A stretch of 64,000 nucleotides of DNA from Hyphomicrobiales bacterium (lineage in GTDB: Bacteria > Pseudomonadota > Alphaproteobacteria > Rhizobiales > Beijerinckiaceae), in contig JAIXZO010000001.1 in assembly GCA_027489535.1 (NCBI GenBank), positions 62,001 through 126,000 of the forward strand. Reading direction: 5' to 3'. Below are positions 1-64,000 of the stretch, in pieces. The first letter of the stretch is position 1. Each line of letters begins with the position of its first letter. The notes under the pieces were generated by a model. It was given only the letters and a program-made list of their open reading frames with translations. It was not told the origin of the DNA and ran no database searches. The position numbers and the translations under genes were made by a program.

Positions 1-662
1 GCATCGATGACGACGTCGAGGCTCACGGCGGCCGTATCGGCCAGAACGGCTTCCACGTCGGCCGCCGCCACCGTCGTGCGGCCATGGGCATAGAGCGCCA
101 GTTTCTCGATCTCGCTGCGCGACGCCATTCTGTCCGATCCGAGCAGCGAGACGAGCAGGCTCTTGGCATCCTCGTCGATGCTCAGCCCGTAATCGCGCAG
201 GGAACGCTCGACAAGGGCCGGCAGGTCTCGGGCCTCGTCCGCATAGCACGGCAGCGCCGCGGCGTTCTGTGAGGCCTCTACGGCGCTTCTGAGCGGGTGC
301 TTGGGCGCAAGGTCGCCGGCCTCGATCAGGATGACCGCATCCTGCGGCGGCACGGCCAGCAGCGGCGTCACGCCTGCGGCGAAGTTCTTGGACCCGGCGC
401 GGACGCGGATCACCCGGCGGCCTCCGAACAGCGGGACCGTATGCGCTTCGTCGGCCAGCCGCAGCGGATCGCCCGCGAGATCGTCGCCTTCGAGCCTGAC
501 GAGTTGGAACGGATCGCCCGGATCGTCCACGCAGAGTTTCACCAGCGCGGCCATGCGCTCGCTGACGAGTCCGCCGTCGGGCCCGTAGACGAGGACCACG
601 CGGCAGCGCGGATCGGGCCGCCGCAGGAACCCCTCGATCGCAGCGCCCTTCAGCGCGGTCAC
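1..662 (-). CDS. holA: DNA polymerase III delta subunit (partial)
   Basis: Clamp-loader subunit that opens the beta sliding clamp during replication. About 220 N-terminal residues are visible; the C-terminal third lies beyond the window edge. The translation starts VTALKGAAIEGFLRRPD and contains VVLVYGPDGGLVSER, then FGGRRVIRVRAGS and RSEIEKLALYAHGR, all in the order expected for HolA. The start is a GTG four bases downstream of the lptE stop, so it is translationally coupled to lptE and leuS. The leuS-lptE-holA order is a common proteobacterial arrangement. Family identity is judged by eye from these motifs. Confidence 0.88.
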   Translation of the reverse strand, partial: MTALKGAAIEGFLRRPDPRCRVVLVYGPDGGLVSERMAALVKLCVDDPGDPFQLVRLEGDDLAGDPLRLADEAHTVPLFGGRRVIRVRAGSKNFAAGVTPLLAVPPQDAVILIEAGDLAPKHPLRSAVEASQNAAALPCYADEARDLPALVERSLRDYGLSIDEDAKSLLVSLLGSDRMASRSEIEKLALYAHGRTTVAAADVEAVLADTAAVSLDVVID

Positions 663-665
663 GGG

Positions 666-1190
666 TCAGGTTCCGGTGGCGAGCGCGGCCGCGATGCGGA
701 TGCGGATCTGCTCGGCGAGCACGCGGGCGACGCGGGTCTCGGCGTCACGCGTCGCGCGTGCGGCGGCGAACCGCTGGGCGATGCGGTCGAAGGAGGCGGA
801 GGCCACGGCGGTGCCGGACGTGACGGGCAGGCCCCCGTCCATGCGCGTTAAAACGTAATCGACGCGCGCCTGCACTGTGGCGGCGTCCGCTCGGCCGGTG
901 CTGGAATCCACGACGGGCGTGACCACGTTCTGCGAAATCTTCATCGTCAGGCGATAGCGGGCATTCGGCGCTTCGACGCCGCCGTTCAGCTCGAACGCCA
1001 AGTCCTGCCCGAGATAATAGCCCAGCCTGTCGGAGTTGGGCTCGATCTTGACGGCCGCAAGCGCGGAGGAGAGGTCTCCGCCCTTCGCCATCTCGCCGTA
1101 CATCGGGCGAAAACAGGCCGCCGTCGTCAGCGCGAGGACCAACGCGACCGAGACGGCGCGAGCGGAACGAAACCGATCAGCCCACGACAT
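666..1190 (-). CDS. lptE: LPS-assembly lipoprotein LptE
   Basis: Outer-membrane lipoprotein that plugs and helps assemble the LptD barrel for lipopolysaccharide export. The 174-residue product begins with a basic n-region and a hydrophobic stretch ending in the lipobox LTTAAC, so Cys26 would be lipidated; FRPMYG follows directly, typical of LptE. The body has [19 protein letters not shown] and [15 protein letters not shown], matching the LptE fold. The ATG lies inside the end of leuS (14-base overlap) and holA starts just after the stop, giving a leuS-lptE-holA operon. Conserved at low identity, so the call rests on lipobox plus context. Confidence 0.87.
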
Positions 1191-3795
1191 TGACGATCCT
1201 TTGCGGCACCACGATCACCTTCTTGACCGGACGATCTTCCAGTGCCTTGCGTACCGCGTCCAGTGCCATGACGGCGCTTTCGATGGCGGCCTGATCGGCG
1301 TCGCGGGGCACGGTGACGTCCGCGCGCTTCTTGCCGTTGACCTGCACGGGCAGCGTGATCTCGTCCTCGACGACGAGGTCGCGGTCGGCGACCGGCCATG
1401 CGGTCTCCGCGATCAGTCCGTCACGGCCAAGCGCCGCCCAGCACTCCTCCGCGAGATGCGGCATCATCGGGGCGACGATGCGCAGCAGGATGTCCGTCGC
1501 TTCGCGCAGTGCGGCGACGAGGTCGTCCGGGCAGGCCGTCTCCTGCGTGGCCATGGCGCTCTGCAGCGCGTTGGCCAGCTCGTAGACATGCGCGACGCAG
1601 CGGTTAAAGCGCAGGCGCTCCACGTCGGCTTCCGTGCTGATCAGGGCGCGGTGCGCCGCCTTGCGGACGGCCGTCGCGGCGGGTCCGAAGCTCGGCGCGG
1701 CCGATGCCGTCGGCAGGTCCGCTACGTCGTTGACGATGCGCCACAGGCGCTGGACGAAGCGGGCCGCGCCCTGCACGCCCTCCTCGGTCCAGATCACGTC
1801 GCGCTCGGGCGGCGAGTCCGACAGCATGAACCAACGTGCGGTATCCGCGCCGTACGTGCCTATGATGTCGTCGGGATCGACCGTGTTGCGCTTCGACTTC
1901 GACATCTTCTCGATCGAGCCGATCTCGACGGGCGCGCCCGAGGAGAGCAGCTGCGCGCGGCGTTCTCCGCCTTCGCTGACGATGCGGATCTCGGCCGGCG
2001 AAACCCACGCCCCGTCCGGGCCCTTATAGGTTTCGTGGACAACCATGCCCTGCGTGAACAGGCCCGCGAACGGCTCGTCGACGCCGGCATGTCCGGTCTT
2101 GTGCATCGCGCGGGTGAAGAAGCGCGAATAGAGCAGATGCAGGATCGCGTGCTCGATGCCGCCGATATACTGGTCCACCGGCAACCAGGCGTTCACCACC
2201 GCCGGGTCGGTCGGTTCCGTCTCGTTCCACGGGTCGGTGAAGCGCGCGAAATACCAGGACGAGTCGACGAACGTGTCCATCGTGTCCGTCTCGCGCCGCG
2301 CCGGGGCGGCACAATGCGGGCAGGGCACGTTCTTCCACGTCGCGTGGCGGTCCAGCGGATTGCCCGGCACGTCGAAGGTCACGTCGTCCGGCAGCTTCAC
2401 GGGAAGATCGGTCTTCGGCACAGGCACGACGCCGCAGGCGTCACAGTGGATCACCGGGATGGGGCAGCCCCAATAGCGCTGGCGCGAAATGCCCCAGTCG
2501 CGCAGGCGGAAATTGACCTTGCGCTCGGCGACGAGACGGCCGCCGCGCATTTCGGCTTCGAGCCGCTTGGCGACCTCTTCGCGCGCTTCGGCCGGCGTCA
2601 TCCCGTCGAGGAAGCGCGAATTGATCATGCGGCCTTCGCCGTCATAGGCGACGTCGGTGACGACGAAGCTCGCCGGGTTCGTGCCCTCGGGGCACACCAC
2701 CGGCTGCACGCCGAGTCCGTAGGCGTTGACGAAGTCGAGGTCGCGCTGGTCATGCGCCGGGCAGCCGAAGATCGCGCCCGTGCCGTATTCCATCAGCACG
2801 AAATTGGCGACATAGACCGGGACGGTCCAGGTCGGGTCGAAGGGATGGAGCGCGCGGATGCCCGTATCGAAGCCCTTCTTCTCGGCCTTCTCGATGTTTT
2901 CGAGCGCGGTGCCCATGCGCTTGCATTCGTCGATAAAGGCCGCGAGCGCCGGGTTCTTCTCCGCCGCAGCCCGCGCGAGCGGGTGGTCCGGCGCAAGCGC
3001 CATGAACTTCGCGCCGAACAGCGTGTCGGGCCGCGTGGTGTAGATGTCGAGATCGGTTTCGCCCGCGGGCGTCGTCGCCGCGTCGAGCGCGAAACGGACC
3101 TTCAGGCCTTCCGACCGTCCGATCCAGTTCTTCTGCATCGTCCGGACCTTTTCCGGCCAGCGGTCGAGGCCGTCGAGCGCGTCCAGCAGGTCTTGAGCGT
3201 GATCGGAGATCTTGAAGAACCACTGCGTCAGCTCGCGCTGCTCGACGAGCGCGCCCGAGCGCCAGCCGCGCCCGTCGATCACCTGCTCGTTGGCCAGCAC
3301 GGTCTGGTCGACCGGGTCCCAATTCACCTTCGCGGTTTTCCGGTCGATCAGGCCGGCCGCAAGGAAATCGAGGAACATGCGCTGCTGATGGCGATAATAG
3401 GCCGGATCGCAGGTGGCGATCTCGCGCTTCCAGTCGAGCGACAGGCCCATCGACTTCAGCTGATCGCGCATCGTCGCGATGTTTGCGTAGGTCCATGTCG
3501 CGGGATGGGTCTTGTTCGCCATCGCCGCATTTTCGGCCGGCATGCCGAACGCGTCCCAGCCCATCGGATGCAGCACGTTGAAGCCGCGCGCACGCTTGTA
3601 GCGCGCCACCACGTCGCCCATGGCGTAATTGCGGACGTGGCCCATATGGATGCGTCCCGACGGATAGGGAAACATCTCGAGCACGTAGTATTTCGGCCGC
3701 GGGTCATCGTTCCGGGTGTGGAACAGGCCCTTCTCTTCCCAGATGCTCCGCCATTTGGGCTCGGCTTCACGGGCGTTGTAACGCTCGGAGGTCAT
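1177..3795 (-). CDS. leuS: Leucyl-tRNA synthetase
   Basis: Class I aminoacyl-tRNA synthetase that charges tRNA-Leu in the cytoplasm. The HIGH motif is HMGH at residues 50-53 in [15 protein letters not shown], and [12 protein letters not shown] lies near residue 630. The editing (CP1) domain contains [23 protein letters not shown], and Zn-ribbon cysteine pairs are visible ([12 protein letters not shown]). The frame stays open upstream to 4128, but that part overlaps the divergent yggS gene and does not look like LeuRS; the ATG at 3795 ([15 protein letters not shown]) gives 872 residues, the normal size. The C-terminus ends [11 protein letters not shown], typical for the family. Confidence 0.97.
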
Positions 3796-3919
3796 CGGAT
3801 CGGTCGGTCGGCTCTGAGGATGAAGGGAAAACGAGGCGTGGACTTGCGTCGCGCGGTTCGCGCGGAATAGGACACGAATGCGCCTACGGGTCAACTTCGG
3901 CCCCGCTTGGAGAATCGCC

Positions 3920-4600
3920 GTGACCGAAGCCCCCGAATCCTCCGTCGTCGCGCGTCTTGTCGCCGTCCGCGAAGCCGTCGCGCGGTCCGCCGTCGATGCC
4001 GAGCGTGATCCCGCGACCGTCACGCTGGTCGCGGTATCGAAGACCTTCGACGCCCCCGACATCGTGCCCGTGCTCGAAGCCAGCCAGCGCGTCTTCGGCG
4101 AGAACCGCGTGCAGGAGTCCAAGGACAAATGGCCCGGCCTGCGCGAGACCTATCCGGACGTCGAACTGCATCTGATCGGCCCGTTGCAGAGCAACAAGGT
4201 GCGCGAGGCGCTGCAGATCTTCGACGTCATCGAGACCGTCGACCGCGAAAGCCTCGCCGCCGAACTCGCCAAGGAAATGCCGAAGACCGACCGTCGCCCC
4301 GCCCTCTACGTGCAGGTGAACACGGGCGAGGAGGAGCAGAAGGCCGGCATAGCGCCCGCCGAGGCCGACGCCTTCATCCGGCGCTGTCGCGAGGTGCATG
4401 GCTTGGCGATTACGGGCCTGATGTGCATCCCTCCGGCCGACGAGCCGCCCTCGCCGCATTTCGCGCTCCTGAGCAAGATCGCGGCCCGCAACGGAATCGC
4501 GGTGCTGTCGATGGGCATGAGTGCGGATTTCGAAGAAGCGATCCAGCTCGGCGCGACGCATGTGCGCGTCGGCAGCGCGATTTTCGGCGTGCGCGGCTGA
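3920..4600 (+). CDS. PLP homeostasis protein, YggS/PROSC family
   Basis: Alanine-racemase-fold protein that binds pyridoxal phosphate and keeps free PLP balanced; no catalytic activity is established for the family. The PLP lysine is in [15 protein letters not shown], followed by [45 protein letters not shown] and the phosphate-binding end [21 protein letters not shown] chose the GTG at 3920 (VTEAPESS) because GGAG sits a suitable distance upstream; an in-frame ATG at 3878 would add 14 non-conserved residues. The gene is divergent from leuS and convergent with the next gene, with no bases between the stops. Confidence 0.93.
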
Positions 4601-5158
4601 TCAGAGGACCTGGATGCCCGAAAAGCGGCCCATCCGGTCGAGAAACAGCCGCATGCCTTTCCGGGACAGGGCGATGCAGCCCTCGGTCGGGCGAAATCCC
4701 GGTCGCGCGATGTGGATGAAGATGGCGCTGCCTCGGCCGGGTACCGCGGGGCGGCGGTTCCAATCCGTCTCGATCACGACGTCGTAGAGCCCGTCCTCGC
4801 GCAGCATCGCTTCATGCCCGGCCCCGCAGGGCAACGTGACGAGCCGATTGTAGCGCCGCGAGCGCGGGTCGTCGCACCAGCCGTCCTCAGGTCGGATCAT
4901 GCGGGTCGGCAAGGCCGTGCACGGCCGGAAGCCTCCGGCGGGACGAACGTAGATCGCGACCGGCCTGATCACCGCGCGCGGCGTCGCGCCGTCGCCTTCG
5001 CGCTTGTCGATTCGCGGTCCCGTGCGGCCCAAGGCGCATGGAAGCCGGAGCGTTCCCAGCACCAGCACGCCCTTGCTGCGGTCCGAAGGGCGGGCGAAAA
5101 CCTGCGCCGCGACACGAGGCGCTCGGCCGGGGTGGCTTCTACGGCTTGCACGGATCAT
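4601..5158 (-). CDS. L,D-transpeptidase (YkuD-fold) family protein
   Basis: YkuD-fold domain protein, a family linked to peptidoglycan crosslinking through an active-site cysteine. The key region is GRGSAIFIHIARPGFRPTEG followed by CIALSR, with the paired His and the presumed nucleophile Cys; earlier motifs are PCALGRTGPRIDKREGDGAT and the cysteine-containing DGWCDDPRSRRYNR. No clear signal peptide is seen. The ATG at 5158 gives 185 residues, slightly longer than the roughly 165-170 usual for this short alphaproteobacterial group, so the true start may be downstream around GVLVLGTLRLPCALG. Substrate and location are not shown by the sequence. Confidence 0.75.
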   Translation of the reverse strand: MIRASRRSHPGRAPRVAAQVFARPSDRSKGVLVLGTLRLPCALGRTGPRIDKREGDGATPRAVIRPVAIYVRPAGGFRPCTALPTRMIRPEDGWCDDPRSRRYNRLVTLPCGAGHEAMLREDGLYDVVIETDWNRRPAVPGRGSAIFIHIARPGFRPTEGCIALSRKGMRLFLDRMGRFSGIQVL

Positions 5159-5219
5159 CGATGCTGCTCTACTTGCCCGAGGCGGTTCGCCGCGAGCTCA
5201 TGAGGAAATCGAAACGGGA

Positions 5220-5900
5220 ATGGCGGCGGAACGCAATCTCCTGATCGTCGACGGCGATGCGGTCGCGGCCGGCGCGCTTGCCGAGCAATTGTCGCTCGGC
5301 GGCGAATTCGCCGTGCGCATCGCCGCGTCGTGCCGGGCCGCATTGGCTTCCGCAGCCGAATCTACGCCCGACCTCGTGCTGACCGCGGCACGGTTGCCCG
5401 ACGCGACGGCCGCCGAATTCGTGGCCGAATTGCGCGCCCGCGAGGTGGTCGAACCCGTGCTGATCCTCGTGGGTCCGGATGGCGATTCGGATGCCGCGGC
5501 GGCCGTCGACGCGGGCGCCGACGACCGCGAGAGCCTGCCGATCCGCATTTCCGCGCTGATCGGGCGCGTGCGCAGTCATCTTACCCGCCACGAGGCCGGG
5601 CAGGACGCCGTCATCGCGCTCGGTCCTTACGCCTTCAGGCCCGGCGCCAAGCTGCTGACCGTCGAGGACCGCAAGATCCGTCTGACGGAAAAGGAAACGG
5701 CGATCCTTCGCTATCTTCATCGCGTGGCGGCTCCCGTCGCGCGCGACGTGCTGCTGTCGGAAGTCTGGGGCTACACATCCGGCGTCACCACGCATACGCT
5801 CGAGACTCACATCTATCGTTTGCGTCAAAAGATCGAACTTGATCCCGCCGCCGCCTCGATCCTCGTGACCGATCCGGCCGGCTATCGCCTTATGGCCTGA
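5220..5900 (+). CDS. OmpR-type winged-helix regulator with degenerate receiver domain
   Basis: DNA-binding transcription factor of 226 residues: an N-terminal receiver-like domain (about 1-120) and a C-terminal winged helix (about 130-225; LTEKETAILRYLHRVAAPVA, LLSEVWGYTSGVTTHTLETH, IYRLRQKIE). The acidic pair D11/D13 is present (LLIVDGD), but the usual phospho-Asp position is Ala56 (PDLVLTAARLP), the conserved Thr is Val84 and the conserved Lys is Leu106 (DDRESLPI). It therefore probably works without phosphorylation. ATG 5220 gives a clean receiver start; upstream sequence in frame is not family-like. The cyclic-nucleotide-binding gene follows after 7 bases, so they are likely one operon. 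Confidence 0.85.
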   Translation: MAAERNLLIVDGDAVAAGALAEQLSLGGEFAVRIAASCRAALASAAESTPDLVLTAARLPDATAAEFVAELRAREVVEPVLILVGPDGDSDAAAAVDAGADDRESLPIRISALIGRVRSHLTRHEAGQDAVIALGPYAFRPGAKLLTVEDRKIRLTEKETAILRYLHRVAAPVARDVLLSEVWGYTSGVTTHTLETHIYRLRQKIELDPAAASILVTDPAGYRLMA

Positions 5901-5907
5901 GGATTTC

Positions 5908-6363
5908 ATGGCGCTCCAAGAAGACGTGGCGCTGCTCGCCGCATTGCCCCCGTTCAAGCCCTTTACCGAGGAGGCGTTGCGGTTGCTCGCCTTTTCCAGC
6001 GACAGCCGCATCTTGCGGCAGGGCGACGTGCTGTTTCGCGCCGGTCAGATGTCGGACGGCGCCTATCTCGTGCGCACCGGGTCGCTGATGGTGGTCATGA
6101 CGGGCGAGCCCGGCGAAACGGTCGTTCCGCCCGGCGGCTTGGTCGGGGAAAGCGGGTTGATCGTCGAAACCGAGTTCCGCTTCACCGCCGTGGCGCGCGA
6201 GGCGTCGAGCGTGCTCCACCTGCCGCGCAGCGCCGTGCGGAAGGTGCTGCAGGAATTTCCGGATGTCGCGCTCGAGATGAAGCGGGGCATCGAAAACCGT
6301 CTCGCAGACCTTCACGGCCGCATGGTGCGCGTCCGCGACCTCTTGGAGCCGAAGGTCGGCTGA
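5908..6363 (+). CDS. Cyclic nucleotide-binding domain protein
   Basis: Single-domain CRP/cNMP-binding protein of 151 residues without a DNA-binding helix-turn-helix. The beta-roll is recognisable in ILRQGDVLFRAGQMSDGAYL and VRTGSLMVVM, and the phosphate-binding cassette in GGLVGESGLIVETEFRFTAVA, which keeps the Gly-Glu and an Arg. A helical tail (KVLQEFPDVALEMKRGIENR) follows and could mediate dimerisation. Since it lacks an output domain and is co-directional with the degenerate OmpR-type regulator 7 bases upstream, it may be the ligand-sensing partner of that protein; this is inference. Confidence 0.85.
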   Translation: MALQEDVALLAALPPFKPFTEEALRLLAFSSDSRILRQGDVLFRAGQMSDGAYLVRTGSLMVVMTGEPGETVVPPGGLVGESGLIVETEFRFTAVAREASSVLHLPRSAVRKVLQEFPDVALEMKRGIENRLADLHGRMVRVRDLLEPKVG

Positions 6364-7167
6364 TCAGCCGACGCTGACGATGATCGGCACGTGGTCCGAC
6401 GGCCGCTCCCAGCCGCGGGCTTCCCGAAGGATCGAGGCGTCGGTGACGGCCGGTGCGAGATCGGGCGAAACCCATACGTGGTCCAAGCGGCGGCCCCTGT
6501 TCGCGGCGGCCCAATCGGCGGCGCGGTAGCTCCACCACGTATAGACCTTTTCGGGCTCCGGCTTCATCAGGCGCACCGCGTCGACCCAACCGCCGCTCGA
6601 CTGCGCCGCGTTCAGCTTTCCGCATTCGATCGGCGTATGGGAGACCACCTTCAGCATTTGCTTGTGGCTCCAAACGTCCGTTTCGAGCGGCGCGACGTTC
6701 AGATCGCCGACGAGCACGGCCTTGGCCCCGCCCGGGCGCTCGGCGTCGCCCCATTCCTTCATTTCGTCGAGAAACATCAGCTTGTGCGCGAACTTCTCGT
6801 TCTCGACCGGGTCGGGGATGTCCCCGCCCGCAGGAACGTAGAAATTATGGATCGTGATGCCGCCGCTCTCCGGAGACAGGGTCGCGCAGATGTGGCGGGC
6901 GTCGCCCTTGCCGCAAAAGCCCTTCGCCTCCGAGCGCGCAATGGGAATGCGCGAGACGATGGCGACGCCGTGATAGCCCTTCTGTCCGCTGATGGCGGTG
7001 TGGACGTATCCGGCCTTGCGGAAATCCGAGAGCGGGAATTTGTCGTCCTGACACTTCGTTTCCTGCAGGCAGAGCACGTCGGGGCGGTGCTCCTCGAGAA
7101 AACGGGTGACGAGGTCGATCCGAAGGCGGACCGAATTGATGTTCCAGGTGGCGACGGTGACGGGCAC
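6364..7167 (-). CDS. xth: Exodeoxyribonuclease III
   Basis: AP endonuclease/3'-5' exonuclease of the EEP superfamily used in base excision repair. Motifs in order are VATWNINSVRLR, CLQETKCQDDKFP (metal-binding Glu), the YHGVAIVSR block, HNFYVPAGGD, VLVGDLNVAPLETDV (catalytic Asp and Asn), YTWWSYR, RRLDHVWVS and the terminal SDHVPIIV. The GTG at 7167 gives 267 residues, the normal size; an upstream in-frame TTG at 7182 would add five. Its stop abuts the stop of the convergent cNMP-domain gene with no spacer. Confidence 0.94.
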   Translation of the reverse strand: MPVTVATWNINSVRLRIDLVTRFLEEHRPDVLCLQETKCQDDKFPLSDFRKAGYVHTAISGQKGYHGVAIVSRIPIARSEAKGFCGKGDARHICATLSPESGGITIHNFYVPAGGDIPDPVENEKFAHKLMFLDEMKEWGDAERPGGAKAVLVGDLNVAPLETDVWSHKQMLKVVSHTPIECGKLNAAQSSGGWVDAVRLMKPEPEKVYTWWSYRAADWAAANRGRRLDHVWVSPDLAPAVTDASILREARGWERPSDHVPIIVSVG

Positions 7168-7241
7168 GGGACAAGCTCGCAAGGGCGGGACGGCCGAGGC
7201 CTAAAGCCTTCCGCCCGCGCCCGCAACAGGCGCGCTTCCGA

Positions 7242-7946
7242 TCAGCGGATCACCGTGAAATCGATGACGAACAGCTTGGGGTCGGGCTTGCGGGCGATAT
7301 CGATGCTCTTGAGCACGACGGTCACCTCGTGCCCTTGCGGGTCGATGATCGTCCACTGTCTCAGCGTCAATGTCGGCTGGTCGAAGAACAGCGTCACCTG
7401 CGACGTTCCCGCAAAGGTCGACTTGTCTTCCACCGCGACGATGACGCGGTCCGGATCGACGCGCACGCCCGTCACCTTGAGGTCCTTGGCGAGGTCGATG
7501 CGGTCGCGGGTGAGGAATTTCAGCGGCGTCTGACCGATGGAATAGAAGTCCTGCGTCGCCAATTTGCGGTCGCGGATCGCCACCGTCGTGCCGTCGGAAA
7601 TGATTTCCAACGGCGAGGGCGGATCGTAGTCGAACCGCAGTCGCCCGGGCTTCTGCAACGAGAGCTTCCCGGTCATTTGCCGGTTGCCGGACATCTGCAC
7701 GAAATCCGCGGTCAGTATTTCGAGCCGGTTCAACGCGGCGTTGACGCGTTCGACGACGGCGGGACCGGGCGTATTCAGCGGCACGCCCGCAGCGCGTACG
7801 GGTTCCGTCGCCGGGGCAGTCGAAACGGCGGGCGGGGCGGCGCCTCCCATGCCGGCGGGACGGCTCGGCGGCAGCGGCGTCTGCGCGGAAACGGACGTCC
7901 CGAAAAGCGCGAGGAGCAATGCGGCGGCGGTGCGCGTCTTGGTCAT
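7242..7946 (-). CDS. lolA: LolA-like outer-membrane lipoprotein carrier
   Basis: Periplasmic LolA-fold protein expected to carry lipoproteins across the periplasm. A signal peptide is clear (MTKTRTAAALLLALFGTSVS, cleavage after SAQ), followed by a Pro/Ala-rich linker to about residue 65. The domain includes LEILTADFVQMSGNRQMTGK, KPGRLRFDYDPPSPLEIISD and FFDQPTLTLRQWTIIDPQGH. It lies 72 bases downstream of ftsK on the same strand, the same neighbour relation as in many proteobacteria. Whether it handles lipoproteins or another lipid cannot be told from the sequence. Confidence 0.85.
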   Translation of the reverse strand: MTKTRTAAALLLALFGTSVSAQTPLPPSRPAGMGGAAPPAVSTAPATEPVRAAGVPLNTPGPAVVERVNAALNRLEILTADFVQMSGNRQMTGKLSLQKPGRLRFDYDPPSPLEIISDGTTVAIRDRKLATQDFYSIGQTPLKFLTRDRIDLAKDLKVTGVRVDPDRVIVAVEDKSTFAGTSQVTLFFDQPTLTLRQWTIIDPQGHEVTVVLKSIDIARKPDPKLFVIDFTVIR

Positions 7947-8018
7947 GACCTCACCCTGCCGCGCCGATACGGCGGAAGCGCGGCATTGGTGCCCTGTCCC
8001 TCATCGCCGAAGGCGGCC

Positions 8019-10505
<2,487 letters not shown>

Positions 10506-10575
10506 CGTCGACCCATGATCCCGCCGCCCGCCGAATCGGTTCGCGGACGCATCCCGCCATCCTGAGGGGCGGCGG

Positions 10576-10590
10576 TTAAGGCGGATTTAA
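10576..10590 (-). promoter_or_regulatory. Candidate CtrA-binding box upstream of ftsK
   Basis: On the minus strand the sequence reads TTAAATCCGCCTTAACC, which matches the CtrA consensus TTAA-N7-TTAAC with the exact 7-base spacing. It is the only such box I noticed in an intergenic region of this window and lies 70 bases before the ftsK start codon. CtrA control of division genes is established in alphaproteobacteria; its use here is inferred from the match alone. Confidence 0.55.
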
Positions 10591-10624
10591 GGTTGACGGT
10601 TCCTCTCGCGCCCTCGGGAAGCAT

Positions 10625-10655
10625 AAAAAAGGCGGCCGCATCGTCGCGGCCGCCT
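10625..10655 (-). terminator. Rho-independent terminator after amt
   Basis: A nine-base-pair GC stem (GGCGGCCGC / GCGGCCGCC) around a six-base loop is followed on the minus strand by six T residues. It lies 50 bases past the amt stop codon and would end the glnK-amt transcript before ftsK. Confidence 0.85.
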
Positions 10656-10704
10656 GGAGTCGTCGGAGGAGGACGCCGGACCCCGCGGGGCCCGGCGGTC
10701 GAGA

Positions 10705-12168
10705 TCAGTAGTTGTAGGCGCGCTCGTCGTGCTCGGCGATGTCGAGGCCTTCGCGCTCGGCTTCGGTCGAGACCCGGAGACCGACGAGAATATCGGTGAT
10801 CTTGAACAGGATCGCCGAGCCGACGCCCGACCACACCAGCGTCAGGCCGACGGCCTTCAGTTGCGCGATCACCGCCGTCGCCATGTCGTAGTCCGCGATC
10901 GAGAGCGAGCCGGGCTTGGCCACGTAGTCGGGGATGCCCGCACCGCCGAGAGCCGGGTTCACGAGGATGCCCGTGGCGATCGCGCCGAGGATGCCGCCGA
11001 CGCAGTGGATGCCGAACACGTCCAGCGAGTCGTCGTAGCCGAAGGCGTTCTTCACCGAGGAGACGAAGAAGAAGCACACCACGCCGGAGACCGCGCCGAG
11101 CACCAGCGATCCCATCGGGCCCGCGAAGCCCGAGGCCGGGGTTACGGCGACGAGTCCGGCGACCGCACCCGAGACGAGGCCGAGCAGCGTCGGCTTTCCC
11201 TTGGCCGCCCATTCCACGATCAGCCAGGAGAAGCCGGCCGCAGCGGTGGCGACGAAGGTGTTCACCATGGCGAGCGCCGCAGTGCCGTTGGCTTCGAGGT
11301 TCGAGCCCGCATTGAAGCCGAACCAGCCCACCCAGAGCAGCGAAGCGCCGATCATGGTCATGGTCAGCGAGTGGGGGGCCATCAGCTCGCGGCCGTAGCC
11401 GATGCGCTTGCCGAGCATGATGGCGCCCACGAGGCCCGCGATCCCGGCATTGATGTGCACCACGGTGCCGCCGGCGAAGTCGAGCGCGCCCCACTTGTAG
11501 ATCAGGCCCGCATCCGCAAGGACGCCGTCGAGCTTCGCCTGCGCGGCGGTCTTGGCGGCGGCGTCGGTCGCGTCGGCGACGGCCTGCGCGGCGGCGGCGA
11601 TCGCGTCCGGGCCCGCCCAGTACCAGACCATGTGGGCGATCGGGAAGTAGATGAAGGTGACCCACAGCGCCGTGAACACCAGCACCGCCGAGAAGCGGAT
11701 GCGTTCTGCGAACGCGCCGACGATCAGGGCCGGCGTGATGCAGGCGAAGGTCATCTGGAACGCCATGTAGACGTATTCCGGAATGACGACGCCGTTCGAG
11801 AAGGTGGCCGCCACGCTCTCGGCGGTCACGCCGGAGAGGAAGGCCTTGTCGAAGCCGCCGATGAAGTCGCTCAGCGGGCCGCCGGTGAAGGCGAGCGAAT
11901 AGCCGAACAGCACCCACAGGATGGAGACCATGCAGACGATGGCGAAGACCTGGCTCAGCACCGAGAGCATGTTCTTGGTGCGCACGAGGCCGCCGTAAAA
12001 CAGCGCGAGGCCGGGAATGGTCATCAAGAGCACGAGGACCGTGGAGATCAGCATCCAGGTCGTGTCGCCCTTGTTGGGCACGGGCGCGTCGGCGGCGAAG
12101 GCCGCGACGGAGCCGAGAAGGGAGAGAGCGCCGGCAAGCGTCGTCCTCAGGGTGGTGCGGGACATCAT
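10705..12168 (-). CDS. amt: Ammonium transporter
   Basis: Amt/Mep/Rh-family trimeric ammonium channel of the inner membrane. It begins with a signal-like segment (AGALSLLGSVAAFAADAPVP), then about 11 membrane segments. Signature regions include FYGGLVRTKNMLSVL, DFAGGTVVHINAGIAGLVGA with the first pore His, and DVFGIHCVGGILGAIATGIL with the second. The 487-residue length is normal for forms with a leader peptide. AGGAG sits 8 bases before the ATG. glnK is 25 bases upstream on the same strand, the classic pair in which GlnK blocks Amt when nitrogen is sufficient. Confidence 0.96.
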   Translation of the reverse strand: MMSRTTLRTTLAGALSLLGSVAAFAADAPVPNKGDTTWMLISTVLVLLMTIPGLALFYGGLVRTKNMLSVLSQVFAIVCMVSILWVLFGYSLAFTGGPLSDFIGGFDKAFLSGVTAESVAATFSNGVVIPEYVYMAFQMTFACITPALIVGAFAERIRFSAVLVFTALWVTFIYFPIAHMVWYWAGPDAIAAAAQAVADATDAAAKTAAQAKLDGVLADAGLIYKWGALDFAGGTVVHINAGIAGLVGAIMLGKRIGYGRELMAPHSLTMTMIGASLLWVGWFGFNAGSNLEANGTAALAMVNTFVATAAAGFSWLIVEWAAKGKPTLLGLVSGAVAGLVAVTPASGFAGPMGSLVLGAVSGVVCFFFVSSVKNAFGYDDSLDVFGIHCVGGILGAIATGILVNPALGGAGIPDYVAKPGSLSIADYDMATAVIAQLKAVGLTLVWSGVGSAILFKITDILVGLRVSTEAEREGLDIAEHDERAYNY

Positions 12169-12193
12169 ATCAATTGCTCCTGTGGAGATGCGA

Positions 12194-12586
<393 letters not shown>

Positions 12587-12591
12587 TCATA

Positions 12592-12607
12592 AACAAGCCT
12601 CGTGCCG
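12592..12607 (-). promoter_or_regulatory. Sigma-54-type promoter for glnK-amt
   Basis: The minus strand reads CGGCACGAGGCTTGTT, close to the RpoN consensus TGGCACG-N4-TTGC. The GG and the -12 dinucleotide are separated by the required 10 bases, although the -12 pair is GT rather than GC. It ends about 60 bases upstream of the glnK start. RpoN/NtrC control of glnK-amt is well established in proteobacteria. Confidence 0.65.
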
Positions 12608-12657
12608 GCCGAGGAAACAGGGCCGATTCAGCCGAAATCGGTAGGCAATGAGTGATC

Positions 12658-12680
12658 CGCTGCCTTGCATCAAGGCAGCG
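12658..12680. repeat. 23-base inverted repeat upstream of the glnK promoter
   Basis: CGCTGCCTTG and CAAGGCAGCG form perfect 10-base arms around CAT. The centre lies about 86 bases upstream of the start point predicted from the sigma-54 site, where an enhancer-binding protein would act. It does not match the usual NtrC consensus and has no T-run, so it is less likely to be a terminator for tesB. Confidence 0.5.
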
Positions 12681-12705
12681 TGCTCAAATCATGTGCAGGT
12701 TTTGA

Positions 12706-13575
12706 TCAGACGGCCCGTTCGGCGCGCGGCCGGATCAGCCCCTCCTGCGCCACCGAGGCCACCAACCGCCCGTCGCGGGTATAGATCGAGCCCCGCGCAA
12801 AGCCTCGCGCCCCGCCCGTGAACGGGCTTTCCTGCGCATAGAGCAGCCATTCGTCCGCGCGGAAGGGTCCGTGCAGCCACAGCGAATGGTCGATGCTGGC
12901 GGCTTGGATCGTGCGTTCGAACACGTTGCGGCCATGCGTCACCAGCGTCGAATCGAGCAGGGTCAGGTCGGAGGCGTAGGCCAGTGCGCAGCGGTGGATG
13001 GTCGGATCGTCCGGCAACCGCCCGGTCGTGCGGATCCAGACGTGGAATTTCGGCTCCATGCCGGGCCCCGCGCGGTAGCGCTCGTGCTGCACGGGGCGAA
13101 GCTCGACGGGCCGCTCGCGTTCGTAATAGGCGCGCACGGCCGGCGGCATCGTCGGCAAGACGGTGGCGCGGAACTCCTCTTCGTCGGGCAGGTCTTCCGG
13201 CATCGGCACGTCCGGCATCGCCACCGCGTGGACGAGGCCCTCTTCTTCGATCTGGAACGAGGCGGAGAGGATGAAGATCGTGCGTCCGTGCTGAACCGCC
13301 ACCACCCGCCGCGTCGAAAAGCTGCCCCCGTCCCTGATGCGCTCGACCTCGTAGACGATCGGCACTTTCGGGTCGCCCGGCAGCAGGAAGTAGCAATGCA
13401 GCGAATGCGGCGCGCGGTCTTCGACCGTGCGGCACGCCGCGACCAGCGCCTGCCCGATCACCTGTCCGCCGAACACGCGCTGCCAGCCCACTTGCGGGCT
13501 GCGTCCGCGAAACAGGTTCACTTCGAGCTGCTCGATGTCGAGAACCGACAGCAATTCCTCGACGGCCTGTACCAT
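12706..13575 (-). CDS. tesB: Acyl-CoA thioesterase II (TesB family)
   Basis: Double hot-dog thioesterase hydrolysing acyl-CoA to free fatty acid and CoA. Family motifs are LEVNLFRGRSPQVGWQRVFG, GGQVIGQALVAA, SLHCYFLLPGDP and RDGGSFSTRRV; the catalytic set is visible as Asp in AYASDLTLL, Ser in SIDHSLWLHG and Gln in SVAQEGLIRP. The ATG at 13575 gives 289 residues, close to the family length; an alternative ATG at 13593 adds six. The frame stays open far upstream into the divergent hydroxylase gene, but that part is not thioesterase-like. Confidence 0.92.
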   Translation of the reverse strand: MVQAVEELLSVLDIEQLEVNLFRGRSPQVGWQRVFGGQVIGQALVAACRTVEDRAPHSLHCYFLLPGDPKVPIVYEVERIRDGGSFSTRRVVAVQHGRTIFILSASFQIEEEGLVHAVAMPDVPMPEDLPDEEEFRATVLPTMPPAVRAYYERERPVELRPVQHERYRAGPGMEPKFHVWIRTTGRLPDDPTIHRCALAYASDLTLLDSTLVTHGRNVFERTIQAASIDHSLWLHGPFRADEWLLYAQESPFTGGARGFARGSIYTRDGRLVASVAQEGLIRPRAERAV

Positions 13576-13713
13576 CGGCACCCCCGAGCGCATGATTCGT
13601 CCGTCCCGATTTCTGCACGGACGGCCGCGCCTGCGCCAGTGCGCGCGTTGCGGAGGACCCCTGCACGGGCTTAAACAGGCCCGGGTCGTCCACGTCCCGC
13701 GGAGAACGCTTCC

Positions 13714-14958
13714 ATGAACGCCACCGACGATGCAGGAGCCGCGCCGCGGCGCTTCGACGTGCTCGTGGCCGGCGGCGGTCTCGCCGGGTTCGCCCTCGCC
13801 TTGGCGCTCAAGCGGTCCCTGCACGGCAGGCTTTCGGTCGCCGTCTGCGATCCCGCGCTGGCCAAGCCGCCGCGCGTGACGGGCCGCGCCTATGCGTTGG
13901 CCGCCGGCAGCCGGCGCATGTTCGAAACCCTCGGCGTCTGGGACGCGGTGTCCGACACGGCCGAACCGATCCGCGAAATGGTCATCACCGACAGCCGCAC
14001 CGAAGATCCGATCCGGCCGGTGTTTCTGTCTTTTGCCGGCGAAGCGGAAGAAGGCGCACCCTTCGCGCATATGGTGGAGCAGGACCGTTTGGCGGGCGCG
14101 CTGCGCGCCGCCGCCTTGGCCGCCGGCGTCGTGCCGTTCGCGTCGCCCGTCAGGTCCTATGTCGCCGGTCCCGACGACGTCGTCGCGCGATGCGCCGACG
14201 GCACCGTCCTGCATGCCGCGCTCATCGCCGCCTGCGACGGCGCCAAGTCGCGGCTGCGCGATCTCGCGGGCATTTCGATGATAGGCTGGGATTATCCCCA
14301 GTCCGGCATCGTCGCCACCATCGGGCACGAACGCCCGCATGAGGGGCGTGCGGAGGAGCATTTCATGCCCTCCGGCCCCTTCGCGATCCTGCCGCTCGCG
14401 GGCAACCGCTCGTCCATCGTCTGGACCGAGCGCAGCGACCGCGTCGACATGTTTCTCTCGATGGATGCCGACGAAATGCTGTTCGAGATCGAGCGGCGTT
14501 TCGGGCTCAAGCTCGGCAAGATCACCCTCCTGGACAAGCCTTCGGCCCATCCGCTCGCTTTCGGCGTCGCGCGCCGCTTTGCGGCCGACCGTCTGGCGCT
14601 CGTCGGGGACGCCGCCCATGTCATCCATCCCATCGCGGGGCAGGGCCTCAATTACGGCCTGCGCGACGTCGCGGCCTTGGCGGAAGCCGTGGTCGATGCG
14701 GCCTCGCTCGGCCTCGACGTCGGCTCGGCGGAGGTGCTCGACGTCTATCAGCGGGCCCGGCGCGCCGACACCATCACCATGGGCATGGTCACCGACGCCC
14801 TGAATCGGTTGTTTTCGAACGACATCCTGCCCGTGCGGCTCGTGCGCGACCTCGGGCTCGGATTGGTGGACCGCATGAGCGGCCTCAAGAAGCGCTTCAT
14901 CCGCGAAGCCGCTGGCAGCCCGTCCCTGCCCCGCCTGATGCGCGGCGAGGCGCTGTAA
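13714..14958 (+). CDS. UbiH/UbiF/VisC-family FAD-dependent hydroxylase
   Basis: Flavoprotein monooxygenase of the family that hydroxylates the ubiquinone ring. The FAD Rossmann motif is VLVAGGGLAGFALALALKR near the N-terminus, and the second FAD motif is RLALVGDAAHVIHPIAGQGL followed by NYGLRDVAALAEAV. The 414-residue length is normal. Which ring position is modified (UbiH, UbiF, UbiI or the alphaproteobacterial UbiL/UbiM types) cannot be assigned from this sequence. It is divergent from tesB, and the flanking genes give no pathway hint. Confidence 0.88.
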   Translation: MNATDDAGAAPRRFDVLVAGGGLAGFALALALKRSLHGRLSVAVCDPALAKPPRVTGRAYALAAGSRRMFETLGVWDAVSDTAEPIREMVITDSRTEDPIRPVFLSFAGEAEEGAPFAHMVEQDRLAGALRAAALAAGVVPFASPVRSYVAGPDDVVARCADGTVLHAALIAACDGAKSRLRDLAGISMIGWDYPQSGIVATIGHERPHEGRAEEHFMPSGPFAILPLAGNRSSIVWTERSDRVDMFLSMDADEMLFEIERRFGLKLGKITLLDKPSAHPLAFGVARRFAADRLALVGDAAHVIHPIAGQGLNYGLRDVAALAEAVVDAASLGLDVGSAEVLDVYQRARRADTITMGMVTDALNRLFSNDILPVRLVRDLGLGLVDRMSGLKKRFIREAAGSPSLPRLMRGEAL

Positions 14959-14967
14959 CCGGCGGCG

Positions 14968-15507
14968 TCAAGTCCGCGACGTCGAAAGCGCCGCCGCCAA
15001 TTTCGCCAAGGTCCGGTCCTTGAGTCCCATCTCGCCGAGATGGCGATGGGTGTTGAGGACGTAGTCCGGGTTCTCTCCCGAAATGCCTGCGCCCTGCAGC
15101 ACGAAGCGCAGCAGATCCTCATGCGCCAGCCGCCCCGCATATTGGGAATGGCTGCGGTCGACGGAATAGGCCAAGGCATTCACCGTCCGCCCGTCGGCGA
15201 GGCGCAGGCGATGCTCCGTTTCGCGATAAACCATCGTCGCCTGCTCGCGTTCACGCAGATAGGCGATGGTGGCGGCGCGATCGGCGGCGGCGACCCTGAA
15301 CGCCACGCCGCGGCACGACCCCCCGCGATCCAATCCCAAGACGAGGCCGGGACGCTCGGGGGTCCCGCGATGGACGTGCGAATAGATGCAGAGCGACCGA
15401 TGGAAGCCGTGCAGCGTGGCGACGACGCGCTCGACATGGGCGAAACCCGGCCGCCACATCAGCGACCCGTAGCCGAACACCCAGAGATCGTCGTCCGCGT
15501 CGATCAT
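14968..15507 (-). CDS. ChaC-like gamma-glutamylcyclotransferase
   Basis: Small BtrG/ChaC-fold enzyme expected to cleave gamma-glutamyl groups, probably degrading glutathione to 5-oxoproline and Cys-Gly. The substrate loop LWVFGYGSLMWRPGF near the N-terminus is the hallmark; LREREQATMVYRETEHRL holds the likely catalytic glutamate. RSLCIYSHVHRGTPERPGLV and GLDRGGSCRGVAFRV are also typical. The 179-residue length fits ChaC. It stands alone, convergent with the hydroxylase and divergent from the DUF2125 gene. Confidence 0.88.
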   Translation of the reverse strand: MIDADDDLWVFGYGSLMWRPGFAHVERVVATLHGFHRSLCIYSHVHRGTPERPGLVLGLDRGGSCRGVAFRVAAADRAATIAYLREREQATMVYRETEHRLRLADGRTVNALAYSVDRSHSQYAGRLAHEDLLRFVLQGAGISGENPDYVLNTHRHLGEMGLKDRTLAKLAAALSTSRT

Positions 15508-15611
15508 CGCTCGTGGCTCTCGGTGGCGCGGGCGTCCGCAGTGACGGCGTCCGCTTGGCGCGGCAGCGCGTAGCAGCTACGACATCGCGAGGCAACGCAG
15601 GGGGAACCCGA

Positions 15612-16655
15612 ATGACGACGAACGAAGACGAGTTTCGCCCCGTCGGCCCCCCGCCGAAGCGCTGGCGCTTGTTTCTGCCGCCCGCGCTTCTGGGCCTGCT
15701 CGCCCTCGCGCTGTTCGGCTTCTGGTTCTGGATGAGCCGCAGCGCCGGCACCGCGCTCGATGCGTGGATCGCCCGCGAGGCCTCTCTCGGCCGTGTCTGG
15801 ACCTGTGCGGACCGCTCCACCGGCGGCTTCCCGTTCCGCTTGGAGATCGTCTGCAAGGGGGCGAGCTTCGTACGCGAGGGCGGCGATGCGGTCGTCGTGC
15901 GCGGAACGCTGGACCGCATCCTCGTCGTCACTCAGGTCTATCAACCCGATCTCGTGCTCGTGGAATTCGACGGGCCGTTGCGGCTCGAAGGCCGCGACAA
16001 GTCCGACGTCTTGACCGTGGCATGGGACTCGCTGCGCGCCAGCCTGCGCGGCCGTCCCGGCGCGCCGGTGCGGATGTCCTTCGAGGGCAAGAAGCTGGTC
16101 CTGAACCTCGCGGGCGCCCGCGGCACGATCGGCGATTCCGTCATGGAGTCCGTCGAGGTCCACATGCGCCGCAATCCCGAGCGCTTCGAAACCGAGCGCG
16201 CCTACGACATATCCGCCAAGGCCGCGGGGATCGTCTCCGCCGTGCTCGATCAGGTCACAGGTTCGTCCGGCGCGGCGAGTTTCGAGACGGCGATGGTGCT
16301 GACCCGCGCCGAACCCTTTGCGGGACAAGGCTTCGCCGTGGAAGCCGAGCGCTGGCGCAACGAGGGCGGCAAGCTCACGGTTTCGACGCTGCAATTCGCC
16401 AAGGGCGACCGCCGCATTCAGGCGTCCGGCGATCTCGGCCTCGATGCCTCCCGTCGCGTCGAAGGTCGGCTCGATGTGGCGCTGACGGGCTTTGCCGAGC
16501 TGGTGAAAGCGCTTTCGCCGAACCCGCAGATCGGCATGCTGCTCGGCATCCGGCCCGGCGCGCAGAATGCCCCGGTAAAGCTCCCGCTGCGCGCCGATCG
16601 CGGCATGCTTTCGCTCGGTCCGATCGTGCTGTTCCCGCTGCCGCCGCTCTATTGA
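15612..16655 (+). CDS. DUF2125 domain protein, membrane-anchored
   Basis: Protein of 347 residues with one N-terminal membrane anchor (FLPPALLGLLALALFGFWFW) and a large periplasmic portion of unknown function, typical of the alphaproteobacterial DUF2125 family. The pattern WTCADRSTGGFPFRLEIVCKG, with two cysteines and the GGFPF block, is the recognisable signature; the rest is beta-rich with repeats such as FEGKKLVLNLAGARG. ATG 15612 is chosen because the anchor follows directly; the upstream open frame is unlikely to be coding. It stops 3 bases from the end of the convergent tyrC. Confidence 0.78.
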   Translation: MTTNEDEFRPVGPPPKRWRLFLPPALLGLLALALFGFWFWMSRSAGTALDAWIAREASLGRVWTCADRSTGGFPFRLEIVCKGASFVREGGDAVVVRGTLDRILVVTQVYQPDLVLVEFDGPLRLEGRDKSDVLTVAWDSLRASLRGRPGAPVRMSFEGKKLVLNLAGARGTIGDSVMESVEVHMRRNPERFETERAYDISAKAAGIVSAVLDQVTGSSGAASFETAMVLTRAEPFAGQGFAVEAERWRNEGGKLTVSTLQFAKGDRRIQASGDLGLDASRRVEGRLDVALTGFAELVKALSPNPQIGMLLGIRPGAQNAPVKLPLRADRGMLSLGPIVLFPLPPLY

Positions 16656-16658
16656 GGC

Positions 16659-17609
16659 TTACTGTTCGTCCGGCTTTTGCCGGCCGAAATCCGGCGCGGC
16701 CGTCTCCTGCCCGAGGTCGATGATGCCCCGGCGGATGGCGCGCGTGCGCGTGAAGTGCTCGAACAGCGCGTCGCCGTCGTTCCAGCGGATGGCGCGCTGC
16801 AACGCATAGAGGTCTTCGGCGAAGCGCCCGAGCATCTCCAGCACCGCCGCCTTGTTGTGCAGAAACACGTCGCGCCACATCGTCGGGTCCGAGGCCGCGA
16901 TGCGCGTGAAGTCGCGAAACCCGCCCGCCGAAAACTTGATGACTTCGGACTCGGTGACGGTCTCGAGATCGGCTGCGGTGCCGACGATGTTGTAGGCGAT
17001 CAGATGCGGCAGGTGGCTTGTCACCGCCAGAACGAGATCGTGATGTTCCGCCGTCATTTCCTCGACGTTGGAGCCCGCCCCCTCCCAGAACGCGCGCACC
17101 TTGGCGGCCGCGGCGGGGTCGCAGCCCTCCGGCGGCGTCAGAATGCACCAGCGGTTGAGAAACAGCGTCGCGAAGCCCGCATCCGGCCCGGAATACTCGG
17201 TGCCCGCCACGGGGTGGGCGGGGATGAAATGCACGCCTTCGGGCAAATGCGGTGTCACCTGCGCCACCACGGAGCCCTTGACCGACCCCACGTCCGAGAT
17301 GATCGCGCCCGGCTTCAAGCCGTTGCGCATGGCCTCGGCCACGGCGCCGCAAGCTCCCACGGGCACGCAGAGGATCACGAAATCAGCGTCGCGCACGCCC
17401 GCGGCGAGATCGCCCGTCACGTGGTCCGCGATGCCGAGCGCGGTCACGCGCGCGCGCACCTCGTCGGAGGCGTCGACGGCGACGATTTCGCGCGCAAGGT
17501 TCATCCGGCGCACGACGCGCGCCAGAGACGAGCCGATCAGGCCCAGCCCGATCAGCGCGACCCGGTCGAAGATCGGCTCCGCGCGCGCGGGCCCGAGGCG
17601 ATCAGCCAT
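16659..17609 (-). CDS. tyrC: Prephenate/arogenate dehydrogenase (TyrA family)
   Basis: NAD(P)-dependent enzyme of tyrosine biosynthesis. The dinucleotide-binding motif [20 protein letters not shown] starts near residue 17, followed by [25 protein letters not shown], the substrate-binding [19 protein letters not shown] and SGHL-like [13 protein letters not shown]. The 316-residue length fits the alphaproteobacterial cyclohexadienyl dehydrogenase type. It overlaps the end of hisC by 8 bases and is last in a three-gene operon with chorismate mutase and hisC, giving a phenylalanine/tyrosine pathway block. Confidence 0.93.
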
Positions 17610-18711
17610 TCGCGCCCCGCATGAACGCGGTCAGCGCCTCCACGACGAGGCGGTTCGCCTCTTCCGGCCCGACGGTCAGGCGCAGATGGTGCGGCAGCCC
17701 GTAAGCGCCGACTGCACGCAGCACGAGGCCGCGCGCCGTGAGGAACGCGTCCGCGTCCTTCGCAGTCTTGCCCGTCTCGGGAAAGCGGATCAGCAGGAAA
17801 TTGCCGACGCTCGGCGTCACTTCGAGGCCGAGTTCGGCGATCTTCTCGGTCAGCCAGGGCAGCCACCGGTCGTTGTGGGCTACGGCGGCGGACGTATGGG
17901 CGTCGTCTTCGAGCGCCGCGACACCGGCCGCCAGCGCCGGGCCGTTGACGTTGAACGGACCCCGGATGCGGTTGAGCGCGTCGGCGACATGCGCGGGCGC
18001 ATAGCACCAGCCGAGCCGCAGCATCGCGAGCCCGTAGATCTTGGAGAACGTGCGCGTCATCACGACGTTGTCGCTGGTCGACACCAGCTCGATGCCCGCC
18101 GCATAGTCGTTGCGCCGCACATATTCGGCATAGGCCGCGTCGAGCACCAGCAGCACCGTCTTGGGCAGGCCCGCATGCAGCCGCTTCACCTCCTCGAAGG
18201 GGATGTAGGTGCCGGTCGGGTTGTTGGGGTTGGCCAGAAACACGATCTTCGTGCGCGGCGTCACGGCGGCGAGAATGGCGTCGACGTCGGCCGTCAGGTT
18301 CGTTTCCGGCGCGACAACGGGCGTGCCGCCGGCCGCGAGAATGGCGAGCTTGTAGACGAGGAAGCCGTGCGTGGTGAACAGGCCCTCGTCGCCCGGCCCC
18401 ACATAGGCCGAGGTCAGCAGCGACAGGATTTCGTCCGATCCCGAACCGCAGACGATGCGGCTCTCGTCGAGCCCGAACTTGCCGGCGATGGCGCGGCGCA
18501 GCGTCGTCGAAGACCCGTCCGGATAGAGCTCCAGCTTGTCGGCGAGTCCCTTGAAGGCCTCGATCGCCTTGGGCGAGGCTCCGAGCGGCGTCTCGTTGGA
18601 GGAGAGCTTGTGCAGCTTCACGCCGCTCGGCGCGGCGCTCTTGCCGGGCACGTAGGGGTCGATGGCGAGAACGCCGGGGCGGGGCTGCGGGCGGTCGAGA
18701 ACGGCGCTCAT
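17602..18711 (-). CDS. hisC: Histidinol-phosphate / aromatic aminotransferase
   Basis: Fold-type I PLP aminotransferase of 369 residues. Characteristic segments are [47 protein letters not shown], the Asp of [10 protein letters not shown] and the Schiff-base lysine in [18 protein letters not shown]. The sequence is HisC-like, but lying between chorismate mutase and arogenate/prephenate dehydrogenase it may also serve as the aromatic aminotransferase. It overlaps the upstream gene by 4 bases (ATGA) and tyrC by 8. Confidence 0.92.
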
Positions 18712-19568
18712 CGGGTCATGTCCGTGTCACGTGTGGCGGGGCGGAAGCGGGCGGCGTGGCTGCCGATCTCCTGAAGATCGAACCGGCCGACGCCGAGGCC
18801 CGCCATCGCCCCGAGAAGGGCGTCGCGCGTCACGTCGCCGGGCGCGGCGACGAGCAGCGTCAGTCCGGAATCGTCGCCGGCGCTGGCTTCCACCGTCGCG
18901 CCGACGGCGGCGAGGCCGCTCGTCAGTCCCTCGCGCCAGCGCTCGACGCCGAGCGCGTAGAGGATCACCTCGCGTACGGCAGCGTCGTCGATGGGCTTCG
19001 AGACGACGTAGACCGGCGTCCCGGCCGGATGGTCAGGCCGCTCGACGAAGGGCAGGCGGGCGATGATCTTGGGCGCGTCCTCGCCGGTCAGCAGCGTCCA
19101 CCAGGCCCCGGCCGAACGGCCCGGTTCGGCGGGAAAGATGCCGAGATCGCCCGCGGAGGCCGCCACGGCGGCGATCACCTCGGTCGCGTTCGCATGCGTC
19201 CTGTAGGGCACCGTAAAACCGAAATGGAAGCGCGCGGTGTCGCGCATCGGCGCGTCGCCGATGGAGACGTCCCCGTGCACGGCATAGGGCGCCTGCACCC
19301 ATGTGAATGTGGAGACGATGACGCGCTGGATGCTCTCGGCCGTGTCGAAGGGCAGGATGCCTTCGTGGCGCTCGTAAAGCCGCTTCATCTGGTCGGCTTC
19401 GCGCCCGGGGCGGAAGGCCGAGCCCGAGACCTGCGTCTTCTTCACGGCGATCAGCGTATCGATTACCTGCCCGCGCTCCATGAGGAGGCGATGCATCGCT
19501 TCGTCGATGCGGTCGATCTCGCGCCGGATGTCGGCGAGGGTGGGTTGCAGTGCAGCCGGTTCGGCCAT
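18708..19568 (-). CDS. Chorismate mutase with prephenate dehydratase-like C-terminal region
   Basis: 286-residue protein. Residues about 8-95 are an AroQ-type chorismate mutase ([20 protein letters not shown], then KKTQ and [14 protein letters not shown]), which converts chorismate to prephenate. The remaining roughly 180 residues have spacing and blocks reminiscent of a prephenate dehydratase ([20 protein letters not shown]) but I do not see the dehydratase active-site T-R-F motif, so this part may be inactive or regulatory. It is the first gene of the operon with hisC and tyrC, overlapping hisC by 4 bases. Confidence 0.85.
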
Positions 19569-19676
19569 GGTTTCGGTCCGGGTCGCGGGGCGGTTCCTCC
19601 ATAAGGCGCGTTGCCGCGAAAGGCAAAGGCGAGGCCGCCGCCTTCGTGTCGCAGCGCCGTTCCGGAGCCTCGACGG

Positions 19677-19706
19677 AAAAGGGCGCGCCTTGCGGCGCGC
19701 CCTTTT
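19677..19706. terminator. Bidirectional hairpin terminator after cspA
   Basis: GGGCGCGCC and GGCGCGCCC pair around TTGC, with AAAA before and TTTT after, so it can work on either strand. It lies about 48 bases past the cspA stop codon, in the only gap between cspA and the chorismate mutase gene, and would insulate that operon from cspA read-through. Confidence 0.85.
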
Positions 19707-19753
19707 CGAATTCGATCTGCGAGGACCCCGACGGGGATCCTCCGCAGGCGCCC

Positions 19754-19963
19754 TCAGGCGGCCTGCAGGTTCACGGCGGACTGACGACCGGTACGGCGGT
19801 CCGTCTCGAGTTCGTAATTGATCTTCTGACCATCGCGCAGGCCACGCATGCCGGAACGCTCCACGGCGGAAATATGGACGAACACGTCCTTGCCGCCGGC
19901 GTCGGGTTGAATGAAGCCGTAGCCCTTAGTTTCGTTGAACCACTTCACGGTGCCGGTATTCAT
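19754..19963 (-). CDS. cspA: Cold shock protein, CspA family
   Basis: Single cold-shock domain of 69 residues, an RNA/ssDNA-binding chaperone. It starts MNTGTVKWFNETKGYGFIQP and carries both RNA-binding motifs, KGYGFIQ (RNP1) and VFVHISAVE (RNP2). The frame stays open upstream to 20143, but the ATG at 19963 is the conserved start. About 280 bases separate it from the divergent opgG, enough for the long 5' leader typical of csp mRNAs. Whether it is cold-induced cannot be told. Confidence 0.95.
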   Translation of the reverse strand: MNTGTVKWFNETKGYGFIQPDAGGKDVFVHISAVERSGMRGLRDGQKINYELETDRRTGRQSAVNLQAA

Positions 19964-20242
19964 GGCGCAGAACTTTCTTCGATAGATGCACGGTCGTTGA
20001 GCGGAAGCATTCGCGCGACCACCCGTCGGGGTCGATCTTTGGTGAGGGTCTGAAGCGTGCGCCCATCGAGGAGCGGCCCAGAATTCCGGCCAAGTCGATG
20101 CCTCAACGTAAGGGAAACAAGGGCCGGCTGCAAGTATGCCCATTATGGGTATTGCTCCGAATCTGAACTTTTCGGAACTACGGCCGCGCTTGCGCGTTGC
20201 AACCGACGCCGCCCCGCGGCCGCAGCGTTCGGGACATCGATA

Positions 20243-21793
20243 TTGGCCGCTTCTTCACGTCGAAACGTGCTTTTTCTGCTGAGCACCGCCGCTGCGATGC
20301 GCGTCGCGGGCGGTCTCGCGGGGCCGGTTTTCGCGCAGACGCCGGAGGCTCGGTTCACCTATGAGGACGTCCTGCGACGCGCGGTCGCGCTTGCCGGAAT
20401 GCCTTGGCGCGCGGAAGAAACCGAGTTGCCGCCGGAGTTTCGCGGCCTCGGCTACGACGCCTATCGCGACATCCGCTTCCGGCCCGAGCGCGCGATCGGC
20501 CTCGGCCCGTTCCGCGTCCAGCTGTTTCATCGCGGGTTTCTGTTCGAGAGCAAGGTCGTGGTCAACGTCGTGCGCGAGGGCCGCGCCGTGCCGGTGGCTT
20601 ACGCCCCGAATTTGTTCGATTACGGCCGCACCGCCCTCTCGCGCCCGCCGCCGCTCGATCTCGGCTTCGCCGGACTGCGAATATTGTATCCGCTGAACCG
20701 TCCCGACGTTCACGACGAATTGATCGTCTTTTTGGGCGCGAGTTACTTCCGAATGCTGTCGCGGGGGCTTCAATACGGGCTTTCGGCGCGCGGCGTTGCA
20801 GTCGGCAGCGGCCGAGACGGCGAGGAATTTCCCGCCTTCCGCGAGTTCTGGGTGCATGAGGCGGCCCCCGATGCGTCGTCGATCACCGTCGACGCACTGC
20901 TCGACGGACCGTCCCTCACCGGCGCGTTCCGCTTCGTCGTCACTCCGGGCGCGTCCACGGTCGCGGAAGTCACCGCCACGCTCGTCCCGCGCCGCGAGAT
21001 CCCCGAACTCGGCCTCGCACCGCTTACCTCGATGTTCTTCATCAGCGAAAACGACCGCCGCTACCGCACCGCCTTCCGGCCGGAGGTGCATGACTCGGAG
21101 GGCCTGCTCGTGCGGCGCGGCGACGAATGGATCTGGCGACCCCTGCGCAATCCGCAGGAGCCCGTCATTCAATCCCGCCCGCTCGGTCCCGGCGACGCCT
21201 TCGGGCTGATCCAGCGCGACCGGACGTTTTCACGCTACGAGGATCTGGAAGCCCGTTACGATTTGCGTCCGAGCTATTGGGTCGAGCCGCTGGAGGGCGG
21301 CGGCGACGACCGTCTGGAACTGGTCGAACTGCCGACCCCCGACGAGTTCAGCGACAATATCGCGGCCTTCGTCGTGCCTGCGCTTCCTCCGCAGGCGGGC
21401 GTGACGCTGCGCCGGCGCTATCGGCTGACGTGCTTGGCGGACGATGTCGGTCTGCACGGGCTCGCCCGCGTCGCCAACACCTTCCAAACCGACATTCCGG
21501 GCCGCCCCGCGACGGAACCGGAGGCGGGTCGACGTTTTCTGGTCGACTTCACCGGCGGGGATGCCGGTTTTCATGCGGGCAAGCCGGGCGACGTGGAGGT
21601 GGCCGTCGAGGTCGAAGGCGGCCGCACGCTACGCGCCTTCGCCCTCGCCCATCCCGTCATCGGCGGCCTCAGGGCCATCTTCGACGTCGCCGCCCCCCGC
21701 GGCCGCTCCGTGGACGTCACGGCGCGGCTGCGGGCCCGGGGGAGGCCCTTCAGCGAAACCTGGTCCTTCGTCTGGACGGCTCCGTCGGCTTGA
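20243..21793 (+). CDS. opgG: Periplasmic glucan biosynthesis protein OpgG/MdoG
   Basis: Periplasmic protein needed for osmoregulated periplasmic glucans, thought to branch or modify the glucan backbone. Family segments are FTYEDVLRRAVALAGMPWR, FRGLGYDAYRDIRFRPE, IVFLGASYFRMLSRG, QYGLSARGVAV, EFPAFREFWVHEA and SDNIAAFVVP. The N-terminus has a twin-arginine type signal, SRRNVLFLLSTAA, with cleavage near VFAQ. No ATG fits: I propose the TTG at 20243 (about 516 residues), since an ATG at 20057 adds a long basic tail. No opgH is beside it, so the glucosyltransferase would be elsewhere. Confidence 0.88.
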   Translation: MAASSRRNVLFLLSTAAAMRVAGGLAGPVFAQTPEARFTYEDVLRRAVALAGMPWRAEETELPPEFRGLGYDAYRDIRFRPERAIGLGPFRVQLFHRGFLFESKVVVNVVREGRAVPVAYAPNLFDYGRTALSRPPPLDLGFAGLRILYPLNRPDVHDELIVFLGASYFRMLSRGLQYGLSARGVAVGSGRDGEEFPAFREFWVHEAAPDASSITVDALLDGPSLTGAFRFVVTPGASTVAEVTATLVPRREIPELGLAPLTSMFFISENDRRYRTAFRPEVHDSEGLLVRRGDEWIWRPLRNPQEPVIQSRPLGPGDAFGLIQRDRTFSRYEDLEARYDLRPSYWVEPLEGGGDDRLELVELPTPDEFSDNIAAFVVPALPPQAGVTLRRRYRLTCLADDVGLHGLARVANTFQTDIPGRPATEPEAGRRFLVDFTGGDAGFHAGKPGDVEVAVEVEGGRTLRAFALAHPVIGGLRAIFDVAAPRGRSVDVTARLRARGRPFSETWSFVWTAPSA

Positions 21794-22816
21794 TCAGCGC
21801 GCGAGTTCGGCCCGCACGATCGCCGCGCCCTTGGCCAAGGACACGAGCTTGCCCTGCGCCACGGCGCGGGGCAGCGGAGCCATGCCGCAATTGGTGCAGG
21901 GATAGAGCTTTTCGGGCTTCACGAACTGCATCGCCGTGCGGATGACCGCGGCGACCTGTTCGGGCGTCTCCACCGTCTCGCTCGCCACGTCGATCGCGCC
22001 GACCAGCACATCCTTGCCGTCGAGCAACGCGATGAGGTCGATCGGCACGCGGGAATTGGCGCATTCGAGCGAGACCTGATCGATCTTGCTCTTGGCGATC
22101 ACCGGGAACGTGTCCTCATACTGGCGCCATTCGGAGCCGAGCGACTGCTTCCAATCGATGTTCGCCTTGATGCCGTAGCCGTAGCAGATGTGCACGGCGG
22201 TGGTGCATTTCAGGCCGGCGGCGGCGCGTTCCAGCGCCTCGATGCCCCAGTCGCGCACCTGGTCCATGTAGACGTTGAAGGCCGGTTCGTCGAACTGGAT
22301 CACGTCCACGCCGAGGGCTTCGAGCTCCTTGGCTTCCTGATTGAGCAGGTCGGCGAAGGCCATCGCCATCTTCACGCGGTCGCCGTAATAGCCGTCTGCG
22401 ATGGTGTCGATGATCGTCATCGGGCCGGGCAGGGTGAATTTCAGCTTCTTCGTGGTGCTCGCCCGCGCGATTCCGGCCTCGAAGGAATGCACCGGGCCCA
22501 TGCGGGTCAGCGGGGCGGTCACGGTCGGCACCATCGCTTCGTAACGATTGTTGCGGATGCCCATCGTCACGCGCTTCTCGAAATCCACGCCCGCGATGCG
22601 CTCGAGGAATCCGTGCACGAAATGCTGGCGGGCCTGTTCGCCGTCGCCGACGATGTCGATGCCCGCGATTTCCTGCTCCTTGATCGAAAGGATCGTCGCG
22701 TCGCGCTTGGCTTCGAGCAGCGCGTCGCCGGTCGGCCGCCATGCGGCCCAGAGCTTTTCCGGCTCCGCGAGCCATGAGGGCTTGGGCAGGCTGCCGGCGA
22801 TGGTGGTCTGAAGCAC
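21794..22816 (-). CDS. Methionine synthase, core MetE type (C-terminal domain only)
   Basis: 340-residue homologue of the C-terminal catalytic barrel of cobalamin-independent methionine synthase, without the N-terminal half of standard MetE. It starts TTIAGSLPKPSWLAEPEKLW and carries Zn-site residues in HICYGYG, SLECANSR and CTNCGMAPLPR; the FDEPAFNVY segment is the usual MetE Asp-Glu block. Such short forms transfer a methyl group to homocysteine, but the donor is often not the folate used by full MetE. The start is GTG at 22816, because no ATG fits. Its stop directly abuts that of the convergent opgG. Confidence 0.87.
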   Translation of the reverse strand: MLQTTIAGSLPKPSWLAEPEKLWAAWRPTGDALLEAKRDATILSIKEQEIAGIDIVGDGEQARQHFVHGFLERIAGVDFEKRVTMGIRNNRYEAMVPTVTAPLTRMGPVHSFEAGIARASTTKKLKFTLPGPMTIIDTIADGYYGDRVKMAMAFADLLNQEAKELEALGVDVIQFDEPAFNVYMDQVRDWGIEALERAAAGLKCTTAVHICYGYGIKANIDWKQSLGSEWRQYEDTFPVIAKSKIDQVSLECANSRVPIDLIALLDGKDVLVGAIDVASETVETPEQVAAVIRTAMQFVKPEKLYPCTNCGMAPLPRAVAQGKLVSLAKGAAIVRAELAR

Positions 22817-22887
22817 GATATTGAACTCCGAAGAATGACGTGAAGGGGTTGTATGGCGCTGACCCGCCAAGGTCGAGCCCCGGCGGC

Positions 22888-23670
22888 TCAATCGCCGGAA
22901 AAGTCGGGCTCGCGCTTGTCGCGGAACGCCGCGCGCCCTTCGCGATAATCGCGGCTCGCGTAGCATGCGGCCACCAAGGCATCGACGGCCGCGACGTCCG
23001 GCTCCGGCCGGCCGATCTCGATCAGCGCCCGCTTGATCGCCTTCAGCGTCAACGGCGCGTTGCGGGCGATGCGTTCGACGTAACGGGCCGCTTCCGTCTC
23101 GAACTCCTGAGGCGTCCATACGGCGTTGAGAATGCCGAGCGAACAGGCTTCCCCCGCCTCGACGATGCGTGCGCTCAGCAGCAGGTCCGCCGTCGTGCCG
23201 AGGCCGAGGCGGCGCACCAGCATCGCGATGTTGGAAAATCCGTAGCCGAGCCCCAGGCGGGCCGCCGGAACGCGAAAGCGCGCATCCGTCGAAGCCACCC
23301 TGAGGTCGCAGGACACCGCCAGTCCCAATCCGCCGCCGAAGCAGATGCCGCGGACCACCGCCACGGTCGGCTTCTCCGCATTCTGCAGCGCCTCATTCCC
23401 GCGCTGCACGACCGTGTCGTAGTCCCGGATCGCATCGGCTTCTGATCGCTTCTCGCCGAACTGCGAGATGTCCGCGCCGGCGCAGAACGCCCGGTCGCCG
23501 TCCCCCCGCAGCACGATCACGCGGACGGCCGGGTCCTTCTCGGCCTTGTGGACCGCGTCGGGCAGCGCATCCCACATGTCGTAGCTCATGGCGTTGAGCT
23601 TGGCGGGCTGCACGAGGGTCAGGATCGCGACCCCGTCGCGGGCGTCGTAGCGGAGAGTTCCCTCGGTCAT
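22888..23670 (-). CDS. Enoyl-CoA hydratase/isomerase family protein
   Basis: Crotonase-fold acyl-CoA enzyme of 260 residues. The fold is clear from LVQPAKLNAMSYDMWDALP, FCAGADISQFG and the oxyanion-hole segment VRGICFGGGLGLAVSCDLRV. In a rough by-eye alignment the first catalytic glutamate of standard hydratases (PEI motif) is Ala in FRVPAARLGLGYG, and the second is Asp in TTADLLLSA, so ordinary hydratase activity is not certain; an isomerase, lyase or other acyl-CoA reaction is possible. ATG 23670 is chosen over a longer open frame. It lies 71 bases upstream of the core methionine synthase on the same strand. Confidence 0.85.
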   Translation of the reverse strand: MTEGTLRYDARDGVAILTLVQPAKLNAMSYDMWDALPDAVHKAEKDPAVRVIVLRGDGDRAFCAGADISQFGEKRSEADAIRDYDTVVQRGNEALQNAEKPTVAVVRGICFGGGLGLAVSCDLRVASTDARFRVPAARLGLGYGFSNIAMLVRRLGLGTTADLLLSARIVEAGEACSLGILNAVWTPQEFETEAARYVERIARNAPLTLKAIKRALIEIGRPEPDVAAVDALVAACYASRDYREGRAAFRDKREPDFSGD

Positions 23671-23842
23671 GGAAGGCCTTCGTCCTTTCGGCGGCGCTGA
23701 CAGCCGCGTCGCGCGGGCAATGAAACGAGTCGGATCGCAATGAAATGTCAGTCCGCGTTGCGGGGATGTAAAGCGCTTACGAACATGGCGAACCTGCCTC
23801 ATTCGGTGCGGTTTTCAGTCTCGATTCGAGCCTCAGAGAGGG

Positions 23843-25660
23843 GTGTCCCGCCCATGCGGGGTCACGACGCCGCCCTTCTCGCCCTCGTCCATGTCGGTTC
23901 GGATCATGCCCATCATCGCCTTTTCCCGCTCCGCGGCGAAGCCGCGCTCCTCCGTCGCCGGGCAGACCGTCGCCGTGTCCTTTCCCCGCCGCATGGCGCG
24001 TCTCGCCATGCCCTTTTGGCGTTCGCCGGATTCCGCGCGCGCCCGCATGCTCGTGATGATGCTGATCGGCGTGAAGCTGCTCACCACCTGGATCGCGCTG
24101 CGCCAGAACGCTTGGTACAACACCTTCTACACGGCGTTGCAGGGCTCGGACCGCACCGCCTTTCAGGCGCAGGTCGGTGCGTTCTTCCTCATCGCTGCGG
24201 GCTTCGTCGCCTGCCTCATCTACGGTCATCGCCTGTCGGAGAGCATCAAGCTCGAATGGCGCGACTGGATGGTGCGCCGCTACATGGGCGACTGGATCGC
24301 CCATCGCGCCTTCTTCCGTCTTCAGCTCGAAAATCGCGCCTCGACCGATCCCGACCAGCGCATCACCGAAGACATGGGCATCTTCGCGGGCCAGACGCTG
24401 GACCTCGTCGTCGGCGTGCTCGACGTCGCGGTGTCGCTCGTCTCCTTCACGGCGGTGCTCTGGGCCCTTTCGGGCAGCTTGGAGATCGGGGGCTTCAACG
24501 TGCCCGGCTACATGGTGCTGGCGGTGTTCGCCTACAGCATTCTGGCGAGCCTCGTGACGCATCTCATCGGCAGCCCGCTGATCGGCCTGCACAGCAGCAA
24601 CCGCACGCTGGAGGCGGATTTCCGCTTCGGGCTAATCCGCCTGCGCGAAAACGCCGAGACGGTCGCCTTCTATCACGGCGAGAACCGCGAAGAGGGCATT
24701 CTCGGCGACCGTTGGGGCCGCGTGGTCGACAATTTCCGCTCGATCATCAAAAGCGAGCGCCGCCTCAGCTGGTTCACGCATTCCTATGGTCAGGCCAGCA
24801 TCGTCGTGCCGTTCCTGCTCGCCTCGCCTCGTTACTTCGCCGGCGATCTCACCTTCGGACAGGTGATGCAGGTGGCCGCGGCCTTCGGCGCCGTGCAGGC
24901 CTGCCTCAACTTCTTCATCAGCAGCTATCCGAAGATCGCGGAGTGGAAGGCCACCACCGACCGCCTCACCACCTTCCGCAACGATCTCGACGCCGTGCGC
25001 GACACGGCCGTCACGCCCCTCAGCGTCACCGCCGGCGCACGTCTGGCCGTGCGCGACCTGCATCTCGACCTGCCCAACAGCGCGCCCCTGATTTCCGGCG
25101 TGGAGATCACGGCCGAGCCGGGCGAGGCGATCCTCATCAAGGCCCCGTCCGGGACCGGCAAAAGCACCGTGCTGCGCGCCATCGCCGGCATCTGGCCCTA
25201 TGGCCGCGGTTCGGTCGAAGTTGCGCCGGGGGCCATGCTGTTCATTCCGCAAAAGCCCTATATGCCGCTCGGCACGCTGCGCGAGGCCGCCTTCTATCCG
25301 GAGGCCCCCACCGCCGACGATCTGGAAGTCGTGCGCGCGCTGAAATCCGTCAATCTCGGACATTTGATCGGCCGTCTGGACGAGACGGACCAGTGGAGCC
25401 ATCGCCTTTCCGGCGGCGAGCAGCAGCGCCTCGCCTTCGCCCGCGTGCTCCTGACGAAGCCCGCCACCGTGTTTCTCGACGAAGCCACCTCCGCGCTCGA
25501 CGAGGCCGGCGAGGCGACGATGTACGGTTTGCTGCGCGACGCGGTCTGGAAGCCGACCATCGTCAGCATCGGCCACCGCGGCACCTTGAGCGCGTTTCAC
25601 GACCGCGTGGTCAATCTTGTGCCCAACAAGCCCGCCGCCAACGAGAACGCGGCCGCGTAA
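23843..25660 (+). CDS. ABC transporter, fused permease and ATPase, SbmA/YddA-like
   Basis: Half-transporter with an N-terminal membrane domain of the SbmA/BacA type (LIGVKLLTTWIALRQNAWYN, WMVRRYMGDWIAHRAFFRLQ, DPDQRITEDM) and a C-terminal ATPase. The ATPase has Walker A APSGTGKSTVLRAIAG, the signature LSGGEQQRLAFAR and Walker B TVFLDEATSALDE. It would act as a homodimer in the inner membrane. The family is related to peptide uptake and to peroxisomal fatty acyl-CoA transporters; the substrate here is unknown. The start is uncertain: GTG 23843 is the first possibility, with ATGs at 23891, 23906 and 23993 further in. Confidence 0.88.
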   Translation: MSRPCGVTTPPFSPSSMSVRIMPIIAFSRSAAKPRSSVAGQTVAVSFPRRMARLAMPFWRSPDSARARMLVMMLIGVKLLTTWIALRQNAWYNTFYTALQGSDRTAFQAQVGAFFLIAAGFVACLIYGHRLSESIKLEWRDWMVRRYMGDWIAHRAFFRLQLENRASTDPDQRITEDMGIFAGQTLDLVVGVLDVAVSLVSFTAVLWALSGSLEIGGFNVPGYMVLAVFAYSILASLVTHLIGSPLIGLHSSNRTLEADFRFGLIRLRENAETVAFYHGENREEGILGDRWGRVVDNFRSIIKSERRLSWFTHSYGQASIVVPFLLASPRYFAGDLTFGQVMQVAAAFGAVQACLNFFISSYPKIAEWKATTDRLTTFRNDLDAVRDTAVTPLSVTAGARLAVRDLHLDLPNSAPLISGVEITAEPGEAILIKAPSGTGKSTVLRAIAGIWPYGRGSVEVAPGAMLFIPQKPYMPLGTLREAAFYPEAPTADDLEVVRALKSVNLGHLIGRLDETDQWSHRLSGGEQQRLAFARVLLTKPATVFLDEATSALDEAGEATMYGLLRDAVWKPTIVSIGHRGTLSAFHDRVVNLVPNKPAANENAAA

Positions 25661-25682
25661 GCGGCCCGCGTCTGCCCGGCGG

Positions 25683-26576
25683 TCAAAGCTCCGGCGCGGT
25701 CCAGCCGCGCCGGGCGCAGGCCGCGGTCACGGTGTTCGCGAGCAGGCAGGCGATGGTCATCGGCCCCACGCCGCCGGGTACCGGCGTGATCCAGCCCGCG
25801 ACCTCGGCCGCTTCGGCGAAGGCGACGTCGCCGACCAGCCGCGTCTTGCCGGGGCCCTTTTCCGGCGCGTCGACGCGGTTGATGCCCACGTCGATCACGA
25901 TCGCGCCCGGCTTGATCCAGTCGCCGCGCACCATCTCGGGACGGCCGACCGCGGCCACGAGGATGTCGGCGCGGCGGCATACGGCCTCCACGTCCTTGGT
26001 GCGCGAATGCGCGATCGTCACCGTGCAGCTCTCGGCCAGCAGCAGCGCCGCCATCGGCTTGCCGACGATGTTGGACCGCCCGATCACCACGGCGTCGAGC
26101 CCCGCGAGCGTCTCGCGCACGCTCTTGATCAGCTTCAGCGAGCCCAGCGGCGTGCACGGCACCAGTCCGCCCGTCCCGGTCGCGAGCTTGCCGGCATTGA
26201 CCGGGTGGAAGCCGTCGACGTCCTTTGCGGGGTCGATGGCGGCGATCACCTTGTCCGCGTCGATCTGCACCGGCAGCGGCAATTGTACGAGGATGCCGTC
26301 GATCTCCGGATCGGCGTTCAGCTGCGCCACCAGCGCCAGCAGGTCCGCCTCGCTCGTCTCCATCGGCAGCAGATGCTCGACGGAGCGCAGCCCGGCGGCG
26401 GCGGTGTGCTTGATCTTGGAGCGCACGTAAACCTGGCTCGCGGGGTTCTCGCCCACCAGCACTACGGCCAGCCCCGGCGCCGCGCCGTAGCGGGCCGACA
26501 GTGCGGCCGCGGCTTCGGCCACCCGGTTTCGGAGCGCTTCCGCCGCGGCGGTTCCGTCGATGATGCGGGCGGTCAT
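25683..26576 (-). CDS. folD: Methylenetetrahydrofolate dehydrogenase/cyclohydrolase FolD
   Basis: Bifunctional cytoplasmic enzyme that oxidises 5,10-methylene-THF and hydrolyses the product to 10-formyl-THF. Motifs are [19 protein letters not shown] (catalytic Tyr and Lys), [24 protein letters not shown], the NADP-binding [19 protein letters not shown] and the terminal [19 protein letters not shown]. The 297-residue length is standard. The preceding DUF167 and yggT genes read in the same direction with gaps of only 4 bases, so folD is the last gene of that operon. Confidence 0.97.
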
Positions 26577-26580
26577 GGGC

Positions 26581-26907
26581 TCACTCCGTCTTCAGCGCGG
26601 CCCGCAGCGCCGCCGCCAATGCGTCCGGGTCGCCCGTGAGGGAGACCGTCTTGATCCGGCTCGTCGCGCCCGCCGTCACGACCGCGCGCGATTTCGAGAT
26701 GCCGCAGATCTTCGCCAACGCGGCTTCGAGCGCGACGTTCGCCTCGCCGTTTTCGGGTGCGGCCCGCACGCGCGCCTTCACGATTGCGCGGCCGTCGGCG
26801 AGATGCTCGATGCTCTCCACCGCGTCGCGCCCGCCCTTGGGCGTCAGCCTCACCTGCACCTCGAGCCCCGTCGCGGTGACGCGCCAAGGCGGGGCGGCGT
26901 CGTTCAT
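26581..26907 (-). CDS. DUF167 (YggU) family protein
   Basis: Small cytoplasmic protein of 108 residues in the YggU/DUF167 family, whose function is not established. The family pattern is visible in [12 protein letters not shown], then the central [20 protein letters not shown] followed by [20 protein letters not shown] and RIKTVSLTG. It lies between yggT (4-base gap) and folD (4-base gap). The yggT-yggU pairing is widely conserved. Confidence 0.88.
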
Positions 26908-26911
26908 CGCG

Positions 26912-27202
26912 TCAGAACGCGTTCGGAATGCCGTAATCGTAGATCCAGCCGATCAGAAGCTGGATCAGCAGGATCAGCACGATCGGCGAAAGATCGACCC
27001 CGCCCATATGCGGCAGGAAGCGCCGGATCCGCGCCAGCACGGGCTCGGTCACGGCATAGAGCCCGTTGGCGATGGAGCGCACGAAGTCGTTGCGCATGTT
27101 GACGACGTTGAAGGCCACGAGCCAGCTCAACACCGCCGACAGGATCACGAGCCAGGAATAGATTTCCAGCGCCTTGACCAGCGTGATCAGCAGAGAACGC
27201 AT
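26912..27202 (-). CDS. yggT: YggT family membrane protein
   Basis: Integral membrane protein of 96 residues with two hydrophobic segments, YSWLVILSAVLSWLVAFNVV near residues 15-35 and LSPIVLILLIQLLIGWIYDY near 70-90. Between them is VTEPVLARIRRFLPHMGGVD, the conserved YggT signature. The family has been linked to osmotic tolerance and, in some bacteria, to division-site organisation, but no biochemical role is certain. First gene of the yggT-DUF167-folD group. Confidence 0.9.
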   Translation of the reverse strand: MRSLLITLVKALEIYSWLVILSAVLSWLVAFNVVNMRNDFVRSIANGLYAVTEPVLARIRRFLPHMGGVDLSPIVLILLIQLLIGWIYDYGIPNAF

Positions 27203-27300
27203 ACGGGATGCTCCTGAATGTGCGGCCGTGGCCGGAGCTTAACGGCCCGGGCCCGCAGCCGACAAGGGCGCGCGCCCGCCGCGCGGGATCGGGCCTCGGC

Positions 27301-27867
27301 TCAATCCTTGGCGCGTTCCACGTAGGAGGCGTCTTCCGTCAGGATGACGATGCGCGTGCCGGCCGCGATATGCGGCGGCACCATGGTGCGCACGCCGTTC
27401 GAGAGGATCGCGGGCTTGTAGGACGAAGATGCCGTCTGGCCCTTCATCGTCGGCTCGGTCTGCGTGATTTCCAGCGTCATGCGCGCGGGCAGCTCGATGG
27501 CCACCGGGTTGCCTTCATGCAGCGACAGCACGCATTTCATGCCTTCCTGCAGGAAGGGTGCGCGGTCGCCCACGATGTCCTTCGACACCGAAACCTGTTC
27601 ATAGGTCTCGTTGTTCATGAAGTTGAAGCCGTCGGCGTCCTCGTAGAGGTAATTGTAGTCGCGGTCCTCGACGAAGGCGCGTTCCACCTGCTCGGTCGTC
27701 CGGTAGCGCTCCGACACCTTCACGCCGTCGCTGATGCGGCGCATGTCGAGCTGCGTGACGGGCGTTCCCTTGCCGGGGTGGATGTTCTCGCAGGTCAGGA
27801 TCACGTAGAGATGACCGTCCTTGTCTACGATGTTGCCCTTGCGAAGCGAACTGGCGATGACCTTCAC
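27301..27867 (-). CDS. efp: Translation elongation factor P
   Basis: Ribosome-binding factor that rescues stalling at polyproline. From the GTG at 27867 the product is 188 residues, the standard EF-P length. KV-initial [19 protein letters not shown], the loop [17 protein letters not shown] with the modifiable lysine (Lys33), and the C-terminal [20 protein letters not shown] are all diagnostic. The frame is open far upstream, but that part lies antisense to epmA. It is divergent from epmA-epmB, the enzymes that lysylate this lysine, separated by about 110 bases that probably hold both promoters. Confidence 0.97.
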
Positions 27868-27975
27868 GAACGACGTCCTTGTCTGGCGAAGCGGAACGAC
27901 CGCGATCGTCCCCGGCGTTGGTCGCGGGGGACGCGCGGGCTTGTCACACAAAATGCGCCCGGAGGCTAGTGTCTG

Positions 27976-29040
27976 ATGCCGTTCGCGACCGCCTGGTGGC
28001 AACCGGACCGCCACGCCGACCGCCGCCCTCTGCTGCTGGCGCGCAACCGCGTCAAGTCGGCGCTGCGCCGTTGGTTCGAAGCGCGCGACTTCGTGGAGGT
28101 CGAGTCGGGGCAGCTTCAGGTCTCGCCGGGCAACGAGACGCATCTGCACGGCTTGGGCACGGACGTCCGCGCGCCCGACGGCGTTTCGACCCGGTATTAC
28201 CTCCACACGTCGCCCGAATTCGCCTGCAAGAAGCTGCTGACCGCAGGCGAGCGCCGCATCTTCGATTTCGCCCGCGTGTTCCGGGACCGCGAGCGCGGTG
28301 CGCTGCATGCCCCCGAATTCACCATGCTCGAATGGTACCGCGTCGAGGAACCCTACGAGACGTTGATGGCAGATTGCGCGGCCCTGCTGGCGGAAGCCGC
28401 CGATGCCGCGGGCGCGACGCAGCTGCGATACCGCAACCGCACCGCCGATCCCTTCGCCGATCCCGAACGCCTCACGGTGCAGGAGGCGTTCGTGCGGTTC
28501 GCCGGCATCGATCTTCTCGCCGCCACGCCCGGCGGGATTCCCGATCTCGACGCCTTGGCGGCGGCCGCGCGCGGCGCGGGCATCCGCGTCGCCGACGACG
28601 ACACATGGTCCGACGTGTTCAGCCGGGTGCTTGTGGAGCGCATCGAACCCGAGCTCGGCATCGGGCGGCCGACAGTGCTCTGCGAATATCCGGTCCATGA
28701 AGCCGCGCTCGCCCGCCCCAAGCCGTCCGATCCCCGCGTCGCGGAGCGGTTCGAGCTTTATGCCTGCGGCGTCGAGCTCGCCAACGGCTTCGGCGAGCTG
28801 ACCGACGCCGTCGAGCAGCGCCGCCGCTTCGTCGTCGACATGGACGCGATGCAGGCGATCTACGGCGAGCGCTACCCCATCGACGAGGAGTTTATGGCCG
28901 CGCTGGCGCTCATGCCGCAGGCTTCGGGCATCGCCTTGGGCTTCGACCGCCTCGTGATGCTCGCGACCGGCGCGCCGCGCATCGAAGACGTGCTATGGAC
29001 GCCGTTTCCCGCTCCGCACGAGACCCGTCGCGAACGATGA
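27976..29040 (+). CDS. epmA: EF-P lysine lysyltransferase EpmA (GenX/PoxA)
   Basis: Class II lysyl-tRNA-synthetase paralogue without the anticodon-binding domain that attaches beta-lysine to EF-P. Motif 2 is [20 protein letters not shown], followed by [11 protein letters not shown], and motif 3 is [20 protein letters not shown]. The substrate-pocket segment [16 protein letters not shown] is also conserved. The 354-residue length matches the EpmA type. It overlaps epmB by 4 bases (ATGA) and is divergent from efp, its expected substrate. Confidence 0.95.
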
Positions 29041-30119
29041 CCGCCTCCGCCCGAACGCTCCGCACCCCGGCGGACCTGCTTGCCGCCGATCTCGTTCCGC
29101 ATGAGGCGCTGCCCGCGCTCGAGCGGGTCGCGGCCCGCTATGCGGTGGCGATCACCCCGGCCATGGCGGCCCTCATCGATCCGTCCGACCCCGCCGATCC
29201 CATCGCGCGGCAATTCGTGCCGAATGCTGCGGAGCTGGTCGAGCATCCCGACGAGCGCGAAGACCCCATCGACGATCACGGTCACAGCCCGCTGCCCGGC
29301 CTCGTGCATCGCTATCCGGACCGGGTGCTGCTGAAACTCGTCCACACCTGCCCGGTCTATTGCCGCTTCTGTTTTCGCCGCGAGATGGTCGGGCCCGGCA
29401 AGGCGGACGCGCTGACCGTCGAGGACGTCGACCGCATCCTCGCTTACGTCGCCGAGCGCCCTGCGATCTGGGAAGTCGTCGTCACCGGAGGCGACCCCTT
29501 CGTGCTGTCGCCGCGCCGCGTGGCGGAGGTCACCCGCCGTCTCGCCGCGATCGATCACGTCAAGGTCGTGCGGTGGCATACGCGCGTGCCCGTCGTCGCC
29601 CCCGATCTCGTCACCCCGGACCTTGCGGCGGCGTTGCGCGCCGAAGGCGTGGCGACATGGGTCGCGGTGCACGCCAATCACCCGCGCGAATTCACGGCCG
29701 AAGCGCGTGCCGCCTGCGCCCGCCTTGCCGATGCCGGCATCGCGCTGTTGGGGCAGTCGGTCTTGCTGCGGGGCGTCAACGACGATCCGTCCACCTTGGC
29801 CGCCCTCATGCGCGGCTTCGTCGAGAACCGGATCAAGCCATATTACCTGCACCATCCGGATCTCGCCCCCGGCACCGGCCATATGCGCCTCGGCATCGCG
29901 GAAGGCCAAGCTCTGATGCGGTCGCTGCAGCGCGACGCCTCGGGCCTGTGTCGGCCCGTTTACGTGCTCGACGTGCCCGGGGGCTCCGGGAAGGTGCCGA
30001 TCGGCCCGTGCCATCTTGCTCCGGGCGACGCGTCGGCAGACGGTTCCGAATCGTGGTCCGTCGAGACGCTCGGGGGAAATGCCGTGGCCTATCCTCCGAT
30101 ACGAAACGATTTGGATTAG
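29037..30119 (+). CDS. epmB: EF-P beta-lysylation protein EpmB (lysine 2,3-aminomutase-like)
   Basis: Radical SAM enzyme that converts L-lysine to R-beta-lysine for EpmA. The 4Fe-4S motif is CPVYCRFCFRREMVG, the SAM-binding GGDPF occurs in VVVTGGDPFVLSPRRV, and the PLP-binding lysine is in VPGGSGKVPIGP. RWHTRVPVVAPDLVT and YYLHHPDLAPGTGHMRLGI are typical. The start is ATG 29037, overlapping the epmA stop, giving 360 residues; upstream sequence in frame belongs to the epmA end. It overlaps the convergent small regulator by 4 bases at its stop. Confidence 0.94.
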   Translation: MTASARTLRTPADLLAADLVPHEALPALERVAARYAVAITPAMAALIDPSDPADPIARQFVPNAAELVEHPDEREDPIDDHGHSPLPGLVHRYPDRVLLKLVHTCPVYCRFCFRREMVGPGKADALTVEDVDRILAYVAERPAIWEVVVTGGDPFVLSPRRVAEVTRRLAAIDHVKVVRWHTRVPVVAPDLVTPDLAAALRAEGVATWVAVHANHPREFTAEARAACARLADAGIALLGQSVLLRGVNDDPSTLAALMRGFVENRIKPYYLHHPDLAPGTGHMRLGIAEGQALMRSLQRDASGLCRPVYVLDVPGGSGKVPIGPCHLAPGDASADGSESWSVETLGGNAVAYPPIRNDLD

Positions 30120-30439
30120 GGACAGGCCTTTAACCGCTCCCGATACTCGACCATCAGGCCGTTCAGACGCGGCGTGCAGACGAACGAGCGCCGCCGTCCG
30201 TCGGCGCCGGTGCGGATCTCGATCAGCCCCTCGGATTCCAGCAATCGTATGATCGAGCGCACCCGGCTCTCGCTGTGGGGGACGCTCCGGTACAAGTCCT
30301 TCATCGACTGGTTACGCCGCGACATCTGCAGGTCATAGGCGTGCAGCAGCACGTCGTAGACGATCGCGGAATCGGTGAACCGCTCCGCGTCCGTCGTCCA
30401 TCGTCGCAATGCGATCAGCCAAGTCGAAAAATCGGTCAT
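30116..30439 (-). CDS. Small winged-helix (MarR-like) transcription regulator
   Basis: 107-residue putative DNA-binding protein. The segment NQSMKDLYRSVPHSESRVRS followed by IIRLLESEGLIEIRTGADGR and RRSFVCTPRLN is a helix-turn-helix plus beta wing of MarR style, close to the short wHTH regulators common in Rhizobiales. There is no ligand or receiver domain. It is convergent with epmB (4-base overlap), and the next gene upstream is the kinase-USP gene on the same strand about 190 bases away, so its targets are unknown. Confidence 0.7.
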   Translation of the reverse strand: MTDFSTWLIALRRWTTDAERFTDSAIVYDVLLHAYDLQMSRRNQSMKDLYRSVPHSESRVRSIIRLLESEGLIEIRTGADGRRRSFVCTPRLNGLMVEYRERLKACP

Positions 30440-30632
30440 CGATATCGTTCCTTCACCTCAGCAGTGATGAACGCGGTGCTGCAATGCAACCTGAAATGTC
30501 ATCAAAATTTACCGCAAGCGCGGGCTTGGCCTTTATTCAGGTCGCTGTCGTGGAACGGGCACGGCGTTGCTTGCCCGACCGTCCGGTATGGCCTGATATA
30601 TTCAAACCTTGCGCAACGCGGCCGTGCAGGCG

Positions 30633-32075
30633 TCAGGCCTCTGCGTCCGCGGAGGCTTCAGCGTCGCGGGATTCGGCCGTCCCGCGCGCCCGCACCACGG
30701 TCACCGTGCACGGCGCCTGCGCCGCCACCTGAGAAGACACGCTGCCCAGATACCGCCGCATCGCCGAATGCCCCCGCGCACCCAGTACCAGATGGTCGAC
30801 CTGATTGTGGCGCACGTAATCGAGCAGGACCTCTGCCGGGTCCACGCCTTCCAGCACGTGCAGGCTCAGCGATTCCGCACCGAGGTCGAGCGGTCTCGCC
30901 CATTCCTTCAACGCCACCAGACGCTTGAGGTAGATGTTCTGGCCGCTCGGGTCGAGCCTCTCGTCGATGCGCACCAGCGACGTCTTCAGCACGGTCGCGC
31001 AGACGAACCGCGCTGCCGGGTCGCCCTTGAGCAAGCTTCGCACCTGCCGTCTCACCGCGTCGTGGATCGCTTCATGGTCGTCGGCGGAGAGGTCGAGCGC
31101 CGCCATCACGATGGGGGCACGGTCCAAGCGGTCGGCCACGCGGGCGACCGGCCCGCTCTTGCGGTCGTTGCCGCGCCACCAGCTCTTCACGTTGTCGACG
31201 AAACCGGGGCCGCGGACGCGTTGCGCACGGTCGGTCAGCACCACCTGATCGGGGTTCTGCAGCGCATGGGCCAGCTGTCCGGCCGTCTGGAACCGGTCGT
31301 CCGGGTCCACTTCGAGACAGCGCAGGATCACCTCCTGCAGCCACAAGGGACAATGCGGGACGACCGCACGCGGCGGCGCGGGGTCTTGGAACAGGCGGCG
31401 GCGCATGCCGGTGCGGCTCTGCGGATTGCCGAAGGGCAGACGCCCGGTAGTCATTTCATAAAGCACGCAGCCGAGCGCGAAGATGTCGCTGCGCGGATCG
31501 GTGCGGATGCCCAGCACCTGTTCCGGCGCGATATAGGCCGCGGTGCCGATCGGCATGTCGGATTCCTCCGCCAGCAGATCGGGCAACTCGTCGTGCCGCG
31601 CGAGGCCGTAATCCAGCAGCACCGCCGGCCCGTCCTCGCGGAACATGATGTTGGCGGGCTTGATGTCGAAATGGATGACGTGCCGACGATGGACGTCGCC
31701 GAGCGCGCCGGCGATCTTCCCCCCCATCCACGCCACCTGTTCGGGGGCCAGCGGCGCATCGCGCACGCGGACCTCAAGCGATTTGCCGGGGATGCGCTCC
31801 ATCACGAGATAGGGCAGCACCGCGAAGTCGCCCGCCGCGATGCATTGCGGCACGTGCGGCCCCGACAGGCGCGGCAGGATCATGTGCTCGACTTCAAATC
31901 CGATGATGGCGGACGGATCGTCGCCCTCGCCGAGAAACGGGATCTTCATCAGCATCGGCCGCTTCTCGCCGGGCTTGGTCACCCGCCACAACCGCGCCAT
32001 GCCGCCGCGATGGACTTCTTCCTCCAGCCGGAAGCCGTCGATGATCTGTCCGGGCGTGAACTTGTCCTGATGCAT
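30633..32075 (-). CDS. Serine/threonine protein kinase fused to a universal stress protein domain
   Basis: 480-residue protein. Residues about 15-270 are a Hanks-type kinase: Lys44 in MLMKIPF, Asp137/Lys139/Asn142 in HVIHFDIKPANIMF, Asp155 in LLDYGLARH, and AAYIAPEQVLG. HFD replaces the usual HRD and DYG replaces DFG, so it is a non-RD kinase. Residues about 325-465 are a UspA domain with the ATP-binding pattern GARGHSAMRRYLGS. No membrane segment or sensor domain is seen. ATG 32075 lies 2 bases after the stop of the metallophosphoesterase, suggesting translational coupling. The domain order kinase-then-USP is notable. Confidence 0.88.
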   Translation of the reverse strand: MHQDKFTPGQIIDGFRLEEEVHRGGMARLWRVTKPGEKRPMLMKIPFLGEGDDPSAIIGFEVEHMILPRLSGPHVPQCIAAGDFAVLPYLVMERIPGKSLEVRVRDAPLAPEQVAWMGGKIAGALGDVHRRHVIHFDIKPANIMFREDGPAVLLDYGLARHDELPDLLAEESDMPIGTAAYIAPEQVLGIRTDPRSDIFALGCVLYEMTTGRLPFGNPQSRTGMRRRLFQDPAPPRAVVPHCPLWLQEVILRCLEVDPDDRFQTAGQLAHALQNPDQVVLTDRAQRVRGPGFVDNVKSWWRGNDRKSGPVARVADRLDRAPIVMAALDLSADDHEAIHDAVRRQVRSLLKGDPAARFVCATVLKTSLVRIDERLDPSGQNIYLKRLVALKEWARPLDLGAESLSLHVLEGVDPAEVLLDYVRHNQVDHLVLGARGHSAMRRYLGSVSSQVAAQAPCTVTVVRARGTAESRDAEASADAEA

Positions 32076-32077
32076 CG

Positions 32078-32818
32078 TCACCTTCCCCGATAAAGCCGTT
32101 CGGCCAAGGACGTCGGCAGTCCCGCGTCGCGGATCTTGGTCGCGGCGGCGTCGACGTCGTAGGGCACGCGGCGATAGACGATCTCGCGCGTATCGGTGTC
32201 GTAGACCGCCCAGCAGGCGGCCGCCATGCCGTCGCGCGGCTGGCCGACGGATCCGATCACGGCGAGCCAGCAGCGCGAGGTCAAGAACGGCACCGGCCTG
32301 TCGGGCACCGGCACGAAGGGTGCGGCGGGCCGGGCCGGACTCATATGGTAGATCACCGGCACATGGGTGTGCCCGCAAAAGGTCGCGCGCGCATCGGTCT
32401 TGCGCATGCTGCGCTCGGCCTCGTCCGGGCCCGTCACATAGCCCCAGCTTTCCGGCGACCAACCGTTGGCGTGCACGTAAAGCCGATCGTCCTCGCGCAC
32501 GCTCAGGGGCAGCGCCTTCAGCCAGGCGGTCTGCGCCGCGTCGAGCTTCCCGCGCGTCCAGCGGATCGCGGCCTGCGCCCGCGAATTCATGTCCTCGTCG
32601 GAGCCGAACACCGCGGCGTCGTGATTGCCGAGCAACGCCGTCGCCCCGTCATCGACCAACCGCGCGCAGACGTCGACGACCCAGGACGGATCGGCCCCGT
32701 AGCCCACGAAGTCGCCGAGCAGCACCATCCGGTCGTATCCGCGCCGTCGCGCATCCGCGAGGCAAGCCTCGAAGGCTTCGCGATTGGCATGGATGTCGGT
32801 CAAAAAGACGATGCGCAA
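32078..32818 (-). CDS. Calcineurin-like metallophosphoesterase
   Basis: 246-residue phosphoesterase with all dimetal-site blocks: FLTDIHANREAF (Asp8, His10), VLLGDFVGYGADP (Asp36), ALLGNHDAAVFG and FCGHTHVPVIYH. The compact form resembles YfcE/diadenosine tetraphosphatase-like enzymes that act on small phospho-compounds or phosphoproteins; the substrate is not determined. Its gene runs directly into the kinase-USP gene (2-base gap), so the two enzymes are probably made together and may have opposing roles, although this is inference. Confidence 0.88.
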   Translation of the reverse strand: MRIVFLTDIHANREAFEACLADARRRGYDRMVLLGDFVGYGADPSWVVDVCARLVDDGATALLGNHDAAVFGSDEDMNSRAQAAIRWTRGKLDAAQTAWLKALPLSVREDDRLYVHANGWSPESWGYVTGPDEAERSMRKTDARATFCGHTHVPVIYHMSPARPAAPFVPVPDRPVPFLTSRCWLAVIGSVGQPRDGMAAACWAVYDTDTREIVYRRVPYDVDAAATKIRDAGLPTSLAERLYRGR

Positions 32819-32896
32819 CGGCCACTCCCGAGCGCTTCCATCGCACCCGCGACGGCGGGCGTAAAGCGGCGCCCGCCTCGACGGCGGAGCGTCGGC

Positions 32897-33913
32897 TCAG
32901 GGCTTGATCAGGACGGTACGGGCGTAAGGCGTGAGATCCGCAGCGATCGCGGTCCAAGGGATCGTCACGGATTGCGGCCCGTGCACATAGGCCGCCACCT
33001 CGTAGACGTTGAACAGCAGCGAAAGACCGTCGGCCTCGAAGGTCCAGCGCTCGGGTTCCGCCACGTCCTTTTCGAGATGGTCCTCGAAGTCGCCGAACAG
33101 GCCGTCGCCGAGTTCCTTGCGGAGTTCCGCCGCGACGAGCGCCTTGAGGCGGCCCGCCGCGGGACGCGACGCGAAGACGTCGTCGAAGGTCAGGGCACGG
33201 CGCTCGTCGAGGCGGAGATGCCGGAACGACGCGCCGGATATCGGATGCGCCGCACCGTGCCCGTAGGTCTCGCCCGAGATCGTCAGCGTCGCGATGCCGG
33301 GGCGCGGCAGCGAAAGCGACACGTCGAGCCGCGTGTCGCTCGCCTTGTCCTCGGTCGGTGCGGCCGCGACGGCTCCGGCCGCCTCGCCGTTGAGGAAGTC
33401 CGTCGTCGGATTTTCGGGCGACGCGATGAAGGGGCGTTCGATCACATGCACCGCGACCGGGCGAAATCCTCCCGCCGACTTGTCCGCATTCACCATGCGG
33501 AAGCGCTGCACCGGAACGACGGCGAACGGCCCGATCGTCTGCGGAAGGCGGTTCAGCAGGGCGATGCGTTCTTCATAGCCGCGCAACAGGCATGCCGCGG
33601 CCTCCTTGGCGTTCTTGAACACGCGGCCCTTGCCGTCGTCGGAGCAGAAGGCGGGGAGATAGGGGATCCATTCGCGTTGCCCCACGCGCAGATGCCCGCG
33701 CGCCTCTTCACTCAACCGCTCCGCGGCGCCCTTGTAGGCGGCCGCGAGGGCCTCGTCGGCGCTCGAGAGCGCGGGCGTCCCGCAGATCAGCTTTTCGTGG
33801 GGCCGCGCGGCCTTGGCGCAGTCGAAGCTCGCCGCGAGGGCGGGAGAGGCGCCCGCCGTCGCCAGGACGGCAAGCGATACGGCAACGAAGACGGTGAGGA
33901 TACGCGACATCAT
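32897..33913 (-). CDS. Secreted protein with LprI-like N-terminus and DUF3298-like C-terminus
   Basis: 338-residue exported protein. The signal peptide is MMSRILTVFVAVSLAVLATA, with cleavage near ALA-ASFDC. The mature N-terminus has the LprI pattern: FDCAKAARPHEKLICGTPAL followed by SSADEALAAAYKGA and a C-containing CLLRGYEERI. The C-terminal half (GETYGHGAAHPISGASFRHL followed by RLDERRALTFDDVF) matches the DUF3298 style seen in bacterial secreted proteins. LprI proteins are known as lysozyme inhibitors in some species; that function cannot be claimed here. Confidence 0.72.
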   Translation of the reverse strand: MMSRILTVFVAVSLAVLATAGASPALAASFDCAKAARPHEKLICGTPALSSADEALAAAYKGAAERLSEEARGHLRVGQREWIPYLPAFCSDDGKGRVFKNAKEAAACLLRGYEERIALLNRLPQTIGPFAVVPVQRFRMVNADKSAGGFRPVAVHVIERPFIASPENPTTDFLNGEAAGAVAAAPTEDKASDTRLDVSLSLPRPGIATLTISGETYGHGAAHPISGASFRHLRLDERRALTFDDVFASRPAAGRLKALVAAELRKELGDGLFGDFEDHLEKDVAEPERWTFEADGLSLLFNVYEVAAYVHGPQSVTIPWTAIAADLTPYARTVLIKP

Positions 33914-33971
33914 GAGCCCCCGAATCGGGGCGCAGAATGAGCCTCGCCGCTCGAAACGGCAACGTCGCCGT

Positions 33972-35003
33972 TCAGCCGGCGGCTGCGCCTTCGGCCAGCA
34001 CGCACCGCACCATGCGGCCCGGCCCGAGCACGGCGGCCGGCGGCTTGGCGGCGCGGCAGCGGTCCTGCACATGCGCGCAGCGCGGCGCGAAGGAGCAGGA
34101 GGTCGGGGCCGTATCGAGCGGCGGCGGCGCGCCGGGAATGGCGTCGAGCCGCGTGCCCTTCTGCGCGCCGTGCAGGTTCGCGGCCAAGAGGCCCTTGGTA
34201 TAGGGGTGCTTCGGATCGCGGATGACGTCGCGCACGGTCCCGGTTTCGACGAATTCGCCCGCATACATCACGGCGATCTCGTCGCAGACCTCTACGGCCA
34301 CGCCGATGTCGTGGGTGACGAAGATCACCCCCATGCCGAACTCCTTCTGGAGGTCGCGCAGCAGCAGCAGGATCTGCATCTGCACCGTCGCGTCGAGCGC
34401 GGTGGTGGGCTCGTCCGCGAGCAGCAATTCGGGACGGCATGCGAGCGCGAGCGCGATCATGGCGCGCTGGCGCATCCCGCCCGAAATCTCGTGCGGATAG
34501 GCCTTGAGGCGGCGTTCGGGCGAGGGGATGCGCACGCGTTCCAGCATTTCGAGTGCCCGCTTCATCGCGGCCGAGGCGTCCAAGCCCTCGTGGCGCATCA
34601 CCGCTTCGGCGATCTGCTCGCCGATGGTGTAGACCGGATCGAGCGCCAGCATCGGATCCTGAAAGATCATCGAGACCACGCCGCCGCGATGGTCGGCCAG
34701 TTCGCGGCCCTCCAGCGCCAGCACGTCGCGGCCCTGCACCTCCACGGTGCCGCCGATGTCGGTGCGGTTTTCCGGCAGCAGGCGCAGCAGCGTCTTCAGC
34801 GTCACGCTCTTGCCGGAGCCGGACTCCCCCAAAATGCCCAGCACGCGGCCGGGCGGCAGGTCGAAGCCGACGCCGTTCACCGCGAAGACGTCCCGCGCGC
34901 CCTTGAAGCGCACGGTCAGATCGCGGACGCGCACGAGCGGCGCTTCACGGCTGTCGAGCTCCCGCAGGGCGGTCGCCTGAACGGCGGTCTCTTGCACGCT
35001 CAT
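33972..35003 (-). CDS. dppD: Peptide ABC transporter ATPase, DppD-like
   Basis: Cytoplasmic ATPase of an oligo/dipeptide importer, 343 residues. Walker A is GESGSGKSVTLKTLL, the signature segment is HEISGGMRQRAMIALALACR, and Walker B is LLLADEPTTALDATVQ, followed by IFVTHDIGVAVEVCDEIAVM. The C-terminal extension has the usual cysteine cluster (SCSFAPRCAHVQDRC). ATG 35003 overlaps the stop of the DppF-like gene by 4 bases. Last gene of the operon; the order F then D is the reverse of the more usual D-F. Confidence 0.92.
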   Translation of the reverse strand: MSVQETAVQATALRELDSREAPLVRVRDLTVRFKGARDVFAVNGVGFDLPPGRVLGILGESGSGKSVTLKTLLRLLPENRTDIGGTVEVQGRDVLALEGRELADHRGGVVSMIFQDPMLALDPVYTIGEQIAEAVMRHEGLDASAAMKRALEMLERVRIPSPERRLKAYPHEISGGMRQRAMIALALACRPELLLADEPTTALDATVQMQILLLLRDLQKEFGMGVIFVTHDIGVAVEVCDEIAVMYAGEFVETGTVRDVIRDPKHPYTKGLLAANLHGAQKGTRLDAIPGAPPPLDTAPTSCSFAPRCAHVQDRCRAAKPPAAVLGPGRMVRCVLAEGAAAG

Positions 35004-36043
35004 GCCGGCAGCTCCGAAAGCGAGTGCCCGCTCCCGGGCGTGCCGACATGGCACGAGGCGAGATGCCCGCGCGTCGCGCGCACATGCAGGGACGGCTTCT
35101 TCACGGAGCAGACCTCCTCGGCGAAGGCGCAGCGGGTATGGAAGCGGCAGCCGGACGGCGGATTGATCGGGTTCGGCGGATCGCCCGTCAGCACCACCTC
35201 TTCGGTGCGCTTCTCCGGGTCCATCGACGGCATCGAACCCAGGAGTGCGCGCGTATATGGATGCGCGGGCTGGGCGTAGATCGCCTCTACGGGACCGATC
35301 TCCGCGACCTCGCCGAGATACATCACCATCACCCGGTCCGACATGAAGCGCACGACGTTGAGGTCGTGCGAGATGAAGACGTAGGTCAGGTCGAGCTCGG
35401 CCTTCAGGTCCATCAGCAGATTCAGCACCTGCGCCTCGACGGACTTGTCGAGCGCCGAGACCGCCTCGTCCAAGATCACCAGCTTCGGGCTCAGCGCGAG
35501 CGCGCGGGCGATGTTGACGCGCTGGCGCTGCCCGCCGGAAATCTCGTGCGGATAGCGCCCCGCGAACCGCTTCGGCTCCAGCCCCACCTTGGCCAGCAGC
35601 TCCTGCGCCAGCCGTCGCGCGTCGAGGTCCTTCATGCCGTGCACCGTCGGCGCGAAGGCGATGGAATCCTCCAGCGTCAGCCGCGGGTTCAGCGAGGCAT
35701 AGGAGTCCTGGAACACCATCTGCACGTTGCGGCGCAGTTCCGTCAGCGTCAGGTCCGGCCCGAGCCGCCGTCCGTCGAACGCGATCTCTCCCGCGTCGGG
35801 CGTGATCAGGTCGACGAGCAAACGCGCCGTCGTGGATTTGCCGCAGCCCGACTCCCCCACGATGCCGAGCGTCTCGCCCTTCATCACGTCGAAATCGACG
35901 CCGTCCACCGCACGCACCGTCCCGGTCGTGCGGCCGAACAATCCGCCCTTCAGTGGGAAATGCTTCACGATCTGCCGCACTTCCAGCAGCGGCCGCTCGA
36001 CGGCCGTGCGCGGTGCCGGAGCGATGTCCACGAGCGCGCTCAT
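35000..36043 (-). CDS. dppF: Peptide ABC transporter ATPase, DppF-like
   Basis: Second ATPase of the importer, 347 residues. Walker A is [17 protein letters not shown], the signature is [19 protein letters not shown] and Walker B is [40 protein letters not shown] follows. The C-terminal tail [20 protein letters not shown] is diagnostic for the F-type subunit. ATG 36043 overlaps the dppC stop (ATGA), and its stop overlaps dppD by 4 bases, so the cluster is tightly coupled. Confidence 0.92.
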
Positions 36044-36933
36044 GCCTTGATGTCCATCGCGGAACGCAGTCCGTCCGAGAGCAGGTTGAAGGCGATCGAG
36101 GTCATGAAGATCATCGCGCCCGGCAGCGCCGCCACCCACGGCGCGACATAGATCGCGTTGCGCAGCGTGTTCAGCATCAGGCCCCATTCCGGCTCCGGCG
36201 GCTTCACGCCGAGGCCGAGAAACGAGAGCCCCGAGGCGAGGATCATCGACACCGAGATCAGGCTGGTCGCATAGACGAAGATCGGCCCGAGCACGTTGCC
36301 CAGCACATGCACGCGCACGATGGTGAAGCCCGGCGCGCCCGAGGCCCGCGCCGCCTCGACATAGTCGATCTTGCGCACCTGCGTCGTCACGCTTTCGGCG
36401 ATGCGCGCGATGGGCGGAATGAAGACGATGGTCAGCGACAGCAGCCCGCTGAAGATGCCCGCTCCCAACGCGCCCGAAAGCGCGATGGCCAGCAGCACAG
36501 AGGGAAAGGCGTAGAACACGTCGATGGTGCGCATCACCACCGTGTTGAACGCGCCGCCGATATAGCCCGCCGCCACGCCGATGGTGGAGCCGATGGCGAA
36601 GGCGATGAACACGGGCGTGATGCCCATCAGCAGCGACAGCCGCGCGCCGTAGATCAGCCGCGTGAGCATGTCGCGGCCCAATTCGTCGGCGCCGAGCGGA
36701 TAGCCCGGCGTGCCGATGGGCCGAAGCCGCCGCAGCATGCTCGACTTGTAGGGATCGGCCGGCGCGATGTAGGGCGCGAAGATCGCGGCGAGCACGAGCA
36801 GCACGATCACCAGCAGCGCCAGCATCGCGACCTTGTCGCGCGACAGGCGCTTGAGCACGAGCGCCCAATAGCCCGGCGAGCGTTCGACCGGCGCGAGGGG
36901 CGCGGGTGCGCGGATCAGGTCCATGGCCGTCAT
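36040..36933 (-). CDS. dppC: Peptide ABC transporter permease, DppC-like
   Basis: Inner-membrane permease of 297 residues with about six transmembrane helices: a long N-terminal helix ([20 protein letters not shown]), then [20 protein letters not shown], the DppC-type signature. The EAA-type cytoplasmic loop that docks the ATPase is in [20 protein letters not shown]. It overlaps the next gene by 4 bases, and dppB ends 4 bases before it, so it is translated as part of the operon. Confidence 0.93.
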
Positions 36934-36937
36934 CGGA

Positions 36938-37891
36938 TCACGACCTCTGGACGCGCGGATCGAGCGCGCTCTGCATCACGTCCACCGCGAGATTGAGGAA
37001 CACGAAGAACATCGCGAGCACGAGGATCACCCCCTGCAGCAGCGGAATGTCCCGTTGAAAGATCGCCTGTCCGAGCAGAAAGCCCGTGCCCGGCCACGAG
37101 AACACCGTCTCGATCAGGATCGAACCGCCCAGCAGATAGCCGAGCTGCAATCCCATCACCGCCAAGGCGGTCGGCGCGGCGTTCTTGACGATGTGGCGCA
37201 GCACGCCCGTATCGAGCAGCCCCTTGGCGCGAAGACCCTGCACGAATTCCTGACTGAGAATGTCGGCGACGAGCGCGCGCACGGTGCGCGAGACGATGCC
37301 CATGGGGATCACGCTCATCGTCACGGCGGGGAGAATCAGGAACTTCACGTGTTCCCAATCCCACACCCACGCCCCGGAGCCGCCCGGTCCCGCTCCCGTG
37401 GCCGGCAACCAGCCGAGCTGCACGGAAAACACGATCACGAGCACCATGCCGAGCCAGTAATGCGGCACGGAGACGCCGATCACCGAGATGAACGAGGCGA
37501 GCTTGTCGATCCAGGTGTCGCGGAAATAGCCGGCCACGAAGCCGAACAGGCAGCCGAGCACGAAGCCGATCAAGGTCGCCATCACCGACAGCATCAGCGT
37601 ATTGCCGACCGCCTTGGACAGCTCCTCGCTCACGGCGCGGCCCGTGGCGATGGACGTGCCCAAATTGCCTTGGAACACGTTCATCAACCAGAGCAGATAC
37701 TGCACCGGCAAGGGCCGATCGAATCCGTAGGCCCGACGCATCTGCTCGCGCAGTTCCGTCGACGCGTCGGGCGGGAGCACGGAAATCAACGGGTCGCCGG
37801 GGGCGATGTGCACCAGCATGAAACAAACCATGCTGACGCCGATCGCCACCGGCAACACATAGATCAACCGCTTGAGGGCGTAGAGAAACAT
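36938..37891 (-). CDS. dppB: Peptide ABC transporter permease, DppB-like
   Basis: Inner-membrane permease of 317 residues. The N-terminal helix RLIYVLPVAIGVSMVCFMLV followed by HIAPGDPL is the family hallmark, then LPVQYLLWLMNVFQGNLGTS and the coupling-loop segment SRTVRALVADILSQEFVQGL with RAKGL. ATG 37891 lies 3 bases after the dppA stop, and dppC starts 4 bases downstream, typical of the B-C pair in Dpp/Opp systems. Substrate selectivity lies mainly in the binding protein. Confidence 0.93.
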   Translation of the reverse strand: MFLYALKRLIYVLPVAIGVSMVCFMLVHIAPGDPLISVLPPDASTELREQMRRAYGFDRPLPVQYLLWLMNVFQGNLGTSIATGRAVSEELSKAVGNTLMLSVMATLIGFVLGCLFGFVAGYFRDTWIDKLASFISVIGVSVPHYWLGMVLVIVFSVQLGWLPATGAGPGGSGAWVWDWEHVKFLILPAVTMSVIPMGIVSRTVRALVADILSQEFVQGLRAKGLLDTGVLRHIVKNAAPTALAVMGLQLGYLLGGSILIETVFSWPGTGFLLGQAIFQRDIPLLQGVILVLAMFFVFLNLAVDVMQSALDPRVQRS

Positions 37892-37894
37892 GCG

Positions 37895-39544
37895 TCAGTC
37901 GACCGACATCGGTGCGATGTCGATGAACCAGCTCTTCGGCTGCACGACGCCCTTCACCTTGGCCGACATCGCGCGCGGACCCACGTCATGGGCCACCCAC
38001 ACGAACGGCGCTTCCTCGACGATCCGCTTGTGCAGGGCGGCAAGCGCCTTGTCGCGGGCCGCCGGGTCGAAGGTCGTGCGCGCCGTGGCGATCAGGCCGT
38101 CGAACTCGGCATTGCCGAAATAGCCCCAATTGTTGGAGGTCGGCGGGAACGCCTTGGTCGAGGTGAAGCGCACCATGGCGAAGAAGGGGTCCATGGTGGC
38201 GTAGGTCACGTTGATGGCGTGGGCGCCGCGGGCGCTCTCGTCCTTCGCGCCCTTGCGCCAGTTGGTGAACAGCGTGTTCCACTCGATGACGTCGAGTTCG
38301 ACGTCGAAGAAGCACTCCTTCAGCGACTGCTGCACGAACTCGTTCATGGGGATCGGCTGCATCTGGCCGGAGCCGGAGGCGGAGGTCTGCACCTTCACCT
38401 TCACCGGCTTGGCGGCCGAGAAGCCCGCTTCCGTCATCATCTTCTTGGCGGCTGCGGGGTCATACTTGATGTCGAAGCTCGGGTTGCCCCACCAAGGGTG
38501 GTCCGGCGACACGGTTCCCTTCGGCACGCCCATCAAGCCGTTGAGCAGCGTCTTCAGCTCCTCGCGGTTGATGCAGAGATTGGCGGCCTGACGCACGCGC
38601 TTGTCGAGCCAGGGCGAGCCTTCCGCGAAGGAGAGCTGCCAGGGCCACACATGCGGCTGCGGGTTGGCATACATCACGAAATTGCGAGCCTTGATCTGCG
38701 GCAGCGCGTCGGGCGCGGGCGCTTCGATCCAGTCGACCTGCCCCGAGAGCAGTGCGGCGGTGCGGGCGTTGGCGTCGGGCAGCGGGAGAAGCACCACGCG
38801 GTCCACCTTCGGCACGCGCTTGGGGTCCCAATAGGCCTTGTTCGCCGTCATTTCGAAGCGTTCGCGCGGCGTCAGCTTCACGCCCTTGAACGGACCGGTG
38901 CCCGAGGGGTCGCCGGCGAAGGCCAGCCACGCCTGCTTGGCGCGCTCGGCCGGGTCGGTCACGGTCGCGGGCACGGCGGCGAGCTTGGCGGCCCAATGCG
39001 TCGGCGACGCCATGAACAGATTGGTCAGGTTGATCGGCAGGAACGAGTCCGGCTCACTGGTGATCAATTCCACCGTCAGGTCGTCGATCTTCTTCGCCTC
39101 GCGCAGCGTCGGCATGCGCGACACCGTCACGCCGACCTGATCGGCGGCGAAATGGGCCGCTTCCTTTTTCAGCACCTTTTCGACGTTCCACACCACGGCA
39201 TCGGCATTGAAGGGCGAACCGTCCTGGAACTTCACGCCGGGGCGCAGCTTGAACGTCCACTTGGTCTTGTCGGCTTCGTTGACGGCCCATTCGGTCGCGA
39301 GGCCCGGCACCACCACGCTCGCCTTGTCGGCGGAGGACAGGTCCCAATTGGTGAGGCCGTCATACATCGGGATGCCGGTGAAGCGGTTGCCCTCGAAGCC
39401 TTGGTCGGGCTGGCCGTGCGTGCGCGGAATGTCGGCGGCGGTCATGCCGATCCGCAGAACCTTTTCCTGAGCGAGCGCCGCGGTCGAGATCGCCGTCGTC
39501 ACCATCAATGCGGCGCCGGCCGCAAACAATGTCTTGAACTGCAT
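37895..39544 (-). CDS. dppA: Periplasmic peptide-binding protein, DppA/OppA family
   Basis: Solute-binding protein of 549 residues (SBP family 5). The signal peptide is MQFKTLFAAGAALMVTTAIS followed by TAALAQ. Family segments include VPGLATEWAVNEADKTKWTF, KLRPGVKFQDGSPFNADAVV and VRQAANLCINREELKTLLNG. Typical ligands are di/oligopeptides, but members also bind nickel, opines or other compounds, and the binding-site residues cannot be read by eye. First gene of a five-gene operon; a sigma-54 promoter lies 80 bases upstream. Confidence 0.92.
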   Translation of the reverse strand: MQFKTLFAAGAALMVTTAISTAALAQEKVLRIGMTAADIPRTHGQPDQGFEGNRFTGIPMYDGLTNWDLSSADKASVVVPGLATEWAVNEADKTKWTFKLRPGVKFQDGSPFNADAVVWNVEKVLKKEAAHFAADQVGVTVSRMPTLREAKKIDDLTVELITSEPDSFLPINLTNLFMASPTHWAAKLAAVPATVTDPAERAKQAWLAFAGDPSGTGPFKGVKLTPRERFEMTANKAYWDPKRVPKVDRVVLLPLPDANARTAALLSGQVDWIEAPAPDALPQIKARNFVMYANPQPHVWPWQLSFAEGSPWLDKRVRQAANLCINREELKTLLNGLMGVPKGTVSPDHPWWGNPSFDIKYDPAAAKKMMTEAGFSAAKPVKVKVQTSASGSGQMQPIPMNEFVQQSLKECFFDVELDVIEWNTLFTNWRKGAKDESARGAHAINVTYATMDPFFAMVRFTSTKAFPPTSNNWGYFGNAEFDGLIATARTTFDPAARDKALAALHKRIVEEAPFVWVAHDVGPRAMSAKVKGVVQPKSWFIDIAPMSVD

Positions 39545-39623
39545 AAGAGCCGGACTCCGAAATGAGGGCCACGATGGGCGAAGTTGGAGCAGGGGGAAGA
39601 TCCCTTTGCGAAAAAACTGAACC

Positions 39624-39638
39624 GCAAAGAGCGTGCCA
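39624..39638 (-). promoter_or_regulatory. Consensus sigma-54 promoter for the dpp operon
   Basis: The minus strand reads TGGCACGCTCTTTGC, an exact match to the RpoN consensus TGGCACG-N4-TTGC with GG and GC spaced by 10 bases. It lies 80 bases before the dppA ATG, in the gap after the previous gene. An NtrC-like site is centred about 86 bases upstream of the predicted start point. Together these suggest nitrogen-limitation control of peptide uptake. Confidence 0.75.
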
Positions 39639-39689
39639 CGCAATTTCACGTAGTTTGAGCAACGCCGACGCTTGGATGCCGAAAATTTC

Positions 39690-39706
39690 AGCACCAATAT
39701 GGAGCA
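39690..39706. promoter_or_regulatory. NtrC-like enhancer site for the dpp operon
   Basis: The plus strand reads AGCACCAATATGGAGCA, which follows the NtrC pattern GCACY-N4-TGGTGC with one mismatch inside the conserved half-sites. It is centred about 86 bases upstream of the start point predicted by the sigma-54 promoter, a normal enhancer distance. A weaker overlapping copy (TGGAGCATTATGGCTCA) sits 12 bases closer to the preceding gene. Confidence 0.5.
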
Positions 39707-39782
39707 TTATGGCTCATTGTTGGGCAAAGGGAAGGACCTTGCCGGATTTCCGTCGAGCCCGGAATGCCGGCCGGCGGTCGCC

Positions 39783-40517
39783 TCAAAGGTCTCGCGCACA
39801 CCGAAATCCGATATAGACCACGGCCGTGTCCGCCGGCTTGGTCTGGCGATGTTCGCGATGCATTTGGGCGGCCCCGTACCACCAGGAACCGCCGCGCGTG
39901 ACGCGCTCGCCGCCGACGGCCTCGTCGACCCACTCCCAAGCGTCCGCGCCCATGTCGAACAGCCCGTTGACCCCGGGCGGCGTCGCGCCGACCCTTGCAT
40001 GCCCGATCCCGCGCGCGAGGCGATCGCTGCGGTCGAGCGCCGGCGGCGCTCCGCAGTCACGCAGACAATTCGCGCCCGCCGGCCGGTCGCCGGTCGGATA
40101 GGGGTAGGTCTTTCCGGTCGTGAAGGGCGGTGGCGGGGAGGTCCGTCTCTCGGTGTATCCCGCCTCGGTCCATTCGGCATCGGTCGGGAGACGTTTTCCG
40201 GCCCAACGGCAGAAGGCTCGGGCCTCCTCGAACGTGATGTGGACTGCCGGTTCGTCATCCGCCGCGGGAACGCCGAAGGGCGTCCGCCAAGTCCAGCCGG
40301 GCTTTTTCGTCCATCCGGCCTCGAAGACCGAGCCGCCGCCCTCGCGTTCGGCTTTGGTCACCATGCCCGTCTGCGTCGCGAAGGTGCGGAAGTCGCCGAC
40401 GGTCGTCTCCGTGCGGTCGACGGCGAAGCGCCCGATCGGCTGCATCTCCGCCGCCGCGGCAGCGGACGCCGAGGCGGAACCCAAAGCCCAGCAAAGCAGA
40501 AAGGCGGTCGCGCGCAT
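39783..40517 (-). CDS. FGE/sulfatase-modifying-factor fold protein without the catalytic cysteines
   Basis: 244-residue exported protein with a signal peptide (MRATAFLLCWALGSASASAA). The FGE/SUMF1 fold is marked by FAVDRTETTVGDFRTF, VHITFEEARAFCRWAGKRLP followed by TDAEWTEAG, NGLFDMGADAWEWVDEAV, and VTRGGSWWYGAAQMHREHRQ. True formylglycine-generating enzymes have two cysteines in that last block; here the positions are Tyr and Met/His, so sulfatase activation is unlikely. Members of the superfamily can also be lectin-like or EgtB-like. ATG 40517 is used since the signal peptide starts there. Confidence 0.8.
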   Translation of the reverse strand: MRATAFLLCWALGSASASAAAAAEMQPIGRFAVDRTETTVGDFRTFATQTGMVTKAEREGGGSVFEAGWTKKPGWTWRTPFGVPAADDEPAVHITFEEARAFCRWAGKRLPTDAEWTEAGYTERRTSPPPPFTTGKTYPYPTGDRPAGANCLRDCGAPPALDRSDRLARGIGHARVGATPPGVNGLFDMGADAWEWVDEAVGGERVTRGGSWWYGAAQMHREHRQTKPADTAVVYIGFRCARDL

Positions 40518-40610
40518 GGCCCTCTCGACGCGTCGTTTCGATATGTCGCCTCGATGAGGCACCGGGGCCGCGCCCGCCGTATCGGCAAGGGCGGCCCCGG
40601 CGGACGCCGG

Positions 40611-41024
40611 TCAGACCCGCTCGAAGCGGATCGCCTGCGCGCCCTTCCACAGGCACGCCTTGCCGAGCGCCGCGACGTTTTCCATGCCTTCCGTGATCGT
40701 CAGGAAGTGGTTGCCGGCGAGCTGGCCCATTTTGCTGGCGAAATGCACGCCGCCATAGGCGAGCAGGATTTCGGTTTCGCTGATGCCGCCCGGATAAAGG
40801 ATGAACTGGCCGGGTGCCGGGTAGCTGGTGTGGTTTTCGTAATCGACGCCGAAGTCGTAATCGCCCAGCGGCATCCACACGCCTTCGCCGCTCCAGCGCA
40901 CGTGCACGGCCTGGCTCTCGAACGGCAGGCGCTCCAGAAACGCCTTGCAGGTCTTCGGCGCGTTCTCTTCTTCGAGCTTGCCCATGAAGGTGTAGGGGCC
41001 GGCGGTGATCTTCAGCGTCGTCAT
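40611..41024 (-). CDS. DUF3830 family cyclophilin-like protein
   Basis: 137-residue protein of the DUF3830 family, predicted to have a cyclophilin-like fold; no enzymatic role is established. Characteristic segments are LEEENAPKTCKAFLERLPF, AVHVRWSGEGVWMPLGDYDF, ENHTSYPAPGQFILYPGGIS followed by ETEILLAYG, and NHFLTITEGMENVAALGKAC. No signal peptide. ATG 41024 is chosen; an upstream in-frame start at 41039 adds five residues. It stands alone between the FGE-fold gene and the transporter, both on the same strand. Confidence 0.75.
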   Translation of the reverse strand: MTTLKITAGPYTFMGKLEEENAPKTCKAFLERLPFESQAVHVRWSGEGVWMPLGDYDFGVDYENHTSYPAPGQFILYPGGISETEILLAYGGVHFASKMGQLAGNHFLTITEGMENVAALGKACLWKGAQAIRFERV

Positions 41025-41142
41025 ATCGTCCTCGCGCAATTCGCGTCGCGACGTCCGTCGCCGCGCCCGAAGCCGAGCATATAGCGTGATCGTCGCCGCC
41101 TCTCCAACAGCTGCGATTTTCCCTGCCGGACGTGTCGAAACG

Positions 41143-41174
41143 AAAAAGGGGCGCCGATCTCTCGGCGCCCCTTT
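41143..41174 (-). terminator. Terminator after the MHS transporter gene
   Basis: GGGGCGCCGA and TCGGCGCCCC form a near-perfect stem around a short loop, with five T residues after it on the minus strand (AAAAA on the plus strand). It lies 21 bases past the transporter stop codon and would separate that transcript from the DUF3830 gene. Confidence 0.85.
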
Positions 41175-41194
41175 CGTCGTTCAGCGGGAAAAGG

Positions 41195-42913
41195 TCAGGC
41201 CTTCACGTCCGTGAAGATGTCCTTGTCCTTGTTTTCGGGCACGACCAGCAGGCCGATCACGAAGGTGCCGAGCGCGATGACGATCGGGTACCAGAGGCCG
41301 TAATAGATGTCGCCGGTCTGGGCGATCATCGCGAAGGCCGTCGCCGGCATCAGTCCGCCGAACCACCCGTTGCCGATGTGGTAGGGCAGCGACATGCCGG
41401 TGTAGCGGATGCGCGTCGGGAACAATTCGACGAGCGCCGCCGCGATCGGGCCGTAGACCATCGTCACCAGGATCACGAGATAGGTGAGGATGAGCACCAG
41501 CGTGAAGGTCTGGCCGCGGAAGATGTCGAAGAAGCCCGTCATCTTCACGATGGACTCGTTCTTCACGCCCGCCACCGGGTAGCCCGCCGCGCCGAGCGCG
41601 TCGTTGACGGCCTTGGTGAAGGCGGCCGGGGCGGTCTTCGCCTCGTCGCCCGTCAGCTTGGCCAGTTCGTAGCCCGTGATTTCCTTGTCGCCGACCTTCA
41701 CCTTGGCCACGGAACCCTTCGGCGCTTCCTGCACCGAATAGTTCACGGAGCTGCGCGCGAGCAACGCCTTGGTCACGTCGCAGGAGCTGGTGAACTTGGA
41801 CGTGCCCGTCGGGTTGAACTGGAACGAGCAGGTTTCCATGTCCGCCATGACCGTGACCTTGGTCGTCTGCTGCGCCTTGTGCAGCATCGGATTGGCGGTC
41901 TCGGACATCAGCTTGAAGATCGGGAAATAGGTGATCGCCGCGAGCAGGCAGCCCGCGAGGATGATCGGCTTGCGGCCTATGCGGTCCGACAGAGACCCGA
42001 AGATCACGAAGCCCGCCGTGCCGATGATGAGCGACCAGGCGATCAGCACGTTCGCGGTGAACATGTCGACGCGCAGGATGCTCTGCAGGAAGAACAGCGC
42101 GTAGAACTGACCCGTGTACCAGACCACGGCCTGACCGGCGACGAGGCCGAACAGCGCGATCAGCGCGAAGCGGGCGTTCTTCCACTGGCCGAACGCTTCC
42201 GCGAGCGGAGCCTTCGACTGCGTGCCCTCTTCCTTCATCTTGGTGAAGGCCGGGCTCTCTTCCATCTGCATGCGGATCCAGACCGAGATGCCGAGCAGGA
42301 AGATCGAAAGCAGGAAGGGAATGCGCCAGCCCCACTTGGCGAAGTCCGCCTCGCCCACATAGCTGCGGACCGAGAGGATCACCATCAGCGAGAGCAGCAG
42401 GCCCAGCGTCGCCGTCGTCTGAATCCAGCTGGTGAAGAAGCCGCGACGGCCCGCGGGAGCGTGCTCCGCCACATAGACCACCGCGCCGCCGTATTCGCCG
42501 CCGAGCGCGAGGCCCTGCAGCATGCGCAGCAGGATCAGGGTCACGGGGGCGATCCAGCCGATCTGCTCATAGGTCGGCAGCAGACCCACGATGAAGGTCG
42601 ATGCGCCCATGATCAGGATGGTCATGAGGAAGGTGTATTTGCGGCCGACGAGGTCGCCCAAGCGTCCGAAGAACAGCGCGCCGAAGGGGCGCACGAGGAA
42701 GCCCGCCGCGAAGGCGAGCAGCGCGAACACGTTGCGCGTGGCTTCCGGGAAGGACGAGAAGAACTGCGCGCCGATGATCGCCGCGAGCGAACCGTAGAGA
42801 TAGAAGTCGTACCACTCGAAGATGGTGCCCGCCGACGATGCCAGGATCACGCGCTTCTCTTCGCGCGTCATCGGCCTCGCTCGCTCGGGTGCAGCGTCGA
42901 TCGCCACTGTCAT
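41195..42913 (-). CDS. MFS transporter, metabolite:H+ symporter (MHS/ProP-like) family
   Basis: Inner-membrane symporter of 572 residues. Family marks are GTIFEWYDFYLYGSLAAIIG near the N-terminus, FFGRLGDLVGRKYTFLMTIL, GGEYGGAVVYVAEHAPAGRR and PTRIRYTGMSLPYHIGNGWF. It is about 125 residues longer than usual because of an insert at about 335-460, in the periplasmic loop between helices 9 and 10; the insert carries two cysteines (METCSF, SSCDVT) that could form a disulfide. Relatives carry proline/betaine, dicarboxylates or shikimate; the substrate here is unknown. Confidence 0.88.
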   Translation of the reverse strand: MTVAIDAAPERARPMTREEKRVILASSAGTIFEWYDFYLYGSLAAIIGAQFFSSFPEATRNVFALLAFAAGFLVRPFGALFFGRLGDLVGRKYTFLMTILIMGASTFIVGLLPTYEQIGWIAPVTLILLRMLQGLALGGEYGGAVVYVAEHAPAGRRGFFTSWIQTTATLGLLLSLMVILSVRSYVGEADFAKWGWRIPFLLSIFLLGISVWIRMQMEESPAFTKMKEEGTQSKAPLAEAFGQWKNARFALIALFGLVAGQAVVWYTGQFYALFFLQSILRVDMFTANVLIAWSLIIGTAGFVIFGSLSDRIGRKPIILAGCLLAAITYFPIFKLMSETANPMLHKAQQTTKVTVMADMETCSFQFNPTGTSKFTSSCDVTKALLARSSVNYSVQEAPKGSVAKVKVGDKEITGYELAKLTGDEAKTAPAAFTKAVNDALGAAGYPVAGVKNESIVKMTGFFDIFRGQTFTLVLILTYLVILVTMVYGPIAAALVELFPTRIRYTGMSLPYHIGNGWFGGLMPATAFAMIAQTGDIYYGLWYPIVIALGTFVIGLLVVPENKDKDIFTDVKA

Positions 42914-43431
42914 GAACGTTCCCCTGATTGGTTGGTCGAACCGCGCAAGGTCGATCGTTCGATGCCGACCTGTCGCTGTGCGACGAAATACGGAGTTTTA
43001 CGTAATAGTAAAGGTCGTATAGACGAAATGTTTATCAACGGAAACAAACTGCGTTATTTTTCGATAATTCACATTGAATCAATGTTCATTCGACCATGAT
43101 CAACACACGCGCGGCGTGTGTTTTATCGGATGCGTTGGTTGCACAGACGGAGACGACGGGCATTCCGTCTTATTTCTACATTCCTGTCATGTAGTAATTC
43201 GCCCCCGTTCCCGTCCGAGATGTCGGGCTGCGCAGCAACCCCGCGTAGGTCCTTCGTCGCGATCCTCGCCCTTTCCGCCCATGACAGGTTTCGCCGACCG
43301 TTGATCGGTTGTGATGCCTGATTTCAAAATCTAGACAAGATTTCGAATTGGTTCAGGCGGGTCACGCAGTCAATAAACGCGACATCAGAATCTCGTTTTG
43401 AGACACGTAGACCTGATATGAGGCGTGCTGC
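42914..43431. other. 518-base AT-richer gap without an identified gene
   Basis: Noticeably lower GC than the surrounding genes, with runs such as GTTATTTTTCGATAATTCAC. I find no convincing gene on either strand; possible short frames lack family-like sequence. It holds a strong hairpin (43101-43123) and should contain promoters for the divergent transporter (leftward) and autotransporter (rightward) genes. The composition shift continues towards the autotransporter gene. Confidence 0.6.
43101..43123 (+). repeat. Perfect nine-base-pair hairpin with T-rich tail
   Basis: AACACACGC and GCGTGTGTT pair perfectly around a three-base GCG loop, followed by TTAT. It could terminate a short transcript on the plus strand or act as an operator, but no gene lies immediately before it on that strand. 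Confidence 0.45.
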
Positions 43432-44928
43432 GTGATAATGAAAACAAATGTATATTTGGCCACCGTTTTGGGTCTTGCGTTTTTGGGGCATGCCCAAGCT
43501 CAGACGATCGATACGACCGGGGAGACGGATTCCAATAATCAGGGGACGATGCAGGTCATGTCGTCCTACGACCTGTTCCAAACCTTCGTCGCGCCCTCCG
43601 GCTATTCGAAGCTCTCGACCCTCCGCTTCACGACGGTCGGCGGCACCGGGACGGGTGAAGTGCAGATCAGGGTCTTCGATACTGCGACGAATACGTTCCT
43701 GCCTGCCGTCTACACGCAAACCTTCAATCCCGCGACGACGTCGGCCCTGACGTTTCAACCGAACGTGAGTTTGGACGCGTCGAAGACTTACGCCGTCTAC
43801 TGGAGAGCGACGGGCGGCGGCTCCTATACCCTCAATGCCATCTGGACGCCGAGCACGTTCATGTATGCGGACGGCGTCTTGGGTTATGTCGCGACTTCCA
43901 GCGGCACGGTCACGACCGACGCGACGGGCGATTACGAGCTGTACCTGCTGTTCGGCAACGACACCTATATCATCGTGAAGAAGGGCCCGGACGCCGCCAA
44001 TACGCGCCTCGCCTTGGCCTCGTCCGCCGCGGCCGTCCGCAGTCAACTGAACGCCCGCGAAGCCGGTCTCACCGCCGCGCTCGGCCATGATTCCGACGAG
44101 TTCGGCCGAAACGACGTCAGCCTGTCCTTCGTCGGCCGCTACACGGCGCTCTCGGACGCCGGCGGCGAAGGGGCGGGAGCTCTCGTCGCAGCATACAGGG
44201 TCACGCAGAACATCCGCCTCGGCGCCTTCGTGGATCACGCCCCGCTGCGCGACGGCGCGACCGGGATCCGGCAGGGCGATGCGGAACCGACGCTCGGCGG
44301 CTTCGCCGTCTACGAGCAGAACAAGGACCGCACCGGCTTCCGCGCCCGGATCGCGGCGGCGCGCGGCCATGGCCGGATCACGGCGACGCGCGACGCGTCT
44401 CTCGCGGACACCGAGGCGGGTTCCGGCAAAGCGGGCGTGAATGCCTATGCCGTCTCCGCCGAAGCCGGTTACGGCGTCCGCATCGCGCCGTCGATGGTGG
44501 CGCTTCCTTATGTTGGCCTGCGCTACACGGACATCGACCGGAAGGGTTATGCGGAAACCGGCTCGGACGCCGTAACCCGTCCGCTGACCTATGCCGATTA
44601 CGGGCAGAAGCTGACGACCGCGCTCGGCGGCGTCCGCCTTTTCGCGGAGATCGGCGGTCGGATCAGCGGCTTCGTCGATCTCGGCGCGGAATACGACGTG
44701 AAGACGAAGATGGACGCTTATTCGGGCACGAGCGCGATCACGGATTTGGAAACGTTCTCCGTGTCCTCGGATTCGCACCGCAATCGCCTGCGTGCGTCGG
44801 CGTCGGCGGGCTTCGCCTATCGGGTGGCGGCCGCACAGTCGATTTCCGCGCAAGTAGCGGTGCGCGGGCAGGCCTATGCGGCCGATCCGGCCGTGAGCAC
44901 GATGGTGAAATACTCCGTCGGGTTCTGA
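43432..44928 (+). CDS. Orphan autotransporter with short passenger domain
   Basis: 498-residue outer-membrane protein. The signal peptide (MIMKTNVYLATVLGLAFLGH, then AQAQ) is followed by a small beta-rich passenger (about 24-190; FVAPSGYSKLSTLRFTTVGG, VSLDASKTYAVYWRATGGG) resembling jelly-roll carbohydrate-binding or secretion-exposed domains. A helix (about 190-215) leads into a roughly 275-residue autotransporter-type beta barrel, ending with the typical C-terminal phenylalanine. The GTG at 43432 is preferred because GAGG lies 8 bases before it, although ATG 43438 is possible. The gene lies alone in an AT-richer patch beside a tRNA gene. Confidence 0.8.
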   Translation: MIMKTNVYLATVLGLAFLGHAQAQTIDTTGETDSNNQGTMQVMSSYDLFQTFVAPSGYSKLSTLRFTTVGGTGTGEVQIRVFDTATNTFLPAVYTQTFNPATTSALTFQPNVSLDASKTYAVYWRATGGGSYTLNAIWTPSTFMYADGVLGYVATSSGTVTTDATGDYELYLLFGNDTYIIVKKGPDAANTRLALASSAAAVRSQLNAREAGLTAALGHDSDEFGRNDVSLSFVGRYTALSDAGGEGAGALVAAYRVTQNIRLGAFVDHAPLRDGATGIRQGDAEPTLGGFAVYEQNKDRTGFRARIAAARGHGRITATRDASLADTEAGSGKAGVNAYAVSAEAGYGVRIAPSMVALPYVGLRYTDIDRKGYAETGSDAVTRPLTYADYGQKLTTALGGVRLFAEIGGRISGFVDLGAEYDVKTKMDAYSGTSAITDLETFSVSSDSHRNRLRASASAGFAYRVAAAQSISAQVAVRGQAYAADPAVSTMVKYSVGF

Positions 44929-44953
44929 ACCGCACCGACGCAACGCAGCAAAG

Positions 44954-44984
44954 AACCGGCGGTCGAAGATCGCCGGTTTCGTCT
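44954..44984 (+). terminator. Terminator after the autotransporter gene
   Basis: AACCGGCG and CGCCGGTT pair around a nine-base loop and are followed by TTCGTCTTGTT, a weak T-rich tail. It lies 25 bases past the autotransporter stop codon. Confidence 0.65.
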
Positions 44985-45072
44985 TGTTCGGGGTGTTCGA
45001 CAGGAAAACCTAGTCCCGCCGGGGCGGGGTCGCGAGGCGCCCGAGGCGCGTTCGGCAAGGATAGAAGCACTC

Positions 45073-45148
<76 letters not shown>

Positions 45149-45303
45149 GCGCGCCGTGAAGGGCGGGCCGTCCAGAGTGGCGCTTGGATAAGGGGTTTCC
45201 ATTCCTTTTGCAAGCGCATGTCCGGCCCGCTTCGGGCGATTTGCGCAAGCCTTTCCGCTCGACTATTCCGAGAACTCGGCCCACTCCGAGATCGGATCGT
45301 CCC

Positions 45304-46470
45304 ATGACCGCTTCACGCCCCCCGCATCGCTGGTCCAAGCGCACGCTCACCGCGCAGGCCATGGGCAAAATCGATCCGACCACGAAGGGCGTGGTGCCGC
45401 CGATCCACATCGCGACGACCTTCATCCGCGATCCCGACAACCAGTATTCCTCCGGCTTCGTCTACGGGCGTCCCGACAACGAGACCATCCGCGAGGCCGA
45501 ATCGGTGCTCGCGATGTGGGAGGAGGCCTCCTCCGCCATGCTGTTCTCGTCGGGAATGGCCGCCGCCACGGCGGTGTTCATGGCGCTGAAGCCCGGCGAC
45601 CACGTCGTCGCGCCGACCGTGATGTATTGGGCGCTGCGGCATTGGCTGCTGACGGACGCCAAGCATTGGGGTCTCGAGATCGAGCTGGCGGACACGAGCG
45701 ACCTCGAGGCGCTGCGCGCCGCCGTGCGGCCGGGCGTCACCAAGCTCGTCTGGGTGGAAACCCCGTCGAACCCGCTCTGGACCGTCACCGATCTCGCGGC
45801 CGCCGCCGAGATCGCCCATGCCGCCGGCGCGAAGCTCGCGGTCGATTCCACCGCCGCGACGCCGGTGTTCACGCGTCCGCTGACCTTGGGTGCGGACGTC
45901 GTGATGCATGCCGCGACGAAGGCGCTGAACGGCCATTCCGACGTCGTCGCGGGCGCGCTCTGCTTCCGCGAGCAGGACGCGTTCCAGCAGCGGGTCGCGC
46001 TGAACCGCAAGATGTTCGGCGCGATTCTCGGGCCGTTCGAGGCCTATCTGCTGATGCGCGGCATGCGCACCTTGGATCTGCGCGTGCGCGCGGCCTCCGC
46101 CTCCGCGCTCGACCTCGCCAACCGCTTCGCCAATCATCCGCATGTCGTCGCGGTGCTCTATCCGGGTCTCGAAAGCCATCCGCAGCACGCGCTCGCGGCG
46201 CGGCAGATGAAGGGCGGCTTCGGCCATATGCTGTCGATCCGCACGCGCGGCGGCGAGACGACCGCGGTCGCGACGGCGGCGGGCATCGAATTGTGGAAGC
46301 GCGCCACGTCGCTCGGAGGCGTCGAAAGCCTGATCGAGCATCGAGCCTCCATCGAAGGGCCCGGCACGCCGTGCCCGCCCGACCTGCTGCGACTTTCGGC
46401 GGGCATCGAAGACGTCGACGATCTCTATGCCGATCTCGACGGCGCTCTGCGCCGCGCGCACGGGGGCTGA
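45304..46470 (+). CDS. Cys/Met-metabolism PLP enzyme (transsulfuration family)
   Basis: PLP enzyme of 388 residues in the cystathionine gamma-synthase / beta-lyase family. Family marks are GVVPPIHIATTFI, YGRPDNETIREAESVLA, the glycine-containing FSSGMAAATAVFMALK, VWVETPSNPLWTVTDL and the Schiff-base lysine in VMHAATKALNGHSDVVAGAL. The precise reaction (cystathionine gamma-synthase, beta-lyase or O-acetylhomoserine sulfhydrylase) cannot be told from motifs. ATG 45304 is used; upstream frame sequence overlaps the tRNA region. rimM follows 43 bases later, replacing the usual rpsP neighbour. Confidence 0.85.
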   Translation: MTASRPPHRWSKRTLTAQAMGKIDPTTKGVVPPIHIATTFIRDPDNQYSSGFVYGRPDNETIREAESVLAMWEEASSAMLFSSGMAAATAVFMALKPGDHVVAPTVMYWALRHWLLTDAKHWGLEIELADTSDLEALRAAVRPGVTKLVWVETPSNPLWTVTDLAAAAEIAHAAGAKLAVDSTAATPVFTRPLTLGADVVMHAATKALNGHSDVVAGALCFREQDAFQQRVALNRKMFGAILGPFEAYLLMRGMRTLDLRVRAASASALDLANRFANHPHVVAVLYPGLESHPQHALAARQMKGGFGHMLSIRTRGGETTAVATAAGIELWKRATSLGGVESLIEHRASIEGPGTPCPPDLLRLSAGIEDVDDLYADLDGALRRAHGG

Positions 46471-46513
46471 GAGCCCACTGGACAGCGCCGCCCTGCGGGG
46501 ACATGAAGACGTC

Positions 46514-47074
46514 ATGTCAGATGATCGTCTTCTCGTCGGCGTATTCGGCGCTCCGCACGGCGTGCGGGGCGAACTGCGCCTGAAATCCTACACGGCCGAT
46601 CCCGAAGCGGTCGCCGATTACGGACCCGTCTCCGCCGAGGACGGCCGCACCTTCAAGGTCAAGGTGGTGCGTCCGTTGAAGGACGACATGGTCGTCGTGC
46701 GCGTGGAAGGCGTGGCCGACCGCGACGCCGCCGCCAAGCTCACCAATTTGCGGCTGCACGTCTCGCGCGACAAGCTTCCGCCTCCCGAAGACGACGAGTT
46801 CTACCACTCCGATCTCGTCGGCCTGCCGGTGACGAATGCGGAGGGCGAGCTTCTCGGCGACGTCGCCGCCGTGGTCGATTTCGGCGCGGGCGACCTGCTC
46901 GAAATCCGCCGGTCCGAGGGCGGCCCGACGGCCTTGCTGCCCTTTACCAAGGCCTTCGTGCCGGTGGTGGACGTGAAGGGTCGCCGCATCGTCGTCGCGC
47001 CGCCGGGCGGCGTATTCGATGCAGGTTCCGGCGACGACGAGGATGACCCGGACCGGCCGGAGCGCGGCCGGTGA
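46514..47074 (+). CDS. rimM: 16S rRNA processing/maturation protein RimM
   Basis: Ribosome maturation factor that binds protein S19 and the 30S head. The N-terminal domain has [20 protein letters not shown] and the PRC-barrel domain has [20 protein letters not shown] followed by [17 protein letters not shown], then [13 protein letters not shown]. Of 186 residues, the acidic tail [10 protein letters not shown] is not conserved. ATG 46514 fits the conserved start. trmD overlaps by 4 bases. In most proteobacteria rimM follows rpsP; here it is preceded by a PLP enzyme gene. Confidence 0.95.
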
Positions 47075-47754
47075 GCTTCGCCGCGAGCGTCCTGACGCTC
47101 TTTCCCGAGATGTTTCCCGGCCCGCTCGGCATTTCCCTGGCGGGATCGGCCCTCGGCCGGGGAGACTGGACGCTGCAGGCCTACGACATCCGCAACCACG
47201 GCATCGGCCGGCACCGCGCGGTGGACGACACCCCTGCGGGCGGGGGTGCCGGGATGGTGTTGCGCGCCGACGTGCTCGCCGCCGCGGTGGACGCGGTCTC
47301 TCCCTCCGACGATCCGCGCCCGCGCCTGTTGATGTCGCCGCGCGGTCGTCCGCTGACGCAGGCGCGCGTCCGCGCGCTGGCCGCCGGCCCCGGCGTCGTC
47401 ATCGTCTGCGGCCGCTTCGAGGGCGTCGACGAACGGGTGATCGCGGGGCGCGGGCTCGAGGAAGTTTCCATCGGCGACTACGTGCTGTCGGGCGGCGAGG
47501 TCGCCGCGATGGTGGTGCTCGACGCTTGCGTGCGGCTTCTGCCGGGCGTGATGGGCAAGCAGGCATCGGGCGAAGAGGAAAGCTTCGAGCAGGGCCTGCT
47601 CGAATATCCGCATTACACGCGACCCCGCGAGTGGGAGGGTGCGTCGACCCCCGAAGTTCTGATGTCGGGCGACCACGCCAAGATCGCCCGATGGCGCCGG
47701 GCGGAGGCGGAAAAGCTGACCCGCGAGAGGCGGCCGGATTTAATCGACCGCTAG
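47071..47754 (+). CDS. trmD: tRNA (guanine-N1)-methyltransferase TrmD
   Basis: SPOUT methyltransferase that makes m1G37 in tRNAs, preventing frameshifts. Segments are [55 protein letters not shown], the knot [20 protein letters not shown] and [18 protein letters not shown] start at 47071 overlaps the rimM stop by 4 bases. The stop TAG overlaps the stop codon of the opposite-strand restriction-type gene inside a CTAG tetranucleotide. The usual next gene, rplS, lies 1.4 kb further on behind that insertion. Confidence 0.96.
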
Positions 47755-48896
47755 GCTCCTTCCGACGCGTGCTGCCGACGAAAATTGGCGTCGTCTTTGC
47801 AGAAAGCGAGCGCATCGACGACGATACCGGTCAGGCGTAGCAAATCTTCCGGACGTTCAAGGATGACTGAATCCGACGGTCCCTCCGTCAGCATGGACCT
47901 TTTTATTTCAGCCTTATGAAGGGTAGAAAGCGGCAAGCAGAAAGTCACTGAGCTTTTTTTCCGATCAGAGCGATATCGTAAAAGCCACCTGTTTGTTTTT
48001 CCTTGATACAACACTGAAAAATACGTCTCGGTGTCTTTCCCGTGCAGCTCATCGCTTCGCAGCAAATCTCTGCAGATATTCAATATCTGCCGCTCTTGTT
48101 CGGTGGTCACGATTTTTGGATTGGACGGGTCAACTTCCGAAAGTGCGTTATCGGAAACGGATCCCTCTGTCGGTTCAGCAATTTTCGGAGCGTTGAGTGA
48201 TGTAACGAGCATCTCGCTCATCGCCGAGGCTAATGCTTGCTTCATGATAGGCTGCACCGCCTCAACAAATTTTGCTGTAAAATTCCGACGGATATTCGCC
48301 CGAGATGCGACCAGCTTTATGAAGTCAACGTCGCATTCTCTAAACGTTTCGATCATTCCTGATTTGAATGCGGACAAATAGACGCTCTCTTCGGCGAGAG
48401 CTCGGATCGCGTCCGGCTTGAAGCTGTCATGGTGAAAACGCCGTAGCCGTTCGGAGACGTCTTGGTCCGACCCGTCCAATTTGACGATCAAGAACGGCTC
48501 CACGTCCATCACGTTCTTATTCACGAGATCCGTAAAAAACCGCCATTCGCGCCCGTTCGTAATCGCGGCGACGGTGATTTCCGGTATCGCATTGAAGTAG
48601 CGCGACAGCTGCGGACAATGATTTGTAAGTTTCTCGGAGAAGCCTTTAGCTTCAACGAACATTACAGGAACATTCTCGCAAAATAGTGCGTAATCGACCC
48701 GTTCGCCGGATTTTACACCAATGAAGTCAGCAGCGTATTCCGCTTTGACCTTTGTCGGATCGAAGGGACTAAATCCGAGAATGTCGAGGAGTGGTAGTAT
48801 CAGTGCCTGCTTCGTCGTCTCTTCAGTATTGCAATGAATTCCCGTGCTGTTGACGTGGATTATATGGCGCTCGACCCGATCAGTGAAATCTTTCAT
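47751..48896 (-). CDS. Solitary HsdR-N-type (PD-(D/E)XK) nuclease-like protein
   Basis: 381-residue protein related to solitary type I/type IV restriction-like endonucleases (HsdR N-terminal family). A PD-(D/E)XK core is visible: [20 protein letters not shown], Asp68 in [12 protein letters not shown] and Glu82-Ala-Lys84 in [11 protein letters not shown]. The C-terminal third ([20 protein letters not shown]) looks like the accessory region common in these solitary proteins; no helicase or methylase domain is present. GC content is visibly lower than around it, and it sits antisense between trmD and rplS, pointing to horizontal insertion. ATG 48896 is chosen as the start of conserved sequence. 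Confidence 0.85.
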
Positions 48897-49136
48897 CCGA
48901 AAACCTCTTTTTGAGCAATCGTCCAGTACGAATGGAACCCTTGAAAACACGATTTGCGAAGCATGTAACCGCATCGCCTTTCGCGCAAGCGTGTCGCTGA
49001 ACCCGGCCCGCTATCGACATCCCGGCCTTGCTCGTGTATGAGCCCGCATCAACTTAAAACAGCGGCGCCGAACGCCGACGCGAGCCTTGGGCTTTCGAGC
49101 CTTCGTCATCACGTCGAACAGGCCATGGAGACTGTC

Positions 49137-49517
49137 ATGAACGTCATCGAACAGATCGAGAAGGAACAGGCCGACCGCCTCGCTTCCCTCCGTCCCATCC
49201 CCGATTTCCAGCCCGGCGATACGCTGCAGGTCAACGTGAAGGTGGTCGAAGGCGACCGTACCCGCGTGCAGGCTTATGAAGGCGTGTGCATCGCCCGCAA
49301 CGGCGGCGGCATCAACGAGAGCTTCACCGTCCGCAAAATCTCGTACGGCGAAGGCGTGGAACGCGTGTTCCCGGTCTACTCGCCCCTGATCGAGAGCATC
49401 AAGGTCGTGCGTCGCGGCAAGGTGCGTCGCGCCAAGCTCTATTATCTGCGCGACCGTCGCGGCAAGTCGGCCCGCATCGCCGAGCGCAAGGACGCCCCGA
49501 AGCCCGCCAAGGCCTGA
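49137..49517 (+). CDS. rplS: 50S ribosomal protein L19
   Basis: Ribosomal protein of 126 residues at the 30S-50S interface. It starts [20 protein letters not shown] and contains [40 protein letters not shown] and [20 protein letters not shown] followed by [18 protein letters not shown] sits 7 bases before ATG 49137; an upstream ATG at 49125 is less likely. Normally co-transcribed with trmD, but here separated by the inserted opposite-strand gene, so it must have its own promoter in the 240-base gap upstream. Confidence 0.97.
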
Positions 49518-49543
49518 TCGGACTTTCCTTCGGACACGAATTG

Positions 49544-49567
49544 GCGCGGCCTTCGGGCCGCGCTTTT
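49544..49567 (+). terminator. Terminator after rplS
   Basis: GCGCGGCC and GGCCGCGC pair around a TTCG tetraloop, followed by TTTT. It lies 26 bases past the rplS stop. Confidence 0.9.
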
Positions 49568-49669
49568 CGTTTGCGGGGCCGTGATCCTCGCGGGCCGCAT
49601 CAGGCCCTTTTCCTTCGGGTGCGTCGGGGTTAAATACGGCGCACCGATTTTTCTCGCCGCAAGAGAGAC

Positions 49670-51079
49670 ATGCCGATGGCCCCGCGCACGCTTTACGACA
49701 AGATCTGGGACGACCACGTCGTCGCGACGCAGCCGGACGGCACCTGCCTGCTCTATATCGACCGGCATCTCGTGCATGAGGTGACCAGCCCGCAGGCCTT
49801 CGAGGGTCTGCGCGTGGCGGGCCGCAAGCTGCGCGCCCCGGAAAAGACGCTGGCGGTGGTGGACCACAACGTGCCGACGTCGGACCGCTCCAAGGGCATC
49901 GCCGACGAGGAATCGCGCATTCAGGTCGAGACGCTGGCGCAGAACGCGCGCGACTTCGGCGTGGAATATTACGACGAACTCGACAGCCGTCAGGGCATCG
50001 TCCACATCATCGGGCCGGAACAGGGCTTCACCCTGCCGGGCACGACCATCGTGTGCGGCGACAGCCATACCTCGACGCACGGCGCGTTCGGCGCGCTGGC
50101 GCACGGCATCGGCACCAGCGAGGTCGAGCATGTGCTCGCCACGCAGACGCTGATCCAGAACAAGGCCAAGAACATGCGGATCACCGTCGACGGGCAGTTG
50201 CCCGAAGGCGTGACCGCGAAGGACATCATCCTCGCCATCATCGGCGAGATCGGCACGGCGGGCGGCACCGGACACGTCATGGAATATGCGGGCGAAGCCA
50301 TCCGCGCGCTCTCCATGGAAGGCCGCATGACGGTCTGCAACATGTCCATCGAAGGCGGCGCGCGCGCCGGCATCGTCGCGCCCGACGAGAAGACCTTCGC
50401 CTATCTCAAGGACCGGCCGAAGGCTCCCAAGGGCATGGCTTGGGACATGGCCGTCGAATATTGGAAGACGCTGCACACCGAAGACGGCGCGCATTTCGAC
50501 CGCGAGGTGAAGCTCGACGCCGCCAATCTGCCGCCCATCGTGACCTGGGGCACCAGCCCTGAAGACGTCGTCTCGGTGTCCGGCAGCGTGCCGCGTCCCG
50601 AGGACGTTGCGTCCGAGCAGAAGCGGGCCGCCGTGGTGCGTGCGCTCGACTATATGGGCCTGAAGGGCGGCGAGAAGATCACCGACATCGCGCTCGACCG
50701 CGTCTTCATCGGCTCCTGCACCAACGGCCGCATCGAGGACTTGCGCGCGGTGGCGCAGCTCGTCGCCGGCAAGACCGTGCATGCCAACGTCAACGCCATG
50801 ATCGTGCCGGGCTCGGGCCTCGTGAAGCTGCAGGCCGAGGCCGAGGGCCTCGACGCGATCTTCAAGGCGGCCGGTTTCGACTGGCGCGAGCCGGGCTGCT
50901 CGATGTGCCTCGCGATGAACGCCGACAAGCTTGCACCGGGCGAGCGGTGCGCCTCCACCTCGAACCGCAATTTCGAAGGGCGTCAGGGCTTCAAGGGCCG
51001 CACGCATCTCGTTTCGCCGATCATGGCGGCCGCCGCGGCCATCGCCGGCCGGTTCGTAGACGTGCGGACTTGGAAGTGA
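49670..51079 (+). CDS. leuC: 3-isopropylmalate dehydratase large subunit
   Basis: 4Fe-4S aconitase-family enzyme of leucine biosynthesis, 469 residues. Cluster cysteines are in [14 protein letters not shown] and [15 protein letters not shown]; substrate-binding blocks [20 protein letters not shown] and [20 protein letters not shown] are typical. [20 protein letters not shown] closes the protein. ATG 49670 or 49676 can start it. It works with leuD, which lies about 1.3 kb further on with three small genes between them. Confidence 0.96.
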
Positions 51080-51114
51080 TTTCGAGCCTTTCGCCGGCCT
51101 GACGATCTGATGGG

Positions 51115-51142
51115 AAAAGCCCCGCTCGCGCGGGGCTTTTTT
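51115..51142. terminator. Terminator after leuC (bidirectional)
   Basis: GCCCCGC and GCGGGGC pair around TCGC with six T residues after, and A residues before on the same strand. It terminates leuC and, on the other strand, could terminate the small secreted-protein gene. Confidence 0.88.
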
Positions 51143-51146
51143 CGTT

Positions 51147-51485
51147 TTACCAGCAGCGGCGGACGGGTTGGCTGATCCAGCCGCGGAACGGATCGAAGAC
51201 GTTGCGGTATTCCGTGATGCAGCGGCGTTGCGCGCGATGATCCCATCCGCGCCGCCGGCCGCGCTCCCACCCGTAATGCCGGCCCCGGTCCCAACGCTCG
51301 CCGCCGTCCCAACGGTCGCGGCGGCCCCACCCGTCATGGGGTCCCCGGCCGCCGTCCCATTGGACGGTTTCGACGGTCCGAAGATCGAGCACGCGGGGCG
51401 CGGCCGAGGCGGAGACGGGTGAAACGGCCGCGAGGCCGAGCGCGACGAGGCCGAAGGCGATGAGGGTACGCACACTCCGAAACAT
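51147..51485 (-). CDS. Small secreted W/R/G-rich protein
   Basis: 112-residue protein with signal peptide (MFRSVRTLIAFGLVALGLAA, cleavage near ASA-AP). The mature part is extremely rich in Gly, Arg, Trp and Asp (for example WDGGRGPHDGWGRRDRWDGG), then two Cys near the C-terminus. No domain is recognised. GGAG lies about 12 bases before ATG 51485. Possible secreted or cell-surface function; could be a low-complexity structural or RNA/DNA-binding product, which is speculative. Confidence 0.6.
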   Translation of the reverse strand: MFRSVRTLIAFGLVALGLAAVSPVSASAAPRVLDLRTVETVQWDGGRGPHDGWGRRDRWDGGERWDRGRHYGWERGRRRGWDHRAQRRCITEYRNVFDPFRGWISQPVRRCW

Positions 51486-51610
51486 GATCTCTTGCTCCCG
51501 CGCCGCTGCGCTATGATCCTGCACGCATCGTGTCCGCCCGGGCATGAACGCGACCGGAACGATCCGTTCACCCCGGGTTCACGCCGGACCACGAGCGGCG
51601 GAGCTTGAAC

Positions 51611-51847
51611 ATGACGCAACGTAAGCACGATGTCGACCATGAGAGCGGCGAGATCATGGCCCGCGTCGAACGCGAGAGCGGCACGTTCGCGTCCTCGGCC
51701 CTCGGACGGGCCGCGGATCATTTCGCGGGCAAGGACGCGCCCCCCGAGGACCGCATCGAAGTGTGGGGTCGTCGGATCGGCCGCGTTCTGGCACTTTTCG
51801 CAGCGTTCTGGCTGATCGCTTGGTTGACGGGCTGGCTGGGGCGCTGA
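51611..51847 (+). CDS. Small single-pass membrane protein, unknown function
   Basis: 78-residue hypothetical protein with a polar N-terminal half and one C-terminal transmembrane helix (VLALFAAFWLIAWLTGWLGR). GGAG lies 8 bases before ATG 51611. Sequence such as SGTFASSALGRAADHFAGKD gives no family I recognise. It lies between the secreted protein gene and the zinc metallopeptidase, in the gap inside the leu cluster. Confidence 0.6.
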   Translation: MTQRKHDVDHESGEIMARVERESGTFASSALGRAADHFAGKDAPPEDRIEVWGRRIGRVLALFAAFWLIAWLTGWLGR

Positions 51848-51911
51848 TGCGACTTTTCGGCGGAACCCGAACGGCTTACGTACGGATGGATACACCCGCC
51901 GAGGCCCAAGC

Positions 51912-52340
51912 ATGACTTCTGAACGCACCGTCGATTGGAGCGGCACCGCCGCGCCCTCGCTCGCCGATTTCGAACGTATGGCCGAGCACGCCTATGCAAG
52001 GCTGCCGGAGGAATTCCGCGCGCTGTGCGACGGGCTCGTCATCCGCGTGGAGGATTTTCCCGACGACGAGACCATGGAGGACATGGAATGCGAGACGCCG
52101 TTCGACCTGCTCGGGCTGTTTCGCGGAGTCGGGCTCGCGCAGGGCGGCGAGATGCTGCAGACGGGGCAGTTTCCGAACATGGTCTGGCTCTATCGCCGCC
52201 CGATGCTGGATTATTGGGCCGAGCACGACGAAACGCTCGGCCACCTCGTCACGCATGTGCTCGTCCACGAGATCGGCCATCATTTCGGGCTGAGCGACGA
52301 CGACATGGAGGCCATCGAGGAGGCTGCGGGCGAGGAGTGA
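51912..52340 (+). CDS. Zincin-fold metallopeptidase family protein
   Basis: 142-residue protein of the small zincin family seen in actinobacteria and alphaproteobacteria. The HExxH zinc site is in [20 protein letters not shown], with a following acidic residue that could complete the metal site; the rest is a compact alpha/beta domain with RIEVWGR-like preceding sequence absent here. [20 protein letters not shown] is typical. No signal peptide is evident. Role unknown. Confidence 0.78.
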
Positions 52341-52413
52341 TCCCTCTACACACCCCGCGCGGCCTCTGCTAAAGACCCGTGATCGCGCAGCGCGCGGGGC
52401 CGAGGAAGCGACC

Positions 52414-53019
52414 ATGCAGAAATTCACCACCCTCACCGGCGTCGCCGCGCCGCTTCGGATCATGAACGTCGACACCGACATGATCATTCCGAAGCAGTAT
52501 CTGAAGACGATCAAGCGCACGGGCCTCGGCACCGGCCTGTTTGCCGAGATGCGCTACGACGAGGCCGGCAAGGAAAACCCGGATTTCGTGCTCAACAAGC
52601 CGGCCTATCGCAACGCGCAAATCTTGGTGGCGGGCGACAATTTCGGCTGCGGTTCCTCGCGCGAGCATGCGCCGTGGGCGCTGTTGGATTTCGGCATCCG
52701 CTGCGTGATTTCGACGAGTTTCGCCGACATTTTCTACAATAACTGCTTCAAGAACGGCATTCTGCCGATCGTCGTGTCGCAGGACGATCTCGACAAGCTG
52801 CTCGACGATGCCGATCGCGGCTCCAACGCCACGGTGACGGTCGATCTCGAAGCGCAGGAAATCCGCGGACCGGACGGCGGCACGGTGAAGTTCGAGCTCG
52901 ACGCCTTCCGCAAGCACTGCATGCTGAACGGCCTCGACGATATCGGCCTGACCATGGAAAAGGCCGCCTCGATCGACGGCTACGAGACGGCGGCGGCGCA
53001 GTCGCGTCCCTGGCTCTGA
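52414..53019 (+). CDS. leuD: 3-isopropylmalate dehydratase small subunit
   Basis: Small subunit that completes LeuC, 201 residues. It opens [20 protein letters not shown] and has [15 protein letters not shown], the swivel-domain signature [20 protein letters not shown] and [23 protein letters not shown] 52414 follows a purine-rich GAGGAAGCGACC. It is in its own transcript-like position, with leuB about 1.6 kb further on after an MltB-like transglycosylase. Confidence 0.96.
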
Positions 53020-53062
53020 CGGTTCTTCCGCCGTTTCGACCGAATGGGGTTATCCTCGCCCG

Positions 53063-54259
53063 ATGAGGACCCGATTCGGCCTGATCGCCATCGCGGCCGC
53101 CCTCGGGGCGGCCGTTTTCGTTTCCGCAGCCGCCGCGCAGGACTTCGCCGCCTGCACCGCCGTGCTGAAACGCGACGCGCTCAAACGCGGCATCGCGGCG
53201 GCGACTTTCGAGAAGGCCTTCAAGGGCCTGCAGCCCGACCCCAAGATCCTCGAACTGCAGGACGCGCAGCCCGAATTCGTGACGCCCCTGTGGGATTACA
53301 TCGCGACGCTGGTCGACGACGAGCGTATCGCGGACGGGCGGGCGATGCTGGCCAAGCACGCGCGCGAACTCGCCGCCGTCGAGCGACGGTTCGCCGTGGA
53401 CCGGCATGTCGTCGTGGCCGTGTGGGGCGTGGAAACGGATTACGGGCGGATGCGCGGCACGCGGCCGCTGGTGCAATCGCTCGCCACCTTGTCCTGCGCG
53501 GGACGGCGACAGCAGGCCTTTCGCCCTGAATTGATGGCGGCGCTGACCATCCTCGACCGTGGAGACGTCGCGCCCGATCATCTGACGGGGTCATGGGCGG
53601 GCGCGTTCGGGCATACGCAATTCATGCCCACCACCTTCCTCGCGCTGGCCGTGGACATGGACGGGGACGGCCATCCCGACATCGTCGACTCGATCTTCGA
53701 TGCCTTGGGCTCGACCGCCAATTTTCTGGTGAAGAAGGGCTGGGACGAAGCCGCGCCGTGGGGCTTCGAGGTGACGCTGCCCGCCGATCTCGACACCGGC
53801 GACGAGGGGCGTCGCGTCAAGCGGCCGTTCGCGCATTGGACGAAAGCGGGCTTGCGCCGCGTCGACGGGAAGGCCCTGCCGGCGGAGGGCGCGGCGGGTC
53901 TGATCCGCCCTGCGGGCAATGACGGCCCGGCCTTTCTGGTGACGCGGAACTTCGATGCCGCCTTCGCCTACAACGCCGCGACCTCCTATGCGCTCGCCAT
54001 CGTGCATCTGGCCGACCGGCTGCGCGGCGGGCCGCCTTTCGGGACCCCTTGGCCGACGGACGATCCGGGCCTGTCGCGCGCCGAACGGCGGGAATTGCAG
54101 CGGTTGCTGACCGCGCGCGGCTACGATGTGGGCGTGCCGGACGGCGCCGTCGGGGAAAAGACCCGAAGGGCGATCGCCGACGTGCAGGGCAAGATCGGCC
54201 GGACGGCCGACGGGCGGCCGGGACGCGTCGTGCTCGAAGCGCTGCGGGCGAGCCGTTAG
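53063..54259 (+). CDS. Lytic murein transglycosylase (MltB family) with peptidoglycan-binding domain
   Basis: 398-residue exported enzyme that cleaves peptidoglycan. Signal peptide is FGLIAIAAALGAAVFVSAAA, then AQ. The SLT/MltB core has AVWGVETDYGRMRGTRPLVQ (catalytic Glu), SWAGAFGHTQFMPTTFLALA and YALAIVHLADRL. A C-terminal peptidoglycan-binding domain is LSRAERRELQRLLTARGYDV followed by GVPDGAVGEKTRRAI. The typical lipobox of MltB is absent, so it is probably periplasmic and soluble. Confidence 0.9.
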   Translation: MRTRFGLIAIAAALGAAVFVSAAAAQDFAACTAVLKRDALKRGIAAATFEKAFKGLQPDPKILELQDAQPEFVTPLWDYIATLVDDERIADGRAMLAKHARELAAVERRFAVDRHVVVAVWGVETDYGRMRGTRPLVQSLATLSCAGRRQQAFRPELMAALTILDRGDVAPDHLTGSWAGAFGHTQFMPTTFLALAVDMDGDGHPDIVDSIFDALGSTANFLVKKGWDEAAPWGFEVTLPADLDTGDEGRRVKRPFAHWTKAGLRRVDGKALPAEGAAGLIRPAGNDGPAFLVTRNFDAAFAYNAATSYALAIVHLADRLRGGPPFGTPWPTDDPGLSRAERRELQRLLTARGYDVGVPDGAVGEKTRRAIADVQGKIGRTADGRPGRVVLEALRASR

Positions 54260-54286
54260 TCTTTCGAGCCTTGCCGCAATGAAAGA

Positions 54287-54314
54287 CGCCGCGGCCTTGC
54301 GGCCGCGGCGTTTT
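54287..54314 (+). terminator. Terminator after the lytic transglycosylase gene
   Basis: CGCCGCGGCC and GGCCGCGGCG form a perfect ten-base-pair stem around TTGC, followed by TTTT. Confidence 0.9.
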
Positions 54315-54461
54315 GAAAAAACTTCGAAAATGAACAGGTGTTTAAAAGCGTCGTCTTCAAAAGCGAGAACAGTACATCCGTGCTCTCACGCATGTTTCTA
54401 CGTGAATTGTTCAAAAAAACTGTGAAGATCATTTCATCGATTGCACGGGATCGGGGTTGAT

Positions 54462-54481
54462 TTCCGTCAAGCTTGACGGAA
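54462..54481. repeat. 20-base perfect palindrome upstream of leuB
   Basis: TTCCGTCAAGCTTGACGGAA is a perfect uninterrupted palindrome. With no loop it is better as a binding site for a dimeric regulator than as a hairpin. It lies about 145 bases before the leuB start codon. Confidence 0.55.
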
Positions 54482-54624
54482 GGTGAATCCGGCCGGAAGC
54501 GGTCGGCCCAGGGTCTGCATTCCGGCGGCACCGTCGGGTGCCTTGCCCGGTCCCTCTTGCCAAAGCTGCGGCCCGGCTTCACAACACGCGCGAAAAAACG
54601 AGGCTCGCGAAGGGGGAAACACCG

Positions 54625-55737
54625 ATGGCGTCCTACAACATTCTCATGCTGCCCGGCGACGGCATCGGTCCGGAAGTCGTCGCGGAGGTCCAGAAGCTGG
54701 TCTCCTGGATGTCGAAGACCGGCATGGCGAAGTTCGAGACCGAGACCGACCTCGTCGGCGGCTCCGCCTTCGACGCGCACGGCAAGGCGATTTCCGAAGA
54801 CGCGATGAAGCGCGCCTCGCAGGCCGACGCGGTACTGTTCGGCGCGGTCGGCGGACCGAAATGGGACGCCGTGCCCTACGACGTGCGCCCCGAAGCCGGC
54901 CTGCTGCGCCTGCGCAAGGATCTCGGCCTGTTCGCCAATCTGCGCCCCGCGATCTGCTACCCGGCCTTGGCGGACGCCTCGTCGCTCAAGCGCGAGATCA
55001 TCGACGGGCTCGACATCCTGATCCTGCGCGAACTGACCGGCGGCGTTTATTTCGGCGAGCCGAAGGAAATCGTGACGCTGGAGAACGGCGAGAAGCGCGC
55101 CGTCGACACGCAGGTCTACACGACGCACGAGATCGAACGCATCGGCCGCGTCGCCTTCGAACTGGCGCGCAAGCGCGGCAACAAGGTGACCTCGTCCGAG
55201 AAGCGCAACGTGATGAAGTCCGGCGTGCTGTGGAATCAGGTCATCACCGACCTGCACAAGCGCGAATTCCAGGACGTGAAGCTCGAACATCAGCTCGCCG
55301 ACGCGCTCGGCATGCAGCTGGTGCGCTGGCCCAAGCAGTTCGACGTGATCGTCACCGACAATCTGTTCGGCGACATGCTGTCGGACGTGGCGGCGATGCT
55401 GACCGGCTCGCTCGGCATGCTGCCGTCGGCCTCGCTGGGCGAGGAAGATCCGGTCACCGGCAAGCGCAAGGCCTTGTACGAGCCCGTGCACGGCTCGGCC
55501 CCGGACATCGCGGGCAAGAGCCTCGCAAACCCCATCGCGATGATCGGCTCGCTCGGCATGGCGCTGCGCTACTCGTTCGGCCTGCTCGAAGCGGCCGATC
55601 TGGTCGAGAAGGCCGTCGCCAACGTGCTGGCCGAAGGCCTGCGCACGAAGGACATCGCCGAGCCGGGCCGCAACGCGGTCAGCACCTCGGAAATGGGCGA
55701 CGCGATCCTCAAGGAAGTGCAGACGCTCGCGCGCTGA
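54625..55737 (+). CDS. leuB: 3-isopropylmalate dehydrogenase
   Basis: NAD-dependent oxidative decarboxylase of leucine biosynthesis, 370 residues. It starts MASYNILMLPGDGIGPEVVA; motifs are LFGAVGGPKWD, EAGLLRLRKDLGLFANLRPA, ILRELTGGVYFGEPK, VTDNLFGDMLSDVAAML and LYEPVHGSAPDIAGKSLANP. ATG 54625 has GGGGG upstream; a longer open frame adds 29 non-conserved residues. Confidence 0.97.
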   Translation: MASYNILMLPGDGIGPEVVAEVQKLVSWMSKTGMAKFETETDLVGGSAFDAHGKAISEDAMKRASQADAVLFGAVGGPKWDAVPYDVRPEAGLLRLRKDLGLFANLRPAICYPALADASSLKREIIDGLDILILRELTGGVYFGEPKEIVTLENGEKRAVDTQVYTTHEIERIGRVAFELARKRGNKVTSSEKRNVMKSGVLWNQVITDLHKREFQDVKLEHQLADALGMQLVRWPKQFDVIVTDNLFGDMLSDVAAMLTGSLGMLPSASLGEEDPVTGKRKALYEPVHGSAPDIAGKSLANPIAMIGSLGMALRYSFGLLEAADLVEKAVANVLAEGLRTKDIAEPGRNAVSTSEMGDAILKEVQTLAR

Positions 55738-55757
55738 AGTTTGCGCCTCCGCATGCG

Positions 55758-55785
55758 AAAGGGCGGCCGCAGGGCCGCCCTTTTT
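55758..55785 (+). terminator. Terminator after leuB
   Basis: GGGCGGCC and GGCCGCCC pair around GCAG, flanked by AAA and TTTTT. Confidence 0.9.
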
Positions 55786-55809
55786 CGTCGGAGCCCGACC
55801 GTTCGCGCG

Positions 55810-56631
55810 TCAGCTGCGGTTTTTGGACTTGGGTTTGGTCGAGGACGTGTATTCGGGCGCTGCCGGCGACGATTTCGCCATGGGCACGGGCTTGGCCTGA
55901 GGACGGCAGCCCTCGGCGATGCGGTCTTCGCCGGCCTCGAAGACGCGCGCCATCGCGGGCTCATGGATGTCGGTCGAGAAGGTGGCGGCGTCGACCAGAC
56001 AGCGCGCGGCTTCGGCCGTCTTCGGAACGGCGCAGCTCCAGCCGGAGTAGCGCAGGGGCCCGTCGGCGGCGACGCCGCGGAATACGGTGCATTCGACGGG
56101 GCCGCGCTCCGTCGTGAGGGTGACCTCGGCCGTCTCCATCGGCCCGAACCGCGATTCCGCGAGGGTCGGCAACGACACGCGTTCGACGGCGAAGCCCTCG
56201 GCGGCGGCGTTGCGCACGACCGTGACGTAGAGACCGCCTTCAGGCGGGGAGGCGTCCGTCATGCGTTCGAGGACGAGCCGCGCGAAGGGGCCGCCGTGCG
56301 CATTGCCGAAGGAGAAGACGTCCATGCGCGTGACGCCGTCGACCAAGCGGCGGACCTCGTGTCGGACGGGGACCGGGTAGAGCCCCGGACCCATGCCGAA
56401 CAGCGGCTCCGCATGCGCGACGACGCTCCAGGCGGGGGCGACGGGGCCGGATTCCGCTGCGACCGCGACCGCTTCGGCGCGCGGGACGGCGGCCGTGGCC
56501 GGGACATAGCGCGACCACGCGAACTGGACCGCACCGAGCGTGACGCCGCCGGCGAGCCCGACGAGGCCGAGCGCCGCCGCGAGGCCGCGTCCGCGGCGCA
56601 GGAAAGAGGTGAGGTCGCCGATGCCGGCCAT
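55810..56631 (-). CDS. Hypothetical membrane-anchored protein
   Basis: 273-residue protein with a single N-terminal membrane helix (GLAAALGLVGLAGGVTLGAV, about residues 17-36) and a periplasmic body of unknown family. Visible features are VRHEVRRLVDGVTRMDVFSF followed by GNAHGGPFARLVLERM and a cysteine-containing PVECTVFRGVAADGP; the tail is Pro/Lys/Ser-rich. ATG 56631 precedes the helix by a short distance; an upstream start at 56763 adds a basic segment. Conserved next to leuB or asd in related genomes as far as I recall, but not shown here. Confidence 0.6.
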   Translation of the reverse strand: MAGIGDLTSFLRRGRGLAAALGLVGLAGGVTLGAVQFAWSRYVPATAAVPRAEAVAVAAESGPVAPAWSVVAHAEPLFGMGPGLYPVPVRHEVRRLVDGVTRMDVFSFGNAHGGPFARLVLERMTDASPPEGGLYVTVVRNAAAEGFAVERVSLPTLAESRFGPMETAEVTLTTERGPVECTVFRGVAADGPLRYSGWSCAVPKTAEAARCLVDAATFSTDIHEPAMARVFEAGEDRIAEGCRPQAKPVPMAKSSPAAPEYTSSTKPKSKNRS

Positions 56632-56855
56632 ATGAAGTGTCGCTTCGCCCGTTTGAACCGGGGCGCACCATCGGCCGGATGCGGTGTCGCAAAGGTTACC
56701 GGCGCTTAAGTCCGTTCGGAAACGTGTCGTAAGGGTTAGCGAGCGGTGAATCGGCCGCCGCACTCAAAGCCCTTGTTCGACCACCGTTCGATTGACTTTC
56801 GGCCCTCGCCCGTGTTTGAGAACGAGACCGGCCGAGCGGCCGAGGAGAGACTGCA

Positions 56856-56927
56856 GTGACGAAGATGGTCGTGACGAAAAAAACGATGATCCTCACGTCG
56901 GTCGCCAAGGGCGACACGACGCGCTGA
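56856..56927 (+). CDS. Candidate 23-residue small protein
   Basis: A GTG 9 bases after GAGGAGA opens a 24-codon frame encoding MTKMVVTKKTMILTSVAKGD followed by TTR. A second ATG at the fourth codon would give 20 residues. The strong Shine-Dalgarno and short Lys/Thr-rich product make a real small protein plausible, for example an upstream peptide, but nothing of known function is recognised. Confidence 0.4.
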   Translation: MTKMVVTKKTMILTSVAKGDTTR

Positions 56928-57036
56928 CGCTTTTCTCGCTCCGGATCTCCCCCGGCGGGGGATGAAGCGACCCGCACGCGGTGCGGTTCACGATCCGGGG
57001 GAGCCTCAACCGATACGTTCAGACAGGATCATCGCC

Positions 57037-58083
57037 ATGGGTTTCAAGGTCGCCGTCGTCGGCGCTACGGGCAATGTAGGCCGCGCCATGCTCGACATTC
57101 TCGCCGAGCGGGCCTTTCCCGCCGACGATGTGGTCGCGCTCGCCTCGACGCGAAGCGCGGGTACCGAGGTGTCCTTCGGCGACAGGATCCTGAAGGTGAA
57201 GGCGCTGGACCATCACGACTTCTCCGACACGGACATCTGCCTGATGTCCGCGGGATCGGAGATCTCGAAGGATTGGTCGCCGCGCATCGGCGCGTTGGGC
57301 TGCCTCGTGATCGACAACTCGTCTTGCTGGCGCTACGATCCGCGCGTGCCGCTGGTGGTGCCGGAAGTGAACGCCCATGTGCTGGCCGGCTACATGGCCG
57401 ACAAGAACCGGCTCAACATCATCGCCAACCCGAACTGCTCGACCGCGCAGCTCGTGGTCGCCCTCAAGCCGCTGCACGACAAGGCGACGATCACCCGCGT
57501 GGTGGTGTCGACCTATCAGTCGGTGTCCGGCGCGGGCAAGGACGGCATGGACGAGCTGGATCGCCAGACCAAGGGCCTCTACTCGCTGCGCGACGTGGAA
57601 GTGAAGAAGTTTCCCAAGCGCATCGCCTTCAATCTCATTCCCCAGATCGACGTCTTCATGGAAGACGGCTTTACGAAGGAAGAGTGGAAGATGACGGTCG
57701 AGACGAAGAAGATTCTCGACCCCAAGATCAAGCTGACCGCGACCTGCGTGCGCGTGCCGGTGTTCATCTCGCATTCGGAATCGGTGAACGTCGAGTTCAA
57801 GGACCCGATCTCCGCGGAGGAAGCGCGCAACATCCTGCGCGCCGCCCCGGGGTGCCTCGTGATCGACAAGCATGAACCCGGCGGCTACATCACCCCGCAC
57901 GAGGCGGCCGGCGAGGACGCCACCTACATCTCGCGTATCCGCGAAGACGCAACGGTGGAGAACGGCATCGCCTTCTGGTGCGTGTCGGACAATCTGCGCA
58001 AGGGCGCGGCGCTGAACGCGATCCAGATCGCGGAATCGCTGATCAACCGCAGGCTGCTCGTGCCCCGCAAGCAGGCCGCGTAA
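57037..58083 (+). CDS. asd: Aspartate-semialdehyde dehydrogenase
   Basis: NADP enzyme making aspartate-semialdehyde for lysine, threonine, methionine and diaminopimelate, 348 residues. It starts MGFKVAVVGATGNVGRAMLD; catalytic Cys is in NIIANPNCSTAQLVVALKPL, and the phosphate/substrate blocks YQSVSGAGKDGMDEL, RVPVFISHSESVNVEF and GIAFWCVSDNLRKGAALNAI are clear. ATG 57037 has an appropriate spacing; the upstream frame adds 25 unusual residues. Confidence 0.96.
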   Translation: MGFKVAVVGATGNVGRAMLDILAERAFPADDVVALASTRSAGTEVSFGDRILKVKALDHHDFSDTDICLMSAGSEISKDWSPRIGALGCLVIDNSSCWRYDPRVPLVVPEVNAHVLAGYMADKNRLNIIANPNCSTAQLVVALKPLHDKATITRVVVSTYQSVSGAGKDGMDELDRQTKGLYSLRDVEVKKFPKRIAFNLIPQIDVFMEDGFTKEEWKMTVETKKILDPKIKLTATCVRVPVFISHSESVNVEFKDPISAEEARNILRAAPGCLVIDKHEPGGYITPHEAAGEDATYISRIREDATVENGIAFWCVSDNLRKGAALNAIQIAESLINRRLLVPRKQAA

Positions 58084-58106
58084 GCCTCATCGGCTTCCAA
58101 GTTCGA

Positions 58107-58143
58107 CGCCCCGTCTCGGCCGAAACCGAGGCGGGGCGTTTTT
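58107..58143 (+). terminator. Terminator after asd
   Basis: CGCCCCG and CGGGGCG, extended by CTCGG and CCGAG with a one-base offset, form a long stem around CCGAAA, followed by five T residues. Confidence 0.88.
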
Positions 58144-58175
58144 CTTTTCAGGGTCTTCTTTTCAGCGTCTTGGTT

Positions 58176-59048
58176 TCAGCTTCCGGCCGCGACGGCCTCG
58201 GCGATGGCGACCGTGCGGCGGCCCATTTCCGCATGGAGGCGTTCGACCATCCGGCCGTCGAGCTGGAGCGCGCCCTTTCCCGCGTTTTCGGGCAAGTCGA
58301 AGGCGGCGATGACGGCGCGCGCGCGGGCGACTTCATCCTCGGTCGGTGCAAAGGTCGCGTTGGCGACTTCGATCTGATTGGGGTGGATCAGGGTCTTGCC
58401 GTCGAAGCCCAAGTCCCGGCCCTGCGCGCATTCGGCGAGGAAGCCTTCGGCATCGGACAGGTCGTTGTAGACCCCGTCGACGATCTCGATGCCGTAGGCG
58501 CGTGCGGCGGCGAGGCAGGTCTGCAGCCAGGACAGCATCGGTGCGCGGCCCGGCACGAAGCGGGCGCGGGTTTCCTTGGCGAGGTCGTTGGTGCCCATGA
58601 CGAAGACCGCGAGCCGGTTCGCGGGCCCGGCGGCTGCGATGTCGAGGGCCTGCAGCATCGCGAGCGGCGTTTCCATCATGGCCCAAAGGGCGGTCGAGGG
58701 CGGAGCCCCGGCCTGCGCCATGGCTTGCGCGGCGCGCGCGATGTCGGCTCCCGAATTGACCTTGGGAACGAGGATCGCGTCGGGGCCTGCTTGGGCGGCG
58801 GCGGCCATGTCCGCGGCGCCCCATACCGTGTCGAGACCGTTGATGCGGACGACGACTTCCCGCGGGCCGAATCCGCCCGCCTTTACCGCGTCGGCGACCT
58901 GCCGGCGGGCCGTGTCCTTCGCGTCGGGCGCGACCGCGTCTTCAAGATCGAGGATCACCGCGTCGGCGGGCAGCGTCTTGGCTTTTTCGAGCGCGCGGGC
59001 ATTGGAGCCGGGCATGTAGAGCACGCTGCGGCGGGGACGAATGATCAT
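58176..59048 (-). CDS. HpcH/HpaI (CitE-like) CoA ester lyase
   Basis: 290-residue aldolase/lyase of the CitE / malyl-CoA lyase family. It starts IIRPRRSVLYMPGSNARALE and has DAVILDLEDAVAPDAKD, AILVPKVNSGADI, MMETPLAMLQALDI, MGTNDLAKETRARF and GKTLIHPNQIEVANATFAPT, the metal- and CoA-binding pattern. Stand-alone members may be malyl- or citramalyl-CoA lyases; no partner citrate lyase subunits are nearby, so classical citrate lyase is unlikely. Confidence 0.88.
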   Translation of the reverse strand: MIIRPRRSVLYMPGSNARALEKAKTLPADAVILDLEDAVAPDAKDTARRQVADAVKAGGFGPREVVVRINGLDTVWGAADMAAAAQAGPDAILVPKVNSGADIARAAQAMAQAGAPPSTALWAMMETPLAMLQALDIAAAGPANRLAVFVMGTNDLAKETRARFVPGRAPMLSWLQTCLAAARAYGIEIVDGVYNDLSDAEGFLAECAQGRDLGFDGKTLIHPNQIEVANATFAPTEDEVARARAVIAAFDLPENAGKGALQLDGRMVERLHAEMGRRTVAIAEAVAAGS

Positions 59049-59145
59049 GCGATTTCTCCTTGCTCGACCGCCATCTTATTGCCCCGTCAACGGATGCTCC
59101 ATTACGATCAAAGTCGATCATCGCTTATGCATTTCGAGAACGAAC

Positions 59146-59943
59146 ATGATTTCCTTGCCGAATTTCGGGCCGCCGCCGCTGTTTTCCCGCTATGTGCGCG
59201 AGCGTCCGGCTCCGGCGAACGCCTTTTCCGTATTCGGCGGATCATGGGTGACGCAGGTCGCCGGAATGCCGGCCGGGCATCGCACGCTGATGGACGACGA
59301 GCGGCTCGCATGGCTGATCGACAAGGCGGGCGGAGTGGACGGCGCGCGGGTGCTGGAACTCGGCTCGTTCGAAGGCGCGCATACCGCGATGCTGGAATCG
59401 CACGGGGCGGATGTGACGGCGCTCGAGGGCAATGTCGGGTCGTTTCTGCGCAGTCTGGTGCTGAAGAACCATCTCGGCCTGCGCTCGAACTTCCTGCTCG
59501 GCGATTTCACTGCGTTTCTGGACGATCCCGGAGCGTCCTACGACTACGTGCTGGCGTCGGGCGTGCTCTACCATATGAGCGACCCCGTCGGCCTTCTCGA
59601 CCGGATCGCGCGCGCGACCGACCGGTTCGGCCTCTGGACGCAGGTCTATGACGAGACGGTGCCGACGCGCGGCCTTCATGCCCGATTGATGATCGACCGG
59701 ACGCCGGAGATCGTCGACGACGGCGGGCATCCGGTGCGGCTTTACAAGCACCGCTATATCCTGCCTTGGATGCGCGGCTTCGTGTGGGTGACGGGTTTCC
59801 TCGGCGGTCCCGAGACCTATGCTTATTGGATGCCGCTCGAAGACATCGAGGCGGTGCTGCGCAGAAGGGGATTCGCATTGACGGTGCGCCACGACGAAAC
59901 GCCGCAAGGCCCGGCCGCGCTGATCGATGCGCGACGCGTCTGA
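59146..59943 (+). CDS. SAM-dependent methyltransferase
   Basis: 265-residue class I methyltransferase. Motif I is ARVLELGSFEGAHTAMLESH; motif II region is GADVTALEGN and YDYVLASGVLYHMSDPVGLL. The N-terminal SRYVRERPAPANAFSVFGGS is typical of a small group of unknown substrate. ATG 59146 is the preferred start; the frame stays open upstream to 59041. The next gene starts 17 bases before its stop. Confidence 0.82.
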   Translation: MISLPNFGPPPLFSRYVRERPAPANAFSVFGGSWVTQVAGMPAGHRTLMDDERLAWLIDKAGGVDGARVLELGSFEGAHTAMLESHGADVTALEGNVGSFLRSLVLKNHLGLRSNFLLGDFTAFLDDPGASYDYVLASGVLYHMSDPVGLLDRIARATDRFGLWTQVYDETVPTRGLHARLMIDRTPEIVDDGGHPVRLYKHRYILPWMRGFVWVTGFLGGPETYAYWMPLEDIEAVLRRRGFALTVRHDETPQGPAALIDARRV

Positions 59944-60679
59944 ACCGTCGGTCTCCGCCCGTCGCGTTATGGGCGTCGACGGCTGCCCCGGCGGCTGGAT
60001 CGCTGTGCTGCGCGGCTCCGACGGACGCGCCGAAGTGGTGCGCGCCGCGCTTTTCGCCGAACTCGCGGCGGTGCCGGACGTGGACGTGATCGCGGTCGAC
60101 ATGCCGGTCGGCTTGCCCGAGCGCATCGGCCCGGCCGGGCGGGGACCGGAAGCGGCCCTGCGGCCGAAGCTCGGCGGACGGCAGTCGGCGGTATTTTCGG
60201 TGCCGTCGCGGTCTGCGGTGTTCGCGGCGGAGTATCGCGCGGCCTGCGACGCGGCGTCGGCGACGTCCGACCCGCCGCGCAAGGTGTCCAAACAGGCGTT
60301 CTTCCTGTTCCCGAAAATCCGCGAGATCGACGTTCTGCTGCGGTCGGGCGACGGTGCATTGCGCATGCGTGTGTTCGAATGCCATCCCGAAGGCGCGTTC
60401 GCGGCCATGAACGGCGAGCCGCTCGATACGCCGAAAAAGGTGAAGTCCCGCCCGCACGGGCCGGGTCTCGACGCGCGGCGGACGTTGCTGGCCGAGGTGG
60501 CGGGTTTCGATCCCGATTTCTTGAGGATGCCGCCGCCGAGGGGCGCGGCCTCCGACGATCTGCTCGACGCCTGCGCCTGTCTGTGGACCGCCGAGCGGCT
60601 GCGCGACGGCCTCGCCGTGCCGCATCCCGCGGTTCCCGACCGGGACGCTCACGGCCTCTCGATCGCGATCTGGACCTGA
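59927..60679 (+). CDS. DUF429 domain protein
   Basis: 250-residue protein of the DUF429 family, a predicted RNase H-like/nuclease fold of unknown role. The core motif is MGVDGCPGGWIAVLRG, followed by VDVIAVDMPVGLPERIG, QSAVFSVPSRSAVFAAEY and RVFECHPEGAFAAMNGEPL. ASDDLLDACACLWTAERLRD closes the domain. It overlaps the methyltransferase by 17 bases; the conserved part starts at the ATG at 59969. Confidence 0.85.
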   Translation: MRDASEPSVSARRVMGVDGCPGGWIAVLRGSDGRAEVVRAALFAELAAVPDVDVIAVDMPVGLPERIGPAGRGPEAALRPKLGGRQSAVFSVPSRSAVFAAEYRAACDAASATSDPPRKVSKQAFFLFPKIREIDVLLRSGDGALRMRVFECHPEGAFAAMNGEPLDTPKKVKSRPHGPGLDARRTLLAEVAGFDPDFLRMPPPRGAASDDLLDACACLWTAERLRDGLAVPHPAVPDRDAHGLSIAIWT

Positions 60680-60736
60680 TCGGAGCTTGAGCGGGTGCCG
60701 CCGGAGGCCTAGCGTGGAACGAGCTTCGGAGGTCCC

Positions 60737-61672
60737 ATGACGCTTCTCTTGGATCGCGAGGACGTGCGCGCCGCGCATGCCCGCATCGCCCCCCATATCC
60801 GCCGCACGCCCGTAATGCCGCTCGCGCGCGCGGATCTCGATCTGCCGGGACTGCTGACGCTGAAGCTGGACCTGTTTCAGCATTCGGGCTCGTTCAAGGT
60901 GCGCGGCGCCTTCAGCAACCTCATCGCGCGGCAGGCGCCCGCGGCGGGCGTGGCGGCGGCGTCGGGCGGCAATCACGGGGCGGCGGTGGCCTATGCGGCC
61001 CGCGCGCTGGGGCTGAAGGCGCGCATCTTCGTGCCGGAGATTTCCTCGCCGGTGAAGGTGGAGCGCATCCGCTCGCTCGGGGCCGAGGTGGTGGTGGGCG
61101 GCGCGCGCTATGCGGACGCGCAGCTCGCCTGCGACGCCTTGGTGGCGGAGACGGGCGCCTTGGCGGTGCATCCTTTCGACTCGGCGCTGACCATCGCCGG
61201 GCAGGGTACCATCGGGCTCGAATGGGAAGAGGACGGCGCGCCCATCGACACCGTCCTCGTGGCCGTCGGCGGCGGCGGCCTCGTCGCAGGCATCACGGCG
61301 TGGTGGGCGGGGAAGGTGAAGGTCGTGGGCGTGGAGCCCGAGGGTTCGCGCTGCCTTCATGCGGCGCTGGAAGCGGGCCGGCCGGTCGACGTGTCGGTGG
61401 AATCCATCGCGGCGGACTCGCTGGGGGCCAAACGCACGGGCGACACGGTGTTCGAGAACGTGAAGGGCCGCATGGATCATGTGGCGCTGGTGCCCGACGA
61501 CGCCATCGCGGCCGCGCAACGGCTGTTGTGGGACCGGGTGCGGCTCGCGACGGAACCGGGCGGCTGCGCCTCGCTCGCGGCGCTCGTCTGCGGCGCATAT
61601 CGGCCGGAGAAGGACGAGCGGGTCGGGGTGCTGCTGTGCGGGGCGAATGTGGACCCGCGCGTGCTCGCCTGA
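60737..61672 (+). CDS. Threonine/serine dehydratase-like PLP enzyme
   Basis: Fold-type II PLP enzyme of 311 residues. The PLP lysine is Lys54 in FQHSGSFKVRGAFSNLIA; SGGNHGAAVAYAARALGL and the phosphate-binding GGGGLVAGITAWWAG follow. Such short enzymes without an ACT domain act on serine or threonine, or other hydroxy-amino acids. Start is ATG 60737 after GGAGG. Confidence 0.88.
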   Translation: MTLLLDREDVRAAHARIAPHIRRTPVMPLARADLDLPGLLTLKLDLFQHSGSFKVRGAFSNLIARQAPAAGVAAASGGNHGAAVAYAARALGLKARIFVPEISSPVKVERIRSLGAEVVVGGARYADAQLACDALVAETGALAVHPFDSALTIAGQGTIGLEWEEDGAPIDTVLVAVGGGGLVAGITAWWAGKVKVVGVEPEGSRCLHAALEAGRPVDVSVESIAADSLGAKRTGDTVFENVKGRMDHVALVPDDAIAAAQRLLWDRVRLATEPGGCASLAALVCGAYRPEKDERVGVLLCGANVDPRVLA

Positions 61673-61774
61673 TCGAACGGCTTCGACGGAGGTCGCGTTG
61701 ATATCCCGTCCCGACGGTGTAGAACTCGGCCGACCGCATCATCCGTCGCCCTCGGGCCCGCGCGAGGAGAAGCC

Positions 61775-62449
61775 ATGTTTCCCGATCGACTGCGCGAGGG
61801 CTACAAGGCCTTTCTGGGCGACCGCTTCCCGCGCGAACAGTCGCGCTTCGAGGAATTGGCCGCCACGGGACAAAAGCCCGAGGTCATGATCGTCGGCTGC
61901 TGCGACAGCCGCGTCTCCCCGGAGGTGATCTTCGACGCGCGGCCGGGCGAATTGTTCGTCGTGCGCAACGTGGCCAATCTCGTGCCGCCCTACGAGACGG
62001 ACGGCGACTTTCACGGTACGTCGGCGGCGTTGGAATTCGCGGTGCAGGCGCTGCGGGTGAAGCACATCGTGGTGCTCGGCCACGGCCGTTGCGGCGGCAT
62101 CCGGGCGCGCGTTTCGGACGATGAGCCGTTGTCGCCCGGCGACTTCATCGGCAAATGGATGAACCTCGTCGGCCCCGCGCTCGACACGGCGGGTCCGCGC
62201 GGCGAGGAGCCCATCGGCGACTATGTCGAAAAGCTCGCGATGATTTCGGTGGCGCAGAGCATCAAGAACCTGATGACGTTTCCTTGCGTGCGCATCCTTG
62301 CGGAGCGCGGGAAGCTGCAGCTGCACGGCGCCTATTTCGACGTGACGACCGGGGTGCTCGCGCTGCGCGACCCCATGACCGGCCTGTTCACGCCCGTCGC
62401 CCCCGAGGCGCGCGCCCGCGTATCGCTGATGCGCGCCGAAGGCGTGTGA
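61775..62449 (+). CDS. Beta-carbonic anhydrase
   Basis: Zinc enzyme of 224 residues that interconverts CO2 and bicarbonate. The zinc site is in VIVGCCDSRVSPEVIFDARP (Cys and the Asp-Arg dyad) and LGHGRCGGIRARV (His and Cys). FVVRNVANLVPPYE and the later AQSIKNLMTFPCV are typical. GAGGAG lies about 8 bases before the ATG. Stops 3 bases before the convergent ftsY. Confidence 0.95.
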   Translation: MFPDRLREGYKAFLGDRFPREQSRFEELAATGQKPEVMIVGCCDSRVSPEVIFDARPGELFVVRNVANLVPPYETDGDFHGTSAALEFAVQALRVKHIVVLGHGRCGGIRARVSDDEPLSPGDFIGKWMNLVGPALDTAGPRGEEPIGDYVEKLAMISVAQSIKNLMTFPCVRILAERGKLQLHGAYFDVTTGVLALRDPMTGLFTPVAPEARARVSLMRAEGV

Positions 62450-62452
62450 CGC

Positions 62453-63508
62453 TCAGTCGATCCCTGCGATCGCCTTGGCGAAATCGGCGGCCTCGAACGG
62501 CTCCAGATCCTCGACGCCTTCGCCGACGCCGATGAAGTGGATCGGCAGACGGAACTTGTCGGCCAAGGCGACGAGAATGCCGCCGCGCGCGGTGCCGTCG
62601 AGCTTGGTCATCACCAGTCCGGTGACGCCCGCGACCTTGCCGAAGATCTCGACCTGAGACAGCGCGTTCTGGCCGACGGTCGCGTCGAGAATCAACAACA
62701 CGGCATGCGGCGCGGTTTCGTCCATCTTGCGGATGACGCGGACGACCTTTTCCAGTTCCGCCATCAGCTCGGTACGATTTTGCAGGCGGCCGGCCGTGTC
62801 GATCATCAGCACGTCGGTGCCGGCCGCTTTCGCTTGCGTGAAGGCGTCGAAGGCGAGCCCCGCCGCATCCGCGCCCTGCGCGCGGGTGACTACCGGAGCG
62901 CCGGTGCGTTCGCCCCAAACCCGAAGCTGCTCGACCGCCGCGGCGCGGAACGTGTCGCCCGCCGCGAGCATGACCGAGCGCCCTTCGGCCCGGAACTTGG
63001 CCGCGAGCTTGCCGATGGTGGTCGTCTTGCCCGAGCCGTTGACGCCGACCATGAGGATGACGAAGGGCTTTCGCGCCGCATCAACGACCAGCGGGACCGT
63101 CACGGGCGCGAGTGCGCGTTCGACCTCGGCGGCGAGGACGGCCTTGACCTCCTCGGGCGCGATGTCCCGGCCGTAACGGCCCTTGCCGACCGCTTCGACG
63201 ATGCGCGCGGAGACGGGCAGGCCGAGATCGGCGCGGATCAGCACGTCTTCGAGATCCTGAAGCGTGTCCTCGTCGAGCTTTCGCTTGGTGAAGAGATCCG
63301 TGATCCCTTGCCCGATGGAAGAGGACGAGCGCGACAGCCCCTCGCGCAGCCTTTGCCACCAGGAGCGACGCGGGGCCTCCGCGACCGGTACGGCTTCGGG
63401 CTCCGCCGCCGGGGCGGGGACGAGCGCGGCGGCGTCCTCGCCCGGCGCGGGTTCGCGGACGAACAATCGGGAGAACAATCCGCGCTTTTTCTCGGTGTCC
63501 GTGCTCAT
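62453..63508 (-). CDS. ftsY: Signal recognition particle receptor FtsY
   Basis: SRP-GTPase receptor at the inner membrane, 351 residues. A short acidic N-terminal region (about 1-60) is followed by the N domain SIGQGITDLFTKRKLDEDTL and the G domain: G1 MVGVNGSGKTTTIGKLAAKF, G2-G3 DTFRAAAVEQL and VLMIDTAGRL, G4 TKLDGTARGG and the insertion-box segment. ATG 63508 fits. The next gene upstream is divergent. Confidence 0.97.
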   Translation of the reverse strand: MSTDTEKKRGLFSRLFVREPAPGEDAAALVPAPAAEPEAVPVAEAPRRSWWQRLREGLSRSSSSIGQGITDLFTKRKLDEDTLQDLEDVLIRADLGLPVSARIVEAVGKGRYGRDIAPEEVKAVLAAEVERALAPVTVPLVVDAARKPFVILMVGVNGSGKTTTIGKLAAKFRAEGRSVMLAAGDTFRAAAVEQLRVWGERTGAPVVTRAQGADAAGLAFDAFTQAKAAGTDVLMIDTAGRLQNRTELMAELEKVVRVIRKMDETAPHAVLLILDATVGQNALSQVEIFGKVAGVTGLVMTKLDGTARGGILVALADKFRLPIHFIGVGEGVEDLEPFEAADFAKAIAGID

Positions 63509-63559
63509 GTCGTCTCGATAACCGTTTCCCGCGGCGGCCGGAAGGGCTATGCGAGCGCG

Positions 63560-64000
63560 ATGAACGCAGACGACCTCCTCGCCCGGATCCTGCATCGCGA
63601 CGCGATGATGCTCGTGATCGACAAACCCTTCGGCATCGCCGTGCATAAAGGGCCGAAAGCGGCCTATGGCGAGAATGCCGAGGTGCTCGAACAGCATTTC
63701 GACGCGTTGAAGTTCGGCCTGCCCCGTGCGCCGTCCCTCGCGCATCGGCTCGACCGCGACACCTCGGGCTGCCTCGTGCTGGGGCGGCACCGCCGGGCGC
63801 TCGAGGAACTCGGCAATCTCTTCAAGGACGGAAAGATCGCCAAGACCTATTGGGCCGTCGTGGAAGGCGAGGTGCCGGAAGATGCGGGGCTGATCGACCT
63901 GCCGCTCGCCAAGCGCGACGTCACGCGCGGATGGTGGATGAAGGTCGATCCCGACGGCCTGCCCTCGCAGACGCGCTGGACCGTGCTGGGCCGCGCGGAA
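63560..64000 (+). CDS. RluA-family pseudouridine synthase (partial)
   Basis: Only the first 147 residues are present, the frame running off the window end. It starts MNADDLLARILHRDAMMLVI, with DKPFGIAVHKGPKAAYGENA and the catalytic motif LAHRLDRDTSGCLVLGRHRR, which has the catalytic Asp, then DGKIAKTYWAVVEGEVPEDA. It isomerises uridine in rRNA or tRNA; the target position cannot be set. ATG 63560 is the chosen start, 51 bases from the divergent ftsY start. Confidence 0.9.
   Translation, partial: MNADDLLARILHRDAMMLVIDKPFGIAVHKGPKAAYGENAEVLEQHFDALKFGLPRAPSLAHRLDRDTSGCLVLGRHRRALEELGNLFKDGKIAKTYWAVVEGEVPEDAGLIDLPLAKRDVTRGWWMKVDPDGLPSQTRWTVLGRAE

Follow-up and report, generated by a model that had tools for sequence, protein, structure and literature searches.

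A calcineurin-like metallophosphoesterase (MPE) and a fusion of a Ser/Thr kinase with a universal stress protein (USP) domain form a real and conserved two-gene unit, which represents a variant of the known theme of kinase–phosphatase pairs. The useful addition is the conserved MPE partner; the kinase-USP fusion itself has been on record since a survey of 2005 (PMC1262709). The pair is located on the minus strand of the window, i.e. the whole 64,000-nucleotide stretch of DNA that was analysed, and comprises the following features:

32078..32818, minus strand: calcineurin-like metallophosphoesterase (MPE), 246 amino acids, TTG start
30633..32075, minus strand: bifunctional Ser/Thr kinase / universal stress protein fusion, 480 amino acids, open reading frame with ATG start
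31266..32051, minus strand: kinase domain of the fusion, residues about 9–270, non-RD type
30687..31115, minus strand: USP domain of the fusion, residues about 321–463, with the Arg-rich phosphate-loop motif GARGHSAMRRYLGS, one residue shorter than the canonical form
32076..32090, minus strand: MPE/kinase gene junction with a 2-bp gap and the Shine-Dalgarno-like stretch GGGAAGG

Organization of the gene pair

The MPE gene precedes the fusion, whose ATG follows 2 bases after the MPE stop codon. ORF calls and Pfam matches agree with the first-pass annotation in the coordinates, length, domain order and spacing of the fusion, and a Metallophos match bears out the calcineurin-type phosphoesterase gene directly in front of it. 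The ribosome-site-like stretch of the kinase is situated inside the last MPE codons, which, in combination with the narrow gap, suggests translational coupling. A further Shine-Dalgarno-like stretch (GGGAG) is found about 8 nt upstream of the TTG start of the MPE. A scan of the locus for promoters and terminators gave no signal above chance. An ORF of 494 amino acids on the strand opposite to the pair was considered a shadow ORF, a product of the GC-rich coding sequence.

Distribution and co-occurrence

In a sample of 297 genomes of the order, counting full-length matches with E below 1e-100 as fusion and matches with E below 1e-30 as MPE, the fusion is present in 36 and the MPE in 38 genomes. 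Both genes are found together in 35 genomes spanning eight families (Fisher p = 7e-41, a value to be taken as descriptive, since the sampled genomes share ancestry). In all 35 the MPE lies upstream on the same strand with 5–133 bases between the matched segments, so that 35 of the 36 fusion carriers possess an MPE directly in front of the fusion. Once start codons are assigned, the gap in 58 pairs has a median of 5.5 bp, with a few overlaps of 4 bp. The pair also occurs in other alphaproteobacterial orders and, beyond Alphaproteobacteria, in further classes of the phylum. Annotated records place the MPE directly upstream of the fusion in Pseudoroseomonas, Rhodobacter and Bosea (across the record origin), and in Shinella the pair is present and unannotated. 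A scan of assembly contigs for relatives yielded two matches only, both very close. Altogether, the proposal of a two-gene unit is strongly supported; frequent separation of the two genes in relatives, which would speak against it, was looked for and the opposite was found.

The sole fusion of the order lacking an MPE belongs to genome G295, where the first MPE codons (MKIAILSDI) run directly into sequence starting from kinase residue 32 (locus L043, G295:C28:17363-24670). This junction is the remnant of a deletion in a decayed copy and shows that G295 once had the pair. An MPE relative without fusion is found in three genomes (G171, G207 and G294), among them close relatives with no kinase at 2998–3738 of locus L078 (G171) and 2950–3741 of locus L079 (G207). 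As the only lone fusion is a remnant, whereas the MPE occurs by itself in three genomes, the fusion seems more dependent on the MPE than the MPE on the fusion.

The trees of MPE and fusion are correlated with r = 0.80, the best of 2000 permutations reaching 0.19. A survey of 46 loci, each extended by up to 10 kb in either direction, revealed only two gene clusters present in most loci, the fusion (46) and the MPE (40; apart from the G295 remnant, the others were missed by automatic ORF selection), followed by generic ABC transporters (11). Since no further conserved neighbour gene was found in these 46 loci, the unit stands alone. The fixed gene order, the tight spacing, the joint inheritance and the correlated trees point to two products working on the same thing. 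It could be argued that the genes are merely co-expressed and that the MPE has its place in metabolism or some other pathway, acting on neither the kinase nor its ligand. Lone MPE relatives, as well as more distant ones situated on plasmids next to unrelated genes, are in line with this view, but the nearly perfect co-occurrence and a gene order maintained across many families, amid otherwise changing neighbours, make it unlikely.

Kinase domain

The N-terminal part of the fusion matches Pkinase (PF00069) with 107 bits over residues 23–270. It displays a GGM glycine loop, Lys44, Glu61/Glu63, the HFD motif (residues 135–137), Lys139, Asn142, the DYG motif (residues 155–157), an acidic HxxLPDLLxEE segment, and GT and APE motifs. 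Thus the catalytic Lys, Glu, HxD Asp, Asn and DFG-type Asp of a Hanks-type Ser/Thr kinase are all in place, and the HFD and DYG variants described in the first-pass annotation are indeed present. Across 60 homologues, Lys44, Glu61, Glu63, His135, Asp137, Lys139, Asp155 and Gly157 are invariant, and position 142 is occupied by Asn in 53 and by Ser in 7 sequences. The arginine that defines RD-type kinases is absent from all 60 (HLD in 46, HHD in 9, HFD in 5), hence HFD represents one variant of a non-RD state that is general in the family. DYG is the minority form in the same set (18 versus 42 with DFG).

The deviation of HFD and DYG from HRD and DFG, together with matches of the kinase domain to PADLOC PD-T4-6 profiles (2e-62), might indicate a pseudokinase or, alternatively, a kinase of the defence type like PD-T4-6. 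This is very improbable, given that all catalytic residues are invariant, that DFG outnumbers DYG among the homologues and that the 46 loci show no conserved defence gene next to the pair. The PD-T4-6 identity was rejected, the matches reflecting generic Hanks kinase similarity.

In the activation loop an HxxxPDLxxEE motif is conserved, and a conserved phosphorylatable residue is absent before the P+1 Thr/Ser. The missing RD arginine in combination with the acidic PDLxxEE segment makes control by activation-loop phosphorylation unlikely and control by the USP domain more likely. Judging from these motifs, the kinase may be active without loop phosphorylation or be controlled via another part of the protein, such as the USP domain.

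USP domain

Residues 323–462 match Usp (PF00582) with 58.3 bits against a gathering cut-off of 24, which places the domain within the family. The canonical ATP motif G-2x-G-9x-G(S/T) is found in none of 60 homologues, and a version with 8 instead of 9 residues occurs in 12 of them, including the window protein. Most homologues display the pattern GAR-x-x-S-x-x-R-x-x-LGSVS, in which the arginines are conserved and the second glycine is mostly missing. The closest solved USP relatives include the ATP-binding proteins 1wjg/2z08, 3s3t and TeaD (3hgm), compared to which the inter-glycine loop of the fusion is one residue shorter. Consequently, the description of the domain as ATP-binding is not confirmed, and the suggestion that it senses ATP is weakened by the degenerate motif. 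Shortened motifs of the type G-2x-G-5/12x-G(S/T) are still able to retain the ATP pocket (PMC12159084), so ATP might yet be bound, or the ligand of the predicted USP site may be a different one. In a distant branch (loci L061–L067; same phylum, other class) the phosphate loop is lost and the final GS is gone (GASHKLPNKVTPWRTS). Despite this degradation, the kinase and MPE sites of the branch are intact.

Metallophosphoesterase

The MPE matches Metallophos (PF00149) with 57.8 bits and Metallophos_2 with 52.5 bits. Its metal ligands are Asp8, His10, Asp36, Asn65, His66, His116, His150 and His152, and a GSVGQPRD signature is located in the C-terminal part. Among 62 homologues the DxH, GD, GNHD, H and GHxH ligands of calcineurin-like enzymes are 98–100% conserved; the motifs GQPRD and LPxxLxxRL are conserved as well. 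The GDxxxRG signature of PPP-family protein phosphatases is found in none of them. Compared with solved structures, the MPE family profile matches, in this order, 3rqz, archaeal MPEs (1nnw, 2gju), 3qfm, probably an Ap4A hydrolase of Streptococcus pneumoniae, and several diadenosine tetraphosphatases (2qjc, ApaH); no PPP protein phosphatase was found among these matches. The match to 3rqz, an uncharacterised MPE according to its record, is full-length (E 5e-58) and extends to a common GxVGQPRDG signature and a C-terminal LPxSLxxRLxxG motif. The similarity to named Ap4A hydrolases amounts to E values of 1e-7 to 4e-4, mainly over the N-terminal half, which holds the common metal site, and the curated score for ApaH (PRK00166) is 25 bits against a cut-off of 176.

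The proposal that the phosphoesterase opposes the kinase is therefore possible, but the enzyme is not of the PPP type by signature, and among named relatives the Ap4A hydrolases come nearest to it. These relatives are better matched by a different role, in which the MPE would be an Ap4A-like (di)nucleotide hydrolase, and not a protein phosphatase, removing the ligand that the USP domain senses, so that the kinase reads the level of this ligand and the MPE resets it. Ligands of USP domains include ATP, cAMP and c-di-AMP; the binding of c-di-AMP to the USP domain of the kinase KdpD sets a precedent for a nucleotide sensor within a kinase (PMC4686210; PMC11018627). The ability of shortened motifs to keep the ATP pocket (see above) would also fit. 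KdpD is, however, a histidine or atypical serine kinase and not of the Hanks type. We know of no MPE partner of KdpD. Named Ap4A hydrolases resemble the MPE only weakly, and the distant branch with the further degraded phosphate loop (GASHKLPNKVTPWRTS) nevertheless keeps its MPE. Taken together, a nucleotide-hydrolysing role appears possible but doubtful.

Proposed mechanism and closest systems

The reading we prefer, plausible without being quite probable, is that of a co-inherited cytosolic unit composed of an active non-RD kinase, a USP domain controlling it in cis, and an MPE antagonist. MPE and kinase-USP would act as a single signalling unit, in which the C-terminal USP domain might control the Hanks-type kinase, whether by binding a nucleotide-like ligand or by becoming phosphorylated itself. 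The MPE, presumably co-translated, would strip phosphate from the kinase-USP protein or from kinase substrates and may dock on the USP domain in the manner of PP2A on SaUspA (see below). What is observed is the presence of both domains and of intact catalytic residues, the unvarying order of the genes, their co-occurrence and the correlation of their trees; enzyme activity, the USP domain as regulator and an action of the MPE on a phosphoprotein are presumed parts of the model. The missing PPP signature and solved relatives named as Ap4A hydrolases, not protein phosphatases, argue against an antagonist, and the MPE relatives lacking a fusion indicate that the MPE can act alone. Adjacency and tree correlation are partly explained by shared ancestry. 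AlphaFold2 models based on three-sequence alignments had mean pLDDT values of 46 and 36 and are unusable.

To our knowledge, only a minority of proteobacterial Hanks kinases have an identified cognate partner, and likewise few USP domains have an identified ligand. Only tentatively can the pair be regarded as an undescribed proteobacterial stress module, in which the kinase-USP protein would read a nucleotide via its non-canonical Arg-rich USP site and would be reset by a dedicated MPE instead of a PP2C or PPP phosphatase. A fixed pair whose active sites are intact provides a directly testable kinase, sensor and off-switch on one 2.2-kb fragment, which can be transferred to laboratory strains.

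Proteins named 'bifunctional serine/threonine-protein kinase/universal stress protein' in RefSeq (e.g. WP_271138123.1, WP_096787577.1) share architecture and length with the window fusion at about 50% identity and differ in nothing essential; the product name comes without tested function. No NCBIfam model is passed by the fusion. The 2005 survey reports proteins with Ser/Thr kinase and USPA domains in Mesorhizobium loti and Bradyrhizobium japonicum and proposes that they are stress responsive (PMC1262709). Going by this description, these Hyphomicrobiales kinases resemble the window fusion in their makeup, and the passages of the survey on them do not mention an MPE partner. A search for MPE pairing among open-licence papers found no paper, an absence that constitutes weak evidence.

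The closest functional precedent, of which the pair would be a compact version, is the ArnC–SaUspA–PP2A system of Sulfolobus acidocaldarius. There, the kinase ArnC phosphorylates SaUspA, which binds and stimulates PP2A, and ATP enhances this binding (PMC7693658). As in the pair, a protein kinase, a USP and a phosphatase of the metallophosphoesterase fold are involved, and in Sulfolobus they act on each other; the system differs in that each component is a protein of its own, that the phosphatase is a genuine PP2A homologue and that SaUspA binds ATP (PMC7693658). The statement of the first-pass annotation that no characterised system has exactly this arrangement is accordingly fair for the operon. 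It does not extend to the fusion, reported in 2005 and named in RefSeq, and it is qualified by the Sulfolobus system, in which kinase, USP and phosphatase cooperate, though as separate proteins.

Surroundings of the pair in the window

Upstream of the MPE, on the same strand and at a distance of 78 bp, lies a gene for a DUF3298 / LprI-domain protein (32897–33832, minus strand), which is not conserved beside the pair in relatives. Downstream of the kinase, a small protein is encoded at 30116–30439 (minus strand), which by eye has the look of a winged-helix regulator and has no Pfam match. A gene for a class II lysyl-tRNA-synthetase-like (EpmA-like) protein followed by a radical SAM (EpmB-like) gene is located at 27976–30119 (plus strand). 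Both adjoin an EF-P-like ORF on the other strand, and the arrangement resembles a gene cluster for the modification of elongation factor P.
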